Counted from the first letter of the stretch, positions 1 through 64,000 are shown. The stretch: DNA of 64,000 nucleotides from an uncultured Spirochaetota bacterium (GCA_937872225.1 CALMRZ010000028.1:62001-126000), one strand, 5' to 3'. Translations and numbers: made by a program. The notes: generated by a model from the sequence alone, not told the origin.

Positions 1-1
1 G

Positions 2-145
2 GACCCCCCTCCCGGCGACTGGGAGGCGGCGTCCTGCATCGGCGTACAGGGGCTCCCGGTCCTGGTGCCGACGTGCCGTTTCGCCGTGGACCGTACATAT
101 TCGCCCTGGAACGGGCAAAACCCTCTTGACGGGACCGGCGGTTGA
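2..145 (+). CDS. 3' end of a gene cut by the window start, product unknown
   Basis: The second frame is open from the first bases to a TGA at 143-145 (47 codons). Its third codon positions are mostly G or C, as in the confirmed genes here, and the peptide has a normal mix of residues (Trp, Tyr, Phe, Cys). Another frame is also open over this stretch but with poorer codon use. No domain can be recognised in so short a piece. Calling it the tail of a real gene is inference. Confidence 0.35.
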   Translation, partial: DPPPGDWEAASCIGVQGLPVLVPTCRFAVDRTYSPWNGQNPLDGTGG

Positions 146-215
146 ACCATTATGGGCATGTTTTAAAAGGGTTTCTGGTGATCCGAATTGCAACTGTCCG
201 CGTGACCGTAGCAAT

Positions 216-248
216 GACCCTCCTGTACCCCGGGGTAATAGGAGGGTC
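216..248. repeat. Nested palindrome (hairpin) upstream of the lipoprotein gene
   Basis: A perfect 9-base inverted repeat (gaccctcct at 216-224, aggagggtc at 240-248) encloses a second perfect palindrome, taccccggggta, at 226-237. No T tract follows on either strand, so it is not a standard intrinsic terminator. It lies between the TGA at 145 and the start at 324, so it may be a 3'-end structure of the upstream gene or an operator. Confidence 0.6.
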
Positions 249-323
249 CATGATGATTGTTTCGTCGATTTCGCAATCACATTGTGAAACCCTGTCGTTA
301 TTTTGAGCGTATCGGAGTCTTTG

Positions 324-773
324 ATGAAAAAAACGTGCATCGTGGCAGCAGCGCTGTTTCTGACCATGACGGTTATCTCCTGTAAAAAAGAGAAAAAATT
401 CGCCGAGCCTGAATATATCTTTGCCAAGTGGGCCCGGGCCATTGAGACCCTCAATTACAATGATTACGCCTCCTGCGAGGCCTATCCCAAGAGCGAAGGC
501 GTGTTCCGCGAGATGTTCCGCGACACCTATTACACGGACCTCATGGTGACCGATGTCGAGAAATTGAACGAGAAGAACGTCCTCAAGGACCACCAGGGAA
601 AACCCTACCTCAAACGGAACGTCCAGTTCGAATGCTCGGAGATTCGGCGGCGGGACCGTAAGCCCCTCCGGCTCCTTCGGGGCGACGTCGATTTCATCAA
701 CTATGTCGGCAATGACCGGCCCAAAAAGGGCTGGCTCATGTGGAACCGGAAGATCATCCGGATCGAGCGGTAG
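324..773 (+). CDS. Small lipoprotein of unknown function
   Basis: 149 residues. The N terminus is a clear type II signal peptide: Met-Lys-Lys, a hydrophobic core and the lipobox VISC, with acylated Cys near residue 20 followed by a Lys-rich stretch. The mature part is charged, about 130 residues, with no family I recognise. An upstream in-frame TTG at 303 would add seven residues before the positive n-region; the ATG at 324 with GGAG about seven bases upstream is the better start. The gene sits directly before lolC and lolD, which handle lipoprotein export, so it may be a co-transcribed cargo or accessory. That role is inferred from position only. Confidence 0.8.
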   Translation: MKKTCIVAAALFLTMTVISCKKEKKFAEPEYIFAKWARAIETLNYNDYASCEAYPKSEGVFREMFRDTYYTDLMVTDVEKLNEKNVLKDHQGKPYLKRNVQFECSEIRRRDRKPLRLLRGDVDFINYVGNDRPKKGWLMWNRKIIRIER

Positions 774-789
774 GGGGCGTGTCTGCGCA

Positions 790-2142
790 ATGAGCCTGTA
801 CGAATTGTTCATAGGGTTTCGCTATCTCAAATCGAAAAAGAGCCAGGGCATCGTGTCCACCAACACGTTTCTCTCGATACTGATCGTGTTCCTGGGCGTC
901 TTTATCCTGATCGTGGTCCTCTCCGTCATGAACGGCTTCCAGGCCGCCATCAAGGACAAGATACTCGACGTTGATTCCCACGTGACCGTGCAGAACATGT
1001 ACGGGCCGGGGGAGGGCCTCGGGATACGGAACTACGAGGCCCTGGTGAAAAAGATAAAGACCGTCGAGGAGGTGCGCTCGGCCGACCCCTACATCATGTC
1101 CCAGGGGCTGGTGCGCATCGGCTCGAGCATATCCCCGGTCATGGTGCGCGGCATCGGCCGGCACGGGGTCATTCCCGGCGACGTGTCCAAGTTCATTGTC
1201 AAGGACAAGGACAATTTCACGAAAAAGGGAGTGCGGCGCCTTTCGGATAAAACAAAGGCCGAGTTTTTCAACACCCCGACCGCCTTTATCGGCCAGGAGA
1301 TGGCGACAAACAACAACATCATCATCGGCGACTACATCGAGCTGATCGTGCCCAAGGGCGCTCTTACCGTCAGGACGGGCCTCACGCCCGGCATGGAGCA
1401 GTTCAGGGTCATCGGCTTTTTCAAGACCGAGTATTATGACTATGACACCAAGCTCGTCATCCTCTCCCTCCCGCAGGCCCAGCGCCTCTTCGAGATAGGT
1501 GACGCGGTGACCGGCATCGGCATAAAGATCCGGGACGTCTACCGGGCGACCAGGGTTTCCGAGCGGATCAACGCCCTCCTCGGGTACGAGTACCTCACCA
1601 TGACGGCGGAGGAGAAGAACCGCAACCTCTTCTACGCGCTCCAGCTGGAGAAGCTGATCATGATGATCATCCTCTTCCTGGTCATCGTGTCCGCCGGATT
1701 TACCATCATGGGCACCCTGGTCATGGTGGTCATGGAAAAGCGGAAGGCGGTGGGCATATTGAAGTCCATGGGGGCAAAGCCGAATTCGATCATGGTCATC
1801 TTCGTGCTGGAGGGATTTTTCATCGGCATCATCGGGTCCTTCCTGGGGGTCGTCTGCGGGATTGCCGCCGCCCTCAACCTCGACGCCATCATACGGTGGG
1901 TCGAGGACGCGATCAACGGAATCATGGGGAGCATATACGCGCTTTTCAACATGGGGCTCTACGCCAAGATAAACCTGGTGCCGAGCCATGTTTATTATAT
2001 CGAAGGAATCCCGACCGAGGTGAACCCGGAGCTGGTGGTGTTCATCGCCATCATTGCCGTGTTTCTCTGCACCGTGGCGGCCATCTTCCCCGCCTGGAGC
2101 GCTTCCCGTCTCCAGCCGGTTGAGACCATACGGTACGAATGA
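790..2142 (+). CDS. lolC: Lipoprotein-releasing ABC transporter permease, LolC/LolE family
   Basis: 450 residues, normal for the family. One membrane segment lies at about 24-47, followed by a periplasmic MacB-like domain and three C-terminal segments at about 290-315, 333-362 and 414-436 (FtsX fold). The stretch around VYYIEGIPTEV is characteristic of LolC/E. Known role: with LolD it extracts outer-membrane lipoproteins from the inner membrane and hands them to LolA. A single permease gene suggests a homodimeric LolF-like arrangement, though a second copy could be elsewhere. The ATG at 790 was chosen because residues upstream of it in the frame overlap the lipoprotein gene. The stop overlaps an ATG at 2139 (ATGA), showing tight coupling to lolD. 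Confidence 0.93.
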   Translation: MSLYELFIGFRYLKSKKSQGIVSTNTFLSILIVFLGVFILIVVLSVMNGFQAAIKDKILDVDSHVTVQNMYGPGEGLGIRNYEALVKKIKTVEEVRSADPYIMSQGLVRIGSSISPVMVRGIGRHGVIPGDVSKFIVKDKDNFTKKGVRRLSDKTKAEFFNTPTAFIGQEMATNNNIIIGDYIELIVPKGALTVRTGLTPGMEQFRVIGFFKTEYYDYDTKLVILSLPQAQRLFEIGDAVTGIGIKIRDVYRATRVSERINALLGYEYLTMTAEEKNRNLFYALQLEKLIMMIILFLVIVSAGFTIMGTLVMVVMEKRKAVGILKSMGAKPNSIMVIFVLEGFFIGIIGSFLGVVCGIAAALNLDAIIRWVEDAINGIMGSIYALFNMGLYAKINLVPSHVYYIEGIPTEVNPELVVFIAIIAVFLCTVAAIFPAWSASRLQPVETIRYE

Positions 2143-2195
2143 CAGGCGTCGGACCGCCCGGTGCCGGTTTTGCACATGTATCACAGGATGTATTG

Positions 2196-2888
2196 ATGGA
2201 AAACAACACGATAGTAAAAGCTGAAAACCTGGAAAAGATATACGGATTCGGCAGGAGCGCCCTCCGGGTCCTCAAGGGTGTTTCACTGGAAATCGGGAAG
2301 GGGGAGATCGTGTCAATCGTCGGCCCGTCCGGCGCGGGCAAGTCAACCCTTCTCAACATAATCGGGTGCCTCGACTACTTCCAGAACGGCTCCATGACGG
2401 TCATGGGAAGGGACGTCACCAATCTGTCCGTGGAAGACCTCTCCGGCTTCAGGAACAGGCACATTGGCTTCATCTTCCAGTTCCACAACCTTCTGCCTGA
2501 GTTCACCGCCCTGGAAAACATCATGATACCCCTCCTGATACGCAGGGTGAAAAAGGCGGAGGCAAAGGCCCAGGCCCTTGCATACCTTGAGCGATTCAAG
2601 CTGGCGGACCGCGGCCACCACAAGCCCACGGAGCTTTCAGGCGGCGAATGCCAGCGCGTCGCCATCGCGCGCGCCATAGTCGGGAAACCTGACATACTCC
2701 TGGCGGACGAACCGACGGGCAACCTGGACCAGGCCAATTCACGGATGCTCACCGACATGCTCCTCGCGCTGGGCCGGGAGGAGGGCACCACCATTGTCAT
2801 CGTGACCCATGACAGGGACATCGCCGCCAGAACTGAAAAGACCATAACCCTGATTGACGGCAGGATAGAGGGTCAATCCGCATCATGA
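2196..2888 (+). CDS. lolD: Lipoprotein-releasing ABC transporter ATP-binding protein LolD
   Basis: 230 residues. All ABC motifs are visible: Walker A GPSGAGKS, Q-loop in FIFQFHNLLPEFT, signature LSGGECQR, Walker B LLADEPTGNLD and the switch His in VTHD. This is the MacB/LolD/FtsE subgroup. It powers lipoprotein release by the LolC-type permease just upstream. An in-frame ATG at 2139 overlaps the lolC stop and would add 19 residues that do not look like a LolD N terminus. The ATG at 2196, preceded by an AGGAT sequence, gives the usual length. Both starts keep translational coupling possible. Confidence 0.93.
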   Translation: MENNTIVKAENLEKIYGFGRSALRVLKGVSLEIGKGEIVSIVGPSGAGKSTLLNIIGCLDYFQNGSMTVMGRDVTNLSVEDLSGFRNRHIGFIFQFHNLLPEFTALENIMIPLLIRRVKKAEAKAQALAYLERFKLADRGHHKPTELSGGECQRVAIARAIVGKPDILLADEPTGNLDQANSRMLTDMLLALGREEGTTIVIVTHDRDIAARTEKTITLIDGRIEGQSAS

Positions 2889-3089
2889 TAGCCTCCATGA
2901 CAGGTCCCGCTGCTGCGGGATCAGGAAAAACCCTTTGGTAACCGGTATGGGATTTCCCGTCTAATATGAAAAAGACGTGCCAGCGGATTTCATTATGACG
3001 GTTTTTTATGGATTTTTTTTAAAATCTCTGTTATATTATGTGAGGCGGCTGGTTTTAAATAGCTCTTCCGGGGGTTAACCGAGAGATTC

Positions 3090-4181
3090 ATGGCGGAGAC
3101 GATTAAAACAATCACCGACCGGGGCCAGTTCGAGGAAATTTTCAAAAAATTTTTCTCCAATCGCGATGTTTACATCAAGACAAAGAGCGGTGATCTCGCG
3201 GTCCAGTTCCTCGGCTACAACAGCGGCAACGTTGCCTTCAGGATCCCCAGGGTCAAGAAGGTTCCCGACACCATCGTTGTGCTCACGCGCCTGGGCGACA
3301 ACACCATTTACGCAAGCCTGAAAAGCCTTGAAGGGAACGAGGACACCTTTATTTTCCTCCCCATCAAGTTCCAGATAATTTCCGAGGCCCGGAAGGAAGA
3401 GCGCACCAGCCTCGGCCCGGGGGAGGGCAAGAGCGTCCTCTTCGCCACCAACGTTATATCGGAATCGATGATCCAGGGCGCCCTTGATTCAAATGAAAAG
3501 AAGCTCGCGCACGTCAAGGAAAATATAGCGGCAGACCTGAAGGGAAAGTTCAACAGGGTCAGGGTTGTCTTTCTCAACGAGTCGCGGATTGATCCGCGGA
3601 TGAAGCATTTTATGGCGTCATGGAACCCCATTTTCATGAAGGAGATGGGGAAGGAGCCCTCGGAGGCGGACAAGAAGGATGTCCAGTTCTACCTGAGTGA
3701 AATCTACGCGAAGGACTACAAGCTTTCCGGCCAGAAGGAATTCATCTCCGAGGTTTCCGTTCCCTTCGTTTATAAAAACATGATCCCCTACGGGTACATC
3801 CAGGTCAACAATACCAAGCCGATGGATGAGAACCACCTCACGGTGATAAAACGGCTCGCCTCCATGATCAATGACCAGCTGGTCAAAGATAACCTCTTTG
3901 TGACGGCAAAGGACAAGTTCATCGTGACGGACGTGTCAAAGAAAGGGCTGGGGATCGTTTTTAAAGACCGCCGGCTTCTGCGCTATTTTGTCAAGGACAC
4001 ACAGGTCATCATCGAGCTGAACCTGCCCGGCGACAACAGGGCCACCATGGGGGTCGCCGTGCGCAACACGATCTTCAATGACGGCGGCACCATCAGGGTG
4101 GGTTTTGAGATAACCACCATTGACGCCATCAGCGAGGTGAACTACGATGAATTTCTTGAGACCGTGAAGAACAAACAGTAG
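3090..4181 (+). CDS. PilZ-type c-di-GMP-binding protein, resembles spirochaete DUF1577
   Basis: 363 residues, cytoplasmic, no signal or membrane segment. An RxxxR motif (RKEER) is at 101-105. A D-x-S-x-x-G motif (DVSKKG) near 279 opens a C-terminal PilZ-like barrel ending in a G-F strand. These two motifs are the standard c-di-GMP contacts, but here they are about 170 residues apart, so they may belong to two half-domains. The middle carries a VPFVYKNMIPYGYIQVN stretch that from memory is typical of DUF1577 proteins of Leptospira. Likely a c-di-GMP effector upstream of the flagellar genes; a diguanylate cyclase is encoded at 47.8 kb. Binding is inferred. Confidence 0.7.
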   Translation: MAETIKTITDRGQFEEIFKKFFSNRDVYIKTKSGDLAVQFLGYNSGNVAFRIPRVKKVPDTIVVLTRLGDNTIYASLKSLEGNEDTFIFLPIKFQIISEARKEERTSLGPGEGKSVLFATNVISESMIQGALDSNEKKLAHVKENIAADLKGKFNRVRVVFLNESRIDPRMKHFMASWNPIFMKEMGKEPSEADKKDVQFYLSEIYAKDYKLSGQKEFISEVSVPFVYKNMIPYGYIQVNNTKPMDENHLTVIKRLASMINDQLVKDNLFVTAKDKFIVTDVSKKGLGIVFKDRRLLRYFVKDTQVIIELNLPGDNRATMGVAVRNTIFNDGGTIRVGFEITTIDAISEVNYDEFLETVKNKQ

Positions 4182-4184
4182 GAA

Positions 4185-4502
4185 TTATTTTTTACGCCCT
4201 TTTATCCTGTTCTTTGACTTCTTTTTTTCAAGTTTCAGTCTTGCTTTTTCAGCAGCGGCCTGCGATGCGGCCACGAACTGGTCCCGTGCATGGATCTGCG
4301 TGTCGCCGCGGGCGCTTTCGCCGTGTACGTTGTCGTCTCCTTCCTGCTTCCTTCCCTTGCGCAATGACCTTGTTTTATCCATCAGGTAGTTGGCGAACTT
4401 TTTCCCGAACTGGGCGATGAAGCCGGTTATCAGGATGCCGATGGCCCATTTAAGGATCGTTGAGGCTGTGGCGGAATCTATGATGTTGGCGGGATCGCTC
4501 AT
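4185..4502 (-). CDS. Small single-pass membrane protein, unknown function
   Basis: 105 residues. One hydrophobic segment (about 17-33) is followed by a long, strongly basic, Lys-rich cytoplasmic tail ending in several Lys/Arg runs. AAGG lies just upstream of the ATG in the minus-strand direction. It is convergent with the PilZ gene, whose stop is three bases away. No known family recognised. The clean start, the codon use and the absence of a better overlapping gene support it being real. Confidence 0.6.
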   Translation of the reverse strand: MSDPANIIDSATASTILKWAIGILITGFIAQFGKKFANYLMDKTRSLRKGRKQEGDDNVHGESARGDTQIHARDQFVAASQAAAEKARLKLEKKKSKNRIKGRKK

Positions 4503-4586
4503 ATGCCTTTCTTTCTGTATATCAATAATAATAAGAATATTGATTTATGTCTATGATAATAATAATATCGAGCTGATTTCATTGCA

Positions 4587-4635
4587 GGGGAGGCATAGGT
4601 TGCTCCCTGTGATCGGGAGCAACCTATGCCTCCCC
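4587..4635. repeat. Perfect 21-base inverted repeat with 7-base loop
   Basis: Arms at 4587-4607 and 4615-4635 are exact reverse complements, with loop tgtgatc at 4608-4614. No U tract follows on either strand, so it is not an ordinary intrinsic terminator. It may be a dispersed palindromic repeat or a large operator or hairpin in the leader upstream of the flgN operon. Confidence 0.9.
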
Positions 4636-4641
4636 ATGAAG

Positions 4642-4687
4642 TATGTACACATTCATTTAAATTGGACAATTTTGTCAAATGTACATA
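4642..4687. repeat. Interrupted inverted repeat TATGTACA...TGTACATA
   Basis: Eight-base perfect arms lie at 4642-4649 and 4680-4687, separated by 30 bases that themselves contain an approximate dyad around ttggacaattttgtcaaa. It lies about 130 bases before the flgN start. It could be a regulator site. Only the symmetry is seen. Confidence 0.5.
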
Positions 4688-4816
4688 AAAAAGCAGCACT
4701 ATTAGCAATTAATAAATCCAACCTGCATCATTAATTAATTCTCATCTAAAGTGCCTTTTGTACCGATTATAAAACCGAGAACATGCACCCAATTATGTCT
4801 GATGCGGAGATGTGCC

Positions 4817-5317
4817 ATGGAAAAGCATATTACTGAAATGATACGAATACTTAAGGAAGAAACCGGGCTTTTTGAAAAGCTCTGCTCCCTTGAAAAAGAC
4901 AAAACCGGCGCCATCGTGGACCATAATGGGAAGCTCATTGAGAAGATATCCCTGGAAGAGGAAGGGCTCTTGTCAATGATTTCATCCCTGGAATCGATGC
5001 GCCTCAGGCAGGTCGAGGCCTATGTTAAGCAGCGGCATATACGGAACGACCATGTCACCCTCTCCGACGTGGCGGCCACGGCGGAAAAACCGGTATCGGA
5101 TAACATGATCCTCCTGGGCCGGAACCTGAAGGAAGTCATGATGCGCCTCGGCAGACTTCAGGAAACCAACCATGTCCTCATGCATGACAACATGGAATAT
5201 TACAATATACTTCTCACCGGGCTGCGCAGGACCAGCTCCACGGAAACGGCCTACGGCAGCAATGGCAAAGAAGAAGAAAAGCTGAAAAATTCAATCCTGT
5301 TCAATCAAACAGCGTAA
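4817..5317 (+). CDS. flgN: FlgN-like flagellar export chaperone
   Basis: 166 residues, all helical and charged, with long heptad-like stretches and no membrane segment. Sequence similarity to FlgN is weak by eye, as is usual. The call rests on size, helix content and position immediately before flgK and flgL, whose products FlgN keeps unfolded and delivers to the flagellar export gate. The ATG at 4817 follows GGAG at 4806-4809 with good spacing; an upstream in-frame extension reads through AT-rich intergenic DNA and is rejected. Twelve bases separate its stop from flgK. Confidence 0.75.
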   Translation: MEKHITEMIRILKEETGLFEKLCSLEKDKTGAIVDHNGKLIEKISLEEEGLLSMISSLESMRLRQVEAYVKQRHIRNDHVTLSDVAATAEKPVSDNMILLGRNLKEVMMRLGRLQETNHVLMHDNMEYYNILLTGLRRTSSTETAYGSNGKEEEKLKNSILFNQTA

Positions 5318-5328
5318 GGGGTGCGGCT

Positions 5329-7236
5329 ATGCCTTCAACATTCATGGGTCTGGAAATAGGGAAAAAGGGGCTGATGACGCATCAGCAGGCCCTTCACACG
5401 ACGGGCCACAACATATCCAACGCCGAGAACAAGGAGTATTCCCGGCAGCGGGTGGTCATCACCGCGGCAGACCCGCTCTATGTCCCGGCCCTGAACAGGT
5501 CCAACGTCCCCGGCAACATCGGCCAGGGCTCCGTGGTGGCCTCGGTGGAGCGCATCCGCGACAGCTTTATCGACGACCGCATCATGGTGGAGAAGAACAA
5601 CGCCGGTTACTGGAAAGTGCGCAACGAATTCGTGTACCAGATCGAGACCATATACAACGAGCCGTCCGAGGAATCGGTACGCAACCGCCTCGACGAGCTG
5701 TGGAAGTCGTGGGAGGAGCTCTCGAAATATCCGGAGGAGCGTTCCACCCGGGAAGTGGTAAAGGAAAAGGCCATCAACCTGTCCCATGAAGTGAACTATA
5801 CCTATAACCAGCTCTACGAACTGCGCCTCAACGCCAACCGCCAGATCGAGGCCCGGGTCAACCAGCTGAACATGTACGGCAAGGACATCCGCGACCTGAA
5901 CGAGCGCATTCTCAAGGCGGAGGCCCTGGGGGACAACCCGAACGACCTCAGGGACCGGCGTGATGCCCTTATCGAGAAAATGTCGGAGCTGGTGAACATC
6001 AGCGTGGGCCGGAGCGACAAGGACGAAACCATCGTGTACATCAGCGGCGAAAACTTTGTCCAGGGCGAGGTCTTTCATCCCCTCGCGGTCGAAATGGACC
6101 AGACGAACGACGGCCTCTTCAAGGTCGTGTGGAAGGACACCGGCAGGGACGTGGACATCAAGCACGGCGAGATCGCCAGCCTCATCGACATACGGGACAA
6201 GGTGATCCGCCAGAACATCAACGACATCAATTCCTTCGCCGTTAACCTGGTTGACCTCACCAACGAGGTGCACCGCGACGGCTTCGGCAGGCGCAACGAG
6301 ACCAACATCGATTTTTTCCGGCACCTGGTCATCAGCGACAACGTGGACGGCAACTTTGACCTGAACAATGACGGCCTCAATGACGTGACCGCCATCTTCA
6401 AGGTCTCCGGGAACAACAGGATCGACGCGTCCGCGGCCATCGGGATCAACGGGACCCTCACGTTCGTTAATAACACCGAGCTTGAATCCAACGTGCAGAT
6501 CGATTACAACGCCTCGGACACCGCACTTACGATTATCAAAAAGATAAACGACGCCAAACTGGGCGTTGTCGCCTATATGAACCACAACGGCCAGCTGGCC
6601 CTCAAGGCCACCACGGCCCAGGACGTGGACAAGAAGAACTTCATGATACGGCACCTCGAGGACTCAGGCCAGTTCCTCGTGGGGCTCACCGGGATACTGA
6701 AACAGTCGGGGCCCCAGGGGGCCTTCGATTACCGGCGGATCAATGACATCATCAAATTCCTCCCGGGCAGGGAGCACATCACGATCACGCCCAAATTCAA
6801 CCCGGCGGCACACATGGCCGTATCGGAAAGCATCATGATGGACGTAGACCGGATCAGCGCGGCCCGCGGCAAGGATGTCGGCGGGACGGGCGACGTGAAC
6901 ACGTCGAATGGAATCGGCGATGGCAGCAACGCGCTCCGGATAGCACATATCAGGCACAAGAACGCCATGGTGGACACCAACACCACGTTCAACGACTTCT
7001 ACACCGCGGTCATATCCCGCACGGGGACCCAGGGCGAGGAGGCGAAGGACCGGGTGAAGAACCAGGAAACCCTTCTCAAGAACCTGGGCAATCTCCGAGA
7101 ATCGATATCGGGAGTGAACCTGGACGAGGAGATGTCGAACATGGTGGCGTTCCAGCACGGCTACAATGCGGCGGCGCGCGTTATTACCACGATGGACCAT
7201 ATGCTGGACACCATTATCAACCGGATGGGGGTATAA
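5329..7236 (+). CDS. flgK: Flagellar hook-associated protein 1, FlgK
   Basis: 635 residues, somewhat longer than the enterobacterial protein (about 550). The N terminus has the flagellar rod/hook signature (LMTHQQALHTTGHNISNAEN). The C terminus has the paired helix (MVAFQHGYNAAARVITTMDH) that packs with it in the D0 domain. Around residues 365-435 is a segment like the flagellin hook IN motif (GINGTLTFV... AKLGVVAYMNHNGQL), part of the enlarged surface domain. It forms the first junction ring between hook and filament. In spirochaetes the filament is periplasmic. It is cotranscribed with flgN upstream and flgL four bases downstream. Confidence 0.96.
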   Translation: MPSTFMGLEIGKKGLMTHQQALHTTGHNISNAENKEYSRQRVVITAADPLYVPALNRSNVPGNIGQGSVVASVERIRDSFIDDRIMVEKNNAGYWKVRNEFVYQIETIYNEPSEESVRNRLDELWKSWEELSKYPEERSTREVVKEKAINLSHEVNYTYNQLYELRLNANRQIEARVNQLNMYGKDIRDLNERILKAEALGDNPNDLRDRRDALIEKMSELVNISVGRSDKDETIVYISGENFVQGEVFHPLAVEMDQTNDGLFKVVWKDTGRDVDIKHGEIASLIDIRDKVIRQNINDINSFAVNLVDLTNEVHRDGFGRRNETNIDFFRHLVISDNVDGNFDLNNDGLNDVTAIFKVSGNNRIDASAAIGINGTLTFVNNTELESNVQIDYNASDTALTIIKKINDAKLGVVAYMNHNGQLALKATTAQDVDKKNFMIRHLEDSGQFLVGLTGILKQSGPQGAFDYRRINDIIKFLPGREHITITPKFNPAAHMAVSESIMMDVDRISAARGKDVGGTGDVNTSNGIGDGSNALRIAHIRHKNAMVDTNTTFNDFYTAVISRTGTQGEEAKDRVKNQETLLKNLGNLRESISGVNLDEEMSNMVAFQHGYNAAARVITTMDHMLDTIINRMGV

Positions 7237-7239
7237 CGC

Positions 7240-8502
7240 ATGAACCGCATCACCAACCAGATGATAAACAACACCATGAACTACAACCTGCAGCGGCACC
7301 AGTCGGAGATGGACCGCATTCAGAACAGCCTGGCCACGGGAAAGAACGTCAACGTCCCCCGGGACAACCCGATAGCCAGCACGAACCAGATGCTCTACCA
7401 TACACGCCTGACCGAGATAGACCAGTTCATCAGCAACCTGAACGAGAGCAAGTCGCGGCTTGACGAGGTCGATACCGCGCTCCAGTCGACGCTGCGCATA
7501 TTCCAGCGGATACGGGTCCTGACGGTGCAGGGGGCCAACGGCATCTATACCTCCTTCGAGCTGAAGGAGGCGGCGGCAACCGAAATCAACCAGCTCCTGG
7601 ACGAACTGGTTGCGATCGCCAACAGCAAGGGGGCCACCGGCAGGTCGATCTTTGGCGGCCATCAAACCGGCACCGAGGACCAGCCCAACCCCTGGGTGCC
7701 CATATACCAGACCCTGACTGCCGGGAACCAGGGCGACGCTATGATCGGCGTCGAGTACCGCGGCAACATAGGGAAGCTGAAGCGCGAGGTGTCCAAGGGG
7801 GAGTACATGGACGTGAGCGTCCCCGGCAACGAGGTCTTCTGGGCGACGAACCAGATCCTCACCTCAAACAAGGACGTGGCTGCATATACCGCTCCCACGA
7901 ACCAGTCAATCAAGGTCGACGGCCGCGAGATCAGCATATCGGCGGGCGACAATATCGATATCATCATAGACAAGATCAACAACGCCGGCCTGAGCATCCG
8001 CGCCTCCAAGGGCGGCCGCAACAACCTCATCATGGAGACGACCACCCCGCACCAGATCTGGCTCGAGGACGTGGGGAGCGGCACGGTCCTGAAAGACCTG
8101 GGGGTTCTCAATCCGAATTTTCCCGAGCCGCCCAACAATATCGATCCCACGGTCACTATCGGCGGCATGTCGATCTTCGAAATGGTCATACAGCTCCGGG
8201 ACGACCTGGTCCGGGGCGACCAGGAACTGATCGGCGGCCGGGACCTCGGCCTTATCGACATGGGGCTCGAGAACATATTGAAACATATTTCGGCCATGGG
8301 CGCCAGGACCAACAGGGTAGAGGAGTTGGCGAAACGGTCCGAATTCGAAAAGAGCAACGTCACCACCATGCTGGCAAATACGGAGGGCATCGATTACGCC
8401 GAAACGATCATGAACTTCAAGTGGCTCGAGAGCGTCCACCGGTACGCCCTGGCGGTCGGGGCCCGGTCGATCATGCCGACCCTTATGGATTTCCTCAGGT
8501 AG
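7240..8502 (+). CDS. flgL: Flagellar hook-associated protein 3, FlgL
   Basis: 420 residues, longer than the enterobacterial protein (317). The N-terminal flagellin-type helix (MNRITNQMINNTMNYNLQRHQ) and the C-terminal helix ending in ...TIMNFKWLESVHRYAL are typical. The extra length is in the exposed domain, where residues of about 223-260 (SIKVDGREISISAGD... NAGLSIRAS) match the flagellin hook IN motif. It forms the second junction ring, joining FlgK to the flagellin filament. The start follows the flgK stop by three bases, with a G-rich ribosome-binding stretch inside the end of flgK. Confidence 0.95.
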   Translation: MNRITNQMINNTMNYNLQRHQSEMDRIQNSLATGKNVNVPRDNPIASTNQMLYHTRLTEIDQFISNLNESKSRLDEVDTALQSTLRIFQRIRVLTVQGANGIYTSFELKEAAATEINQLLDELVAIANSKGATGRSIFGGHQTGTEDQPNPWVPIYQTLTAGNQGDAMIGVEYRGNIGKLKREVSKGEYMDVSVPGNEVFWATNQILTSNKDVAAYTAPTNQSIKVDGREISISAGDNIDIIIDKINNAGLSIRASKGGRNNLIMETTTPHQIWLEDVGSGTVLKDLGVLNPNFPEPPNNIDPTVTIGGMSIFEMVIQLRDDLVRGDQELIGGRDLGLIDMGLENILKHISAMGARTNRVEELAKRSEFEKSNVTTMLANTEGIDYAETIMNFKWLESVHRYALAVGARSIMPTLMDFLR

Positions 8503-8571
8503 GAAAAAAATTGTTGCACAGCGGGGTTGAAAGGATATACATTGACGAATCGGCGAGGTTGCTGTCCGGTA

Positions 8572-8601
8572 ACACCCCCCACCCCCCCCCGAAGGGGGGC
8601 T
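8572..8601. repeat. C-rich hairpin repeat (copy A of a small family)
   Basis: A run of C with one A (8574-8590) followed by cgaa and six G can fold into a strong hairpin. The same pattern (acacccccc, more C, then gaaggggg) recurs at 53750-53780 in reverse orientation and, in shorter form with a following atgcatc, at 53611-53640. It lies between flgL and fliW, which are probably still one transcript. It is best seen as a dispersed repeat rather than a terminator since no T tract follows. Confidence 0.6.
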
Positions 8602-8729
8602 GATGCATCCAACTGCGGTTTGTTTAACAAAAAAAATCCCCCATCCGGGGCATTCAGGGGGTCATGTTAAAAACAAGCACGGTGATATTAGCTGAATGAC
8701 AGCTATGTTAATGTAGAAGGAGATTGTTT

Positions 8730-9185
8730 TTGGGCATTAAAATTAAAACCAGGCCGTTCGGAGAAATTGAAGTCACGGAACAGCAGATCATCGATTTCCC
8801 CGACGGCATACTCGGCTTCGATGACGTCAGGAAGTTCGTCCTCCTGGACGCCCACGACGAGAATTCACCGCTGAAATGGCTCCAGGCCTATGACGAGCCG
8901 GAACTGGCCTTTGTCATCATCCGCCCCGTTGACTTTATGCGCGAATACGAGCTGGTGGTGTCCATGAATGACATCGAGGCCGTCGGGGCCGACACGGCGG
9001 AGAACCTGGTCGTGTTCGCCATCGTCACCATCCCGACGAACCCGTCGGACATGACCGCCAATCTGCAGGGGCCCATAATCGTCAATCCGGAGAAAAGGCT
9101 CGGGCGGCAGGCCATATCCCTCAGCGACCGGTACAGCGTGAGGCACAAGATTCTCGAAGAGATGAAAAAGGCGGCCGAGGGTTAA
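8730..9185 (+). CDS. fliW: Flagellar assembly factor FliW
   Basis: 151 residues, full length. Recognised by [21 protein letters not shown] near the N terminus and by the later [14 protein letters not shown]. FliW binds and antagonises CsrA and also binds flagellin, so that CsrA represses flagellin translation until flagellin is secreted. The start is a TTG at 8730: AAGGAG at 8717-8722 stands seven bases away from it, while the alternative TTG at 8724 is only one base from that ribosome-binding site. csrA follows after four bases, the standard arrangement. Confidence 0.95.
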
Positions 9186-9189
9186 CGGT

Positions 9190-9447
9190 ATGCTGGTACT
9201 GGCGCGCAGATTGAACGAAAGCATCATGATAGGGGACGACATCGAGGTCGTCATCATCGACATCAAGGGCGACCAGGTGAAGCTCGGCATCCGCGCACCC
9301 AAGCGCGTGACCGTGCACCGGAAGGAAATATACGACGAGATCCGCAAGGAAAACATAGCCGCAATGGACTCGAAGGTCAAGCCGGAAGAGCTGAGAGAAA
9401 TCTCGGAAATCTTCAAGAAAGGCAAAGACGAGAGGGAGAAAAAATAA
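9190..9447 (+). CDS. csrA: Carbon storage regulator CsrA (RNA-binding translational regulator)
   Basis: 85 residues. The core [20 protein letters not shown], the [22 protein letters not shown] strand region and the following helix are all canonical. The C terminus is about 20 residues longer than E. coli CsrA (61) and ends in a charged Lys/Glu tail, a form usual in FliW-containing bacteria, where the extension is part of the FliW contact. It dimerises and binds GGA motifs in mRNA leaders to block or stabilise translation. Cotranscribed with fliW. Confidence 0.97.
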
Positions 9448-9453
9448 GGGGCC

Positions 9454-10119
9454 ATGGAGCTTTTCGCGATACCCTGGTTTTCCTGCCTTGCGGCCGCCCT
9501 TGTCGCGGTATTCGCGGCGCGGGAATACGTCACCTACCGGGAAAAACTTCCCCTCAAGTACCTGTGCACCCCCATGGTCACCGTGATCATAGCCGGGTTC
9601 GCGGTCCTTTCAATTATCGAGGAAGGAGCGAACACCTACCGGGTCCTGGTTCTGTCGGCCCTTGTCTTTTCCGTGATCGCCGATACCATGCTCATGGTGG
9701 TCGAGGTGAACCTGATGGAACAGGGGATCGTCTATTTCATGCTGGGCCACGTCATGTATATTGCCGCCTTTTCACTGGACTACCGGTTTCTAGGCTGGAA
9801 CGCGGCAGTGGCGGCAATCCTGCTTGTACTGCTGTTGATGTTTTACCGGGGCATCAGGGGCTCTGCCGGGAGACTGAAGATACCAATCCTTGTATACGCC
9901 GTCGTTCTATGCACGATGCTTTTTTTCGCGATCTCGCAGCTCAATAACGAACTATCGAGACAGAGCCTTTTCATAATGGCGGGGGCCCTGTTGTTCGTCA
10001 TGTCAGATTTTTTACTCGCCTACCTGTCCTTTATCAGGCCCCACCGGCAGGAGTCCGTCATCGTGTGGGCGGTCTATGCACCGGCGCAGTTGCTCCTGGC
10101 CCTCTCGTGCTTCAGCTGA
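9454..10119 (+). CDS. YhhN family membrane protein (lysoplasmalogenase-like)
   Basis: 221 residues with about seven or eight hydrophobic segments. The family pattern is visible: an Asp after an F-S segment (VFSVIADTMLM), a second Asp in LFVMSDFLLAY and a terminal VYAPAQLLLAL. YhhN/TMEM86 proteins of animals hydrolyse the vinyl ether of lysoplasmalogens; bacterial members act on ether lipids or are untested. Many anaerobes make plasmalogens, so the activity would be plausible, but no plasmalogen synthesis genes are in the window. It starts six bases after csrA and may share its transcript. Confidence 0.75.
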   Translation: MELFAIPWFSCLAAALVAVFAAREYVTYREKLPLKYLCTPMVTVIIAGFAVLSIIEEGANTYRVLVLSALVFSVIADTMLMVVEVNLMEQGIVYFMLGHVMYIAAFSLDYRFLGWNAAVAAILLVLLLMFYRGIRGSAGRLKIPILVYAVVLCTMLFFAISQLNNELSRQSLFIMAGALLFVMSDFLLAYLSFIRPHRQESVIVWAVYAPAQLLLALSCFS

Positions 10120-10262
10120 TTCGTTCCCCACGACATAATACGGCTTCAATTCATAAATATTAGTGGACGCATTGCTTCGTATCTGCACTACTATCACTAT
10201 CCGCACGCGGCCGGGGGACCCTGCGCGGATTTGTTGTTCCGTTCTCTTTGTCCGGATGCACT

Positions 10263-13200
10263 ATGAGCGTAATCAGCGGATATTCCATAACCGAGAAGAT
10301 AGCCGAGGGAGGCAAGTCCGTCGTGTACCGCGGCGTCCGTGAGAGCGACGGGTTGTCCGTGGTGCTCAAGATCATCAGGGCCGTCCATCCGACCCTTGCC
10401 GATATCGCCCGCTTTAAAAAAGAATACGACCTGATAAAAACCATCCAGATCGACGGCGTCATAAAGACGTACGGCCTTATAGAGGAAAAGGACCGCATCG
10501 CCATGGTCCTGGAGGACTTCAGCGGCTGCTCCATCAAGGATGTCATAAACACCAGGAGGTTCGGCATCGAGGAGTTCCTCGAGGTCGCCATACCCGTGGC
10601 CGATACCCTGGGGTATATCCACACGCACAAGATAATCCACCGGGACATCAAGCCGCATAATATATTGTACAACGCGACAACGGGCGAAGTCAAGATAACC
10701 GATTTCGGCATAGCCTCGCTCCTCGGAAGGGAACATGAGAATATCTATGACCCCTGGATGATCACGGGCACACTGCCGTATCTCTCCCCGGAGCAGACCG
10801 GTCGGCTCAACCGCACCATCGACTACCGGACCGACCTGTATTCACTCGGCATCAGCTTTTACGAGATGTTGACCGGCTCGCTTCCCTTCGCGTCAAAGGA
10901 CCCCCTTGAACTGCTCTACTGTCACATAGCACGGGAGCCGGCACCGCCGGACCAGGTGAACAGGGATATTCCCGAGGCGTTATCTGACATCATCCTGAAG
11001 CTCATCTCAAAAAACGCTGAAAACCGGTACAACAACAGCTACGGGTTGAAAAAAGACCTCGAGGAGTGCCTGTTCCAGCTGAAAAAATACCGGAAAATAT
11101 CCCGGTTTGAGCTGGGAACCGCCGATTTCATGAACAGGTTCAGCCTTCCCCAGGTGCTCATTGGAAGGGAGCGGGAAAAGGCCCTGATGACGGACGCCTT
11201 CAGCCGGGTTAGCCAGGGTGCCGTTGAAATGGTCGTGGTTGCCGGCCCTCAGGGCATCGGCAAGACCGCGCTGGCAATGGAGCTGGAGAAGAACGTCACC
11301 GGCAGAAAGGGATATTTCGTTTCCAGTAAATACGAGCTGTCCCGGCAGAGCGTTCCCTACAGCGCGCTCATCCATTCGTTCCAGAAACTGATGCTTCTGA
11401 TACTGACGGAAGGTGAGGACCGCATAGCGGGGTGGAAGGAATGCATCCTGGCTGCCCTGGGCGACAACAGCAGGGTCATAACCGACGTCATTCCGGAGCT
11501 GGAGCTGATCGTTGACCGCCAGCCGGTCCTGGCCGAGATGGACTCCGAAAAGTCCCAGTACCGGTTCAACAAGGTCATCGGCGAATTCATCCGGATTTTC
11601 ACAAAGCGCGAGCACCCGCTCGTCATTTTTCTCGATGACCTCCAGTGGGCCGACGCCGCGAGCCTCAATCTTATATCGCGCATTCTGACCGATTTCAGTT
11701 CCGGGTACCTGATGCTGGTGGGAGCGTACCGCAGCTCCGAACTCGGCCCGGACCATCCCCTCCGCGACATCCTGGAAGCTTCGAAGGACCGGATCACCGC
11801 GTTGAGCCTTGATCCGCTGACGCCCGCCGATATCGGCTGCTACATCTCGTATCTCGTCAACAATGAAAGGGAAGAGGTTGATGCCCTTGCGGCGGTGCTG
11901 CACCAGAAAACGAACGGGAATCCTTTCTTCCTGGAGAACCTGCTGAGGAGCATTTTTGACAGCCAGCTTCTGAGGTACGAACCGCCGGGAGGATGGAAGT
12001 GGGACCTTGACATGATCAGGGGCCTGCAGGTGTCGGAAAATGTCGCCGAGCTCATGGTCGGGAGGATCACCGGCCTTGACCCGCAGGTGCAGCATGTCCT
12101 CCGGCTTGCCGCCTGCATCGGCAACCGCTTCGACCTCGAGGACATGGCCCTTCTGCTGGAGAAGGACATCCAGGAAACGCTGTCCGTGCTCCAGAGGGCC
12201 ATCGACGAGGGATTGATATACCTTTCCAATAAACACTACTGTTTTGTCCATGATAAAATCCAGGAGGTCATCTATTCACTCATCCCGCCGGGGGAGGCGG
12301 AGCTTACGCACTACCGGATCGGACGGCTCGTTATGGGCAGGTCCCGGGGCGAGCAATTGTATGAGAAGGTTTTTTACATTGTAAACCAGTTCAATGCCGG
12401 ATCGTCGCGGATTTTGTCACGCGAGGAAAAAATTGAGATTGCCGGCCTAAGCCTTCTGGCCGGACGCAAGGCCAAGTCGGCAACGGCCTATTCCGAGGCC
12501 CTCAGGTATTTCAGCGCCGGCATAGGACTGCTGGAGAATGATTCATGGGAGAAGGATTACCGGCTTGCCTATGATCTCTATTTCGAAAAGGCCGAATGCG
12601 AATATCTGAACGCCAATTTTGACGATGCCTTCATGCTTTTCGATTACGTCATAGACCATGCCGTGAACATCATTGACCGGGCGAAGGTTTACGATAAGAA
12701 GGTCATCATCTACACCAACATGGGGTCCCACCGGACTGGAATGGAGTGCGGGCTTGAGGCCCTGAAGCTGTTCGGCATCACTATTCCGGCGAAGCCCGGC
12801 AGGGGCGGACTGGTTCGAGAAATCATGAAGGCGAGGATTCTCCAGGGGAGGCGCAGCGTCGAGGACCTTATGGACTCGCCGGAAATTACTGACCCTGAAG
12901 TCATGATGATCATCATTCTCTGCATCAACACCGGCACGGCCGCCTATTTCATCGACAATGATATCGTGGCGCTGCTGGCTATGAAAATGGTAAACCATAC
13001 CCTCCGGTACGGCAACTCGAAACATTCATCGATCGCCTTTCTTTCCTACGCCCTGATACTGGGCTCCGGCATGGGCCGGTATGAAGATGCGTACCGGTTC
13101 GGCATGCTGGCCATGGAGCTGAACGAAAAATACAACAACGAAGACCTGAAGCCGAGGATCCTTTTCATCTTCGGGTTCCTGATAAGCCATTGGCGCAAGC

Positions 13201-15455
13201 ACTACATGCGGACCATTCAGCTCATGGAGCGGTCATACCGGGTGGGCATTGAGACCGGGGACATCAATTATGCGGTGTTTTCGGCGGTCAATATCATACA
13301 ATTTCGCATCAAGTTTGGCCACAACCTGGACCAGGTCTTCGAGGAGATGGCCGGGTACCAGGGCTTTGTCTTGGCCTCGAAAAACGAGGAGTTCATCTAC
13401 GAGCTGACCATGAGCGAGCGGTACATCCTGAGCCAGAAGTCGAGGACCAGGTCGCTGTCCGATTACAGCGACGATGGATTCAACGAGCAGGAGTTCGTTG
13501 GCAAGATAAAAAAATTCAGGGTAACGACGTACAGCTATTACACATACAAGCTGATGTCGCATTTTTATGCGAAGGAATACGAAGCGGCCATTGTCCTGGG
13601 ATCGGCGGCCGACAGGGATATCCGGGACATTCTCTACTCCCAGGCCAACAATGCGTTTTTTTATTACTATTATTCCCTCGCCCTTCTCTCGGCCGGACCT
13701 GCCGGATCCAAGCGGAAGGCCCGGTGGCGCATGAGACAGGTGGCGAAAAACCTGCGCCTGCTCAGGGTATGGTCGAGAAATTCACCCGAGAATTACCGCT
13801 CCATGTATCTCCTGGTCAAGGCCGGGCAAACGGCCGCCCGGGGGCCCCATTCGCGGGCGGCCGATCTCTTTGACGAGGCGATACGGGAGGCCCGGACGAA
13901 CGGCTCGTCCCTCTGCGAGGCGACCGGGAACGAGCGGGCCGCGGAGTACCACCTGTCGCGGGGCAATGAGTTCGTCGCGCGGGCCTATCTCGTTGAGGCG
14001 CACTACTGCTACGCGAAATACGGCGCCTCGGCCGTGGCCCACCGGATCAGCCAGGAATATCCCCAGTTCATCGCCGGAGACCACCCCTCCGCCCCGGTGG
14101 ATGCGGGAAAGGAGCACACGGGCACCTCGTCCGGCACCATGGGGATGGATTTCAGCCTCCTCCTGAAGACCACGCAGCTTATCTCGGGCGAGATAGTGCT
14201 GGAGAAGCTTCTTAAAAAACTCCTCGTCATCATAGGGGAGTGCGCAGCTGCGACGAAGGGGGCCCTCGTAATGGAGAAAGAGGGCGCCCTGGTGGTAGAG
14301 GCGTGCGGTGACATCGCCACGGGCCAGATCGAGGTCCTGAAAAGCACCCCCCTCTACGCCAGTAGCGATCTATCCCCGGCGGTCATCCACTACGTGGCCA
14401 GGACCAAGGAGAACCTGGTTCTCCATGACGCGTCAAGGGCAGGTATTTTCGTCAACGATCCCTATATCAAGAAAAACCGGTGCAAGAGCGTCCTCTGCCT
14501 GCCCATCATGCACCAGACAAAGCTTTCGGCGATCCTCTACGCGGAAAACAACCTGACCACACGGGCCTTTACCGGCGAGCGGATAGAGCTCCTGAAGACC
14601 CTGGCTTCGTACGTGGCGATATCAGTGGACAACGCGAGCCTCTACGCAAGCCTCGAGGACAAGGTCAGGGAGAGGACCATGGCCCTCGAGTATGCCTATG
14701 ACCAGGTCACCAAGGCGTACCAGACCATCCAGGAGGACATTTCCCTGGCCAGGCGCATCCAGGAGAATATTTTACAGAGCCGGATCTGCGAAGATTCGCC
14801 GTTCAGGTTTGACATACGATTTTATCCCATGAGCGAGGTGGGCGGTGATATATACGACATCGTGGAGATCAAGCCGGGGATACTGCGCGTCTTGCTGGCC
14901 GACGCGACCGGCCACGGGATCCAGGCGGCCCTGGTAACGATGCTCATCAAGGGTGAGTACGAGAAGCTCAAGTACCAGCATATCGCCCCGTCTGATGTAA
15001 TGAGGGTCCTCAACAACGAGTTTTTCAACCGGTACGGGAACCTGTCGGTGCTCTTTTCCTGCATCATAACCGACATCGATATCAACACCCGCTCGATGCG
15101 GTATGCCTCCGCCGGGCATCCGGACCAGTACCTGGTCAGGGGCGAAGAGATCACGGTGCTCAGCCGGACCGGAAAGATCGTCGGTTTCGGCCGGGACCTC
15201 GAGTACGGGTGCGGCGAGATACCGATAACTCCCGACGACAAGGTGGTCCTGTTTTCCGACGGCATCTACGAGGAGTTCGACATGGACATGAAGGAGTACG
15301 GCGAGAAGCGGCTGATGGAAATTATCAGGAAGTTTTCCCGGCAGCCGGTCCAGGTAATAACCCGCAGCATAATCCAGGACGTCCGCAATTTCATCGGAAA
15401 GGAGCGCATCAACGCCAATGACGACGTCACCATCATCGGCATCGAAATGCGGTGA
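10263..15455 (+). CDS. Giant fusion: Ser/Thr kinase, AAA-type ATPase, TPR-like region, GAF, SpoIIE/PP2C phosphatase
   Basis: 1730 residues, cytoplasmic. Kinase domain at about 5-270 with Lys36, HRDIKPHN (126 on), DFG (147) and a GTLPYLSPEQTGR activation segment: all catalytic residues present. An AAA/STAND-type ATPase follows, with Walker A GPQGIGKT at 328-335 and Walker B ending FLDDLQWAD near 455-461. A long helical region (about 690-1290) is TPR-like. A GAF domain lies at about 1300-1455, then a short coiled coil (1466-1505). The C-terminal domain (1505-1730) is a SpoIIE/RsbU-type PP2C phosphatase with metal-binding Asp in GGDIYD, DATGHG and FSDGIYEEF. A sensor that could both phosphorylate and dephosphorylate partner-switch proteins. 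Such fusions occur in spirochaetes, cyanobacteria and others. Start: ATG at 10263. Confidence 0.92.
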   Translation: MSVISGYSITEKIAEGGKSVVYRGVRESDGLSVVLKIIRAVHPTLADIARFKKEYDLIKTIQIDGVIKTYGLIEEKDRIAMVLEDFSGCSIKDVINTRRFGIEEFLEVAIPVADTLGYIHTHKIIHRDIKPHNILYNATTGEVKITDFGIASLLGREHENIYDPWMITGTLPYLSPEQTGRLNRTIDYRTDLYSLGISFYEMLTGSLPFASKDPLELLYCHIAREPAPPDQVNRDIPEALSDIILKLISKNAENRYNNSYGLKKDLEECLFQLKKYRKISRFELGTADFMNRFSLPQVLIGREREKALMTDAFSRVSQGAVEMVVVAGPQGIGKTALAMELEKNVTGRKGYFVSSKYELSRQSVPYSALIHSFQKLMLLILTEGEDRIAGWKECILAALGDNSRVITDVIPELELIVDRQPVLAEMDSEKSQYRFNKVIGEFIRIFTKREHPLVIFLDDLQWADAASLNLISRILTDFSSGYLMLVGAYRSSELGPDHPLRDILEASKDRITALSLDPLTPADIGCYISYLVNNEREEVDALAAVLHQKTNGNPFFLENLLRSIFDSQLLRYEPPGGWKWDLDMIRGLQVSENVAELMVGRITGLDPQVQHVLRLAACIGNRFDLEDMALLLEKDIQETLSVLQRAIDEGLIYLSNKHYCFVHDKIQEVIYSLIPPGEAELTHYRIGRLVMGRSRGEQLYEKVFYIVNQFNAGSSRILSREEKIEIAGLSLLAGRKAKSATAYSEALRYFSAGIGLLENDSWEKDYRLAYDLYFEKAECEYLNANFDDAFMLFDYVIDHAVNIIDRAKVYDKKVIIYTNMGSHRTGMECGLEALKLFGITIPAKPGRGGLVREIMKARILQGRRSVEDLMDSPEITDPEVMMIIILCINTGTAAYFIDNDIVALLAMKMVNHTLRYGNSKHSSIAFLSYALILGSGMGRYEDAYRFGMLAMELNEKYNNEDLKPRILFIFGFLISHWRKHYMRTIQLMERSYRVGIETGDINYAVFSAVNIIQFRIKFGHNLDQVFEEMAGYQGFVLASKNEEFIYELTMSERYILSQKSRTRSLSDYSDDGFNEQEFVGKIKKFRVTTYSYYTYKLMSHFYAKEYEAAIVLGSAADRDIRDILYSQANNAFFYYYYSLALLSAGPAGSKRKARWRMRQVAKNLRLLRVWSRNSPENYRSMYLLVKAGQTAARGPHSRAADLFDEAIREARTNGSSLCEATGNERAAEYHLSRGNEFVARAYLVEAHYCYAKYGASAVAHRISQEYPQFIAGDHPSAPVDAGKEHTGTSSGTMGMDFSLLLKTTQLISGEIVLEKLLKKLLVIIGECAAATKGALVMEKEGALVVEACGDIATGQIEVLKSTPLYASSDLSPAVIHYVARTKENLVLHDASRAGIFVNDPYIKKNRCKSVLCLPIMHQTKLSAILYAENNLTTRAFTGERIELLKTLASYVAISVDNASLYASLEDKVRERTMALEYAYDQVTKAYQTIQEDISLARRIQENILQSRICEDSPFRFDIRFYPMSEVGGDIYDIVEIKPGILRVLLADATGHGIQAALVTMLIKGEYEKLKYQHIAPSDVMRVLNNEFFNRYGNLSVLFSCIITDIDINTRSMRYASAGHPDQYLVRGEEITVLSRTGKIVGFGRDLEYGCGEIPITPDDKVVLFSDGIYEEFDMDMKEYGEKRLMEIIRKFSRQPVQVITRSIIQDVRNFIGKERINANDDVTIIGIEMR

Positions 15456-16268
15456 TCAGTTCAAAAACAGGTGGTTCTGTCCGAAAAGGCGGAGGCGCCC
15501 CGGCGACAGCGGGTGAGAGCGCACCGTCCTGAAAGGCTTCACCATCGGCCTGATGATGTCCCGGGCCGCGAAGATCCGCCTGCCGATCCTGTCTGCGGCG
15601 TAATTCCTGGCCGCGCCGTCTAGCATGATGACACAGCGGGGACTGCCGGCATGGTCAAGCGATTTGACGAATATGTCCTTTACCTTCACGGTCTTGCCGC
15701 CAATGTCGATGGCGAGGAAATCGGGCTTCTCCACCGCCTCGATGGAGAAATTGCTGCTCTTCACGATGGTGACGGACGAGAAGGGCGCTATGAACCAGGA
15801 ACGGTTCCTCTCAAAGGTGATCCATTTATGGGGCATGCGGGAATAGTCCCGCCCGGTGATTTCGCCTCCCGTCACCGCAACGGGTGACTCGTCATGGACA
15901 AGCCGGGGGAAGTCCTCGAAACTGGCGCTCCGCATGTCCGCAATTTTTATCAGGAGCCCGTACACGAGGTTGAAATCCAGGCTTTCCCTGGTATACCGTT
16001 TCCGATACGTCTCGAGCACGGCCTTGAGGCGCATGACCGGTTCCGCGCCCTTGACCGTGTTATAGCCGGAGTAAATGGATGAGAGGACGTCCAGCTGTCT
16101 GGTTATGCCGGCATAGGCTGTTTCAAAATCGACGTATTTGTTTTCGAGGTCGTGAATTGATTTTTCAATCTCGTTCTGGATTGTCTCTATTTTCTGGAGA
16201 TTGAAGTTCCACAATTCGCCGTAGTCACGGTATTCGTCTCTGTCGGTTTTTCCCCGGTCTGAATTCAT
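15456..16268 (-). CDS. Unknown cytoplasmic protein, possible C-terminal CheW-like domain
   Basis: 270 residues from the ATG at 16268. The first 70 residues are coiled-coil-like; then a helical part. The last 110 residues alternate short strands, with FIAPFSSVTIVKS, a later VKDIFVKSL and a terminal IIRPMV....SPGRLRLFGQNHLFL pattern that recalls CheW-like scaffold domains. That assignment is a guess from strand pattern and spacing. The stop is directly against the stop of the kinase fusion gene, with no room for a terminator. Upstream in-frame codons to 16427 add basic, low-complexity sequence and are judged non-coding. Confidence 0.6.
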   Translation of the reverse strand: MNSDRGKTDRDEYRDYGELWNFNLQKIETIQNEIEKSIHDLENKYVDFETAYAGITRQLDVLSSIYSGYNTVKGAEPVMRLKAVLETYRKRYTRESLDFNLVYGLLIKIADMRSASFEDFPRLVHDESPVAVTGGEITGRDYSRMPHKWITFERNRSWFIAPFSSVTIVKSSNFSIEAVEKPDFLAIDIGGKTVKVKDIFVKSLDHAGSPRCVIMLDGAARNYAADRIGRRIFAARDIIRPMVKPFRTVRSHPLSPGRLRLFGQNHLFLN

Positions 16269-16650
16269 TGTCCGTGCAATATTTTTTTTAATAGTGTCAT
16301 CGCAGGCGAAGCGACGCGCCCCTGATGATGATTTAACCGGTGTTGATAATCGGCGCGGCAGTGTCATGATGCGGACCTGTATCATGATTGTGTCTGCTTC
16401 GTTGTGCCGATTGCGCCGGGTATCCACTCGCGGACCGGTTACATCAATTCAAGACATAATGTATTAATTATCACTAGAACATCCATTCGGAATAGTCAAT
16501 TATTTTTGTGCCTCTTCCCAAATTACTTGACTTTGCCGGTCAGTAATCAAAAATTGTTTCTTCACATTCGCTTTATTGATTATCATTATTCTTTCGGCGC
16601 GTCCGGTCCCGGTAATTCCGGGCGCTGCCTGCAATGATTGAGGTGCCAGT
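16269..16650. other. Intergenic region between divergent genes, no gene seen
   Basis: 382 bases between the minus-strand unknown gene and the ADH synthase gene. It should carry both promoters. I see scattered TTGACT-like hexamers (one near 16526) without a good partner hexamer at 16-18 bases, so no promoter is called. The part nearest 16270-16430 stays open in the minus frame, but with poor composition. Confidence 0.5.
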
Positions 16651-17409
16651 ATGATCGGAAAAAAAATTCGTTTGCAGAGATTGATCAACCGTAACACGGG
16701 AAAGACCATCATCGTGCCTATGGACCACGGCGTCACCGTGGGCCCGATCCCCGGCCTGATCGACATGGCCAAGACCGTCAACAGCGTCGCCGACGGCGGG
16801 GCCAACGCCATCCTGATGCACAAGGGAATCGTCGAGACGGGGCACCGGAACTCCGGCAAGGACATAGGCCTGATCGTTCACCTGTCCGCCAGCACCGTGC
16901 TCGCGCCTGATTCCAACGCCAAGACCCTGGTCTGCTCCGTTGAAGAGGCGGTCCGCCTCGGCGCCGACGGCGTGTCAATCCACGTCAATATAGGCGCCAA
17001 CACCGAATCTGAAATGCTCGGCAAGATGGGAATGGTGTCCCGCGGCTGCCGTGAATGGGGGATGCCCCTCCTGGCCATGATGTACACCCGGGGGGCCAAG
17101 ATCAAGAACGAGTATGACGTGAACGTCGTCAAGCACGCTGCCCGCGTCGGCGCGGAGCTCGGCGCCGATATCGTGAAGGTGAATTATACCGGTTCCCCCG
17201 AATCCTTCAACGAGGTCGTGATGGGGTGCCCGGTGCCGGTCGTGATCGCGGGCGGCGAAAAGATGGAGACCGACGAGGAGATACTGGAGATGGTCAGAGG
17301 CTCGATAGAGGCCGGCGGGTGCGGCGTTTCCATCGGCCGCAACGTGTTCCAGCATGAGGACCCTGCCACCATCGTCCGAAAGATATCGGAGATCGTACAC
17401 GGGAAGTGA
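16651..17409 (+). CDS. 2-amino-3,7-dideoxy-D-threo-hept-6-ulosonate (ADH) synthase
   Basis: 252 residues, DhnA-type class I aldolase. Features: [10 protein letters not shown] (substrate-binding Asp), Tyr in MMYTRG, and the Schiff-base Lys in [14 protein letters not shown], followed by the phosphate-binding IAGGEK and [11 protein letters not shown]. In archaea the enzyme (AroA') condenses aspartate semialdehyde with 6-deoxy-5-ketofructose phosphate to make the precursor of 3-dehydroquinate. The neighbour three bases downstream encodes DHQ synthase II, the next step, which makes this assignment much firmer than fructose-bisphosphate aldolase. An enzyme pair for aromatic amino acid synthesis without DAHP. 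Confidence 0.9.
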
Positions 17410-17412
17410 TGC

Positions 17413-18417
17413 ATGAAAGAGATATGGCTGCACCTGACATCTTGGGACAAGAAGCTCGTGACCGAATCGCTGGAGTCCGGCGTCGATGCCATAATAACGA
17501 CTGACGACTTCGTTCCCCGCGTCAAGGAGCTCGGCCGGATGGCGGTCATCGCCCCGGAGCAGGGGGACCGGCGGATCCCCGATGACGTTGAAATGATCAT
17601 CATCAAGAACAAGGACGACGAGAAGAGGGCCGCGGAAGCGCTGAAGACCCGTTCGGTCGTGGCCCGCACCACGGACTGGAACATCATCCCCCTGGAAAAC
17701 CTGATCCCGCAGGGCGGCGAGCGCCTGTATACCTTCGTGAGGAACGCCTCTGACGCGAAGCTTGCCGCCGGCATCATGGAAAAGGGCGTTGCCGGCGTGG
17801 TCCTCGAAACCGATGATCCGTCCGAGATCGCGAAGGTCGTCCGGTACATCAAGGGCCTCGACAGCGAGAACTACCGCCTGGCGAGCCTTGAGGTGACGGC
17901 CATACAGAACATCGGCATCGGCGACAGGGTATGCGTCGATACCTGCAGCAATATCAACCTGGGCGAGGGCCTCTTGGTGGGCAACGGAAGTCAGGGCATG
18001 TTCCTCGTCCACGCCGAAAATATCGACAATCCCTATGTCGCGCCCCGGCCCTTCCGTATCAACGCCGGCGCGGTCCACTCCTATGTCAGGGTGCCGGGAG
18101 GAAAGACCCGGTATCTCGGCGAGCTGAAGACCGGCGACCCGGTCCAGATCGTCACGAAGGACGGCGGCACCTACACGTCCTACGTGGGCCGTTCCAAGAT
18201 AGAAAAGCGGCCGATGCTGGTCGTTTACGCCGTTGACGAAAACGGCGCGGAGCATTCGGTGGTTCTCCAGAACGCCGAAACGATCAGGCTCACGGCCCCC
18301 GACGGGAGCGCCGTCAGCGTGGCCCAGCTGAAGCCGGGCGACCGCGTTCTCGGTTATCTGGAGAAGGGGGGGCGCCATTTCGGCATGGCCGTGGAAGAAA
18401 CAATACTGGAGCGGTAA
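17413..18417 (+). CDS. 3-dehydroquinate synthase II (archaeal type)
   Basis: 334 residues, full length. Recognised by the N-terminal VTESLESGVDAIITTDD, the central GIGDRVCVDTCSNINLGEGLLVGNGSQGMFLVHAEN and the C-terminal RVLGYLEKGGRHFGMAVEE stretches. It oxidatively deaminates and cyclises ADH to 3-dehydroquinate using NAD, replacing AroB. It forms an operon with the ADH synthase gene (gap of three bases). The later shikimate genes are not in the window. Confidence 0.92.
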   Translation: MKEIWLHLTSWDKKLVTESLESGVDAIITTDDFVPRVKELGRMAVIAPEQGDRRIPDDVEMIIIKNKDDEKRAAEALKTRSVVARTTDWNIIPLENLIPQGGERLYTFVRNASDAKLAAGIMEKGVAGVVLETDDPSEIAKVVRYIKGLDSENYRLASLEVTAIQNIGIGDRVCVDTCSNINLGEGLLVGNGSQGMFLVHAENIDNPYVAPRPFRINAGAVHSYVRVPGGKTRYLGELKTGDPVQIVTKDGGTYTSYVGRSKIEKRPMLVVYAVDENGAEHSVVLQNAETIRLTAPDGSAVSVAQLKPGDRVLGYLEKGGRHFGMAVEETILER

Positions 18418-18430
18418 CGCGCAGGATCCG

Positions 18431-18823
18431 ATGAAGGACAGCAGAAGCAAAGGCATGATCGAGGCCGAGATCAGCGATGCCCTGGTCAGGTTCGAGAAAG
18501 AATACATGGGGCGGGGCCCCGTCGAAACAAGGACCTATATCATTGAGGACATGGTCATCGTCAGGCTCAAGGGGGTCCTCACCAGGGCCGAGGAGCAGCT
18601 CACGAAAAGCGATGGAGGGCTCATGCTGATCAAGCAGGTCCGCGTGAAGCTCCTCGAGGAGGCGCGCCATCTGCTGGAAACCATTGTCGGGGACATCACG
18701 GGAACCGCCATCGTAAGCATGCATACCGACATCAGCACCACCACCGGTGAGCGGGTCATCATTTTCACCCTGGACCGCAATCTCGAAGAAAAAATTTTAT
18801 CCGGCAGAACAAAAAAAGATTGA
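18431..18823 (+). CDS. DUF2294 family protein
   Basis: 130 residues. The pattern GRGPVETRTYIIEDMVIVRLKG, VLTRAEEQL, a central conserved Arg before the helix, then GTAIVSMHTDIS and VIIFTLDRNLE matches DUF2294 proteins, which are small cytosolic proteins of unknown function, some linked in the literature to sodium/proton or formate-related loci. It starts 13 bases after the DHQ synthase II stop and is probably the last gene of that operon. No functional link to aromatic synthesis is known to me. Confidence 0.8.
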   Translation: MKDSRSKGMIEAEISDALVRFEKEYMGRGPVETRTYIIEDMVIVRLKGVLTRAEEQLTKSDGGLMLIKQVRVKLLEEARHLLETIVGDITGTAIVSMHTDISTTTGERVIIFTLDRNLEEKILSGRTKKD

Positions 18824-18983
18824 ACGAAAGGCACCTTCCTTTCTACTGGCTTTAGCAGTGAACAGGAAGACTGCATTAAAGGCCTTATCGCACACATGAA
18901 TATTCTGCAGGGGAGTTTTACGGAGCCTGGTTTACGGAGCCGGTAGAAAGACCCGCCAAACATTGCTAAGGTTGTTAATTGGT

Positions 18984-19036
18984 AAGCCAGCATCTGTTTC
19001 CTTTCAGAAGGAAGGGACCAAGGTGTTGGCTTTTTT
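18984..19036 (+). terminator. Intrinsic terminator-like hairpin in the leader upstream of citrate synthase
   Basis: aagccagcatc (18984-18994) pairs with ggtgttggctt (19022-19032) through 11 pairs including two G-U wobbles. An inner hairpin ttcctt/aaggaa is at 18998-19003/19008-19013. The outer stem is followed by a T run (19031-19036). It ends 60 bases before the citrate synthase start, so it either terminates the upstream operon or acts as an attenuator for the gene below. Confidence 0.7.
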
Positions 19037-19095
19037 ATTTGATGAACGCGCCCGCGGACGGGGAGTGCGACCGGGCGCACGACAGGACAACGGAC

Positions 19096-20385
19096 ATGAA
19101 GGACGCATTGCTGAAATACAACGGGAGCGAGTATCGGCTGAACATTATCGAAGGCAGCGAGGGAGAACGGGCCATCGATATCAGCAGCTTGAGGAAAGAC
19201 ACCGGCCTGATAACCCTCGATGTGGGATACCAGAACACCGGTTCCTGCCTCAGCTCCATAACCTATATCGACGGGGACAAGGCGGCGCTCCGGTACCGCG
19301 GCATCCCCATCGAAGAGCTGGCTGAAAAGGCCGCCTTCACGGAAACCGCCTACCTCCTGATCTACGGGCACCTGCCCAACGAGGACGAGCGGAAGCTTTT
19401 CTCGCAGCGACTCACGGACAATTCCATGATCCACGAGGAGATGCTCCGGTTCTTTGACGGGTTCCCGGTCGGGGCGCACCCGATGGCGATATTGAGCACC
19501 ATGGTGAACGCATTGTCGGTCTATTACCCCCAGTTTTTCACCGATGATTTCGACAGCGACACCTTTGACCACATGGCGGTCAGGCTGATCTCCAAGGTCC
19601 GCACCATCGCAGCCTATTCGTTCAAACATTCCATAGGGGAGCCCTTCGTGTATCCGCGCCACGATCTCCGCTACTGCGCGAACTTCCTCTACATGATGTT
19701 CAACAGCCCGGTGCGGCCCTACGAGGTCGACCCGGACATCGACCGGATCCTGAACACGCTCCTCATCATCCATGCCGACCATGAGCAGAACTGCAGCACC
19801 TCCACGGTGCGCCTGGTGGGAAGCAGCATGGTGAACCTCTACTCGTCGATCTGCGCCGGGATCTGCGCCCTCTGGGGGCCGCTGCACGGCGGGGCGAACC
19901 AGCGGGTGATCGAGATGCTAGAAGGCATCAGCGAACGGGGACTGACCATCAGGCAGTGCATCGACCAGGCAAAGGATAAAACCAGCTCGTTCAAGCTGTC
20001 CGGGTTCGGCCACCGGATCTATAAGAACTATGACCCGCGGGCGAAAATATTGAAAGAAAAATGCGATTATCTGATACGGAAATACAATGTTCATGAGCCG
20101 CTGGTTGACATAGCCATGGAACTGGAGCACGCTGCGCTCCAGGATGATTACTTCATCGAGCGGAAGCTTTATCCCAATGTTGATTTCTACAGCGGGATAA
20201 TATACCGGATACTGGGAATTCCCACGGACATGTACACCGTGATGTTCGCCATCGGACGCCTCCCCGGCTGGATTGCCCAGTGGAAGGAGATGCATGATAC
20301 CAGGCCTTTCAAGATAGGCAGGCCCAGGCAGATTTACATAGGCGATAAATACAGGCGTTATGTGCCCATGGAAGAAAGAAAATAA
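19096..20385 (+). CDS. gltA: Citrate synthase (hexameric GltA type)
   Basis: 429 residues, the length of the GltA type. The oxaloacetate/CoA site motifs are present: HADHEQNCSTSTVR with the catalytic His, GPLHGGANQ with the second His, and GFGHRIYKNYDPRAK with the catalytic Asp and binding Arg. It condenses oxaloacetate and acetyl-CoA to citrate. The start at 19096 gives the usual N terminus; longer in-frame reading back to 18979 runs through the terminator hairpin and is rejected. Acetyl-CoA could come from the pyruvate:ferredoxin oxidoreductase encoded next. The terminator-like leader suggests regulation by attenuation. Confidence 0.96.
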   Translation: MKDALLKYNGSEYRLNIIEGSEGERAIDISSLRKDTGLITLDVGYQNTGSCLSSITYIDGDKAALRYRGIPIEELAEKAAFTETAYLLIYGHLPNEDERKLFSQRLTDNSMIHEEMLRFFDGFPVGAHPMAILSTMVNALSVYYPQFFTDDFDSDTFDHMAVRLISKVRTIAAYSFKHSIGEPFVYPRHDLRYCANFLYMMFNSPVRPYEVDPDIDRILNTLLIIHADHEQNCSTSTVRLVGSSMVNLYSSICAGICALWGPLHGGANQRVIEMLEGISERGLTIRQCIDQAKDKTSSFKLSGFGHRIYKNYDPRAKILKEKCDYLIRKYNVHEPLVDIAMELEHAALQDDYFIERKLYPNVDFYSGIIYRILGIPTDMYTVMFAIGRLPGWIAQWKEMHDTRPFKIGRPRQIYIGDKYRRYVPMEERK

Positions 20386-20692
20386 TCCGAGCGGCATTGA
20401 GCGGTTGCTCAGTGCATCTGATTTTGTCTATCTGATAATGGCTACTCAATGCACGATTGCTTGATATGAAATTAACAATCGTTCTTACGATGATTAGCCG
20501 GACTTTAGCTTGACGAATGTGGCGTGGTTTAATAGGTTGCAAAAAGTCAACACAATAAGATATCGTGAATATTAAACTTGGTGCATAGTCGGCAGTTTAT
20601 TATACGCAGACCTGAAGCCTTTTGCCGCGGGAAATAATCATGAGAAACTGTACAACAATAGAGTATTATTACTTTTCTGAAGGAGACAATTG
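20386..20692. other. Intergenic region with alternative pairing hairpins upstream of pyruvate:ferredoxin oxidoreductase
   Basis: No gene seen in 307 bases. cattgagc (20395-20402) pairs with gctcagtg (20407-20414), and gcattgag (20394-20401) can instead pair with ctcaatgc (20445-20452). A further small hairpin, atcgttcttacgat, lies downstream. No T tract follows, so the first hairpin is not a clear terminator. The ribosome-binding site AAGGAG of the next gene is at 20680-20685. Confidence 0.5.
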
Positions 20693-23600
20693 ATGCCCCC
20701 GAAAAAAAAGATGAAATCCATGGACGGCAACATGGCCGCCGCCCACGTGGCCTACGCTTTTACCGAGGTAGCAACTATTTATCCCATTACGCCTTCCTCG
20801 CCCATGCCTGAATATGTGGACGAATGGGCGGCCCGGGGTTTGAAGAATATTTTCGGTGAAGTGGTCAGGGTCGCGGAGATGCAGTCCGAAGCGGGCGCAG
20901 CGGCCGCCATGCACGGCGCCCTCCAGGCAGGGGTGCTGGCGACCACCTTCACCGCGTCGCAGGGCCTTCTCCTGATGATCCCCAACATGTACAAGATGTC
21001 GGGGGAACTCCTTCCCGGGGTCATGCACGTTACCTCGCGCGCCCTTTCGACCCATGCCCTGTCGATCTTCGGCGACCAGTCCGACGTCTACTCGGTGCGC
21101 CAGGCGGGTTTCGCCATGCTCGCCAGCGGAGGCGTGCAGGAAGTCATGGACCTGGGCAGCATCGCCCACCTGGCCGCGATAAAGAGCAGGGTCCCCTTCA
21201 TCCACATGTTTGACGGGTTCCGCACGTCACACGAGATACAGAAAATCGAGGTGATCGATTATGACGACCTGAAGCGCATGATCGACATGAACGCCTTGGA
21301 GCAGTTCCGCGGTCGCGCCCTTTGTCCCTCGAACCCGGTGACACGCGGTACGGCCCAGAACCCGGACATCTATTTCCAGATGAGGGAGGCGAGCAATCCC
21401 TACTACAAGGCCGTGCCCGACATAGTAGAAGGATACATGAAGGAGATCAGCCGGGTCACCGGCAGGGAATACCATAACTTCAATTTTTTCGGCGCCCCTG
21501 ACGCTGAGCGCATCATCGTGGCCATGGGCGCGGTAACCGAAACGATACGGGAGACCGTCGAGTACCTCGTGGCCAGGGGCGAAAAGGTTGGCGTCGTCGC
21601 GGTCAGGCTCTACCGTCCCTTCTCGGAGAAATATTTCATACAGTCGCTGCCGAAGTCGGTCAAGCGGATCGCGGTCCTCGACCGGACCAAGGAGCCCGGC
21701 GCCAGCGGCGAGCCCCTCTACCTTGACGTGCGTGAAGCGCTTTATCCGATAAAGCACCAGGTGGAAATCTTCGGCGGCCGTTACGGCCTGAGCTCCAAGG
21801 ACACGACGCCGCAGCAGATACTTGCCGTGTTCGATAACCTGCAACAGCTCCAGCCGAAGAACAGCTTTACCATCGGCATCGTCGATGACGTGACCCACCT
21901 TTCCCTTCCGGTAAAGGAACCGGTCAGCACCGTCCCCGAAGGGACCTTTTCCGCCAAGTTCTACGGCATCGGGGCGGACGGCACGGTTGGCGCCAACAAG
22001 AATTCCCTGAAGATCATCGGCGACAATACAGACCTTTTTGCCCAGGCATACTTCGCCTATGACGCGAAGAAATCTGGCGGTGTAACCGTTTCCCATCTGC
22101 GGTTCGGCAAGAAGCCGGTGCTGTCCACCTACCTGGTGGTGCAGCCGGACTTCGTGGCGTGCCACGTGCCGGCCTATATCGAACAGTATGACATGCTGAA
22201 GGGGCTCAAAAAGGGCGGGACCTTCCTTCTCAACAGCCTCTGGGATGTTGAAGAGACCAAGAAGCGACTTCCCGATGACGTAAAGAAGTACCTGGCGGAC
22301 AACGACATTAAATTCTATATTATCAATGCCACCCGGATCGCCGAGGAGATCGGCCTGGGATCGCGCACCAACAGCATCATGCAGGCCGCGTTCTTCAAAT
22401 TGGCAAGCGTAATGCCCTACGAGGAGGCGGTCAAGCAGATGAAAAAGGCCGTGGACAAGTCATACGGCAAGAAGGGCGAGGATATCGTCAAGATGAACTA
22501 TGCCGCCATCGACCGGGGAGCGGAAGGCCTCGTCAGGGTCGACATACCGGCCGAATGGAAGAATATCACGACGACCCACGAGAAAGCGCGCGGTGATGTA
22601 CCGGAGTTCGTGAGAAAGATCGCTGACCCGATGAACCGTCTGGAAGGCGACAGTCTCCCCGTGAGCGTATTTGCCGACATGCCCGACGGCACCTTCCCCG
22701 CGGGGACCACTGCCTATGAGAAGCGGGGCATAGCGGTCAACGTTCCTGAGTGGCAGCCCGACAGCTGCATCCAGTGCAACCAGTGCGCCTATGTGTGCCC
22801 CCACGCGGTCATCAGGCCGTTCCTTCTTGACGAGAAAGAGGCGGAGGGCGTCCCGGCCGGGACGGTCCTTGTCGACGCGAAGGGGAAGGGACTTGAAGGG
22901 CTCAAGTTCAGGATACAGGTCAGTCCCCTGGACTGCACCGGCTGCGGCAACTGCGAGCAGACCTGTCCGTCGAAGCCGAAATCCCTCGTCATGAAACACC
23001 TTGAAACACAGATGGGGGAATGCGAGCGGTGGAACTATATCAGCAGCAGGGTTACCTACAAAGATACCCTGATGGCGAAGAATACCGTGAAGGGAAGCCA
23101 GTTTGCGCAGCCCCTCTTCCAGTTCTCAGGGGCGTGCGCCGGCTGCGGCGAGACGCCGTATCTGAAGCTCATCACCCAGCTCTACGGGGACCGCATGATG
23201 GTCGCCAACGCGACCGGCTGTTCCTCGATCTACAGCGGATCGGCCCCCAGCACTCCGTATTGCAAGAACGCCGAGGGGCGCGGTCCCTCGTGGGCGAGTT
23301 CCCTTTTCGAGGACTGCGCGGAATACGGATACGGGATGGAGATCGCGGTGGAGCAGCTGCGGAACCATATCGCCGACAACGCCCGCGACCTGATCGCCGG
23401 GGGCGCGTCTGATGAACTGAAAGCCGCCCTCCAGGAGTGGCTTGACGGAAGAGCGGACGCGGATAAATCGAAGAACGCCGAGACCAGGCTGCTGCCCCTC
23501 CTGGAAAAAGACGGCAGCGGGCAGGCCAGGGAAATACTTAAATTCAAAAAATACCTGAGGAAACGGTCGGTATGGATCGTGGGCGGCGACGGCTGGGCCT

Positions 23601-24223
23601 ATGACATAGGGTTCGGCGGCCTTGACCATGTCATTGCAACGGGAGAGGACGTGAACATCATTGTCCTTGATACGGAAGTTTATTCCAACACCGGCGGCCA
23701 GTCTTCCAAGTCGACCCCGGTGGCAGCGGTCGCCAAGTTTGCCGCGGCGGGAAAACGGGTCCGGAAGAAGGACCTCGGCATGATGGCGATGTCCTACGGG
23801 TACGTGTATGTGGCGCAGATTGCCATGGGCGCCAACCAGGCCCACACCCTCAAGGTCATCCAGGAGGCCGAGGCGTATCCCGGCCCGTCCCTGATAATCG
23901 CCTATTCTCCCTGCATCAACCACGGCCTCCGCGCCGGCATGGGCAAAACCCAGCTGGAGGAAAAGCTTGCCGTCGAATGCGGGTACTGGCACCTGTACCG
24001 CTACAACCCGCTTCTCGAAAAAGAGGGAAAGAATCCCTTCACCCTTGATTCCAAGGAACCTGACTGGTCCAGGTTCCAGGATTTCCTCCAGGGGGAAGTG
24101 CGCTACACATCCCTCAAGAAGGAATTTCCCGCCGTGGCCGACGACCTCTTCAAATCAGCCGAGGAGAACGCCCGGTGGCGCTACAACTCCTACCGGAGAC
24201 TGGCGAGTCTGGAATATAAGTAA
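20693..24223 (+). CDS. nifJ: Pyruvate:ferredoxin (flavodoxin) oxidoreductase, single-chain
   Basis: 1176 residues, the normal length of homodimeric PFOR. Domain order: pyrimidine-binding domain with YPITPSSPMPEY near residue 30; transketolase-C-like domain; gamma domain; a two-cluster ferredoxin domain with CIQCNQCAYVCP from Cys692 and CTGCGNCEQTCP from Cys748; then the TPP domain with CAGCGETPY, the proximal-cluster Cys residues and GGDGWAYDIG near 965. It oxidises pyruvate and CoA to acetyl-CoA and CO2, reducing ferredoxin. The ATG at 20693 with AAGGAG seven bases upstream is preferred over the TTG at 20690. Monocistronic, with a terminator-like hairpin after it. Confidence 0.98.
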   Translation: MPPKKKMKSMDGNMAAAHVAYAFTEVATIYPITPSSPMPEYVDEWAARGLKNIFGEVVRVAEMQSEAGAAAAMHGALQAGVLATTFTASQGLLLMIPNMYKMSGELLPGVMHVTSRALSTHALSIFGDQSDVYSVRQAGFAMLASGGVQEVMDLGSIAHLAAIKSRVPFIHMFDGFRTSHEIQKIEVIDYDDLKRMIDMNALEQFRGRALCPSNPVTRGTAQNPDIYFQMREASNPYYKAVPDIVEGYMKEISRVTGREYHNFNFFGAPDAERIIVAMGAVTETIRETVEYLVARGEKVGVVAVRLYRPFSEKYFIQSLPKSVKRIAVLDRTKEPGASGEPLYLDVREALYPIKHQVEIFGGRYGLSSKDTTPQQILAVFDNLQQLQPKNSFTIGIVDDVTHLSLPVKEPVSTVPEGTFSAKFYGIGADGTVGANKNSLKIIGDNTDLFAQAYFAYDAKKSGGVTVSHLRFGKKPVLSTYLVVQPDFVACHVPAYIEQYDMLKGLKKGGTFLLNSLWDVEETKKRLPDDVKKYLADNDIKFYIINATRIAEEIGLGSRTNSIMQAAFFKLASVMPYEEAVKQMKKAVDKSYGKKGEDIVKMNYAAIDRGAEGLVRVDIPAEWKNITTTHEKARGDVPEFVRKIADPMNRLEGDSLPVSVFADMPDGTFPAGTTAYEKRGIAVNVPEWQPDSCIQCNQCAYVCPHAVIRPFLLDEKEAEGVPAGTVLVDAKGKGLEGLKFRIQVSPLDCTGCGNCEQTCPSKPKSLVMKHLETQMGECERWNYISSRVTYKDTLMAKNTVKGSQFAQPLFQFSGACAGCGETPYLKLITQLYGDRMMVANATGCSSIYSGSAPSTPYCKNAEGRGPSWASSLFEDCAEYGYGMEIAVEQLRNHIADNARDLIAGGASDELKAALQEWLDGRADADKSKNAETRLLPLLEKDGSGQAREILKFKKYLRKRSVWIVGGDGWAYDIGFGGLDHVIATGEDVNIIVLDTEVYSNTGGQSSKSTPVAAVAKFAAAGKRVRKKDLGMMAMSYGYVYVAQIAMGANQAHTLKVIQEAEAYPGPSLIIAYSPCINHGLRAGMGKTQLEEKLAVECGYWHLYRYNPLLEKEGKNPFTLDSKEPDWSRFQDFLQGEVRYTSLKKEFPAVADDLFKSAEENARWRYNSYRRLASLEYK

Positions 24224-24250
24224 GGAAAAACAAACATGACCATATGCGCA

Positions 24251-24319
24251 CTGTATCCCCGCGAAAGCGGGGACACCTTTTTTTATGGCTGAAGTTGATT
24301 CCCGCTTGCCCGGGAAGGG
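24251..24319. repeat. REP-like palindromic unit (pair of GC-rich hairpins)
   Basis: tccccgcgaaagcgggga (24256-24273) is followed, after the T run, by attcccgcttgcccgggaa (24298-24316). Read on the minus strand this stretch encodes PGKREST and GVPAFAGIQ, strings well known from widely dispersed intergenic palindromes that are often mis-annotated as protein. That recognition is from memory; only one unit is in this window. Confidence 0.6.
24256..24284 (+). terminator. Intrinsic terminator after pyruvate:ferredoxin oxidoreductase
   Basis: A seven-base-pair stem (tccccgc/gcgggga) with a GAAA tetraloop is followed by cacc and a seven-T run. It begins 33 bases after the stop codon. Confidence 0.8.
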
Positions 24320-24419
24320 CGGAGGGATTAGTATTGGCCCGTTTTTATAAGGAAGGTTCCCGGCGCTTGTGACTGGCAGGATATTGTGAAACCGCGCGGC
24401 AGGACCGAAGGAGACTGCA

Positions 24420-25526
24420 ATGGAAGATACAATCCACTGGATAGATTTCAACACCATGGAGCGCTTCATGGTGGATGTGCTTAAAGCTGCGGGCGTGCCT
24501 GATGAGGATGCCAGGATATGCGCCGATGTGCTCATAACGTCGGACAAGCGGGGCATCGATTCGCACGGCATCAACCGCCTTAAACCGATCTACATAGACA
24601 GGATAAAAGACGGCATCCTCAACCCCATAACCAGGATGGAAGTGGTCAAGGAAGGTCCCACCACGGCGGTGATAGACGGCCATGACGGCATGGGCCACGT
24701 GATAGCTAAAAAATCCATGGCCATGGCCATCGAAAAGGCGCGTCAGTACGGCCTGGGTATGGTTGCGGTGCGGAATTCATCCCATTACGGCATAGCCGGC
24801 TACTTCAGCATCATGGCTGCCGATGCCGACATGATCGGCATAACCGGCACGAACGCCCGCCCCAGCATAGCCCCGACCTTCGGGATCGAGAACATGCTGG
24901 GCACCAATCCCCTGGTCTTTGGCATCCCCACGGACGAGGAATTTCCCTTTGTCATCGACTGCGCGACGTCAATTTCACAGCGCGGTAAGATAGAGGTGTA
25001 TGCGCGCCAGGGCAAGAAAATGCCGGAAGGGTGGGTCATAGACACCAACGGCAATTCAACCACTGACGCCAACGAGGCGCTGAAAAAGCTCATTGACGGC
25101 ACGGCGGCTCTCACGCCGCTGGGGGGTATCGGCGAAGACGGCGGCGGATACAAGGGATACGGATACGCCACGGTCATTGAAATAATGTGCGCCGCGCTCC
25201 AGGCGGGCAGGTTCATGAAGATGCTCTCCGGTTTTGAAGGTGGGAAGAAGGTCCCCTATCACCTGGGGCATTTTTTCATCGCCATCGACATATCGCATTT
25301 CATCGAGCCGGCGGCCTTCAAGAAGACGGCCGGCGACATCCTGCGCGAGCTCCGGGCGTCGAAGAAAATGCCGGGCCAGGAGCGTATCTACACGGCCGGC
25401 GAGAAGGAGTACCGGGCGTGGCTCGACCGTAAGGACCGGGGCGTCCCGGTGAATAAAAGCCTGCAGGAGGACATCGTCGCCCTGCGGGACAGCCTGAACA
25501 TCAAAGGATATGATTTTCCTTTTTAA
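24420..25526 (+). CDS. Malate/L-lactate dehydrogenase family (Ldh2) oxidoreductase
   Basis: 368 residues. The family is clear from SDKRGIDSHGINRL (catalytic His in DSHG), VAVRNSSHYGIAGYFS, GTNPLVFGIPT and YKGYGYATVIEIMCAAL. Ldh2/MDH2 enzymes are NAD(P)-dependent and reduce 2-oxo acids such as oxaloacetate, pyruvate, ureidoglycolate or 2-oxo sulfonates; they are unrelated to classical malate dehydrogenase. Substrate cannot be told from sequence here. Position after citrate synthase and PFOR would suit malate/oxaloacetate. AAGGAG at 24408-24413 fixes the start. Confidence 0.92.
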   Translation: MEDTIHWIDFNTMERFMVDVLKAAGVPDEDARICADVLITSDKRGIDSHGINRLKPIYIDRIKDGILNPITRMEVVKEGPTTAVIDGHDGMGHVIAKKSMAMAIEKARQYGLGMVAVRNSSHYGIAGYFSIMAADADMIGITGTNARPSIAPTFGIENMLGTNPLVFGIPTDEEFPFVIDCATSISQRGKIEVYARQGKKMPEGWVIDTNGNSTTDANEALKKLIDGTAALTPLGGIGEDGGGYKGYGYATVIEIMCAALQAGRFMKMLSGFEGGKKVPYHLGHFFIAIDISHFIEPAAFKKTAGDILRELRASKKMPGQERIYTAGEKEYRAWLDRKDRGVPVNKSLQEDIVALRDSLNIKGYDFPF

Positions 25527-25570
25527 GTATTGCGATGGGTGGGTTTGTCTCGGAACACCACCAACCCTCA

Positions 25571-25634
25571 AGGGGCTTACTGCTCAAACAAGCCCCTCTC
25601 CGGAGGATCCAGGGTGCTTGGGGGACGTCCCCAA
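25571..25634. repeat. Cluster of GC-rich hairpins between convergent genes
   Basis: aggggctt (25571-25578) pairs with aagcccct (25590-25597), and ttgggg (25618-25623) pairs with ccccaa (25629-25634), the latter around the palindrome ggggacgtcccc. The region separates the convergent dehydrogenase and pentapeptide genes and may act as a bidirectional 3'-end structure. No T tract is present. Confidence 0.6.
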
Positions 25635-25641
25635 CAACCCT

Positions 25642-26283
25642 TCATTGCACCCATACGATTGTATTGAAGTTCCTCACGCCCTGCTGCCGAATGAACTGTT
25701 TCCATTTCATGCTCACGGCCGCGCCTGCAAGGTCGGCGTTTCTTAAATGAACGTAATGAACAAGTCCGGTAATGACGAGTTCATTGCGGATGGCGTTCAT
25801 GTCGGACCCGTCGGCAACTCCGACGACCAGGACCGCGTTCCGCAGGTCGGCGCCACCGAGATCAGCGTCGTACAGATACGCTTCGACAAGGTTCGCTTTC
25901 TTCAGGGTGGCGTTGCGCAGTACGGCGTCGCGGAGATCGGCCCCGCGCAGGTCCGCCCCTTCCAGGTTAGCGGCGCTCAGGTCGGCATGCCTGAGGTCGG
26001 CATTTGTCAGCTTCGCGTTTTTGAGGCTTGAAAAGCTGAAGTTGGTCTTAACCAGCCGGGCCCTGCTGAGGTTTATATTCTCGAGGTTCGCATTGTAGAA
26101 GTCAAGGCCGGACAGGTTGATGCCCTCGAGTTTCTTGCTTATGAATATCCTCCTTACCGCGAAACGCCGGCAGGCGCCCGCCAGCAATGCCAGTGAAGAT
26201 ACCAGCATGTTTGCCAACAGGCCCTTCCTGGTCATCGGGGAGGGCGTCATCTTTCGCGCATCAGGCCCCATAAACATAATCAT
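25642..26283 (-). CDS. Pentapeptide-repeat protein with N-terminal hydrophobic anchor
   Basis: 213 residues from the ATG at 26283. After a hydrophobic segment (GLLANMLVSSLALLAGAC) come about 15 pentapeptide repeats of the A(D/N)LXX type (for example ADLRHADLSAANLEGADLRG), which form a right-handed quadrilateral beta helix. A Cys ends the hydrophobic stretch, but Ala rather than Leu at -3 and Arg-Arg after it argue against a standard lipobox. Function of such proteins is usually unknown; some shield gyrase. Start is uncertain: a TTG at 26307 and other ATGs at 26271 and nearby are possible. Confidence 0.82.
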   Translation of the reverse strand: MIMFMGPDARKMTPSPMTRKGLLANMLVSSLALLAGACRRFAVRRIFISKKLEGINLSGLDFYNANLENINLSRARLVKTNFSFSSLKNAKLTNADLRHADLSAANLEGADLRGADLRDAVLRNATLKKANLVEAYLYDADLGGADLRNAVLVVGVADGSDMNAIRNELVITGLVHYVHLRNADLAGAAVSMKWKQFIRQQGVRNFNTIVWVQ

Positions 26284-26411
26284 ACCGCCGGTCAACCGCA
26301 CCGTCAATAAAATATTTGCCGGTGTTCCGGTTGCGATTAAATGGATATTTCCTTGACATTAATGGTGTTCATGGCGTCATTATATCAAGATCACGTGTCA
26401 GGAGTTACATC

Positions 26412-26666
26412 ATGGAAGAACAAAAAGTCGGTATCGTAATCAAGTATTTCGCGAAGCCCAGTGTGGCCGCCATTGAATTGACCGAGGGTTCCCTGAAAGT
26501 GGGCGACACGATCCATGTCCATGGCCATAGCACCGATTTTCAGCAGCAAGTCGATTCAATGCAGATTGAACACGCTTCGGTGACCGCTGCCGACAAGGGA
26601 GCGTCGATTGGGATCAAGGTCAAAGAGCGGGTACACGAGCACGATATCGTCTATATCGTGAAATAG
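26412..26666 (+). CDS. Small EF-Tu domain 2-like (translation factor-like) protein
   Basis: 84 residues. The whole protein is one small beta barrel resembling domain 2 of translational GTPases: VGIVIKYFAKPSVAAIELTEG, LKVGDTIHVHG, and IGIKVKERVHEHDIVYIV. There is no GTPase domain. Such stand-alone proteins are widespread in anaerobes and archaea and are of unknown function. The ATG at 26412 follows a CAGGAG sequence; the upstream in-frame extension is AT-rich non-coding sequence. Confidence 0.85.
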   Translation: MEEQKVGIVIKYFAKPSVAAIELTEGSLKVGDTIHVHGHSTDFQQQVDSMQIEHASVTAADKGASIGIKVKERVHEHDIVYIVK

Positions 26667-26864
26667 ACCTTGGGGCAGGCCTTTTTGGGAACCAGATGAT
26701 TCTGGAGGGGATAGTATGCGAAAAAAAGCCCCGACATCGATCTTTAATTTTAAATAAATCTATAAAAAATGCTTGCTATCGACCTTGAATGTCGTTACAT
26801 ACTTGGTGGATGCAATTCAAAAATACAGATGCCGTCCGGAGTAATCGCGTGGAGGAGGTTTCGC

Positions 26865-27068
26865 ATGAACAGTGTTTATAAAGTCATTGAGATTATCGGG
26901 ACCAGCGATGACTCATGGGAAGACGCCGCAAGAAACGCCATAGAAACCGCGTCAAAATCATTGAAAGACATCCGGGTCGCTGAAGTCAAGGAAATGGATA
27001 TAAGCGTTGATAATAACAGGCTTGTGTTCCGGGTGAAGCTGAGGGTCTCCTTCAAGTTTGTTGATTAG
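26865..27068 (+). CDS. Dodecin (flavin-binding/storage protein)
   Basis: 67 residues, exactly dodecin size. The pattern VYKVIEIIGTSDDSWEDAARNAIETASKSL, then IRVAEVKEMD and FRVKLRVSFKF, is diagnostic. Dodecins form hollow dodecamers that bind flavin (or CoA) pairs between Trp residues; the Trp in the DDSWEDA segment is that residue. The start at 26865 follows GGAGGAGG. It may buffer free flavin, which suits the flavoenzymes nearby. Confidence 0.93.
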   Translation: MNSVYKVIEIIGTSDDSWEDAARNAIETASKSLKDIRVAEVKEMDISVDNNRLVFRVKLRVSFKFVD

Positions 27069-27105
27069 AATATGGGTATACGGATTTTTCCGCAGTAGAG
27101 TCGAG

Positions 27106-27135
27106 AAGCCGGGGAAGCGATGATCCGGCTTTTTA
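27106..27135 (+). terminator. Intrinsic terminator after dodecin gene
   Basis: Perfect seven-base stem aagccgg (27106-27112) and ccggctt (27125-27131), loop of 12, followed by TTTTA. It starts 37 bases after the dodecin stop. Confidence 0.7.
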
Positions 27136-27219
27136 GTTTGTTGAGTCGTATGGGCCGGTTTCCCGGGACGGGTGCGGCTGCGGGGCCCGGCAGAAGGCAA
27201 AAACAATTGGAGGTGCGCT

Positions 27220-27570
27220 ATGGGTTTGCTGGACCAGATTACCGACATTGCAAAAAGCCTCGGGGACCAGAAGGGCGCGAACCAGGGATTGCTGGAAGGG
27301 GTCGCCGACCTGTTAAAGGGGGGCGGGCTTCGCGGCCTCGTCGATGCCTTCATGGGCAGCGGCCTTGATGAAATTATCAAATCGTGGCTGGGAACCGGGA
27401 GCAACAATCCGATAACCGCCGATCAGTTAAAAAACGCCCTGGGTCCGGAGAAGCTGGAGGAACTGGCGTCCCGTGCCGGCATCCCCGCCGACCAGGCGAC
27501 AAAAGTGCTGAAGGATATCCTGCCGGATATCATCGACCGGCTTACCCCGAACGGGAATATTCCAGAATAG
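27220..27570 (+). CDS. YidB-like (DUF937) protein
   Basis: 116 residues. Gly-rich first half with LLKGGGLRGLVDAF and GLDEIIKSWLGTGSNNPI, then ITADQLKNALGPEKLEELASRAGI and a terminal LPDIIDRLTPNG, the hallmark order of YidB proteins. Function unknown; solution structures show a helical bundle. The start at 27220 follows a good GGAGG site at 27209-27213. It is followed after 29 bases by the NamZ-type gene. Confidence 0.88.
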   Translation: MGLLDQITDIAKSLGDQKGANQGLLEGVADLLKGGGLRGLVDAFMGSGLDEIIKSWLGTGSNNPITADQLKNALGPEKLEELASRAGIPADQATKVLKDILPDIIDRLTPNGNIPE

Positions 27571-27599
27571 GCTGCCGGCCGCTCCGGCGGGGATGAGCG

Positions 27600-28772
27600 A
27601 TGCAACCAGTGGTACATACCGGCCTGGACCGTCTCCTCGCCAGGCCCGAGGCGCTTAAAGGCAGAAGGGTCGGCCTGATAGCCAACCACACGTCCGTGAG
27701 CCGAGGCATCGGGTACAGTTGGGACCTGCTGAGCGCCCGGGGCGTCATCATTGACAGGGTCTTTTCACCGGAGCACGGTCTTTTCGGCACCGAGCAGGAC
27801 CAGGTGCCGGTATCCTTCCGCATCGATTTTCCCTTTGAGATAATTAATTTATACGGCGAGACCCATGATTCCCTGGCCCCGATGGAATCGCACATTGACG
27901 GTCTTGATTGCGTTCTCTTTGACATTCAGGACGTGGGAACGCGGTATTACACCTATGTGAATACCATGGTCCTTTTCCTGAAGGCGATTCACGGCAGGGA
28001 CATCGAATTCATGGTCCTCGACCGTCCCAATCCGCTGGGCGGATGCGCCATCGAGGGGCCGGTTCTGAAAAAGGGATACGAGTCCTTCGTGGGACTGCTG
28101 CCGGTCCCGGTGAGGCACGGCCTCACGGCCGGGGAGCTAGCCCGGCTCGCCGTGGATTATTTCAAGCTGGATGTGCATCTCAGGGTGATTGAAATGTCCG
28201 GGTGGAACCGGGGCATGCTGTTTGATGAAACAGGGCTCCCCTGGGTCCCGCCGTCACCGAACATGCCGACGCTTAACACGGCCCTGGTGTATCCCGGCGT
28301 CTGCCTGTTCGAGGGTACCAGCGTATCCGAGGGGAGGGGCACCACGACTCCCTTCGAAGCGGTCGCCGCGCCGGGAATCAGGGCAGCAGACCTCTGCGCG
28401 CGCTTGAATGCCGGCAGTTTGCCGGGCGTTTTTTTCAGGCCCGTGTATGTCAGGCCGACCTTCAACAAGTTCCGCGGCGAGACCATCGGCGGGGCGTACA
28501 TCCATGTCACCGACCGCGGCCTCTTCCGGCCCTTTGAAACCGGCATAGCCATGGTCATGGCGTTCCGGGACATGATGCCCGGGTTCGAGTTTCTTTCCGG
28601 CGTGTATGAGTTCAACGATATTCATCCCGCTTTTGACCTTCTTGCCGGGGGGCCGGCAATACGCGAGCTTATCCTGGAGGGTAAACCTCTTGACCGCATA
28701 ACGGCCCTGTGGGAAAAAGAGGAAAAGGTTTTTGCCGGGCTCTCCGAAGAATATCATCTCTATCGCGTATAA
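27600..28772 (+). CDS. NamZ-type exo-beta-N-acetylmuramidase (DUF1343, GH171)
   Basis: 390 residues. Recognised by LIANHTSVSRG, VFSPEHGLFG, GLDCVLFDIQDVGTRYYTY, FMVLDRPNPLGG and LPWVPPSPNMPTL plus EGTSVSEGRGTTTPFE. Characterised members remove terminal MurNAc from peptidoglycan fragments. There is no signal peptide, so this copy would act in the cytoplasm on imported fragments, or export is by another route. No MurNAc transporter or NagZ gene lies nearby. Family assignment is strong; the exact reaction is by analogy. Confidence 0.9.
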   Translation: MQPVVHTGLDRLLARPEALKGRRVGLIANHTSVSRGIGYSWDLLSARGVIIDRVFSPEHGLFGTEQDQVPVSFRIDFPFEIINLYGETHDSLAPMESHIDGLDCVLFDIQDVGTRYYTYVNTMVLFLKAIHGRDIEFMVLDRPNPLGGCAIEGPVLKKGYESFVGLLPVPVRHGLTAGELARLAVDYFKLDVHLRVIEMSGWNRGMLFDETGLPWVPPSPNMPTLNTALVYPGVCLFEGTSVSEGRGTTTPFEAVAAPGIRAADLCARLNAGSLPGVFFRPVYVRPTFNKFRGETIGGAYIHVTDRGLFRPFETGIAMVMAFRDMMPGFEFLSGVYEFNDIHPAFDLLAGGPAIRELILEGKPLDRITALWEKEEKVFAGLSEEYHLYRV

Positions 28773-28855
28773 CATCGCGGTATATGCCTTAAGCCGCAAT
28801 CGTCCGGCAGGCGGTTCGCCGGGTGCCGCTCGGCCGTCGCAGGACGGTCCGGCGG

Positions 28856-29809
28856 TCATTCCTTGGTCAGGTCCTCGATAATTTTAAGGGATGAATGGGT
28901 GCAGCTGGTGTTGTCGTTAAAAAGCGGATCAAAGATGATGATGATTTCGGTGCGCACGTTTTTCTGGATGATGAAATAATATTCCCCGGCGAGCTTCCGC
29001 ACCAGGTCAATGCCCCTCCCTGTTTCCGAGATTAATTCGGTCACGTCTTCCTGGGTCTCCGAGGCCCTGTCCAGCAGGTTGTTCTGTTCAATGACCTTGT
29101 TGATGCTGTCAAGTATCTTCATCCTGGACAGTTTTCCGTTGTAATCGTCAATGGCTATGCCGTACCTGTCCTTCGACCGTGCGAAAAAGATATCGACGTA
29201 TTCGCCTTCACCGAGCTGCACGGCCTGGCGCTGTTTTTTTTCGTCGGTCAGGCCGTGCGAGTGATATACGGCATTGATGGCCATCTCGTTGAGAATGAGG
29301 GTCAGAGTGATCCTGTTGTCGATCGTGAAGCCCCACTTTTCTATTTCATCCGCGATGATGGATATCGCCTTTTTTATCTGCTTTGATGCGGTGATCCTGA
29401 TTTTCTTTGTCTCGATGAGGTCCGGGAGGTAGTTGTTAAGTCCGAAGATGTTCTTTTTTGTAATGAGCTTTTCGGCAAGATTGAGGATCTCCTCCTTGCG
29501 GAAGGGCTTGCACAGGACGTTCCCGATGCCTTCCTTGAAGATTACATCAAAGAAGGTGTCGATGTTCCTGTCGGTTGTCATGATGGTGGGGATGTAGGGG
29601 TAGTTTTTCGCTATGTAGTTATAGAGGTCAAAGGCATTGTCTCCCGGAAGTTCGACTTCGGACACCACAAGATCAAAGTCGATGGATTTGAGCTTTTTCA
29701 TGGCATCATAGGCGGACTCGCACAGTTCTACGTTGTAGCCGCCCTCTCTGAACATCTTGACCAGGGAATCCTTGACAATTGAAAAATCGACTATCAGAAC
29801 ATTATACAT
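28856..29809 (-). CDS. Degenerate receiver domain fused to RsbW-like HATPase
   Basis: 317 residues from the ATG at 29809. Residues 1-115 are a CheY-like receiver: Asp8, Thr78 and Lys101 (CKPF) are kept, but the phospho-acceptor position in DLVVSEVELPG is Glu51 instead of Asp (codon GAA). Residues 140-300 form a GHKL/HATPase fold with N-box LNEMAINA (Glu175, Asn179), a DDYNGKL G1-like motif and GRGIDLVRKL. This is the RsbW/anti-sigma kinase type without a dimerisation/His domain. Glu51 suggests a permanently phosphomimetic or phosphorylation-independent receiver. It may switch a sigma or anti-sigma partner. In-frame codons upstream to 29902 are likely non-coding. Confidence 0.85.
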   Translation of the reverse strand: MYNVLIVDFSIVKDSLVKMFREGGYNVELCESAYDAMKKLKSIDFDLVVSEVELPGDNAFDLYNYIAKNYPYIPTIMTTDRNIDTFFDVIFKEGIGNVLCKPFRKEEILNLAEKLITKKNIFGLNNYLPDLIETKKIRITASKQIKKAISIIADEIEKWGFTIDNRITLTLILNEMAINAVYHSHGLTDEKKQRQAVQLGEGEYVDIFFARSKDRYGIAIDDYNGKLSRMKILDSINKVIEQNNLLDRASETQEDVTELISETGRGIDLVRKLAGEYYFIIQKNVRTEIIIIFDPLFNDNTSCTHSSLKIIEDLTKE

Positions 29810-29989
29810 GCCGCAACCCGAAGGGTGAATTTCCCTCACTAGGAGGTCCGGCCTGTTATAATGCAAGAAAAATATGGAAAAAACTGCAGAAAAAGGCGTC
29901 ATCCGGCCGAAATTAATATTGAAATAATGGATCTATCTGTCATTATCTGATACCATCGGTTCCGCAACCCGCGGAAATTGGAGGAAAAG

Positions 29990-30685
29990 ATGAAAAAAGG
30001 ATTTCTTATAGCTGCAAGCCTGGTGTTTGCAGTTACCGTCGCCGGCGCTCAGGAGAAGAAAGAAAACGAACAGGAATATAAATTGTCGTCACAGACCCTG
30101 GACCAGCAGGGCGGCGCACTTGACAAGCAGATTGCCGCCTACTCGGCACGGATGGCGGAAATAATCAAGAAGTATAATCTCCTGAAGACCACCGGCATCC
30201 GTATAATCCCGTATCAGACAACCTATGTCCAGGGCGCGGATTTCATTGAAATGGAAAAATACAGTTTCATAAAAGATGACATTTATAACAGGGACGTCGT
30301 CGGGGTCCAGTCGAGAAAAATAAAGCTGTATACCAACGGTGACTCAATTTCCAGGATCGATACTGAAATTTACGATCATTATTACTGGGCCGGCACCTCG
30401 AACATCGTGCGCATCACCGACCCCAGCCCCACAACTGAAGGGACCGATGATATTACCTTTACCCATGTTGTTAATGGTAAAATGTTTTTGGAGAACAAGC
30501 GGCTGGCCGACATCAAAAATACCACCGCGTACCCGATCCGCAACGAACTGAAAAGGGAATTTCTTGTCCCGCACCTTTCGTATTTCATGAACTCCCTGCT
30601 CTTCATCGCGGAAGCCTACTACAAGGGGATGAAAGACGCCGAAGAGGGTATGACCGAGTATCTGAAAAAGGCAAAAAAATATTAA
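29990..30685 (+). CDS. Secreted protein of unknown function
   Basis: 231 residues with a signal peptide: MKKGFLIAASLVFAVTVAGA followed by a likely signal peptidase I site after AGA-Q. The mature protein is Tyr-rich with many alternating strands (for example RIDTEIYDHYYWAG), compatible with a beta-rich periplasmic fold, then C-terminal helices. No family recognised; outer-membrane lipoprotein carrier-like folds are possible but unproven. GGAGG at 29980-29984 fits the ATG at 29990. Confidence 0.8.
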   Translation: MKKGFLIAASLVFAVTVAGAQEKKENEQEYKLSSQTLDQQGGALDKQIAAYSARMAEIIKKYNLLKTTGIRIIPYQTTYVQGADFIEMEKYSFIKDDIYNRDVVGVQSRKIKLYTNGDSISRIDTEIYDHYYWAGTSNIVRITDPSPTTEGTDDITFTHVVNGKMFLENKRLADIKNTTAYPIRNELKREFLVPHLSYFMNSLLFIAEAYYKGMKDAEEGMTEYLKKAKKY

Positions 30686-30808
30686 TAGCCACATCGCAGG
30701 CCTGTAATTTTCGGAAGGACTGCCCCGGGAGGCATTCCTTCTGCTTTATATACGCACCGTGCCGTGCGCCCCAGGGCCGGTCCGGGGAGCCGGTTGCAAA
30801 TAAAATTC

Positions 30809-30835
30809 TTGACACCTGCGGGTGATAATTATGCT
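30809..30835 (+). promoter_or_regulatory. Possible sigma-70 promoter of the UDP-glucose dehydrogenase gene
   Basis: A perfect TTGACA at 30809-30814 is followed by TATGCT at 30830-30835 (spacing 15) or TGCTAT at 30832 (spacing 17). It lies about 70-90 bases before the start codon. The -10 match is only fair. Confidence 0.4.
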
Positions 30836-30902
30836 ATTCAACCTGACTGCACGTGATTCATGTGCATGATAATCACGAAAACAGACAACATCGGAGAATG
30901 TT

Positions 30903-32225
30903 ATGAAATTAGCCGTCATTGGCACGGGATATGTCGGTCTTGTCACCGGGACCTGTTTCGCTGACATGGGGAACGATGTATGGTGCATTGATATTGACGA
31001 GAAAAAAATCGAGGGGCTGAAAAACGGCGTGCTGCCGATTTATGAACCCGGCCTCGACGAACTGGTAAAAAGGAATTACGATGAGGGCCGTCTCAGGTTC
31101 ACAACAAATCTGAAGGAAGGCATCGCCGAATCGACGTATGCTTTCATAGCGGTGGGGACCCCCTCCGACGAGGACGGCTCGGCGGACCTTCAGCATGTCC
31201 TCGATGTGGCCCGTCAGATCGGCAGGTGTCTCGAAAAGTATATTGTCATCGTTGACAAATCAACGGTTCCCGTGGGAACGGCTGAAAAGGTTCGCCAGGC
31301 GGTCCGCGAAGAGCTGGACAAGCAGGGGAAAAAAGATATTTCCTTTGACGTTGTATCAAACCCGGAGTTCCTGAAAGAAGGGAACGCGGTCGAGGATTTC
31401 ATCAAGCCGGACCGCGTCATCATCGGTGCAGACAATGCCCGTGCCGCCGATCTCATGCGCGATCTTTATTCGACCTTCGTGCGCAAGGGAGACCGCGTCA
31501 TGACGATGGATATCCCTTCGGCGGAACTTACCAAATACGCGGCCAACGCGATGCTGGCGACGCGCATCAGCTTCATGAATGAATTGTCCCACCTGTGCGA
31601 GGCCTCCGGGGCTGACATCGAAAGCGTGAGGAGGGGCATCGGTTCCGACAGCAGGATCGGCACTGCATTCCTGTACGCGGGCATCGGATACGGCGGATCC
31701 TGTTTTCCCAAGGACGTCAAGGCGCTCATCTATACCCTCAAGGACTTCGGCTTCGACGCGAAGATACTCTCCGCCGTGGAGGAGGTAAACAAGGAACAGC
31801 GCAGGGCCTTCGTCAGCAAGGTCGTTAAACATATGGGGGAAAATCTCAACGGAAAAACTTTCGCGGTGTGGGGCCTTGCCTTCAAGCCGCAAACCGACGA
31901 CATGCGGGAGGCCCCGGCCATTGATATCATTACCGAGCTGAGAAAACGCGGCGCCTCGTTCAAGGCCTATGATCCCATCGCGGTTGATAACGCGCGCCAT
32001 ATCATCGGCGATGAAAAGATAGAATACGTTAAAAACAACTATGATACGCTGAAAGGAGCCGATGCCCTGTTGCTCCTCACGGAGTGGCACCACTTCCGGA
32101 AGCCCGATTTCGACAAGATCAAGTCGCTGATGAAGGCGCCGGTCATCTTCGACGGCAGGAACCAGTATGAGCCGGCGAAGATGAAGGAGATGGGGTTTAG
32201 ATACTACAGCATTGGCAGGAATTAA
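30903..32225 (+). CDS. UDP-glucose 6-dehydrogenase
   Basis: 440 residues. The N-terminal Rossmann motif GTGYVGLVTGTCFADMGNDV, VGTPSDEDGSADL, the substrate-binding EFLKEGNAV and the catalytic Cys in GYGGSCFPKDVKAL are all present, as is the C-terminal WGLAFKPQTDDMREAP. It oxidises UDP-glucose twice with NAD to UDP-glucuronate for surface polysaccharide. A GDP-mannose or UDP-HexNAc dehydrogenase is less likely given the length and motif details. Monocistronic, with a strong hairpin downstream and no polysaccharide genes beside it. Confidence 0.94.
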   Translation: MKLAVIGTGYVGLVTGTCFADMGNDVWCIDIDEKKIEGLKNGVLPIYEPGLDELVKRNYDEGRLRFTTNLKEGIAESTYAFIAVGTPSDEDGSADLQHVLDVARQIGRCLEKYIVIVDKSTVPVGTAEKVRQAVREELDKQGKKDISFDVVSNPEFLKEGNAVEDFIKPDRVIIGADNARAADLMRDLYSTFVRKGDRVMTMDIPSAELTKYAANAMLATRISFMNELSHLCEASGADIESVRRGIGSDSRIGTAFLYAGIGYGGSCFPKDVKALIYTLKDFGFDAKILSAVEEVNKEQRRAFVSKVVKHMGENLNGKTFAVWGLAFKPQTDDMREAPAIDIITELRKRGASFKAYDPIAVDNARHIIGDEKIEYVKNNYDTLKGADALLLLTEWHHFRKPDFDKIKSLMKAPVIFDGRNQYEPAKMKEMGFRYYSIGRN

Positions 32226-32264
32226 CAAGTCATCGAATTGATGCGGGGGCGCGAGTTGCTCCCG

Positions 32265-32309
32265 CCCGCCCGCCGGAAGAGTGCCTCTGGTACTCTTCCG
32301 GCGGGCGGG
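32265..32309. repeat. Perfect 18-base inverted repeat after the UDP-glucose dehydrogenase gene
   Basis: Arms at 32265-32282 and 32292-32309 are exact complements (core ccggaagagt/actcttccgg) around nine bases. The hairpin would be very stable. No T tract follows on either strand. It may end transcription by a different mechanism, or be a dispersed palindrome like the one at 4587-4635. Confidence 0.85.
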
Positions 32310-32381
32310 AACATCCTGTTTCCTGTGAGCGTGAACAACTACCGCCCCGTGCTCTATTAATGCAGTATCCCGTGAGTCATA

Positions 32382-33152
32382 TTAAATCCTCAAATTGAAA
32401 ATCCTCGCCGCGTTTGCCGTGGTTATTTCCGCGACTTTTTCGGCGCTGTCCCCGGTGATTTTCGCGGCGGCCTCCAGGTTGTACCGGATGTAGCTGGGCC
32501 TGTTTATTTCACCGCGCATCTGCACCGGGGGTATATCGGGACTGTCGGTCTCAAGCAGAAAATGGCCGGGGTAGATTTTCTTCAAAACTGCGGCGCGTTT
32601 CCTGCTGTTGCGGTAGGTGAGGGTGCCCCCCATGGAAAAAGAGAGGCCCAGGCGGATCAGTTCCGCGGCCAGCTCCGGGCTTCCGGAGAAGGCATGAATG
32701 ATCCCTCCGGCCCGGGGCGGTCCGATCCTCCTGAGTGATTCAATAAGCTCGTTGAATGCGCCCCGGCAGTGGATGATCACCGGTAAATCGGTCTCTCTGG
32801 CTGCGGCGACCTGCGCTTCAAAGAATTCCATCTGTATCGCGAAGGGCACGATCTCGCTTTTCCGGTCGAGGCCGATTTCGCCGATGGCAGACGCGCCCAG
32901 CTCCCGGGCGGCATAAAGTCCCCTGATGTCTTCCCGGTACCGCTCTTGGATATACCAGGGATGGATCCCCATGGCGAATTCCACTTCACCGAAACGTGAG
33001 GCGATCTCCCGGGAGAGGTCCCACTGGTCCGGCGTAATTGACGATGTCAGAAGCTTCACAATGCCGGCATCGCGGGCTTCGCCGATGACGCGGTCGAGGT
33101 CATTGACGAAATGTCCGCTTTCGAGATGGCAGTGGGCGTCTACGAGCTTCAC
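32382..33152 (-). CDS. TatD family metal-dependent hydrolase
   Basis: 256 residues. The metal ligands of the TIM-barrel amidohydrolase fold are visible: DAHCHLE at the N terminus, Glu in AIGEIGLD, HCRGAF, HAFSGSPEL and Asp in LLETDSPDIPP. TatD proteins are 3'-5' DNases or RNases and peptidyl-D-aminoacyl hydrolases have been reported too. The gene starts three bases after the yjbQ stop, so both are one operon. Confidence 0.93.
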   Translation of the reverse strand: MKLVDAHCHLESGHFVNDLDRVIGEARDAGIVKLLTSSITPDQWDLSREIASRFGEVEFAMGIHPWYIQERYREDIRGLYAARELGASAIGEIGLDRKSEIVPFAIQMEFFEAQVAAARETDLPVIIHCRGAFNELIESLRRIGPPRAGGIIHAFSGSPELAAELIRLGLSFSMGGTLTYRNSRKRAAVLKKIYPGHFLLETDSPDIPPVQMRGEINRPSYIRYNLEAAAKITGDSAEKVAEITTANAARIFNLRI

Positions 33153-33155
33153 GGA

Positions 33156-33575
33156 TCATTCTCCGATGATTTTGACCATGACTTTCTTGGGCCTCATGCC
33201 GTCGAATTCAGCGTAATAGATCTGCTCCCACGGGCCGAAGTCCAGCTTGCCCCCGGTGACCGCCACGACGACCTCGCGGCCCATGACGGAACGCTTGATA
33301 TGGGCGTCGCCGTTGTCCTCCCCCGTGCGGTTATGACGGTAGCGCGAAATCGGCTCATGGGGGGCCAGGCCCTCAAGGAAGTCGTCTAAATCCTGTATCA
33401 GTCCGCTTTCAGCGTCGTTGATGTATACCGAGGCGGTTATATGCATGGCATTCACCAGGCAGAGTCCGTCCCGGATCCCGCTCTTTTTCACAAGCTGTTC
33501 CACGGTGCCGGTTATATTGATATATTCGCGGCGTTTTTTTGTGTTAAAGGTGAGGTGCTCGGTAAGGGATTTCAT
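33156..33575 (-). CDS. YjbQ family protein (UPF0047)
   Basis: 139 residues from the ATG at 33575, which has GAGGAG upstream on the minus strand. Recognised by [23 protein letters not shown], the [19 protein letters not shown] segment (conserved His and Asp) and GTWEQI-like [13 protein letters not shown]. The family has weak thiamin phosphate synthase activity in some reports, but its main role is unsettled. Operon with tatD. Confidence 0.93.
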
Positions 33576-33932
33576 GGCATTCTCCTCGCATGGCGAAATA
33601 GGCGCCATGCCTGTTTGAAAACTTTTTAGCATGGAATGATCATATCACGCAATTAAAAATATAACAGGCAGGTTAATTTTTACATTGGTTAAACCATTGA
33701 GACGTACATGCGGATAGATGAAAAAATGGCATGATGAAAATATTTTAATTGAATTCTGACCAATAATACAGACCATGGTTTTGATCTTGATACCCTTTCG
33801 GGGACTCCGACCTTTTCATCCGGTGGCATTAATGTGCTGCTATTACAATAAAATTACCGGCCGGCCTTGATTAATATTGACAAAAAAATGCCGGATAAAA
33901 CGTAATAGTTGCTTTCAAAGAGGAGATTATTG
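33576..33932. other. Intergenic region between divergent yjbQ and glpA
   Basis: 357 bases without a gene, AT-rich. It contains the short palindrome tggttaaacca (33686-33696) and a possible glpA promoter (33877-33906). The yjbQ promoter should also be here but is not clear. Confidence 0.5.
33877..33906 (+). promoter_or_regulatory. Possible promoter of the glpAB-hdr operon
   Basis: TTGACA at 33877-33882 and CGTAAT at 33901-33906 with 18 bases between. Transcription would start about 20 bases before the TTG start codon, leaving just room for the ribosome-binding site AGGAG at 33921-33925. Confidence 0.4.
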
Positions 33933-35489
33933 TTGCGGACACAGGTTTTAGTAATCGGCGGCGGGGCTACGGGGACAGCGGTAGCACGCGATCTTGCCCT
34001 GCGCGGCGTGCAGTGCATCCTGGTGGAAAAAGGCGACCTGAACTCCGGCGCGTCGGGCGGCAATCACGGCCTTCTCCACAGCGGCGGAAGGTATGTCACC
34101 AATGACAAGGAGGCAGCCCGGGAATGCAAGCTGGAAGGCGACATCGTCAAGCGGCTGATGCCCCAGTGCGTTGAGGACACGGGGGGATTGTTTGTCGCCG
34201 TCCGTGGCGATGATGAGAAGTTCATTGCCGATTATCCCTCCCATTGCGCCGAGTGCGGGGTCCCCTGCGAGGCCATTTCGCCGCAGGAGGCCCGCGAACT
34301 CGAACCGACCCTCTCGGAAAACGTTATCGCCGCCTACAGGGTCGAGGACGCGTCGGTGGACCCGTTCAAGCTCACGCTCCTCAACATCAGCCAGGCCATA
34401 TCCCTCGGATCGCGCCGTCTCCGCAGCACGAAAGTCATAGGATTCGATATACATAATAAGAAAATAGAGCGGGTGCTGGTAAGAAATGTCAATACCGGCA
34501 ATGAATTCCACATAGAGGTCGAGCAGGTCGTGAACTGCGCCGGGGCCTGGGCGAACCAGATCACCGGGCTGGCCGGCATCGAGGTGCCCATCCAATATTC
34601 CAAGGGCACGCTCCTGGTCACGAATGACCGGATTAACTACCGCATCATTAACAGGCTCAGGAAGCCCTCCGACGCCGATATCCTGGTTCCCGGCGGCACC
34701 GTGTCCATCATCGGCACCACCTCGACCCCGGTCGAAGACCCCGATGACATTTATCCCACCGTTGAAGAAGTAGACCTTATCGTACGGGAAGGAGCGGTCA
34801 TGGTGCCGGTGCTTGAACGGAGCCGCTTTGTCCGGGCATACTGCGGCGTGCGGCCCCTCTTCGGCAAGAGCGGCGGCAGCGACGGCAGGAATGTCAGCCG
34901 CGGATTCGCGCTCCTCGACCATTCAAAAGAAAATGTCGATAACCTGACGACCATAACCGGCGGCAAGCTCACGACCTTCCGGCTCATGGCCGAGAAGACC
35001 GTCGACCTGGTTTGCCGGAAGATGGGGGTCACGGCCCCCTGCCTGACCAGGACCGAGCCGCTGCCGACGACCACCGGCGGCCAGTGGACCGAACCGGGCA
35101 TATCTCCCAAGAGATGGATGCGTTCCCATGAACCGGACGATATCATGATATGCGAATGCGAGATGGTCACCCGGAGGGCCATTGACGAGATCATCGAGTC
35201 GCTGAAAGGGCATAATGAAAAGCCGGGCCTGGTCGATATCTGCATGCGGACCCGCCTCGGCAGGGGAGCCTGCCAGGGCGCGTTCTGCGGCATGAGGGCC
35301 GCAGCCTACCTGTACGAGCGCGGCGAATTGACCGGGCGCGAGGGGATCGTCGATATCGGGAAGTTTTTCCAGGAGCGCTGGAAGGGCATACACTCAATCC
35401 TCTGGGGCGACCAGCTGATCCAGGCGGAGCTCATGGAATCAATCCACTGCGGGCTCTTCGACGAAGAGCTGTACACACCATCCAGATGA
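33933..35489 (+). CDS. glpA: Anaerobic glycerol-3-phosphate dehydrogenase subunit A
   Basis: 518 residues. FAD-binding VLVIGGGATGTAVARDLA at the N terminus, GNHGLLHSGGRYV, NCAGAWANQI and ITGGKLTTFRLMAEKTVD are typical of the GlpA/GlpD family. The C-terminal BFD-like [2Fe-2S] domain (ICECEMVT ... GRGACQGAFCGMR) marks the anaerobic GlpA type. It oxidises glycerol-3-phosphate to dihydroxyacetone phosphate. The start is a TTG at 33933, seven bases after AGGAG; no ATG is suitably placed. glpB follows after 16 bases. Confidence 0.95.
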   Translation: MRTQVLVIGGGATGTAVARDLALRGVQCILVEKGDLNSGASGGNHGLLHSGGRYVTNDKEAARECKLEGDIVKRLMPQCVEDTGGLFVAVRGDDEKFIADYPSHCAECGVPCEAISPQEARELEPTLSENVIAAYRVEDASVDPFKLTLLNISQAISLGSRRLRSTKVIGFDIHNKKIERVLVRNVNTGNEFHIEVEQVVNCAGAWANQITGLAGIEVPIQYSKGTLLVTNDRINYRIINRLRKPSDADILVPGGTVSIIGTTSTPVEDPDDIYPTVEEVDLIVREGAVMVPVLERSRFVRAYCGVRPLFGKSGGSDGRNVSRGFALLDHSKENVDNLTTITGGKLTTFRLMAEKTVDLVCRKMGVTAPCLTRTEPLPTTTGGQWTEPGISPKRWMRSHEPDDIMICECEMVTRRAIDEIIESLKGHNEKPGLVDICMRTRLGRGACQGAFCGMRAAAYLYERGELTGREGIVDIGKFFQERWKGIHSILWGDQLIQAELMESIHCGLFDEELYTPSR

Positions 35490-35505
35490 GGAGCGCTGAC
35501 CGTCA

Positions 35506-36834
35506 ATGACACTGCCGAAATCACATAATTACGATCCCACGCATGTCTTCGATGTCATGGTCATCGGCTCCGGGATCGCCGGGATGGCCGCCTCTCTGTT
35601 TGCCGTGAACCGGAAGCTCTCGACCGTGCAGGCGGGGAGCGTGGGGGGCACCCTCTTTACCAGCGGCCTCTTTGACCTTATCTCGGTATACCCTGTGGGC
35701 GAGAAAAAACTGTGGGAGAATCCCTGGGAGGCCCTGGACGCCATGCGCCGTGACGGATCGCGCCATCCCTACAACCGCATCAGCAAGGAGGACATACAGG
35801 TGTCCTTCGATGAAATGATATCCTTTCTCGGCGCTTCGGGCATGAAGCTGCGTTTCGATCAGAACCGCAATCTCAAGGTCATCACCTCGATGGGGACCAT
35901 CAAATACACCTATTGCGTGCCCGATTCGATGTGGCCCGGCGTCGAGGCCTATGAGACGAAAGCGCCGTGCCTGATCGTCGATTTCAATGGGCTGAAAGAA
36001 TTCAGCGCCCGACAGGTTGCCACGACCCTCAGGGAAGAGTGGCCGGCCCTGCGGTCGCTGCGCGTCGCCTTCCCCGGCATGGCGGGGCGCGACGAGGTCT
36101 TTGCCGCCCACCTGGCCCAGGCGCTGGAACTGTCCGAAACGCGGATTGCCCTTGCCCGGATGGTCAAGCCGGAGCTCGGGGACGCGCGTTTCGTGGGTCT
36201 CCCGGCCGTTCTCGGCATAAAAAGGACCCAGACCATCATCGCGCATCTCGGGAGGCTTCTCGGCGTCCCGGTCTTTGAAATACCCATGATGCCGGCGTCC
36301 GTCCCGGGCTTCAGGCTCAAGGAAATATTTGATTCGGAACTGCCCCAGAAGGGCCTTCTCCGCCTCATAGACAAGCGGGTCATGTCGGTCAATCGCGCTG
36401 AAAACGGGAATTTTCTTCTTAACATCGGCGGCAACAACGAATCGCAGGTAATCCAGGCCAGGTCCGTGATCCTGGCGACCGGAAGGTTCATGGGCAAGGG
36501 GCTTCTCTCCGACCGGCAGGGCATTTTCGAGCCGTTGTTCAACCTTCCGCTCCATCAGCCGGATAACAGGACCGCCTGGCACCATGAAAGGTTTCTGCAT
36601 CCGGCAGGGCACCCGATCAACAGCGCCGGTGTCGATGTCGATGACAGTTTCCGGCCCGTCGACGCGGAAGGCAGGCCGATATACGACAACCTGTTCGCGG
36701 CGGGGACCATCCTTGCCCACCAGGACTGGATGAGGATGAAGTGCGGTTCCGGCCTTGCCATAGCCACCGCCTATGCGGCGGTCACCGCCTTCATCGAGAA
36801 TTTCATGAAACAATCCACCAGGGAAAGCGCGTAA
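35506..36834 (+). CDS. glpB: Anaerobic glycerol-3-phosphate dehydrogenase subunit B
   Basis: 442 residues. Rossmann motif VMVIGSGIAGMAASLFA near residue 18 and the C-terminal FAD-binding YDNLFAAGTILAHQDWM...GSGLAIATAY are typical of GlpB. GlpB binds FMN/FAD and passes electrons from GlpA to the membrane subunit. Its TAA overlaps the next ATG by one base (TAATG), so translation is coupled. Confidence 0.92.
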   Translation: MTLPKSHNYDPTHVFDVMVIGSGIAGMAASLFAVNRKLSTVQAGSVGGTLFTSGLFDLISVYPVGEKKLWENPWEALDAMRRDGSRHPYNRISKEDIQVSFDEMISFLGASGMKLRFDQNRNLKVITSMGTIKYTYCVPDSMWPGVEAYETKAPCLIVDFNGLKEFSARQVATTLREEWPALRSLRVAFPGMAGRDEVFAAHLAQALELSETRIALARMVKPELGDARFVGLPAVLGIKRTQTIIAHLGRLLGVPVFEIPMMPASVPGFRLKEIFDSELPQKGLLRLIDKRVMSVNRAENGNFLLNIGGNNESQVIQARSVILATGRFMGKGLLSDRQGIFEPLFNLPLHQPDNRTAWHHERFLHPAGHPINSAGVDVDDSFRPVDAEGRPIYDNLFAAGTILAHQDWMRMKCGSGLAIATAYAAVTAFIENFMKQSTRESA

Positions 36835-38555
36835 TGATCAAGACTCTGCTCGAATCAACATTCCTTTTTGCGTGTCTGTACATGGCCCTCGGCATCTGCG
36901 CCCTCGGCATCCTGATACGCATCGCGCGCTGGTTTGCCGCCGATATCGGGCCGCGGTCGGCGGTGATCCCGGTATGGATGAGGGTTGCCGCCGCGACAAA
37001 AGGATTTGTCGCAACGGTATTCAGCCTCCGGTTCTTCCTCTTCTTCAAGGTGCTTGTCTTGGATGTCATGCTCCAGGCCCGGATAATCAAGACCGACCTG
37101 TCGCGTTGGATCATGCACATATTCATATTCTTCGGCTTCATGCTGCTGCTCCTCATGCACGCACTGGACGAGCTGGTCACGAAAAAAGTGTTCCCCGAGT
37201 ACTATTCGACCCTGGCCCCGTTTCAGCAGCTGCGGAACGTGTTCGGCCTCATGGTCATCGTCGGCGTCGCCATGGCGATATACCGCCGCGTGCGGCAACG
37301 GGGCCCCATGCTCATCACCAGATATGCCGACCGGTACGCGGTCATCATACTCGCGGTGATCATGATCAGCGGGTTCCTGGTCGAGGCATCGAAGATCACC
37401 TCGGAGAGCGTTTTCAACCGGATGATGAAGGATTTTTCCTCCGCCGGCGGCCCCGCCGACGAGGACGCCATCAAGGCCTTCTGGTCCGGCGAGTACGGCA
37501 CGGTGTTCGCCGACTTCAAGACGCCGGTAACGCCGGAGCTGATCGCGAGGGGAAAACAGCTCAACGATGAAAGCTGCGGCTCCTGCCACGCGCCGACAAA
37601 AACGGCCTTCATTTCCTTTCCCGTGGCCAGGGCGCTCCGTCCCGCCGCGGTGCCCATGGACCGGATACAGGCCGATGTCATTTTATACTATGTCCATGTC
37701 CTGGCCTGCTTCGCCGGCCTTGCCTATCTGCCCTTCAGCAAGTTTTTCCATATCATAACCGATCCCCTGACCATGATCGTGAACGGCATGTCCGACAAGA
37801 AGAAGGTGAACCAGGCCGGCGCCATGCCCCGGAGGGCCATGGAGCTTGACGCCTGCACCAATTGCGGTACCTGCAGCCGCTACTGTTCCGTTGCGCCGGT
37901 GTTTCGGATGACCGGCAACGAGACGATATTGCCGTCGCACAAGATCCGCACCATCAGGTCCCTCAGCTCCGGTAAAAAGACCGGGGCCGATGAACTGCGG
38001 AAGATCTCTGAAGGGGCCTTTATCTGCACGTCGTGCTACCGGTGCACCGAGGTGTGCCCGACCGGCATCAACCTCCAGGACCAGTGGTTCGCATCGAAGG
38101 AACTCCTGGCCGAGAAGGGGTACCCGCTTCCCCACGTGTGGATGAAGCAGTTCAACGCTTCGGAATGGTCCGACCGGATCAGGGCGGGGGAGGCCACCCG
38201 GGAGAAGGACGTTGACACCATCAAGGGCCGCTATTATAATCTCACAGCCGATTCCGACGTGTTCGCCCCCTGCATACAGTGCCAGACCTGCACCAACGTG
38301 TGCCCGGTCGTTGCGGCCCAGACTGACAGGAAGGACGCCGTGGATATAACGCCGCAGAAGATCATGAACCTGCTCCGGCTGGGGCTCAATGACCTCGCCA
38401 TGGGATCGCGGATGGTCTGGGACTGCACCACCTGCTACCAGTGCCAGGAACACTGTCCCCAGGGCATACAGGTTACCGATATAATTTACGAGCTGAAAAA
38501 CAAGGCCTACGGACATTTCAAGAACATAGACAGAACGGCCGGCAACGATTCTTAA
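36834..38555 (+). CDS. Membrane electron-transfer fusion: HdrE/NarI-like cytochrome b, c-type heme site, four [4Fe-4S] clusters (in place of GlpC)
   Basis: 573 residues. Residues 1-200 contain about five membrane segments with paired His (for example His95 and His109) as in NarI/HdrE b-heme proteins. A soluble loop carries CGSCH at 248-252, a c-type heme attachment motif. Another membrane pair with His residues follows (about 285-325). Then come four ferredoxin-type motifs starting at Cys341, Cys398, Cys480 and Cys531, each CxxCxxCxxxCP-like except the first, which ends in Ser. This is two HdrC/GlpC-like double-cluster modules in tandem. E. coli GlpC has one such module and no heme. It lies where glpC is expected, so it probably links GlpAB to quinone or to HdrB. 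Confidence 0.85.
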   Translation: MIKTLLESTFLFACLYMALGICALGILIRIARWFAADIGPRSAVIPVWMRVAAATKGFVATVFSLRFFLFFKVLVLDVMLQARIIKTDLSRWIMHIFIFFGFMLLLLMHALDELVTKKVFPEYYSTLAPFQQLRNVFGLMVIVGVAMAIYRRVRQRGPMLITRYADRYAVIILAVIMISGFLVEASKITSESVFNRMMKDFSSAGGPADEDAIKAFWSGEYGTVFADFKTPVTPELIARGKQLNDESCGSCHAPTKTAFISFPVARALRPAAVPMDRIQADVILYYVHVLACFAGLAYLPFSKFFHIITDPLTMIVNGMSDKKKVNQAGAMPRRAMELDACTNCGTCSRYCSVAPVFRMTGNETILPSHKIRTIRSLSSGKKTGADELRKISEGAFICTSCYRCTEVCPTGINLQDQWFASKELLAEKGYPLPHVWMKQFNASEWSDRIRAGEATREKDVDTIKGRYYNLTADSDVFAPCIQCQTCTNVCPVVAAQTDRKDAVDITPQKIMNLLRLGLNDLAMGSRMVWDCTTCYQCQEHCPQGIQVTDIIYELKNKAYGHFKNIDRTAGNDS

Positions 38556-38615
38556 GAAGGAGCCTCCTGATCGGTCAGATGACCGGAGGAGCGGTACCAT
38601 CAGGATACGGGACAT

Positions 38616-39500
38616 ATGAAATTCGCGTTTTTTAAAGGGTGCAAGATACCGTACTACCTCGGGCAGTACGAGACTTCAACGAGGGCGGTGCTCAAGCCCT
38701 TCGGGGTCCGCCTTGTGGACCTGGAATTCAATTGTTGCGGCTATCCGAACCGGGACCTCTATTTCGAGTCCTTCGTGCTTTCCGCTGCGCGCAACCTGGC
38801 CCTCGCCGAGAAGAAAAAGCTCGATATCGTAACGCCCTGCAAGTGCTGCTACGGCAGCCTCAAGCACGCCGTGCATTACCTCCATGAAAACGAAAAGCTG
38901 CGCAGGGACGTCAATGCGGTGCTGGCCGGGGAAGGGCTTTCCTGGAAGGGAACGATACAAGTGCACCACCTCCTCACGGTGCTCTGCGATGACATCGGCC
39001 TTCCGGCGATATATGCGAGCATCGTCAGGCCCCTGGGCGGGCTCACTGTCGCCGCGCACTACGGCTGTCATGCCCTCAGGCCCAGCAACGTGGTCCACTT
39101 TGACGATCCCCTGGCGCCGTCAATCTTCGAGGACCTCATCGCCGCGACCGGGGCAAAGACCGTTGACTGGCCCCGCCGTCTCGACTGCTGCGGCAACCCG
39201 CTGCTCGGAAAGAATAACGCCCTCTCGCTGTCCCTCATGCGGACAAAAACTTCAGACGCCGCCGAGTCCGGGGCGGACTGCATCTGCACGGCCTGCACAT
39301 ACTGCCAGATACAGTTTGACGCGGTTCAGAGCGCGGAAACCCCCGAGGACCAGCGCGAATCGATGGTCCCCGCGATCCTCTATACCCAGCTCCTCGGCCT
39401 GAGCATGGGACTGTCTGAGAGGTCCCTCGGCATCAGCAGGAACGCGCTCTCCATAGAAAAGCTGGGGCCTGCGTGGAAACTGCTCCCCGGGGCCTTCTGA
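38616..39500 (+). CDS. hdrB: Heterodisulfide reductase subunit B-like protein (two CCG domains)
   Basis: 294 residues. Two Cys-rich CCG domains: the first has the Cys in KGCKIPYYL, NCCGYPN and PCKCCYGS; the second has YGCHALRP, LDCCGNPLL and CTACTYCQ. In methanogen HdrB each CCG domain binds a non-cubane [4Fe-4S] cluster and reduces disulfides. A gap of 60 bases separates it from the membrane fusion gene. Whether it reduces a disulfide here or just carries electrons is unknown. GlpC of E. coli also ends in CCG domains, so HdrB supplies the part missing from the upstream protein. Confidence 0.9.
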   Translation: MKFAFFKGCKIPYYLGQYETSTRAVLKPFGVRLVDLEFNCCGYPNRDLYFESFVLSAARNLALAEKKKLDIVTPCKCCYGSLKHAVHYLHENEKLRRDVNAVLAGEGLSWKGTIQVHHLLTVLCDDIGLPAIYASIVRPLGGLTVAAHYGCHALRPSNVVHFDDPLAPSIFEDLIAATGAKTVDWPRRLDCCGNPLLGKNNALSLSLMRTKTSDAAESGADCICTACTYCQIQFDAVQSAETPEDQRESMVPAILYTQLLGLSMGLSERSLGISRNALSIEKLGPAWKLLPGAF

Positions 39501-39517
39501 CGGCACTGCGGTATTAA

Positions 39518-40447
39518 TCAATGCATCCCCGGCTTTGGCTTGCCGGGATCGGCGGGCGAAGAAGGTTCTTTTTTGTCCAGGATGCGTTCGAGTTCTTTTT
39601 TGTCAAAATGATACTGTCTCGAGCAAAAGGTGCAGGTAACCTCTGCGCCGCCGTCCTTGTCGATCATCTCCCTCAGGTCTTCGCGGCGGAGGCTTGTGAG
39701 CATGCTCCGTATGGCCCTCCGGTCGCACCGGCAGGAGGCCCGGATCGGCCGCGAATCGAGCACCGTCACCGCTTTATTATTGAAGAGCCCCTTTACAACG
39801 TCCACTATATCCGCGCCTTCCTTCAGGCTATCGCCCAGGGACATGTTCATAGAAGATATGTTCTCTTCGACCCCGGCGATGGCTTCTTCAGGCGTCTCGG
39901 GAAATGTCTGGATGAGGATGCCGCCGGAGGACAGTATGGACCCGTCCTGGCCGAGCGTCAGGCCGATGATGACAGCCGAGGGTATCTGCTCCGATACCGT
40001 CAGGTAATAAGCGATATCCCCGGCCACTTCGCCGACGCGAAGGGGTATGACGCTCGTATAGGGCTCCTTCATGCCTATGTCCCTGCGGACCGTAAGGAAC
40101 CCCGCGCCGATCGTTTTCGAGAAGCTGAGGGCCCCGATATCTTCGGCAAGGTCCGGCTGCGGGTTGGCGGCGTAGCCCCGGATGTTGCCGCGGGCGTCGG
40201 CCTGGGCGTGGATTTCCCGTATGGGTCCGCTCCCTTCGATCTTGACCAGCAGGCTCTGCTCGGAATCGGGTTTCAGCATGGCGCTCAGGAGCGCGGCTGC
40301 GGTGATGGTCCTGCCGAGGGCGACCGTGGCGTTGGGAGTGGTATTGTGAAGGGACGTGATTTCCCTGGCGACATTCAGCGATATCACGGTGTAGGCCCGG
40401 AGATTGAGTGGTTCGCAGATGAGTCTTGTCAAACGGTCTTCTGCCAT
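39518..40447 (-). CDS. hslO: Redox-regulated chaperone Hsp33
   Basis: 309 residues. The zinc-binding C-terminal switch is present: CRCDRRAIRSML followed by CTFCSRQYHF (CxC...CxxC). The N-terminal domain has LLSAMLKPDSEQSLLVKIEGSGP and the usual ADARGNIRGYA. Under oxidation it loses zinc, unfolds the linker and binds unfolding proteins. Its start is immediately next to the stop of the Cys-rich exported protein gene, so the two are cotranscribed. Confidence 0.96.
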   Translation of the reverse strand: MAEDRLTRLICEPLNLRAYTVISLNVAREITSLHNTTPNATVALGRTITAAALLSAMLKPDSEQSLLVKIEGSGPIREIHAQADARGNIRGYAANPQPDLAEDIGALSFSKTIGAGFLTVRRDIGMKEPYTSVIPLRVGEVAGDIAYYLTVSEQIPSAVIIGLTLGQDGSILSSGGILIQTFPETPEEAIAGVEENISSMNMSLGDSLKEGADIVDVVKGLFNNKAVTVLDSRPIRASCRCDRRAIRSMLTSLRREDLREMIDKDGGAEVTCTFCSRQYHFDKKELERILDKKEPSSPADPGKPKPGMH

Positions 40448-40448
40448 G

Positions 40449-41603
40449 TTATTTTTCCCCGAGACGTCTGCAACCCTTGTCGGGGTTGGAGCACGAAGCG
40501 CCGCACCGTTCCTCTTCGGTCTGGCAGCAGGTTTCTATAACCCCCTCCCATTTTCTGCCGGTAAGAGAATAACCGCAATATCCCTGTACAATGCATTCAT
40601 AAACGGCTCGGACCTTTGCCGAACGCGGCGGCGCGCCGGGTATTTTCCTGTTTTCGTCGATGACGAACATGACCTGCACCGTGAAGGGCGCCTTTTTGCC
40701 GAAGTTCTCCATCGGATGCCTTTTCACGATGTTGAATTTTTCAATGGCAACGTTGTTCTTCTTCAGCCCATATTCCCTTTCAAGGGCCTCCCTGAGTATC
40801 CCGGCGGCGTCCGCGTCCTGCAGAGCCGGAATGGTGCTCGCCGTTCCCAGGTCGCGGCACATGGTGCCGATATGGCAGTCGGCGATTTCCTTCCCCCTGT
40901 ATATGCAGCTGCTCCTCAGCTGCTCCCATCTGCCGTTCTGGTGCGCCAGGGTGGAGGTTATCAGGCATTCGTAATCCGTCACCGTGTTGTAGATATCATT
41001 GGTAAGGGCCGCCGATATTTTTGACGTAATGCGGTACTCGGGGACGCAAAGCCTCCACACGGCTTTTTTCCCCAGGATGGTTATCTCCCGGACGTGGAGC
41101 CCCGGATATCCGTTAACGAGGGCGTCGGCGATAACTTTTTTCGCGGCCGTGTTGTCAAGGGCGGGGTGCTTTTTTTTGGTCCGGGTGATCTGGGTTGAAG
41201 CCACCTGCATGATATCCAGGAATATCCATTCGGTTTCGAGCCGGTAAAAATACACTTCCCATATGTCGCGCATGGTAATGCCGCAATCGGTCAGTTTCAC
41301 GGTCACGGCGACGCGGTGAGCCTGTGCGGGGACCTTCTGGGCGCCCCGTGTCTCAGTGTATTTTCTTATTGTTCCGGTATGGAGCACCTTTATTTTTTTG
41401 CTCCCCGGAGGGTCCTGGTATACCGCGTTGAATTCCCTGATTACGCGCTCCCGGGGGATAGCGTCCGTTGCTGTCGCGGCTTTCGTTTTTGCCTTCGCAC
41501 CGGCTGGCTTTTGAGGATCTCCGTAAGATCCGACCGCGGCAATGCTGACGGAGATGAGCAGTAACGCAAGGGCCGTTGCGGCCCGTTCCAGTTGTGATGA
41601 CAT
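40449..41603 (-). CDS. Exported Cys-rich protein with repeated domain, unknown function
   Basis: 384 residues from the ATG at 41603, which has GGAGG five bases upstream; an ATG at 41615 is poorly placed. The N terminus is a signal peptide (ALALLLISVSIAAVGS). Three regions of about 100 residues look related, each with strands and a pattern of Tyr-x-Cys ... Gly-x-Trp-Glu ... Cys (for example DYECLITSTLAHQNGRWEQL and YECIVQGYCG...GRKWEGVIETC). The last 25 residues are Cys-rich, with seven Cys. No family recognised. Pairing with the redox chaperone Hsp33 hints at disulfide chemistry, by position only. Confidence 0.75.
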   Translation of the reverse strand: MSSQLERAATALALLLISVSIAAVGSYGDPQKPAGAKAKTKAATATDAIPRERVIREFNAVYQDPPGSKKIKVLHTGTIRKYTETRGAQKVPAQAHRVAVTVKLTDCGITMRDIWEVYFYRLETEWIFLDIMQVASTQITRTKKKHPALDNTAAKKVIADALVNGYPGLHVREITILGKKAVWRLCVPEYRITSKISAALTNDIYNTVTDYECLITSTLAHQNGRWEQLRSSCIYRGKEIADCHIGTMCRDLGTASTIPALQDADAAGILREALEREYGLKKNNVAIEKFNIVKRHPMENFGKKAPFTVQVMFVIDENRKIPGAPPRSAKVRAVYECIVQGYCGYSLTGRKWEGVIETCCQTEEERCGASCSNPDKGCRRLGEK

Positions 41604-41636
41604 CCATGCCTCCATGGGGCGCCCGGTGCGGCGCCG

Positions 41637-42659
41637 CTAGTCCATTATCTGAATATCCGGTACGGGGCCTACGCTGTACCGGACCCCCTTCAGGTTAAAT
41701 CGTTTTTGTATGAAATCGATGTTCTCTTTTCCGCTGCCGACGTATTCCCCGGTATTTGTATCCGGCAGTACCAGGCGGAGGTTTTCCGCAGGTTTACCGC
41801 CGTTACCATGGAGGTGCCGGTCTATCCGGGCCGTCATCATTTCCCTCCGGTGCCTGGCCTTGACCAGAAAGCCGAATGAAGGATGGTAGGGCCCCGCCAC
41901 CACGCTGGCGAGCCGTCCGGGCGGAAGAGGGTGAAGTCCCATGCGGATCACCGGGATGGACCTCGAAAGGAAGATGCGATAGAGGTCCTTGCAGAGCTCC
42001 ACGGCGTCCTCCAGGGACAGGGGAACGTAATCTCCGGCGGTGAAGACCTCTTCAAGGGGGGTGCCTTTGAGAACAACGGCCGGGTAGAGACGGACCGCTG
42101 ACGGTCCCATCCCCGCGGCAATCTGTGCCGATCGCAGGGCGGATGCCCTGGTCTCACCCGGCAGTCCCGGCATCAATTGGATGACGAAGTCAAAGCCGTG
42201 CCTGGTGACGCGCTCGACGGCATGGACGACGTCGCGGACATCGTGCCCCCTGTTTGACTTTAACAGCACGGCGTCATCAAGGGACTGAACGCCGATCTCG
42301 ATGGCAGTCACGCCGTATTTTTTAAGGAGGACGAGGGATTCGTCGGATATATAATCGGGCCTTGTGGAGAGACGTATTCCGTGGATTGTCCTATCTTCAA
42401 GGTGGCGATGGGCCCGTGCCAGGTATGATTCCTGGATATCTTTCCTGATGCCGGTGAAGCTGCCGCCGAAAAAGGCGAGTTCGATGCGGCTGGCGCTGTT
42501 GCGGCCCTGCGGCAGGTAGCGCCGCACCATTTCGTCAACCAGTTCCGGCCCGGGCATAACAGCGGCCGGGGTCGTGCTCCACTGGTCGCAGAAGCTGCAC
42601 CGGTGGGCGCAGCCCAGGTGGGGAACGAAAACCGGTATTGTTATGTGCTGTTTCGCCAT
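41637..42659 (-). CDS. Radical SAM protein, Elp3-like
   Basis: 340 residues. The cluster motif is CAHRCSFC near residue 17, followed by LAFFGGSFTGI, TRPDYISDE and the EIGVQSLDD segment of the Elp3/oxygen-independent coproporphyrinogen oxidase class. There is no acetyltransferase domain, so it is not a full Elp3. It resembles short radical SAM proteins annotated as Elp3-like, of uncertain substrate (tRNA modification is likely for relatives). Stop lies 33 bases from the start of the exported protein gene. Confidence 0.85.
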   Translation of the reverse strand: MAKQHITIPVFVPHLGCAHRCSFCDQWSTTPAAVMPGPELVDEMVRRYLPQGRNSASRIELAFFGGSFTGIRKDIQESYLARAHRHLEDRTIHGIRLSTRPDYISDESLVLLKKYGVTAIEIGVQSLDDAVLLKSNRGHDVRDVVHAVERVTRHGFDFVIQLMPGLPGETRASALRSAQIAAGMGPSAVRLYPAVVLKGTPLEEVFTAGDYVPLSLEDAVELCKDLYRIFLSRSIPVIRMGLHPLPPGRLASVVAGPYHPSFGFLVKARHRREMMTARIDRHLHGNGGKPAENLRLVLPDTNTGEYVGSGKENIDFIQKRFNLKGVRYSVGPVPDIQIMD

Positions 42660-42860
42660 CGTTTTGTATGGTTAAAAAAAGATTATTGGATTTCAAGGAC
42701 TTTTTTGATGTAACCCCGATGAAAAAAAGCGCACCGGGATTATTTTACACGCCATGGCGGTTTTGTATGCCGAAAAAATTATTGACATAAGCTCGCCATA
42801 AATTTTAATGCCTCAAAATCAGGGTCACTGACCGATAGCAGCCCAACAGGAGAGATGAGT

Positions 42861-43145
42861 ATGCCGACGTATGAATATGAATGCCTGGAATGCAAAAACA
42901 GGTTTGATGTGTTCCAGTCGATGAATGACGCGCCCGTCGCGAATTGCGTGAAATGCGGCGGAAAGGTCCGTAAACTGTTCAATACCGCGGGCATTATTTT
43001 CAAGGGATCCGGCTTCTACGTCAATGACTACAAAAAGAACGGAGACGGCAAAAAGGATTTCGGCAAGGGAAACGGTTCAGAAAAAAATTCAACCACCGCC
43101 GCCGATTCCTGCCCGGCCGGGTGCGCCGGCGGCGCAGCGGAGTGA
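42861..43145 (+). CDS. FmdB-type zinc ribbon protein
   Basis: 94 residues. N-terminal zinc ribbon MPTYEYECLECKNRFDVFQSM ... NCVKCGGKVRKLF (two CxxC pairs) followed by GIIFKGSGFYVNDYKK, the standard FmdB pattern, and a low-complexity C terminus rich in Gly, Lys, Ser and Cys. Family members were named as putative regulators; function is not settled. The ATG at 42861 lies seven bases from AGGAGA, whereas the upstream ATG at 42855 is too close to it. Confidence 0.92.
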   Translation: MPTYEYECLECKNRFDVFQSMNDAPVANCVKCGGKVRKLFNTAGIIFKGSGFYVNDYKKNGDGKKDFGKGNGSEKNSTTAADSCPAGCAGGAAE

Positions 43146-43194
43146 TATTCCTTCCGCTCCCCGCGGCTGATTGAACAACTGCATGATTCCGATG

Positions 43195-43224
43195 AAGAGC
43201 CCCCTTGGGAGGGGGCTCTTTTTT
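43195..43224 (+). terminator. Intrinsic terminator after the FmdB-type gene
   Basis: Perfect ten-base stem aagagccccc (43195-43204) and gggggctctt (43211-43220), loop of six, then TTTT. Its T run overlaps the stop codon of the convergent gene (43223-43225). Confidence 0.9.
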
Positions 43225-45097
43225 ATTTCCTTGACTTTGTTTTTTTCAGCATCTGGGCCTTTTTCTGGGAATGGATCGACATGAGGTATTTCTCGATGCT
43301 GAGTATCGCCTGGCCGGATATTTTCTCGTCCTTTATCTTTTCCCCCGCAAGGGAATCGGTGAATTCCCGGATCGTTTCAGGAGACTGTATCACCTCAGGA
43401 TTCACCATGAGATACTCCATGTCCGGGATGAGGTAGAGCTGGCTTCGGTTGGGATAGAGCACTTTCCGGGCGTTATAGATGGGTATGACAATCTTCAGGT
43501 TGAGTCTCCTGATGTCATTGATAATCATCTCGATGTCGGACTCGTTCGCCGGCAGGAGGTCAATATAGTTGGAGAGGACGATTAACCTGGCACTGCTGTT
43601 CTTGATCTTGTAGATGATGCTCTTTGCCTCGCCGGTCGCCGCCGGACGATACAGCTCCGGCTGGTCATAGTCGCTTTCCCGTTCAAATGATCCGGGTGCC
43701 GCGGGCTCTTCCTTTTTCGGGGCGAAGAGTGACCTGAAAAAATCAGATATGGCTTCAAGAATTGACCTGCGTTTGCGGGCCTCCCGCTCCTCCCGCTCGA
43801 TGGCGGTTTCCTTCGAGAAGCTGTTCTGATAGTTGTCGTATTCCTCTATTATCTGGTGCATCTTCTGTATGCGTTCCGCTGATTCGAGTATGCCCTTAGA
43901 TCTCTCTTCCGAGAGGAGCAGGTTTTTGCCCGCGTTGCAGAGAAGATGCATTTCATCGAATATCTTTTCCCTTTCAGAGTGGCTCTTTTCCAGAAGATCG
44001 TCCTGCTTGTACATTATCAGATCATGAAGCTCGGAAAGCCTCGGGAGCAGGAACGTCCCGTCGATGATGTAGTGGATGTTGTCCTCGTCCCTGAACGAAA
44101 GGATTTTCTGCTGCGCTCCGTTTTCATGGACCCAGTCGAGAAGCCGGTCTTCGGGGAGCTGGTTAAACACCGAGGATATCGCCGCTGCCGAGCATATCCT
44201 GTTTTCCCTGATGTACGCGACGATATCGGTGCCGGCGGTTATGATGGGGTCTATCACCGATTCAACCTTGAGGATGCACGACCGGAGGGAATTGAAATTT
44301 TTCACCTCCGTGAGCTCGTTGTCCGAAAGGGACAGGTACAGGTCCTGGAGGAGTATGTTCAGCAGGTAATCGAGCTTGGTGTCGGTGTAGTCGCTGAATT
44401 CGGTGTTGAGTATGCCGAAGTTCTTCAGGCGCCGCAGTATCGGCGCGGAGTGGTTCATGATCACCTTGTTTATCTTTTCGAGGGTGAGGGTCTTTCTCAC
44501 GGCGTCATAGTTGTCATGGTGAAAGCAGTAATCTTCGGCGATTTCCATGTTCTGCCTGTTCATGGAATAATTCTTATAGGTAAAAACGCTTTTGCCGAGT
44601 TCCATCTTGATGACCTGGGAGAGAAGGGCCCTCTCCTTGGTTTTTTTCAGGAGCTTCGTCAGGTTAAAGAGGCGGAACTGGCTGATGAGGCTCAGGAAGT
44701 TGTCGCAGGAAACCCGGTTCCGTTCGGACTGGATCCTGTTGAAGTCGTCGTTGCTCATGAGGACGGTGAATTCACGGTTTTCATTGATCGTCAGCTTTTT
44801 CGAATCCGGGTCGACCAAAAAGGAGAACGTTATGATCATGCGGATCTCGTCGGGATAATTCTTCAGGAGGATGTCGATGAGGTTCAGTATCAGCTTGTTG
44901 CGCGCTATGGTGAAGGGAATCTTGATGTTGCGCGATGTTTTCAGGTCTTCTATGGTGATCAGGTGCCCGATGCCGGTGTTCAAAACATTGTTCTGAAACA
45001 CCATTATTTCGTTCAGAACCTCGTAGATGTGCGGTTCGCGCGCTATATGCGAATGAAGAAAAGGGAATCGTTTGTCCTGAATATTCTCTTTTGCCAT
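43223..45097 (-). CDS. Large cytoplasmic protein of unknown function
   Basis: 624 residues, no signal peptide or membrane segment. Mostly helical with many Leu, Asn and charged residues. A basic, Arg/Glu-rich stretch (EREEREARKRRS) around residue 435 followed by an FRSLFAPKKEEP linker divides it. The C-terminal part (from about 490) has alternating strand/helix patterns (ARLIVLSNYIDLL, LKIVIPIYNARKVLYP, LYLIPDMEYLMV) like an alpha/beta domain. No family recognised. Its composition is more AT-rich than neighbours but codon use is consistent. Confidence 0.8.
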   Translation of the reverse strand: MAKENIQDKRFPFLHSHIAREPHIYEVLNEIMVFQNNVLNTGIGHLITIEDLKTSRNIKIPFTIARNKLILNLIDILLKNYPDEIRMIITFSFLVDPDSKKLTINENREFTVLMSNDDFNRIQSERNRVSCDNFLSLISQFRLFNLTKLLKKTKERALLSQVIKMELGKSVFTYKNYSMNRQNMEIAEDYCFHHDNYDAVRKTLTLEKINKVIMNHSAPILRRLKNFGILNTEFSDYTDTKLDYLLNILLQDLYLSLSDNELTEVKNFNSLRSCILKVESVIDPIITAGTDIVAYIRENRICSAAAISSVFNQLPEDRLLDWVHENGAQQKILSFRDEDNIHYIIDGTFLLPRLSELHDLIMYKQDDLLEKSHSEREKIFDEMHLLCNAGKNLLLSEERSKGILESAERIQKMHQIIEEYDNYQNSFSKETAIEREEREARKRRSILEAISDFFRSLFAPKKEEPAAPGSFERESDYDQPELYRPAATGEAKSIIYKIKNSSARLIVLSNYIDLLPANESDIEMIINDIRRLNLKIVIPIYNARKVLYPNRSQLYLIPDMEYLMVNPEVIQSPETIREFTDSLAGEKIKDEKISGQAILSIEKYLMSIHSQKKAQMLKKTKSRK

Positions 45098-45299
45098 AAT
45101 ATGAATTCACGGGGTGCTAAGCACCGGGGAGACCTTAACAGATCGCTGATATCCCGTTTTTTCCGGCTCCATCATGGGAAAACGTCGATACCTCCCGGTA
45201 TCGAATCATTCCCCGGCGTTTGCCGGGCTATCCAGAAAAAATGGCGATACAATAATAATTGAAATAGGTGAATAAAATTTGTCAATACTTTTAATAAAC

Positions 45300-45920
45300 T
45301 TATGACCCGCGAATCATCGGCACAAACCGGACATAGGTTATGGTGCGCCTTGTTATCCTGCCGTTTTGTTTTGTTATTTTCACGAGTTCCTGCGAAAAGT
45401 CGCCCTCGGGAGCCACCAGTATGCCGCCTTCGGCAAGCTGGTCTACGAGGGTCTGCGGTATTTTGGGGGGCGAGGCAGTGAGGATTATGACGTCGAAGGG
45501 CGCTTCGTCGGGCCACCCGAGATACCCGTCTCCGATGCGTACCTGCACGTTGTTATAGCCCAGATCGGCGAGCTTCTGCCGGGCGTTCTTTCCGAGAGGT
45601 TCCACGATTTCTATGCTGTATACTTCACCGGCGAGCAGGGAGAGTACGGCGGCCTGATACCCTGATCCGGTCCCGATCTCGAGGACCTTCTCCGTGCCGC
45701 TCAGCTCGCAGAGTTCGGTCATGAGAGCGACAATGTAGGGCTGGGAGATGGTCTGGCCGTGACCGATGGGGAGCGGGTGGTCCTCGTAAGCGCTGGAGAT
45801 GTGGGAGCCAGGAACGAATTTGTGGCGTTCCACCTTCCGCATGGCATCGAGGACTCCCTTGTCGCTGACGCCCCGGGCCTCGATCTGGTTTTTTACCATG
45901 AGATCACGAAGTTTTTCCAT
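45300..45920 (-). CDS. pcm: Protein-L-isoaspartate O-methyltransferase
   Basis: 206 residues from the ATG at 45920, matching the usual 208. Family marks: MVKNQIEARGVSDKGVLDAM, HPLPIGHGQTISQPYIVALM, SAM-binding VLEIGTGSGYQAAVLS and RIGDGYLGWPDEAPFDVIILTA. It methylates isoaspartyl residues to start their repair. AAGGAG sits eight bases upstream of this ATG. The frame continues upstream to an ATG at 45998 that adds MTRIIIYCTAIIMALPAAC, a lipoprotein-like signal peptide with a possible lipobox. So two products, one cytosolic and one exported, are possible; an intervening ATG at 45926 is too close to the ribosome-binding site. Confidence 0.93.
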   Translation of the reverse strand: MEKLRDLMVKNQIEARGVSDKGVLDAMRKVERHKFVPGSHISSAYEDHPLPIGHGQTISQPYIVALMTELCELSGTEKVLEIGTGSGYQAAVLSLLAGEVYSIEIVEPLGKNARQKLADLGYNNVQVRIGDGYLGWPDEAPFDVIILTASPPKIPQTLVDQLAEGGILVAPEGDFSQELVKITKQNGRITRRTITYVRFVPMIRGS

Positions 45921-46362
45921 GGACATCTCTCCTTCACTGCGGCAGGCGGCCGGTAGCGCCATTATGATAGCCGTACAATATATGATGATTCGCGTCATGG
46001 CGGTTTTCTCGTTGATTAATGAGCTTTATCGAATAATCACTGAAAATAATTATTGAAATATTTGCCGATTTGTATGACCGTATTATATTAACAGGCACCG
46101 GAAAAATTGTCCCCTGCGCCGGAATGTGTCAATGGCCGGGACAGGATTGCCGGCTACATTAAAATGTAGTAAAGAATGTCATATATTTCAAGAAATAATT
46201 TTTGCCTGAATCCCGGTAACCTGTCATAAAAATTGCTTTCTAAAACTTATTGATTGCAATTATAGACATCTTGATGCGAAGTGTTGCCGGCCGTGTTAAT
46301 GGGATGCATGGTTCGGGGAAGCCCGATGATTCTTCAACATCTTGCTGGCGAGGAGTTTCACG
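45921..46362. other. Divergent intergenic region (includes possible pcm signal-peptide codons 45921-45998)
   Basis: From 45999 to 46362 no gene is visible and the DNA is AT-rich. A six-base hairpin ctacat/atgtag is at about 46156-46171. Both the pcm and GerMN gene promoters must lie here; none is clear. Confidence 0.5.
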
Positions 46363-47178
46363 GTGGCTCAAAAATCGGCGAAAAAAACAACACGGAAAAA
46401 GTCGGCTGCGAAGCCGAGGTCAAAGAAGGCCGCTGCTCCAGCGACGGTCGTTGCTCAGCGGAAGACGGAGAAGGGAAGAAACCCCCTCTATGTTCTGATC
46501 ATCATGGGACTGGTGACGGCGATAGCCCTCATGGTAAACCGCTACGGCGTACGCGATGGAGTCGAGCGGGGCGAGCTGAAAAAGAAACCCGACACCGCGA
46601 ATGACGAACCGTCAGGAAAAAACAAAGAATCAGCGGACGACCGCGATCTCAAAGGATTAAAAAAGGAAAAAGCCGAAAAAGCGGAGAAGAAAAACAAAAC
46701 AGGAAAGGCTGATAAGAGAGAAAAGGATGACCATCCGGCCAAGAAGGAGGCCGCGGAACGGCCCGGTACCGGCGAGGTTAAGGTCTACTTCGTCAAGTTC
46801 GACGAGAAATCCGAGAGGATGTATCTTGCTCCTGTCGCGAGGAATATTCCCCGGGGAGCCCTCCTGGAAAACACCATGAAAGAGCTGATAAAGGGCCCGA
46901 CGCCGGCTGAAAAGAGGAAAGGGCACCTGACCGCCGTTCCGTCCGGTCTCAGGGTGAACAGCATCAGGATCAAAAACCGCTCGGCGGAAATCGATTTCAA
47001 CGGCGCCATCGAACAGGGCGCCAGCGGAAGCATTCTGATAAACCGCATAGACCAGATCGTGTACACGGCGACCCAGTTTCCGAATATCAACAGCGTCATT
47101 ATCAAGATCAACGGAAAACAGAAACAGACCCTCGGGACCGATGGGCTTTCCATTGGCGGGCCCCTGCACCGGAGATAG
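46363..47178 (+). CDS. Membrane-anchored GerMN-domain protein
   Basis: 271 residues starting at a GTG (46363) with AGGAG seven bases upstream; no ATG fits. Basic N terminus (Lys/Arg/Ala-rich), one membrane segment (YVLIIMGLVTAIALMV, about 40-58), a long Lys/Glu linker, then a GerMN domain (about 135-250) with VYFVKFDEKSERMYLAPVAR, LLENTMKELIKGPT and INRIDQIVYTATQFPNINSVIIKING. GerMN is found in spore germination GerM but is common in non-spore formers, where it is thought to act in envelope assembly. The next gene begins three bases on. Confidence 0.9.
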   Translation: MAQKSAKKTTRKKSAAKPRSKKAAAPATVVAQRKTEKGRNPLYVLIIMGLVTAIALMVNRYGVRDGVERGELKKKPDTANDEPSGKNKESADDRDLKGLKKEKAEKAEKKNKTGKADKREKDDHPAKKEAAERPGTGEVKVYFVKFDEKSERMYLAPVARNIPRGALLENTMKELIKGPTPAEKRKGHLTAVPSGLRVNSIRIKNRSAEIDFNGAIEQGASGSILINRIDQIVYTATQFPNINSVIIKINGKQKQTLGTDGLSIGGPLHRR

Positions 47179-47180
47179 CG

Positions 47181-47711
47181 ATGGACATCCTTGAAATCGA
47201 AATCAAGGCGTATTGCGACGACCATGACGCGGTAGTTGAGAAGGCGGTGATTCTCGGCGCACGTCACGGGGGCGCCATACGCGAAAGGGACCTCTATTTC
47301 AACCATCCTGCGCGGGACTTCAGGAAGACTGACGAGGCCCTGCGCCTCAGGCAGGTCGACAGGGATGTTGTATTGACCTACAAGGGGCCCAAGCTCGGTA
47401 CCGGGACGAAAACGCGCCGTGAAGTTGAGGTCGCGGTGGATGGTTTCGAGAAGACCCTTGAAATACTGAAACTCCTCGGTTTCCTCCCGTCAGGGACCGT
47501 GGAAAAGGAGCGGGACATCTACAGGCTCGGCGACATTGAGATATGCGTTGACAGGGTCGAGGGAGTCGGTAATTTTGTTGAACTTGAATTGAAGGGCACG
47601 GACCGGGAGCGCGTTGAGAAGGAACTGTTCAGCCTTGCCGGTGAGCTGGGATTGAGCCGTTTTGAAACGAAGTCATATCTTGAATTGAAATACCTGGGGC
47701 CTGGCAAATAA
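47181..47711 (+). CDS. CYTH domain protein (class IV adenylyl cyclase/triphosphatase family)
   Basis: 176 residues. N-terminal ExExK motif (EIEIKA), then EALRLRQVD, VLTYKGPK, RREVEV, ICVDRVEGVGNFVELEL: the acidic and basic tunnel residues of CYTH enzymes. Members are class IV adenylyl cyclases (CyaB), thiamin triphosphatases or inorganic triphosphatases. Which applies cannot be told. It is cotranscribed with the GerMN gene and the cyclase gene 64 bases further on. Confidence 0.9.
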   Translation: MDILEIEIKAYCDDHDAVVEKAVILGARHGGAIRERDLYFNHPARDFRKTDEALRLRQVDRDVVLTYKGPKLGTGTKTRREVEVAVDGFEKTLEILKLLGFLPSGTVEKERDIYRLGDIEICVDRVEGVGNFVELELKGTDRERVEKELFSLAGELGLSRFETKSYLELKYLGPGK

Positions 47712-47775
47712 ATCGGACAACCGGCCCGATTCCGTCTTCCGGCGAAACGGAGCACATTATGATGCATCGAGGGAC

Positions 47776-48870
47776 ATGATGTTTCACCGCAATCAGTCAA
47801 AGGAACTGGAAACCATCCGGGAAGAGCTGTCGGCAATGGAAAACAAAAACAGGCAGCTGCGGACCCTGATCGAAATCAACACCTATATAGCCAACTCCCT
47901 GGAAAAGGAGGAGGTCCTCAAGCGTATACTGAACCAGACGAAGATCCTCCTGAATTGCGAATCCAGCAGCATACTCCTGGTGGACCGCGGTTTGAAGCAG
48001 CTCAATTTCGCCGTTCTCAGCAAGGACGAGGAGGGCGACATTTTAAAGAACGCGAGCCTGCGCATGGGCGAAGGGATAGCCGGCACGGTGTGGCAGAACG
48101 GCATTCCGATACTCATCAATGACGCCCAGAACGACCCCCGCTTTTCTGACAGGGCGGACAAAATGGCCAAGACGACCACGCGGTCCATCATCGCGGTCCC
48201 CCTGACGGTCAACGGGGAAATCATCGGCGTCATCGAGGCGATCAACAAGCTGGACGGCGGCTTTTCCATCTTCGACATGCAGGTACTCCAGTTCGTGTCG
48301 ACCCAGTCCGCCATCGCGATCAATAACGCGGACCTGTACAACAAGGCGATCCGGGACGGCATGACGAAACTCTATATCGGCAAGTATTTCCGCGAGCGGC
48401 TCCAGGAGGAATGGAACCGCACCAGAAGGAAAAACCACAATCTTTCGGTCGTTATCTTCGACATCGACAACTTCAAGGGCATCAACGACACCTACGGGCA
48501 CCAGGCCGGCGACCGGGCCATCAAGGAGGTCGCCCAGGTGCTGCTGAACAACTGCCGCAACATAGACATCCCCTGCCGTTACGGCGGCGAGGAGTACACG
48601 GTGATACTGCCGGAGACGGGCCGCGAGGAGGCCTTCGTTTTCGCGGAGAGGATCCGGTCCGTCGTGGAGAGCCTCAGGCTCGAATACGATGACGTTACGA
48701 TACGCTTCAGCATTTCCGGTGGGATAGCCACGGTCCCGGAAGTGGAGGCCCATGATCCGAGCGATCTTATCGAGATGGCTGACATGGCCCTCTATCATTC
48801 AAAGAAACAGGGAAGAAACAGAATATCCTTCTATGATCCGAAGGTGATGGCGAAATCCGGCGGGAGCTGA
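47776..48870 (+). CDS. GAF-GGDEF diguanylate cyclase
   Basis: 364 residues. An N-terminal coiled coil, a GAF domain (about 40-185), then a GGDEF domain with FDIDNFKGINDTYGHQAGD and the active-site loop GGEEY. RNID, eight residues before the loop's Arg-Tyr-Gly-Gly, matches the RxxD inhibitory I-site, so product feedback is expected. Cytosolic. It makes c-di-GMP in response to a ligand or partner sensed by GAF. A PilZ protein at 3.1 kb is a possible receiver. Two adjacent ATGs (47776, 47779) are both possible. Confidence 0.93.
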   Translation: MMFHRNQSKELETIREELSAMENKNRQLRTLIEINTYIANSLEKEEVLKRILNQTKILLNCESSSILLVDRGLKQLNFAVLSKDEEGDILKNASLRMGEGIAGTVWQNGIPILINDAQNDPRFSDRADKMAKTTTRSIIAVPLTVNGEIIGVIEAINKLDGGFSIFDMQVLQFVSTQSAIAINNADLYNKAIRDGMTKLYIGKYFRERLQEEWNRTRRKNHNLSVVIFDIDNFKGINDTYGHQAGDRAIKEVAQVLLNNCRNIDIPCRYGGEEYTVILPETGREEAFVFAERIRSVVESLRLEYDDVTIRFSISGGIATVPEVEAHDPSDLIEMADMALYHSKKQGRNRISFYDPKVMAKSGGS

Positions 48871-48874
48871 GGGT

Positions 48875-51268
48875 CTAGCGGAGCTGGTAGCCGTTCTTGT
48901 TGAGGATGTCGATGGTGTCTTTCTGCAACTTTTCTATTTCTTCCGGCGTCAGGGTCCGATCCCCGGCCGCGAAGACCGCCTTGATGGATACGGACTTTTT
49001 GCCTTCCGGAATCGGCGAACCTTCATAAATTGACACCACGTCAACGCTCTGGATGAGATCGCGGTTGCTCTTTTCTATGAGCGCGCAGAGGTCCCTGGCG
49101 TAGACCCTGCGGTCCGCAAGGACGCTCACTTCGAAGGGTACTTCAGGGTATTTCCGGAGCTCCCTGAAGGCGGTGTCCCTGCGCTGTGCATTGAAGAGGG
49201 CATTGATGTCCATGTCGAACATGGCGGCCGTGCCGGTTATGTCGAAGGCTGCTGCCGCATCGGGGTGCAGCTCGAATATAAAGCCGGCCGGGTCCTTCCC
49301 GACCGTGACGGTCATGGACCTGCCGGGATGGGCATAGGGCGGAAGCTCCGCGGTCTCGGGGAGGAGCCTATACCCGGACACCTGGAGCTTCTCCATAAGG
49401 CCGGTCGCCGCACGCTTTGCTTCATAGAAGAGGGGCGTGTCGCTTTTCTTTCTGAAAATGGCGCCGGTGACCATGGTTCTTTCAATGGCAAGGTCGCCGG
49501 ATTTCCTGCTGTTCTTGAGGTACACGCGGCCGAGTTCGTAGATCAGAAAATCATCGGAATACCGGGAGTTGAGCTTGATGGTGTTCACCATGTTGGGAAC
49601 GAGGCTCCTCCGGAGGCGGTCCTGTTCGTTTGAGAGTGGGTTGCTCAGGCGGAGCTCAAGGTCTTGGTTGACTTTGAGCCTGTTAAGGGTGTCCTCGCCG
49701 ATGAAGGAATAGCCGCTGACCTCGATCATGTTGTGATGGGTCGAGAGGATGTTTTTCACCTTCCGCTCGAAGAGTCGGAAGCCGTTCTTGCGCGGCGGTT
49801 CACAGGTAACCATGGGGGCGGTCGGCCTGATATTATCGTACCCGTAGATCCTGCCGACTTCCTCGACGATGTCCTCCGGTATCGATATGTCCTTGGTGGC
49901 GCGGTAATTGGGCACGTCAATACAAAGCTTCGAGCCGTCGACCTTCAGCTTGAAGTCGAGGGAGGTGAGGATTTGCATGATCCGCGTATCGTCGATCTCC
50001 TGTCCCAGGCGCCGGCGGATGAAGTCGGTGGACGTCTCGACGGTTACCGGTTTCTGCTTCACCGGGTAGGAGTCTATGATTTCCGAGGCGGCCTCCGCCC
50101 CGGGGATTATTTTCCTGATAAGTTCATAGCAGCGCAGCAGCGCCGGTATGGTGAGTTCCGGGGAGAGCGATTTTTCAAACCGGATTGCCGCTTCCGTCCG
50201 GTGGGCGTAGCGGTTCGCTGTTTTGCGGATATTGACCGGGTTGAAACTTGCGGCCTCCAGGACGATTTCAGTCGTGCCGTCCTCTATTTCGCTGTTGCCG
50301 CCGCCCATGACGCCGGCCAGGGCGATGGGTCCCTTAGCGTCGGCGATGACGATGTCCTCGGGCATAAGCTCGAAGGTCTGCCCGTCAAGGGTCATGAGGG
50401 GCTCCCGGTCCTTTGCCAGGCGGACGAAAATGGTATTGCCATTGAGCTTTTTTCGGTCGAAGGCGTGCATGGGCTCGCCGATCTCGGCCATGACGTAGTT
50501 GGTGATGTCGACGATGTTGTTAATGGGACGCATCCCGATCGCTTCAACGGCGGCCTTCAGCCACTCGGGCGATTCCGCTATCTTGATGCCCGTCACCACC
50601 AGGCCGCTGTACCGCGGTGAAGCCTCGGGGTCGAGTGTCTTGACCTGTAATTCCTCCCTGTTCTTGAGGGTATCAAGGAGGGAGTAATCGATGACGCTTT
50701 TAAAGGGCCTGTTGTAGAGCGCGGCGATCTCCCGGGCAAAACCCTCGTGGCTCCACAGGTCCGGCCGGTGGGTTATGGACTTGTTGTCGATCTCGAAGCG
50801 CACGTCCATCCGGTGCGGGTAAAGCTCGCTCAATGACGCGCCGGGCTTCGTGTCGGGCGGCAAGATCATGATGCCGGAATGGTCGTCGCTCAGGCCCAGC
50901 TCCCGCTCGGAACAGAGCATTCCCTCGGACTCCTCGCCGCGGATCTTGGTTTTCTTGATGGTTCCCTCGGCGAACACGGTGCCCACCGTCGCAAGGGGAA
51001 CGATGTCTCCCTTCCGGTGGTTGGGGGCGCCGCACACGACATGGTATTTTTTACCGCCCGCATCGAGGTCTACCAGGGTAAGCTTGTCCGCGTTGGGATG
51101 GGGCTTTACGTCCAGTATCTTGGCCGCGTATATCGTCTTGAAATGTCTGTTGACATGCTCGATCGAATCTATTTCGGCGCTGGACATGGTGATGCGGAGG
51201 GCCATTTCCTCAGGGGAAATGTCGCTCGTGTCCACCATCTGGTTCAGTATGTTCAGTGAAAGCCACAT
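48875..51268 (-). CDS. pheT: Phenylalanyl-tRNA synthetase beta subunit
   Basis: 797 residues, usual length. N-terminal tRNA-binding OB domain (KPHPNADKLTLVDLDAGG ... GMLCSERELGLSDDHSGIMIL), B3/B4 editing domain with GVMGGGNSEIEDGTTEIVLE, B5 domain with ADRRLG-type motifs, and a C-terminal ferredoxin-fold anticodon-binding domain. It forms an alpha2-beta2 enzyme with PheS; the stop is four bases from the end of the convergent cyclase gene. Operon with pheS, 12 bases upstream. Confidence 0.98.
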   Translation of the reverse strand: MWLSLNILNQMVDTSDISPEEMALRITMSSAEIDSIEHVNRHFKTIYAAKILDVKPHPNADKLTLVDLDAGGKKYHVVCGAPNHRKGDIVPLATVGTVFAEGTIKKTKIRGEESEGMLCSERELGLSDDHSGIMILPPDTKPGASLSELYPHRMDVRFEIDNKSITHRPDLWSHEGFAREIAALYNRPFKSVIDYSLLDTLKNREELQVKTLDPEASPRYSGLVVTGIKIAESPEWLKAAVEAIGMRPINNIVDITNYVMAEIGEPMHAFDRKKLNGNTIFVRLAKDREPLMTLDGQTFELMPEDIVIADAKGPIALAGVMGGGNSEIEDGTTEIVLEAASFNPVNIRKTANRYAHRTEAAIRFEKSLSPELTIPALLRCYELIRKIIPGAEAASEIIDSYPVKQKPVTVETSTDFIRRRLGQEIDDTRIMQILTSLDFKLKVDGSKLCIDVPNYRATKDISIPEDIVEEVGRIYGYDNIRPTAPMVTCEPPRKNGFRLFERKVKNILSTHHNMIEVSGYSFIGEDTLNRLKVNQDLELRLSNPLSNEQDRLRRSLVPNMVNTIKLNSRYSDDFLIYELGRVYLKNSRKSGDLAIERTMVTGAIFRKKSDTPLFYEAKRAATGLMEKLQVSGYRLLPETAELPPYAHPGRSMTVTVGKDPAGFIFELHPDAAAAFDITGTAAMFDMDINALFNAQRRDTAFRELRKYPEVPFEVSVLADRRVYARDLCALIEKSNRDLIQSVDVVSIYEGSPIPEGKKSVSIKAVFAAGDRTLTPEEIEKLQKDTIDILNKNGYQLR

Positions 51269-51280
51269 GCGCGAGCTCCG

Positions 51281-52312
51281 TTAAAACTGCTTCAGGAAGC
51301 GGATATCGCCGCTCAGGAAGTGCCGTATATCGTTAATGCCGTATTTCATCATGACGAGCCTGTTCAGCCCCAGGCCGAAGGCGAAGCCGGACCACTGTTT
51401 CGGGTCGATGCCGCCCATGCTGAGCACGTTGGGGTGCACCAGCCCGCAGGGCAGTAGCTCCACCCATCCCGACTGCTTGCACACGCTGCACCCCCTGCCG
51501 TCGCAGATGAGGCAGTTAATATCGAGCTCGAAGCCTGGCTCGACAAAGGGGAAGTATCCCGGCCTGAGCCGCACCGTCACCTCGCGGTGGAATATTTCGC
51601 TGAGGAGCTTTTTCATGACGTAGATGAGGTGCGCCACGGTGATTTCCCGATCCACCATCATCCCCTCGACCTGGTAAAAGGTGTTCTCGTGGGAAGCGTC
51701 GGTGCTTTCGTAACGGAAAACCCTGCCGGGGCCCACTATCTTGAACGGAGGCTTTACCTTCTCCAGGGCCCGTATCTGAATGGCGGAGGTGTGGGTCCGT
51801 AAAAGATTTCCGTCCTCGGTCCAGAAAGTGTCCTGCATGTCCCTGGCGGGGTGGTGCTTGGGAATATTCAGTGCTTCGAAGTTATAATAATCGGTCTCGA
51901 CTTCGGGACCGTCCTGTATTTCAAATCCCATGGAGGTGAAGATGTCTTCTATTTCGTACTGTATCTGGGATATGGGGTGCAGCCTTCCAAGCCTCTCGCG
52001 CTCGGTGGCGGTGGCGTTGTCTAGGGTGACATCTATCCATTGCTTTTGTATCTTCTCTTCGGCGCCTGACCGGGCCAGTTCCGCCGTCCTGGCTTCCAGG
52101 GCCGTTTCGATTTCGCTTTTATACTGGTTGGAGAGCTTTCCTATGGCGGCGCGTTCGGCAGGCTGAAGGTTTCCGACGGAGCGGAGTATCTGGGTGAGGG
52201 CGCCTTTCCTGCCGAGGTACTTGATGCGCAGTTCCTCGATTGATTCAACGCTTTCCGCTCCGGCGATGGCCGCGAGGGCTTCGCTCCGTAATGTGCCCAG
52301 TTCCTGTTCCAT
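51281..52312 (-). CDS. pheS: Phenylalanyl-tRNA synthetase alpha subunit
   Basis: 343 residues. Motif 2 region with FRYESTDASHENTFYQVEG, the GRGCSVCKQSGWVELLPCGLVHPNVL segment and motif 3 in FAFGLGLNRLVMMKYGI. The N-terminal coiled coil that binds tRNA is intact. Together with PheT it charges tRNA-Phe. The start is the ATG at 52312. The upstream region contains a large inverted-repeat rod, not a recognisable T-box or Phe leader peptide. Confidence 0.98.
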   Translation of the reverse strand: MEQELGTLRSEALAAIAGAESVESIEELRIKYLGRKGALTQILRSVGNLQPAERAAIGKLSNQYKSEIETALEARTAELARSGAEEKIQKQWIDVTLDNATATERERLGRLHPISQIQYEIEDIFTSMGFEIQDGPEVETDYYNFEALNIPKHHPARDMQDTFWTEDGNLLRTHTSAIQIRALEKVKPPFKIVGPGRVFRYESTDASHENTFYQVEGMMVDREITVAHLIYVMKKLLSEIFHREVTVRLRPGYFPFVEPGFELDINCLICDGRGCSVCKQSGWVELLPCGLVHPNVLSMGGIDPKQWSGFAFGLGLNRLVMMKYGINDIRHFLSGDIRFLKQF

Positions 52313-52406
52313 GTGATCGTTCCCGGCGGTCTCGACCGCGCTATGACCAATAGGGTCAAGGACCGGTAAAAGTCAAGAACAATGTGGCGATTTTTTTGCG
52401 TTGCTC

Positions 52407-52544
52407 AACAGCAGAAGTTTTATCAAGGGGCGTGGCTATCCCAGCGAGCAGACGACGGGGATGTCGCCGATTCCGCCGAGTCCACATGGATGTTATGCGA
52501 GGCGGACGAGCGGGATAGCCCGACCCTAAAGTTATACTGCTGTT
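52407..52544. repeat. 138-base rod-like nested inverted repeat, possible structured RNA or small mobile element
   Basis: Three nested stems share one axis. Outer: aacagcag (52407-52414) with ctgctgtt (52537-52544). Middle: 52427-52442 with 52512-52526, core ggctatccc/gggatagcc, one bulge. Inner: tccgcc (52472-52477) with ggcgga (52501-52506). The result is a rod with internal loops between pheS and the ROK gene. Neither strand shows a clear promoter or T tract, so its strand and nature are open. Confidence 0.6.
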
Positions 52545-52548
52545 CTGC

Positions 52549-53496
52549 TCAGCCGTTCAACGCGTTGATGGCTATCTTCGCGGCGCCGAATGAGGGGACC
52601 TTGACGGGGTCTTCCACGGGAATGATGGCGCATTTTCCCTTGAAGCCCTTGAGGACGCGGTCGTTCACGACCTGCTTCGCCACCGGCAGGATGAATTTGT
52701 GCGCGCGGGAAGCGCCGCCTCCTATGAGGACGGCCTCGGGGTTGATGAGATTGATCAGGTTGGCAAGACCGAAGCCGACGTAGGTCGCGTATTCTTCGAG
52801 AATCTTAAGGGCCGTCTCGTCTTTTTTTACGGCCTCTTCGTGGACGATCAGCGCGGACAGCTCTTCCGTTTCGAGGCGCGGATTGATCGAGGACTGCCTG
52901 TTCTTCTTGAGGTGCGCGCGGGCCAGTTCCACCATGGCCGGCGCTGACGCGTACCGCTCCCAGCACCCGCGGCTGCCGCAGGGGCATTCCCTGCCGTTGT
53001 AATCGATCGACATGTGCCCCACTTCCATGGCGTTGCCCGCCTGGCCGGTATAGATCCTGTTGTCGATGACCGCGCCGCCGCCGATGCCGGTGCCCAGGGT
53101 TATCATGAGCCAGGTGCGGTACTTGCTTACGTTTTCCTTCCACCACGCCCCGATGAGGGCCACCGTTGCGTCGTTTTCCAGAAATACCCGGGAGCCGGTA
53201 AGGGACTCTATGTTCTTCACGATGGGGTGGTTGTTGAATCCAGGGATGTTGGGCGCCTTTACGATCAGCCCCTTTTCCTTGTCAATGGGGCCGGGGGAGC
53301 CGATGCCGATGGCCTTGATGTCTATCTTTGACACGGACGCGGACGTTGCGAGATTTTCAATAAGTTTAATAATGCTGTCATCAATCTCTTTTGCCGTTTT
53401 CAGCGTCTCCGTTTCCCTGAAGCTCAGCTCCTTGCCTGACCGGTCGGTGAGGATGCCCTTTATTCTTGTGCCGCCTATATCGATGCCAACAAACAT
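52549..53496 (-). CDS. ROK family sugar kinase, probable glucokinase
   Basis: 315 residues. ATP-binding GIDIGGTRIKGILTD at the N terminus, GIGSPGPID, FLENDATVALIGAWW with the catalytic Asp, TLGTGIGGGAVIDNRIYTG and the zinc-binding CPCGSRGCWERYASAPA motif (CxCGxxGCxE). ROK kinases phosphorylate glucose, mannose, N-acetylglucosamine or fructose; no DNA-binding domain is present, so it is an enzyme, not a repressor. Substrate is not determined. It stands alone between the rod-like repeat and an untranslated gap. Confidence 0.93.
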   Translation of the reverse strand: MFVGIDIGGTRIKGILTDRSGKELSFRETETLKTAKEIDDSIIKLIENLATSASVSKIDIKAIGIGSPGPIDKEKGLIVKAPNIPGFNNHPIVKNIESLTGSRVFLENDATVALIGAWWKENVSKYRTWLMITLGTGIGGGAVIDNRIYTGQAGNAMEVGHMSIDYNGRECPCGSRGCWERYASAPAMVELARAHLKKNRQSSINPRLETEELSALIVHEEAVKKDETALKILEEYATYVGFGLANLINLINPEAVLIGGGASRAHKFILPVAKQVVNDRVLKGFKGKCAIIPVEDPVKVPSFGAAKIAINALNG

Positions 53497-53610
53497 GCCT
53501 GTGACTCTCCGGTAGTAATCTGCTGCGTCAGTATCCAGCCTTTCCTATCCATAGTCACATGAAAAAATGGATGTCAATCAGTAAAAAACAAATTTAGAAT
53601 ATTGTACCGT

Positions 53611-53640
53611 CCCCCGTCCCCCGTAGGGGGCATGCATCAA
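53611..53640. repeat. C-rich hairpin repeat (copy B)
   Basis: cccccgtccc followed by ccccc-gta-ggggg (53618-53630) and catgcatcaa. It shares the C-run/G-run plan and the following atgcatc with copy A at 8572-8601. Confidence 0.5.
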
Positions 53641-53749
53641 TAATTAATAATGGTAACAATTGCCTTGTATTGTTATTGAGTCTTTCAGGGCAGATGGGGT
53701 GAGAAATCTTTCCGCTAAATGACAATTCAAAAGTTTGCCTCGTTTTCCT

Positions 53750-53780
53750 ACACACCCCTTCAGGGGGTCGGGGGGGTGTA
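53750..53780. repeat. C-rich hairpin repeat (copy C), overlapping the M32 peptidase stop
   Basis: On the minus strand it reads tacaccccccc, gaccccctgaag and ggggtgtgta, forming a hairpin like copy A. The M32 reading frame ends inside it (TGA at 53762-53760), and its final residues Thr-Pro-Pro-Thr-Pro are encoded by the repeat. Confidence 0.6.
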
Positions 53781-55274
53781 TATCTCGCGGAATTTTTCAG
53801 ACAGATAGTTCATGAATGGCCGCACCTGGACTTCGCCGCCGGTGATTTCCTTCACCAGTTCGGCAAAGGTGTAGCGCGAGCCATGGCGGTGGACCCTGTC
53901 TCGGAGCCATGCCAGCAGGGTGCGCATGTTCCCCTGTTCGATCTCGTCCGGGATCGACGGGTGGTCCTCCAGCGCCTTGTTGTAAAGCTGAGCGGACAGG
54001 AGGTTCCCGATGGTGTACGTCGGAAAGTAGCCGAAGGAACCGTGGGCCCAGTGGATGTCCTGGAGACAGCCACGGGCGTCGTCAGGGGGCGTGATCCCGA
54101 GGTACTCGCGGTATTTTTCGTTCCAGACTGGCGGTATGTCCTTGGTTTCCAGGGACCCCCCGATGAGCTCCTTCTCGATTTCGAACCTGATGAATATATG
54201 CAGATTGTAGGTGAGCTCGTCCGATTCCACGCGGATCAGACCCGGCTTTGACTTGTTGACGGCGCGGTAAAACTGCTCGGGGCTTATGCCGTCCAGCTGC
54301 CCCGGGAAATGCCGTTTGAGTATCGGCAGGTAATGCCGCCAGAAGGGGCGGCTTCTGCCGATGATGTTTTCCCACAGCCGGGACTGGGATTCGTGGACGC
54401 CCAGGGATATGGGCTGGCACAGTGGCGTATTCACCAGGTCAAGGGGGAGCCCCTGGTCATAGAGGGCGTGACCGCCCTCATGGATGGTGCTGAAGAGGGC
54501 CGAGAGCAGGTCGTTCTCGTCATAGCGGGTGGTGATCCGTACGTCATAGGGCGTGAAGGAGGTGGTGAAGGGATGGGCGGACCGGTCCTGGCGGCCCCTC
54601 CTGAAGTCATAGCCCATGTCTTTCAGGACGATAAGGCCGAAGGCCTCCTGGGCGGCGGTGCTGAATTTCTGGTCGAGAAAGCCGGTATCCGGGGCCTTAA
54701 CGCTGCCGGTTATCTCTTTCACCAGGGGGACAAGCTCCCCCTTCATTTCGGAGAAGAGCTTTTCCACCGTTGTCGTTTTAAGGTCAGGCTCAAAGATATC
54801 AAGAAGCGCGTCGTACCGGTGCTCGGTATAGCCGAGGCAATCGGCCTGTTCGCGGTTCAATTCGATCAGTTCGGTAAGGATAGGGGCGAAGGCCCCGAAA
54901 TCGGATTTCGCCCTGGCATCGATCCAGATCGAGTTTGCCTTCGTGGTGGTCCGGGCCATCCGCGACACCAGCTCTTCCGGGATCTTCACCCTCTGGTCAT
55001 AGGCCCTGCGGGCCGCGCGGAGCATGCTCGCGTCGATGGAGAAATATTCGCCTCCCCTGGTTTCCCGCTCCGCATCTTCAAGAAGGCGGGCGGTCTCGCC
55101 GGATACGAGCCATCGGTGGGCCAGTTCCGAAAGGAGTGCCATCTGTTCCGAACGGGCGGCCACTCCTTCATCGGGCATGCAGGTTTCCATGTCCCAGCCC
55201 AGTATGGCAATGGTCTGTTCCAGGATGCTGATGCGGGCCCACTGTTTTTTGAATACTTCGATAGCTGATGGCAT
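53760..55274 (-). CDS. M32 family metallocarboxypeptidase (Taq type)
   Basis: 504 residues, usual length. The zinc site HEGGH is in STIHEGGHALYDQG; the downstream HESQSRLWEN with the third ligand Glu follows, as does the family's NxIGRSxxFW segment. It removes C-terminal residues with broad specificity and acts in the cytoplasm. The last five residues (TPPTP) come from a C-rich hairpin repeat, so the original stop may have been lost and replaced. Start at 55274 gives the expected N terminus MPSAIEVF. Confidence 0.96.
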   Translation of the reverse strand: MPSAIEVFKKQWARISILEQTIAILGWDMETCMPDEGVAARSEQMALLSELAHRWLVSGETARLLEDAERETRGGEYFSIDASMLRAARRAYDQRVKIPEELVSRMARTTTKANSIWIDARAKSDFGAFAPILTELIELNREQADCLGYTEHRYDALLDIFEPDLKTTTVEKLFSEMKGELVPLVKEITGSVKAPDTGFLDQKFSTAAQEAFGLIVLKDMGYDFRRGRQDRSAHPFTTSFTPYDVRITTRYDENDLLSALFSTIHEGGHALYDQGLPLDLVNTPLCQPISLGVHESQSRLWENIIGRSRPFWRHYLPILKRHFPGQLDGISPEQFYRAVNKSKPGLIRVESDELTYNLHIFIRFEIEKELIGGSLETKDIPPVWNEKYREYLGITPPDDARGCLQDIHWAHGSFGYFPTYTIGNLLSAQLYNKALEDHPSIPDEIEQGNMRTLLAWLRDRVHRHGSRYTFAELVKEITGGEVQVRPFMNYLSEKFREIYTPPTP

Positions 55275-55388
55275 TGCGTCAGTTTTCCTCCATGGTGCGG
55301 ATATGATCTGTCAGATATTCATATTAATCAAGCAACAATTCTGCGATGGCTTTTCCCGTAATCGGTAAAAGAAACCTTGAAAACTCCG

Positions 55389-55420
55389 CCTAACGCCGCG
55401 GCCTCAGCGCCTCGGCGTTA
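55389..55420. repeat. Hairpin repeat ctaacgccg/cggcgttag
   Basis: Perfect nine-base arms at 55389-55397 and 55412-55420 around cggcctcagcgcct. The stretch resembles short intergenic repeats rich in cgcctcggcgtta seen in many environmental genomes (from memory). A related, more degenerate stretch may be at 61494-61523. Confidence 0.55.
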
Positions 55421-55555
55421 GCGTTATACAGTACATAATGCGGGGTGTGCGGATGTCTTGACGGACATTTTCGTTTATTTCGAGCGGCAATTAAAATCGT
55501 GCTTGCCTGATTTACGGCGGTCCTGCCCAATCATGTATACAGGAAACGGACCGCC

Positions 55556-56413
55556 ATGAAAAAGATCGACCTTCACACCCACACCACCGCCTCTGACGGC
55601 ATCTATTCGCCTCGACAGCTCATAGACCTGGCGGTGCGGAACGGCCTGGTCGCCATGGCCATAACCGACCACGATACCGTTGACGGCCTGCCCGAGGCGA
55701 TGGATTACGCGAAATCCATCGGCTTCCGCCTGTATCCCGGCGTGGAGTTCAGCATCGAATATGATACCGGATCCTTCCATCTCATCGGCCTCAATCTTGA
55801 CTATACCCACCGGGGGCTGCGGGACACCGTGAAGCGCCTTGCCGAATACCGGGACACCAGGGCCTCCCGCATCATCGACGACCTGAAGGATCACGGCATC
55901 GACATTCCCCTGGACGAGGTCATGGCCGAGGCGGGGGGAGGGGCCATCGGCCGCCCCCATATCGCCAGGGTCATGGTGAACCGCGGCTACGGGGCCACTG
56001 TCAGGGATATTTTCAAGAGCTACCTGGTGAAGGGAAAGCCGGGGTACATAAAGAAAGTCCGCATTGAATTTAACGAAGCGGTGTCCATTATAAAGAAAAG
56101 CGGCGGCATCCCGGTCATTGCCCACCCGGTATCACTGGAATGTACCGACATGGACGAGTTTGAATTCCTGTTGAAGGGTTTCATTGATGCGGGCGTTGAA
56201 GGGATGGAGGTCTACGCGTCGATGCATACCCCCGAGATGGCAGAGCGGTACCGCGTCCTGGCCGTGAAATACAGGATGCTGATGACCGGCGGCAGCGATT
56301 TCCACGGGGACAAGGACGAGACAATAGGGAACTACCAGAAGGAGTGCCCCATTCCCTATGAATTATACCCGCGGCTTGAAGATTACCTCGGAAAGCGGTT
56401 ACAGCAGTATTAG
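55556..56413 (+). CDS. PHP-domain phosphoesterase (YciV/RNase AM-like)
   Basis: 285 residues. Metal-binding residues of the PHP fold: DLHTHTTASDG at the N terminus, TDHDTVDGLPEA, GVEFSIEYD, AIGRPHIARVM, IAHPVSLE and the late GGSDFHGD. It matches the family containing YciV, which has 3',5'-nucleoside bisphosphate phosphatase and 5'-3' RNase activity. Its 3' end overlaps that of the convergent EIIA fusion gene by 15 bases. Exact substrate is inferred from the family. Confidence 0.92.
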   Translation: MKKIDLHTHTTASDGIYSPRQLIDLAVRNGLVAMAITDHDTVDGLPEAMDYAKSIGFRLYPGVEFSIEYDTGSFHLIGLNLDYTHRGLRDTVKRLAEYRDTRASRIIDDLKDHGIDIPLDEVMAEAGGGAIGRPHIARVMVNRGYGATVRDIFKSYLVKGKPGYIKKVRIEFNEAVSIIKKSGGIPVIAHPVSLECTDMDEFEFLLKGFIDAGVEGMEVYASMHTPEMAERYRVLAVKYRMLMTGGSDFHGDKDETIGNYQKECPIPYELYPRLEDYLGKRLQQY

Positions 56414-57217
56414 GAACCTGCCGCAGTGGGTGCAGAGCGATATCCCCTTTCGTTCCTTGATCTGCTCGACATAGAAGGGCGGTATCTCCATGTGACAGCC
56501 GGAACAGCTGTTTTTCTCCACGATGGAAAAGGGATTGTCGCGCTTCTTCCTCATGCGCTCGTAATAGGTGAGCGACCGGTTGTCGATGAGCTTCTTCATG
56601 GACTCGATCTTTTTGGTGACCGATTCGCTCTTGTCCCCCTCGTCAAGGAGCTTGTAAAGGCTGTCGAGGCGGATCAGCAGGTCGAGGTCCGACGACGGGA
56701 CGCCGGAAAGGTTCTCGGGTTTCCCGGCGGCGGGCTTGTCTTTGGTCGATATTGATTCGAAGTAGGATTTTGCCTCTTTTTTCAGCAGGGCGTACAGCTT
56801 TGCCGGCGTCGGCTCGCTGTCTATCATCTTTCTCTTTTCCTTGTTGGAGAAGAGCCGCGCCATCATGCCCACCAGGTAGAGATACTTGGTGCTCATCTCC
56901 GTGGGAAAAATGCTGAGGAGGACGTACTTGACCGGCTTTTCATCCGCAGACTGGTAATCGATCGGCTTTTCCAGAATGCCGAATATGGAGATGAGGTCGG
57001 TCACGGACTCGGTCCGGGCGTGGGGAATCGCCAGACCGTTGCCGATACCGGTGTTTTCCAGCGATTCACGGTGGATCACCTGTGCGTAGTAGCGTTCTTT
57101 GTTGGTTATGCATTCCAGATCCTGGAGCTTGTCCACCAGCTCCTTGATGACGAGCTGTTTTTCCGTGGATTTCAATTTGATGATTTTCTTTCGCTCAAAC
57201 AGCTCTTCAAGATCCAT
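56399..57217 (-). CDS. Fusion of PTS EIIA (PtsN-like) domain and C-terminal zinc ribbon
   Basis: 272 residues from the ATG at 57217. Residues 1-150 are a PTS EIIA-2/EIIANtr domain with the phosphorylatable His in NGLAIPHARTESV. After a linker and helical hairpin-like part (about 175-230), the C terminus is a C4 zinc ribbon: CSGCHMEIPPFY ... CTHCGRFLIL, preceded by a helical region as in PF02591-type proteins. So it seems to join PTS-Ntr regulation to a nucleic acid- or protein-binding zinc ribbon. Upstream in-frame sequence reads back into the tRNA-Pro gene and is not coding. Phosphorylation by an EI/NPr pair is inferred; neither is in the window. Confidence 0.88.
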   Translation of the reverse strand: MDLEELFERKKIIKLKSTEKQLVIKELVDKLQDLECITNKERYYAQVIHRESLENTGIGNGLAIPHARTESVTDLISIFGILEKPIDYQSADEKPVKYVLLSIFPTEMSTKYLYLVGMMARLFSNKEKRKMIDSEPTPAKLYALLKKEAKSYFESISTKDKPAAGKPENLSGVPSSDLDLLIRLDSLYKLLDEGDKSESVTKKIESMKKLIDNRSLTYYERMRKKRDNPFSIVEKNSCSGCHMEIPPFYVEQIKERKGISLCTHCGRFLILL

Positions 57218-57268
57218 TGTGTACCGCCCGGTAGAAGAATTGGAAGATAGTCGATTGGTAAAACTTTT

Positions 57269-57342
57269 CGGGGCGAGAGGATTTGAACCTCCGACCCCTT
57301 GACCCCCAGTCAAGTGCGCTAACCGGACTGCGCTACGCCCCG
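57269..57342 (-). tRNA. tRNA-Pro (anticodon GGG)
   Basis: 74 bases on the minus strand with full cloverleaf: acceptor CGGGGCG/CGCCCCG, D arm GCGC/GCGC, anticodon stem CTTGA/TCAAG with loop CTGGGGG (anticodon GGG), and T arm GGAGG-TTCAAAT-CCTCT. C1-G72 is typical of bacterial tRNA-Pro. The CCA end is not encoded. It lies 51 bases upstream of the EIIA fusion gene and is in the same direction. Confidence 0.97.
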
Positions 57343-57517
57343 TATCAGTTTCGTGACCAATAGTTACAGCATACCGGATCGATGTAAAGAAAATTTTTGT
57401 GTAATGTTAAAATTAGCATGATCGCCTTCCGGGCCGGGGTTTTAAGTCCAGGCCGGCAGGCGCAAATTTGAATTGACGCGAAAGGAAAAACCGGTGTTCT
57501 GGAGAATGGACGGACAA

Positions 57518-58270
57518 ATGATGAAATTTTCTTTTTATTATTGTGTGCATCTTCTCATCTGCCTCCTGTGGATGGCGCCTGTTTCCTGCTCCGGCACTTC
57601 GGGAGGCAGGGGCGTCATTGCCTTTGACAACACGCGGATGCACAGCCTGAACATAGAAGCGAAGAAATACTATGAGGAAGCCCTCCGGTATTCGCGGGAG
57701 GATAAACCCGGGAAAGCCATCCAGGCCTTCACCAGGTCGATACGGATCGATCCCAGCGCGGCGGCGTACAACGGCCGCTGCGTCGAGTACAACCGCACCG
57801 GGCGCTATGACAGCGCCATTGCCGACGCGAACAGGGCGATACTGATGAACCCGGGGTATCCGAAGCCTTATCTGAACCGCGGGAACGCCTATGTTAAGCA
57901 GAATGACCTTGACCGCGCCCTGAAAAGCTACCTGCGGGCCATCCAGATCGATCCCCGCGACCCTGACTGCTACTTTAACCTGGGCCTGGCGTATTATAAA
58001 AAGGGCCTTATGGACGATGCCCTTAAGTCATACGATAAAACCGTTGAGCTGGACCCTCACCATTATGCGGCCTGGTACAACAAATCCTGCATAGCTTCAC
58101 AGAAGAGTGACCTGAAGGGGGCAATCGCCGCGCTGGAGAAGGCCGTGGCCGAGGGTTTCGCCGATCAGGAGCGGATGAAAACGGAACCGGCCCTTGAGAA
58201 CATCAGGAAACTGCCGAAGTTCAAGCTCCTTCTCGGGACAATGGGCCGCGTTGCCCCTGTCCGTCAGTGA
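57518..58270 (+). CDS. TPR-repeat lipoprotein
   Basis: 250 residues from the ATG at 57518; other ATGs at 57506 and 57521 are possible. Signal peptide II: FYYCVHLLICLLWMAPVSC with lipobox PVSC. The mature part has about four tetratricopeptide repeats (for example AAYNGRCVEYNRTGRYDSAI, KPYLNRGNAYVKQNDLDRAL, DCYFNLGLAYYKKGLMDDAL). It should be a periplasmic or outer-membrane scaffold protein. Its 3' end overlaps the UvrC gene end by seven bases (convergent). Confidence 0.88.
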   Translation: MMKFSFYYCVHLLICLLWMAPVSCSGTSGGRGVIAFDNTRMHSLNIEAKKYYEEALRYSREDKPGKAIQAFTRSIRIDPSAAAYNGRCVEYNRTGRYDSAIADANRAILMNPGYPKPYLNRGNAYVKQNDLDRALKSYLRAIQIDPRDPDCYFNLGLAYYKKGLMDDALKSYDKTVELDPHHYAAWYNKSCIASQKSDLKGAIAALEKAVAEGFADQERMKTEPALENIRKLPKFKLLLGTMGRVAPVRQ

Positions 58271-60063
58271 AAGAATCGGTGGATTTTTTCCGCCGTTTTG
58301 CCGCCAATGCCATCGACTTCCTTGAGCTCCTCGACCGTTGCCTTCCGGATGTCGTCAATGGATTTAAAATGCTCCAGCAGCAGCTTCTTTGCCTTCGAAC
58401 TGATGCCGGCATCGTCAAGGACCGACCCGGTCGTTTTTCTGTCGCGCAGCTTCCGGTGATAGGTGATGGCGAACCGGTGGGCCTCGTCGCGGATGTTCTG
58501 CAGTATCTTGAGGGCCGGCGAGGAGAGGGGGAGGCGCAGGGGCCCGCGGCCGGGCCCGGTGTAGATCTCCTCAAAGCGTTTAGCCAGCGAGATGATCCTG
58601 GTCCCGGCGGAGAAGTTGGCGGCCGCCTCGAGGGCCCGGGACAACTGGGTGGGGCCGCCGTCGATGATCATGAGGTCGGGGAGGGTGAGCTCCTCGTTGA
58701 CCAGGTACTGTATCCGCCGGGCGACCACCTCGTGGATCATGCCGGGATCGTCGGGGGCGTCGTAGCCCCTGATTTTATACCGGCGATATCCCGATTTGTC
58801 AGGCCTTCCGTCGCGGAACGATACCATGGAGGCCACCGCATCGGTGCCCTGCAGGTTGGATATATCGAAGCATTCCATGGCGCGGGGAAGGGTCTCCAGC
58901 TCCAGGGCGACCTGGAGCTCCTCAAGCCCGGCGAGGGTGTTCCGGCTTTCGCGCTCGGCCATGCGCTCAGTTATGATGATGTCTATGTTCTTGTGGATAA
59001 GCCTGATGATGCCGTGGTCTTCGGGGGTTTCCGGAACGACGATTGCGACCTTCCTCTTTGACTGTTCGGTCAGGAGCTTCTGCAAGAGGGCGCGGTCGGA
59101 CAGGGGCCGTTCTGCGATGATCCGCTGCGGCGCCTCCGATTCCCGGTAGTAGCCGATGATGAAGGAGCTGATGATCTCTTCCGGGTCGGCATACTCGGCG
59201 TTGTCGAAAATGGATATCTTCCTTCCCAGGAGCACGCCGTTCCTGAACTCGAATAGTATGACGATGCCCTCGTTGCCCTGTTTCGCCATGCCGATGTAGT
59301 CCTGGTCGGCCCCAATGGGGACATGGACCTTCTGCGTTTCCGATATCTTCTGTATGTCGAAGATCATGTCCCGTATCTCCGACGCCTTTTCATACATCTG
59401 CCTGGATGAGTACTCCTTCATCATTTCCCGGAGGTTTTTCAGCACCGGCGCGACGTTGCCTTCGAGGAATTTCACCGCGTTATCGACGATTCCACGGTAT
59501 TCGGCGGCGGTCATGCCGCCCCGGCACACGCCGCTGCACTTGTTGATCTGGTAGTTCATGCAGGGGCGTTCGTTTTTCCTCAGGGGGATATCCCTGGTGC
59601 AGAGCTTGAGCTTGAAGATGGAGTTGATGAGGGCCACGGTGCCCCGGGCCGCGTTCGCGTCGGTGTAGGGCCCGAAGTAGCGGGTGCCGTTTTTGCGTAT
59701 GGCCCTGGTGAAGAGGACGCGGGGATATTTCTCGCCGAGGGTGACGGCAATGTAGGGGTACCGCTTGTCGTCCTTTTTCTGGATGTTGAACTTGGGGCGG
59801 TGCTTCCTGATAAGGCTGCTTTCCAGGATCAGCGCCTCGACCTCGGAGTCGGTGACGATGAATTCGATGTCCCGGATGATTTTGACCAGGACGCGCGTCT
59901 TGATGTCAAGGCCGCGCTTCTGGAAATAGGAGGACACCCGTTTTTTCAGGGATGAGGCTTTCCCGATGTATATTATGGAACCGGCATCGTCTTTCATGAT
60001 ATACACGCCCGGCTCGGGGGGGAGCCCGGCAATGGTTTTTTTCAGACGGTCAGGGTCAGTCAT
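58264..60063 (-). CDS. uvrC: UvrABC excinuclease subunit C
   Basis: 599 residues. GIY-YIG nuclease domain at the N terminus (GVYIMKDDAGSIIYIGKASSLKKRVSSYF), the Cys-rich segment CTRDIPLRKNERPCMNYQINKCSGVC, UvrB-binding UVR-type helix, endonuclease V-like RNase H domain with CFDISNLQGTDAVASMV and DGGPTQL, and a C-terminal helix-hairpin-helix pair. It makes the two incisions in nucleotide excision repair. The start overlaps the stop of the HAMP-TPR gene by eight bases. Confidence 0.98.
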   Translation of the reverse strand: MTDPDRLKKTIAGLPPEPGVYIMKDDAGSIIYIGKASSLKKRVSSYFQKRGLDIKTRVLVKIIRDIEFIVTDSEVEALILESSLIRKHRPKFNIQKKDDKRYPYIAVTLGEKYPRVLFTRAIRKNGTRYFGPYTDANAARGTVALINSIFKLKLCTRDIPLRKNERPCMNYQINKCSGVCRGGMTAAEYRGIVDNAVKFLEGNVAPVLKNLREMMKEYSSRQMYEKASEIRDMIFDIQKISETQKVHVPIGADQDYIGMAKQGNEGIVILFEFRNGVLLGRKISIFDNAEYADPEEIISSFIIGYYRESEAPQRIIAERPLSDRALLQKLLTEQSKRKVAIVVPETPEDHGIIRLIHKNIDIIITERMAERESRNTLAGLEELQVALELETLPRAMECFDISNLQGTDAVASMVSFRDGRPDKSGYRRYKIRGYDAPDDPGMIHEVVARRIQYLVNEELTLPDLMIIDGGPTQLSRALEAAANFSAGTRIISLAKRFEEIYTGPGRGPLRLPLSSPALKILQNIRDEAHRFAITYHRKLRDRKTTGSVLDDAGISSKAKKLLLEHFKSIDDIRKATVEELKEVDGIGGKTAEKIHRFFH

Positions 60064-61300
60064 CGGGGTCCCGGAGTTTTTTAACTTTCTCGATATACCG
60101 GGCCGTTACTTCGAACGTGGGGTTTATCCGTGCCGCTTCCTCGAACATGGCTATGGCCCTGTCGTAATCGCGCTTTTTCGCGTAGGCGACGCCAAGGTTG
60201 AAATAGCTGCCGAAGCCTCCTGGTTTCATTATGGTGAGGGTCAGAAAAATGGCGATGGCCTCTTCCAGCCTGTTGTCCTTGAGCATTGATACGCCGGTGG
60301 TGAATATTTCGCCCATGCTGTCGTTTTCCGCCGGAGGCTCCGCCGCCTGCTGCGGTTTTTCACCGGGCTCCTCCTGCCCTTCGGGGGCCTGTTCAGCCTG
60401 CCCGGGCTGCGGCTCCGGTTCAGGAGTAACCCTGACTGTTTTCTCCTTCAATTCGTCTATGAGCGTGTTGAAGGAGAGGGCGAGCTGGTTAAGCTCATCG
60501 TCCGCCGTCTGGTTCAGCGAAACGTCCAGGTCGCCGTCGGCGGCCTTTTTCATGAAACTCGAAAGGTTGCTGATGAGAAGCGAGTAGTTCTGAAGGAAAA
60601 TCACCGATAGCACGATCACCGCTATGATCAGGACGATGGTGAATATGATATTGAAGATGCGGGTGTTCCCGGTGGATGCGGCATAGGAGTCGATGGTGGC
60701 CTGCAGTCTGGCGGCCGAGACCAGGAACTGGATGACCGCCTTTTTGTTTTTTATTTCAAAGGGATAATACACGTTTTGCCATGTGTATCCGCTCTGGGAA
60801 TAGATGTCCGGGTCAACGGCGCTGTGGAGGAGCCCCATCTTCAGGTAGTTGATGTCCTTCAGTTCCCTGACGACCTCGGAGCGGGTGATTGCAAGGTCAA
60901 GGTCCTCGTGGAATAACAGCGCATCGGCAATGCGGAAATAATTCTCGTCCTCGGTCTTGGAAAAAATGATGACGCCGAGGATGTCCCCCGCTGAATCGTT
61001 GTAGTCGCGCAGCTCGTTCTTTACGGCGTCAATCGAGGTCGCGTTCCTGAGCTTCAGCCGCTCCGCCAGGATATCGATTTTCCCCAGGTACAGGTCCTTG
61101 CTGTTGGAAATCAGCGCGTCTTTCAGGATGCCGGCATTCCCCGCCATGATGACATGGAATGAAACCGAAGTCGCTATGATAAGGGCGGAATATATGGCCG
61201 ATATGGCGATAATGAACCGGCGGGATATGACCGAACGCTTTTTATCTTCCCGGGTAGCGCCAAAATTGCTTTTAAATTTTTCATGGAGTTTCAAGGACAT
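60056..61300 (-). CDS. Membrane sensor-like protein with HAMP and TPR repeats
   Basis: 414 residues from the ATG at 61300. Two membrane segments (about 29-52 and 215-243) flank a periplasmic domain of about 160 residues that could be a single Cache-like sensor. A HAMP-like stretch follows (about 243-295), then a Pro/Glu/Gln-rich linker and two or three TPR repeats (GSYFNLGVAYAKKRDYDRAI). There is no kinase, cyclase or chemotaxis signalling domain, so output would go through protein contacts of the TPR part. It overlaps uvrC by eight bases. Upstream in-frame residues to 61378 look non-coding. Confidence 0.8.
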   Translation of the reverse strand: MSLKLHEKFKSNFGATREDKKRSVISRRFIIAISAIYSALIIATSVSFHVIMAGNAGILKDALISNSKDLYLGKIDILAERLKLRNATSIDAVKNELRDYNDSAGDILGVIIFSKTEDENYFRIADALLFHEDLDLAITRSEVVRELKDINYLKMGLLHSAVDPDIYSQSGYTWQNVYYPFEIKNKKAVIQFLVSAARLQATIDSYAASTGNTRIFNIIFTIVLIIAVIVLSVIFLQNYSLLISNLSSFMKKAADGDLDVSLNQTADDELNQLALSFNTLIDELKEKTVRVTPEPEPQPGQAEQAPEGQEEPGEKPQQAAEPPAENDSMGEIFTTGVSMLKDNRLEEAIAIFLTLTIMKPGGFGSYFNLGVAYAKKRDYDRAIAMFEEAARINPTFEVTARYIEKVKKLRDPDD

Positions 61301-61378
61301 AGTTACCGCCGGTACCTGTGTTGCATTGGTTTCAACATCGCCTGGAATGTTTTTTTTGTAAAGAAATCTTTTGTCCAA

Positions 61379-61406
61379 TAGTCAATTATTGACTAAACTG
61401 TATAAT
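61379..61406 (+). promoter_or_regulatory. Candidate promoter with overlapping operator palindrome
   Basis: tagtcaattattgacta (61379-61395) is a perfect seven-base inverted repeat with three bases between the arms. It covers a TAGTCA -35-like hexamer (61379-61384) 16 bases before TATAAT (61401-61406). A repressor bound here would block that promoter. The 5' leader to the MarR gene would be about 250 bases, which is long. Confidence 0.4.
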
Positions 61407-61493
61407 TTCATTATTGACATTTCTATAATCAGGAAACGATATTTTTCGTTTTTTCATTTATAGTTAAAACAACCCAACCTTAAGAAATCCCTG

Positions 61494-61523
61494 CGAAACT
61501 CCACGTCCTCTGCGTCTCTGCGT
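61494..61523. repeat. Short tandem/dispersed repeat with ctctgcgt twice
   Basis: Two adjacent copies of ctctgcgt (61508-61515 and 61516-61523) follow gaaactccacgtc. Strings of this kind (cctctgcgtctctgcgtt) recur in intergenic DNA of many bacteria, by memory. Function unknown. Confidence 0.45.
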
Positions 61524-61661
61524 TGTATTTTCGGAATAATCGATGCGGTTGCGGGAATGGGCAGGTGCAAATGCATTCAACTGGACGGCGGTCCAAAAAT
61601 ATTTGCATATTGCAACAAAAAGTGGTTGCCAAATGGTTCTATTTCCTGTCACTATCCTGCC

Positions 61662-62138
61662 ATGAAGAAAAAGTCCGTTAAAGATTTATCGCCATCCAAA
61701 ATCGAGGATCTCCTTTTTCATGCCCTCCGCAGCATTTACCTCTTCGAACGGGCGGAGATCGAACAGTTTGACCTTGATTACCAGCAGATGTATCTCTTAA
61801 AGGTGCTCAGAAGGATGTCCCCGCTGCGCGTAAGCGATATTGCCGAGGAGCTGCGGATACCGGTATTTTCCACGACGCGACTGGTAAACCAGCTCGAAAG
61901 TAAGACCCTGGTCATAAAAAACAGGGACATTAAGGACCGGAGGAATATCTTTGTCCAGATAACGGCCGAGGGCAGGGAACTGGTAAAAAAAATCGAATCG
62001 CATATCATCGAGCTTATTTTGACCGGCCTGAAAACCTATTCTGAAGAAGAAGCCCGGTTGATAATAGAAGTAGTCAAAAATCTTGATCGTATCCTTGGCC
62101 TCAGGCAGGAACTGAAAGAAGCGGCTTATTCCGGATGA
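61662..62138 (+). CDS. MarR family transcriptional regulator
   Basis: 158 residues from the ATG at 61662. Winged helix: LDYQQMYLLKVLRRMSPLRVSDIAEELRIPVFSTTRLVNQLESKTLVIKNRDIKDRRNIFVQITAEG includes helix-turn-helix and the wing with the typical DRR turn. N- and C-terminal helices form the dimer. The aldehyde oxidoreductase gene starts 76 bases downstream in the same direction, so it is a likely target together with itself. The upstream in-frame extension is not coding. Confidence 0.9.
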   Translation: MKKKSVKDLSPSKIEDLLFHALRSIYLFERAEIEQFDLDYQQMYLLKVLRRMSPLRVSDIAEELRIPVFSTTRLVNQLESKTLVIKNRDIKDRRNIFVQITAEGRELVKKIESHIIELILTGLKTYSEEEARLIIEVVKNLDRILGLRQELKEAAYSG

Positions 62139-62214
62139 TGCATAATCCGTGAGTAAAAGCCTGCCGAGGCAGGGGGCCGGGAGCGACGGGAATTAACATT
62201 CGGAGGTGGTGGCC

Positions 62215-64000
62215 ATGGCAACCAAGTATAAAGGATATATGGGAAAGATGCTGGATATTGACCTGACCACGGGTACAATAGGGGAGTACCAGGTCAGTGA
62301 CACGGACCGTGAACTGTTCCTCGGGGGAAGGTATCTCAGCACCAAGATCCTCTGGGACGTGCTGAAGCCCGGCATTGACCCCCTTTCCGAGGAGAACGTC
62401 CTGGTGGTCATGACGTCCCCCCTGACCGGCTCCGGGGGCCCCTGCACCAGCAGGTATGACATATCGGCAAAGAGCCCCCAGACGGGCGCCATCGGCCACT
62501 CGAACAGCGGCGGCAATTTCGGCATGAACCTGAAACGCGCCGGCTGGGACGGCATGCTGGTCCGCGGAAAAGCCAAAAAACCTGTTTATATTGAAGTGGT
62601 AGATGACACGGTTGAAATAAAACCTGCCGAAAAGATATGGGGCATGGACACCCAGGAGTCTCAAAAGGCCATGCTGGGCGAAAACAAGAAGGCCGGCTCC
62701 ATGGCCATCGGCCCGGCGGGCGAGAACCTGGTCAAGTTCGCCGCCGTGGTCTCCCAGGAACGCTGCCACGGCAGGACCGGCATGGGCGCGGTGATGGGCT
62801 CCAAAAACCTGAAAGGCATGGTCGCCAGCGGGACCAAGACCGTGCCGATCCATGATCCGGCAAAATTCAAGGAGACCATTAAAAAATGGATCAAGATGCT
62901 CCAGAACCATCCGGCCACGGGCGACATAGCCCCCAAGCTGGGCACGGCCTTTTCGCTCATCCCGCTTTCGGTCCGCAACACCCTTCCGACGAAAAACTTT
63001 TCCGTCGGCACCTACGACAAGGCCTACAATATAAGCGGTGAGCTTCTCGCGGAAAAGCACCTGGTGAAAAACTTCGGCTGCATATCATGCCCCATCCGGT
63101 GCGGCCGTGTCGTCAATATCAACGGTCACGATGTCAAGGGGCCTGAATACGAGATCCTCTGCCTCATGGGGTCTAATCTCCTCGTCGACGACATCAAGGC
63201 GATCATAGACTGGAACTACGAGATCGACCTCCTCGGGATGGACACCATCAGCACCGGCACCATCCTGGGATTTGCCGCAGAACTGAATGAAAAGGGGCTC
63301 TGGAAAAACGGACTGGAATGGGGGAACAAGAAGGCGTTTTCAAAAGCGATAAAGGATATTGCCTACCGGAAAGGCATCGGCAATGACCTTGCCGAGGGAG
63401 TCAGGTTCCTGTCTAAAAAATATGGCGGTGAGGACTTTGCTCCCCATGTGAAGGGCCTGGAAATTCCTGCCTATGAGCCCCGGGGAACCGTGTCCCAGGC
63501 CCTGGGATACGCGACGGCGACGCGCGGCGCCTGTCACCTCGATGCCGGCTATGAGGTTTACATGGAAGTGACCGGTCCGGTGACCATGAACCAGCACCAG
63601 TACCGGGGCAAGCCCCCCTGGACAGTTCTGACCCAGAACCTTATGGCGGTAATAAGCGCCGGCGGAAACTGTCTCTTTACCGGGTGGACCTTCGTGCCCG
63701 GGCCGGCCTACAAGCTTCCCGGCAAGCCTATCCTATCGAAGATCGTCAACTGGATCATGAGCAACATCGGATGGGTAATAGCACTTACGGTGAAAACACC
63801 GCCATGGCTGCTCAAGATCCATCTTCCTTTCCTCCTGCCACACTCGAAAGCCCTCAAGGAAGCGACGGGGATGAAAATCGATTTTGGGAGCTGGAGCCGA
63901 ATCGGCGACAGGGGATATAACATGGAGAAGCTCTTCAATCTCCGCGAGGGAATAAGCAAGGATCAGGACAAGCTGGCGAAGAGATTTACCGATGTGCCGC
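62215..64000 (+). CDS. Aldehyde ferredoxin oxidoreductase (cut by the window end)
   Basis: 595 codons are visible, open to the window end. GKMLDIDLTTGTI at the start, the pterin-binding N-terminal barrel with GGRYLSTKILWDVL, RCHGRTGMGAVMGSKNLKG, then the [4Fe-4S] site CISCPIRCGR with Cys at 289, 292 and 296 and later ligands expected past the cut. Tungsten- or molybdenum-pterin enzymes of this family oxidise aldehydes to acids with ferredoxin, or related substrates. GGAGG at 62202-62206 fixes the start. Ferredoxin coupling fits the PFOR gene at 20.7 kb. Confidence 0.93.
   Translation, partial: MATKYKGYMGKMLDIDLTTGTIGEYQVSDTDRELFLGGRYLSTKILWDVLKPGIDPLSEENVLVVMTSPLTGSGGPCTSRYDISAKSPQTGAIGHSNSGGNFGMNLKRAGWDGMLVRGKAKKPVYIEVVDDTVEIKPAEKIWGMDTQESQKAMLGENKKAGSMAIGPAGENLVKFAAVVSQERCHGRTGMGAVMGSKNLKGMVASGTKTVPIHDPAKFKETIKKWIKMLQNHPATGDIAPKLGTAFSLIPLSVRNTLPTKNFSVGTYDKAYNISGELLAEKHLVKNFGCISCPIRCGRVVNINGHDVKGPEYEILCLMGSNLLVDDIKAIIDWNYEIDLLGMDTISTGTILGFAAELNEKGLWKNGLEWGNKKAFSKAIKDIAYRKGIGNDLAEGVRFLSKKYGGEDFAPHVKGLEIPAYEPRGTVSQALGYATATRGACHLDAGYEVYMEVTGPVTMNQHQYRGKPPWTVLTQNLMAVISAGGNCLFTGWTFVPGPAYKLPGKPILSKIVNWIMSNIGWVIALTVKTPPWLLKIHLPFLLPHSKALKEATGMKIDFGSWSRIGDRGYNMEKLFNLREGISKDQDKLAKRFTDVP

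Follow-up and report, generated by a model that had tools for sequence, protein, structure and literature searches.

In 2009 HdrF1 and HdrF2F2′ of Desulfobacterium autotrophicum HRM2 were described as membrane proteins that combine portions of HdrC and HdrB type and are encoded in clusters with glpAB (PMC2702500). The accessible portion of that paper proposes that electrons from glycerol-3-phosphate (G3P) flow through the HdrF proteins to Hdr or the quinone pool, and makes no mention of heme c in HdrF. A comparable wire is known from the cryo-EM study of EtfD/EMO, in which CCG clusters, cubanes and one b heme connect a flavoprotein to menaquinone (PMC13083937). In Sporomusa ovata, the membrane-integral partner of the Hdr-type methylene-THF reductase, MetVF-HdrCBA-MvhD, could not be identified (PMC9430772).

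The locus described here lies in a window of 64,000 nucleotides from an uncultured Spirochaetota bacterium. D. autotrophicum HRM2 has three glpAB loci, two of which show the order glpA-glpB-fusion-hdrB with a CXXCH in the fusion; these two four-gene loci match HdrF1 and HdrF2F2′, and the combination of GlpAB, fusion and HdrB was thus already known at the level of annotation. The spirochaete operon, with the same gene order and, as in HRM2, a membrane fusion having a CXXCH and four [4Fe-4S] motifs, is a member of this HdrF-GlpAB kind. Identity to the D. autotrophicum copies is 33-34% for the fusion and 40-41% for HdrB; HdrF has a shorter N-terminus, and the heme motif is CMDCH in both HRM2 copies, compared to CGSCH in the spirochaete.

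Organization of the operon

All four genes named in an earlier sequence-only reading, glpA, glpB, a fusion gene and hdrB, were found at 33933-39500, co-directional on the plus strand (Table 1). The TTG start of glpA is preceded by GAGGAG. The coupling after glpB that had been pointed out is seen as a TAATG at 36832-36836, a one-base overlap with the fusion gene; the even spacing that had also been cited is not, since 16 bp separate glpA from glpB and 60 bp separate the fusion gene from hdrB. For the fusion gene, a longer reading frame from GTG 36741 was rejected in favor of the ATG start at 36834. A hairpin between the fusion gene and hdrB was likewise dismissed (z −1.45, none seen in congeners). 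The sole Rfam match in the window is a tRNA at 57268-57342.

GlpA scored 594 bits against the equivalog model TIGR03377 (cut-off 552.8), and GlpB scored 219.6 bits against TIGR03378 (cut-off 174.15) and 572.5 bits against NF003725 (cut-off 345). By family membership, GlpAB would oxidize G3P to DHAP in the cytoplasm.

Table 1. Features of the spirochaete glpA-glpB-fusion-hdrB operon (positions in the window; residues of the fusion protein).
Feature	Position	Strand	Description	Matches or basis
glpA	33933..35489	+	FAD-dependent G3P dehydrogenase catalytic subunit, C-terminal BFD-like [2Fe-2S] domain	TIGR03377, DAO, Fer2_BFD
glpB	35506..36834	+	flavoprotein subunit of anaerobic G3P dehydrogenase	TIGR03378, NF003725
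fusion gene, 573 aa	36834..38555	+	NarI/HdrE-like di-heme b domain, predicted outer-face c-heme loop, two HdrC-like [4Fe-4S] diclusters	
TM2, residues 89-110	37098..37163	+	putative b-heme ligands H95, H109	model helix; 109/109 conservation
TM4-TM5 loop, residues 190-279	37401..37670	+	predicted periplasmic	invariant M197, W217, C248, C251, H252
CGSCH, residues 248-252	37575..37589	+	putative heme-c motif	C, C, H kept 109/109
TM5, residues 280-301	37671..37736	+	putative b-heme ligand H288; H306 just after	
first [4Fe-4S] dicluster, C341...C408	37854..38057	+	all cysteines invariant	Fer4 matches
second [4Fe-4S] dicluster, C480...C541	38271..38456	+	closest to HdrC	TIGR03290, best stretch 479-559
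hdrB	38616..39500	+	two-CCG-domain subunit, ligands for two non-cubane clusters	

The fusion protein

The membrane part of the fusion gives a weak match to Nitrate_red_gam, above cut-off, at residues 133-189 (24.6 bits), and Fer4_8, of the dicluster ferredoxin type, matches two stretches. The CGSCH and the four [4Fe-4S] motifs of the sequence-only reading are both present in the 573-residue protein, the latter as C341/344/347/351, C398/401/404/408, C480/483/486/490 and C531/534/537/541. PDB HdrC chains match the second dicluster (E 1e-11). QmoC (75.8 bits, cut-off 300) and GlpC (32.2 bits, cut-off 279.9) were rejected as full-length relatives, as were SdhB and HdrC on their cut-offs.

An AlphaFold model with a mean pLDDT of 87 has five transmembrane helices, at residues 9-35, 89-110, 130-154, 164-189 and 280-301. 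Basic residues per ten positions number 1.54, 0.33, 2.93 and 0.81 in loops 1-4 and 1.08 after TM5, and by the positive-inside rule these counts assign the CXXCH loop and the N-terminus to the outer side and the iron-sulfur domains to the inner side. By analogy with NarI, we infer that H95 and H306 ligate an inner b heme, and H109 and H288 an outer one.

In an alignment of 109 homologues H95, H109, H288, H306, C248, C251, H252, M197 and the scored iron-sulfur cysteines are invariant. The one gap at C537 coincides with a homologue truncated by the end of its contig, and C541 is kept in every row of a 65-row alignment. The length of the TM4-TM5 loop is nearly constant at 87-93 residues, and both X positions of the CXXCH vary widely, the pattern to be expected of a genuine heme c site; a CXXCH by chance was rejected on this pattern and on the invariance. 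M197, itself invariant, is perhaps the sixth ligand. A CXXCH predicted to be periplasmic occurs together with CcmC/CcmF-type maturation genes in the host genome, as in a c-type cytochrome, and heme would presumably be attached at this motif. Selenocysteine was considered when TGA codons were flagged inside matches and was discarded: in none of the extracted homologues does an in-frame TGA stand in place of a cysteine, and those mapped fall outside the conserved ligand positions.

HdrB and the absence of GlpC

GlpA and GlpB resemble those of Escherichia coli GlpABC, whereas GlpC, which has two [4Fe-4S] clusters and CCG domains without hemes, is replaced by the fusion and HdrB. As had been suggested from the sequence, the CCG part is a separate HdrB, with both CCG motifs complete. 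No GlpC above the cut-off was found in the host genome, where the best score was 42.5 bits against 279.9. These findings support the replacement of GlpC by the fusion and HdrB and, with it, the earlier proposal of a larger membrane complex with added hemes, which the four proteins would form together. According to a 2025 paper bacterial glpA is consistently accompanied by glpB and glpC (PMC11962113), a statement indicating that glpAB without glpC is not widely appreciated; the present loci run counter to it, GlpAB being encoded there beside a membrane partner of quite another type.

In an alignment with the Methanothermococcus thermolithotrophicus protein (5odc_B, E 4e-57), HdrB has all ten cysteines of the two non-cubane clusters. 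This might be taken to mean that HdrB is catalytic and that the complex links G3P to a disulfide/thiol protein, DsrC for instance, in the manner of heterodisulfide reductases; DsrC has been proposed for the HotSeep-1 complex of HdrA, heme c and CCG protein (PMC10553843). The score of HdrB against TIGR03288, 229.5 bits, is nevertheless below the equivalog cut-off of 345.15, and its second-best family is SdhE of methylmenaquinol:fumarate reductase. The operon has no gene for a disulfide partner, and a transmembrane heme chain would be superfluous in such an enzyme. Since the CCG clusters of EtfD are plain relays (PMC13083937), a catalytic role is not needed to explain HdrB, and we consider disulfide coupling improbable.

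Relation to EtfD and other Hdr-type systems

The best fold match of the fusion in the PDB is EtfD (9ojn; Foldseek E 5e-6, TM 0.45); NarI and HdrC match the model weakly. The fusion and EtfD share a NarI-like five-helix domain and a [4Fe-4S] dicluster in a flavoprotein-to-membrane wire that includes two CCG domains. EtfD differs in being a single chain with the CCG domains in the same polypeptide, one b heme, one dicluster and no heme c, and its partner is ETF; no etfAB was found among the open reading frames beside the spirochaete operon, where the neighbors are glpAB. None of 15 EtfD-like proteins of related spirochaetes has a CXXCH, which indicates that the motif is an addition of the fusion family, and the EtfD-like protein of the host genome has a single histidine in the helix matching TM2. 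From the fold match and these two differences the fusion family is best read as an EtfD/HdrDE-like wire that is divided between fusion and HdrB and to which one more dicluster, a further b heme on the outer side and an outer heme c have been added.

Homologues of HdrB and HdrC are shared with HdrDE and HdrABC; the spirochaete operon differs from these in that no CoM/CoB is involved, HdrC is doubled and fused to a b cytochrome, and the flavin partner is GlpAB. The HotSeep-1 complex, as described, likewise joins Hdr subunits to heme c, with HdrA in place of GlpAB (PMC10553843).

Conservation and partners

The order glpA-glpB-fusion-hdrB is kept in all six genomes of the genus, whose members include the Spirochaetes MAGs RBG_13_51_14 and RBG_16_49_21, and the flanking genes differ. 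This conservation of order and of ligands is far beyond chance. A scan of GTDB contigs yielded 252 relatives, and the best 80 of the 252, which were retained, are mostly from Desulfobacterota. In one Desulfobacteria class, that of a Desulfocicer MAG, the fusion is present in 141 of 291 genomes and GlpB in 135; by coordinates the two adjoin in at least 21 genomes. Seventeen of these loci were inspected, and the four genes are complete in 16, the remaining one ending before hdrB. The four-cluster tandem with a cytochrome c site had been thought unusual; these counts, the recurrence of the gene order and the HdrF proteins of 2009, for which the same electron flow was proposed, show that it is not. 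A search for the order across genomes had been proposed, with a common and characterized arrangement telling against the earlier reading: the order is common, while biochemical characterization was not found in open-licence papers.

GlpAB is one of several partners. Elsewhere the fusion lies beside HdrA, in many cases together with MvhD or proteins of the formate/NADH dehydrogenase type, and also beside MetVF. Three spirochaete genomes have an additional copy adjoining MetF genes, followed, where the contig continues, by HdrB, HdrA, MetV and MetF. In the spirochaete genus and order, fusion paralogues lie between MetF and HdrB-HdrA-MetV-MetF, an arrangement comparable to the S. ovata methylene-THF reductase, which differs from the Glp complex in substrate and flavin subunit. 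In a quick tree with some long branches, a single branch separates the Glp-partnered fusions from all others (SH-aLRT 96), and the spirochaete Glp-type fusions are placed amid sequences from Desulfobacterota, a position suggestive of horizontal transfer, in either direction. The linker is shorter in Glp-type fusions, with 63-80 residues, than in HdrA types, with about 93, and this difference would fit a contact specific to each partner. That one wire module is common to GlpAB and to HdrA/MetVF partners is a new point.

Electron path and acceptor

From the structure of EtfD and the predicted topology, the following order may be put forward. Electrons would pass from the flavins and [2Fe-2S] cluster of GlpAB to the clusters of HdrB, then to the second, HdrC-like dicluster and the first dicluster of the fusion, from there to the inner and the outer b heme, and finally to heme c in the periplasmic loop (C248/C251/H252). 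The membrane potential, negative inside and positive outside, would assist this outward movement of electrons, so that a donor near −190 mV, where the G3P/DHAP couple lies, could feed carriers of low potential at the outer face. At such a potential the direction may vary with conditions, and electrons from the outer face or from quinol could in principle serve to make G3P from DHAP for the synthesis of lipids. Reversal is nonetheless very improbable in view of the glycerol kinase in the host genome and the carboxylate uptake genes adjoining the D. autotrophicum operon.

The sequence-only reading had proposed a link to quinone or to a disulfide/thiol couple. For the latter, weakly supported, the sign in the sequence is that HdrB keeps its clusters. 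The former is doubtful in this genus, where neither of the two known menaquinone pathways, classical or futalosine, showed its signature enzymes: none of the six genomes has PF02621 (MqnA/MqnD), which 24 of 40 further genomes from the family and order do have, and no MenD exceeds the cut-off in any of the six. These are draft genomes, and the search for ubiquinone genes covered the UbiA superfamily; by these markers the genus probably makes no menaquinone by either pathway. The host genome does encode a MenA-like prenyltransferase (101 bits, below the cut-off of 277) and an EtfD-like protein, a type whose known acceptor is menaquinone, and because of these an unrecognized or scavenged quinone is possible.

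A membrane quinone could thus be the final acceptor of the same complex and wire, as with EtfD and GlpABC, heme c being a relay or a second outlet. The reduction of menaquinone by EtfD (PMC13083937), the NarI-type fold of the fusion and the menaquinone-using sulfate reducers among the operon-bearing Desulfobacteria speak for this, as does the proposal made for HdrF in the accessible part of PMC2702500. Apart from the missing pathway enzymes, the main difficulty is that heme c, dispensable to a quinone reductase, is kept without exception in the 109 homologues. A quinone acceptor is a real possibility, if somewhat short of an even chance. With the menaquinone markers absent, Ccm genes present, and the MenA-like and EtfD-like proteins to be accounted for, exit at the outer face is favored only modestly. 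Our preferred reading, to which we give about an even chance, is a membrane G3P dehydrogenase in which the fusion and HdrB take the place of GlpC and electrons leave at the outer face, in the spirochaete genus most likely to a putative periplasmic c-type carrier rather than to menaquinone.

Significance

The outer-face heme c, the sharing of the module between GlpAB and one-carbon partners, and its occurrence in hosts with no known menaquinone synthesis were not pointed out earlier in the open-licence literature. The additions of greatest value to what was known of HdrF are the heme c on the outer side, the exchange of GlpAB for HdrA/MetVF as partner, and a host genus likely to be without menaquinone.

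The same wire and HdrB would serve HdrA, MvhD and MetVF elsewhere, and the potential of the methyl-THF couple is very close to that of G3P/DHAP. A broader and more speculative reading, which we think rather unlikely in its full form, is that of a quinone-independent outlet: an interchangeable wire of HdrB, four cubanes, two b hemes and one c heme through which donors near −200 mV, G3P via GlpAB and methyl-THF via MetVF-HdrA, would reduce periplasmic cytochromes directly with the help of the membrane potential.

The wire beside MetVF-HdrA offers a definite type of candidate for the membrane-integral partner sought in Sporomusa (PMC9430772), a partner that bears on energy conservation in acetogens and acetate oxidizers. 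If the outlet is periplasmic, electrons from both G3P and methyl-THF would bypass quinones.

Menaquinone markers and junctions of the fusion gene

Neither MqnA/MqnD (PF02621), the marker of the futalosine route to menaquinone, nor, over the cut-off, MenD, the marker of the classical route, was found in any of the six genomes of the window's genus (G000-G005), whereas, among 40 genomes from elsewhere in the family and order, 24 carried PF02621.

At window 38212-38240, within the fusion gene and about 380 bp upstream of hdrB, lies a perfect sigma-70 consensus (TTGACA, spacer 17, TATAAT), which is possibly an internal promoter and possibly a chance match. In Desulfobacterium autotrophicum (L212:3158-5686), the hdrB start is in frame with the fusion stop codon, one codon apart, and this may be the reason that HdrF2 was annotated in 2009 as a selenoprotein fusion (PMC2702500).

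Elsewhere in the window (16651-18417), 3-dehydroquinate synthase II comes after a DeoC/LacD-family aldolase; the two constitute the archaeal-type entry to the shikimate pathway, here in a spirochaete. A 1735-aa protein (10248-15452) combines Ser/Thr kinase, AAA, GAF and SpoIIE phosphatase domains.

Partners and paralogues

At loci from several Desulfobacterota (L188-L192, L194, L195, L078), no recognised dehydrogenase gene adjoins the fusion and hdrB, and the pair could therefore work with partners encoded at other sites. No CXXCH motif occurs in the EtfD/EMO-like protein of the window's genome. Paralogues of the fusion are present within the window's own genus (L031, L032) and order (L033), and are candidate membrane anchors for an Hdr-type methylene-THF reductase.

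Fusion paralogues and the EtfD-like protein
Feature	Position	Remarks
Fusion paralogue	L031:8858-10513	~40% identity to fusion; MetF-like gene ahead
Fusion paralogue	L032:8241-10112	~40% identity to fusion; MetF-like gene ahead; HdrB, large HdrA, MetV, MetF after
Fusion paralogue	L033:7795-9615	~40% identity to fusion; MetF-like gene ahead; HdrB, large HdrA, MetV, MetF after
EtfD/EMO-like protein, 705 aa	L034:7615-9732	Window's genome; two CXXCXXCXXXC motifs
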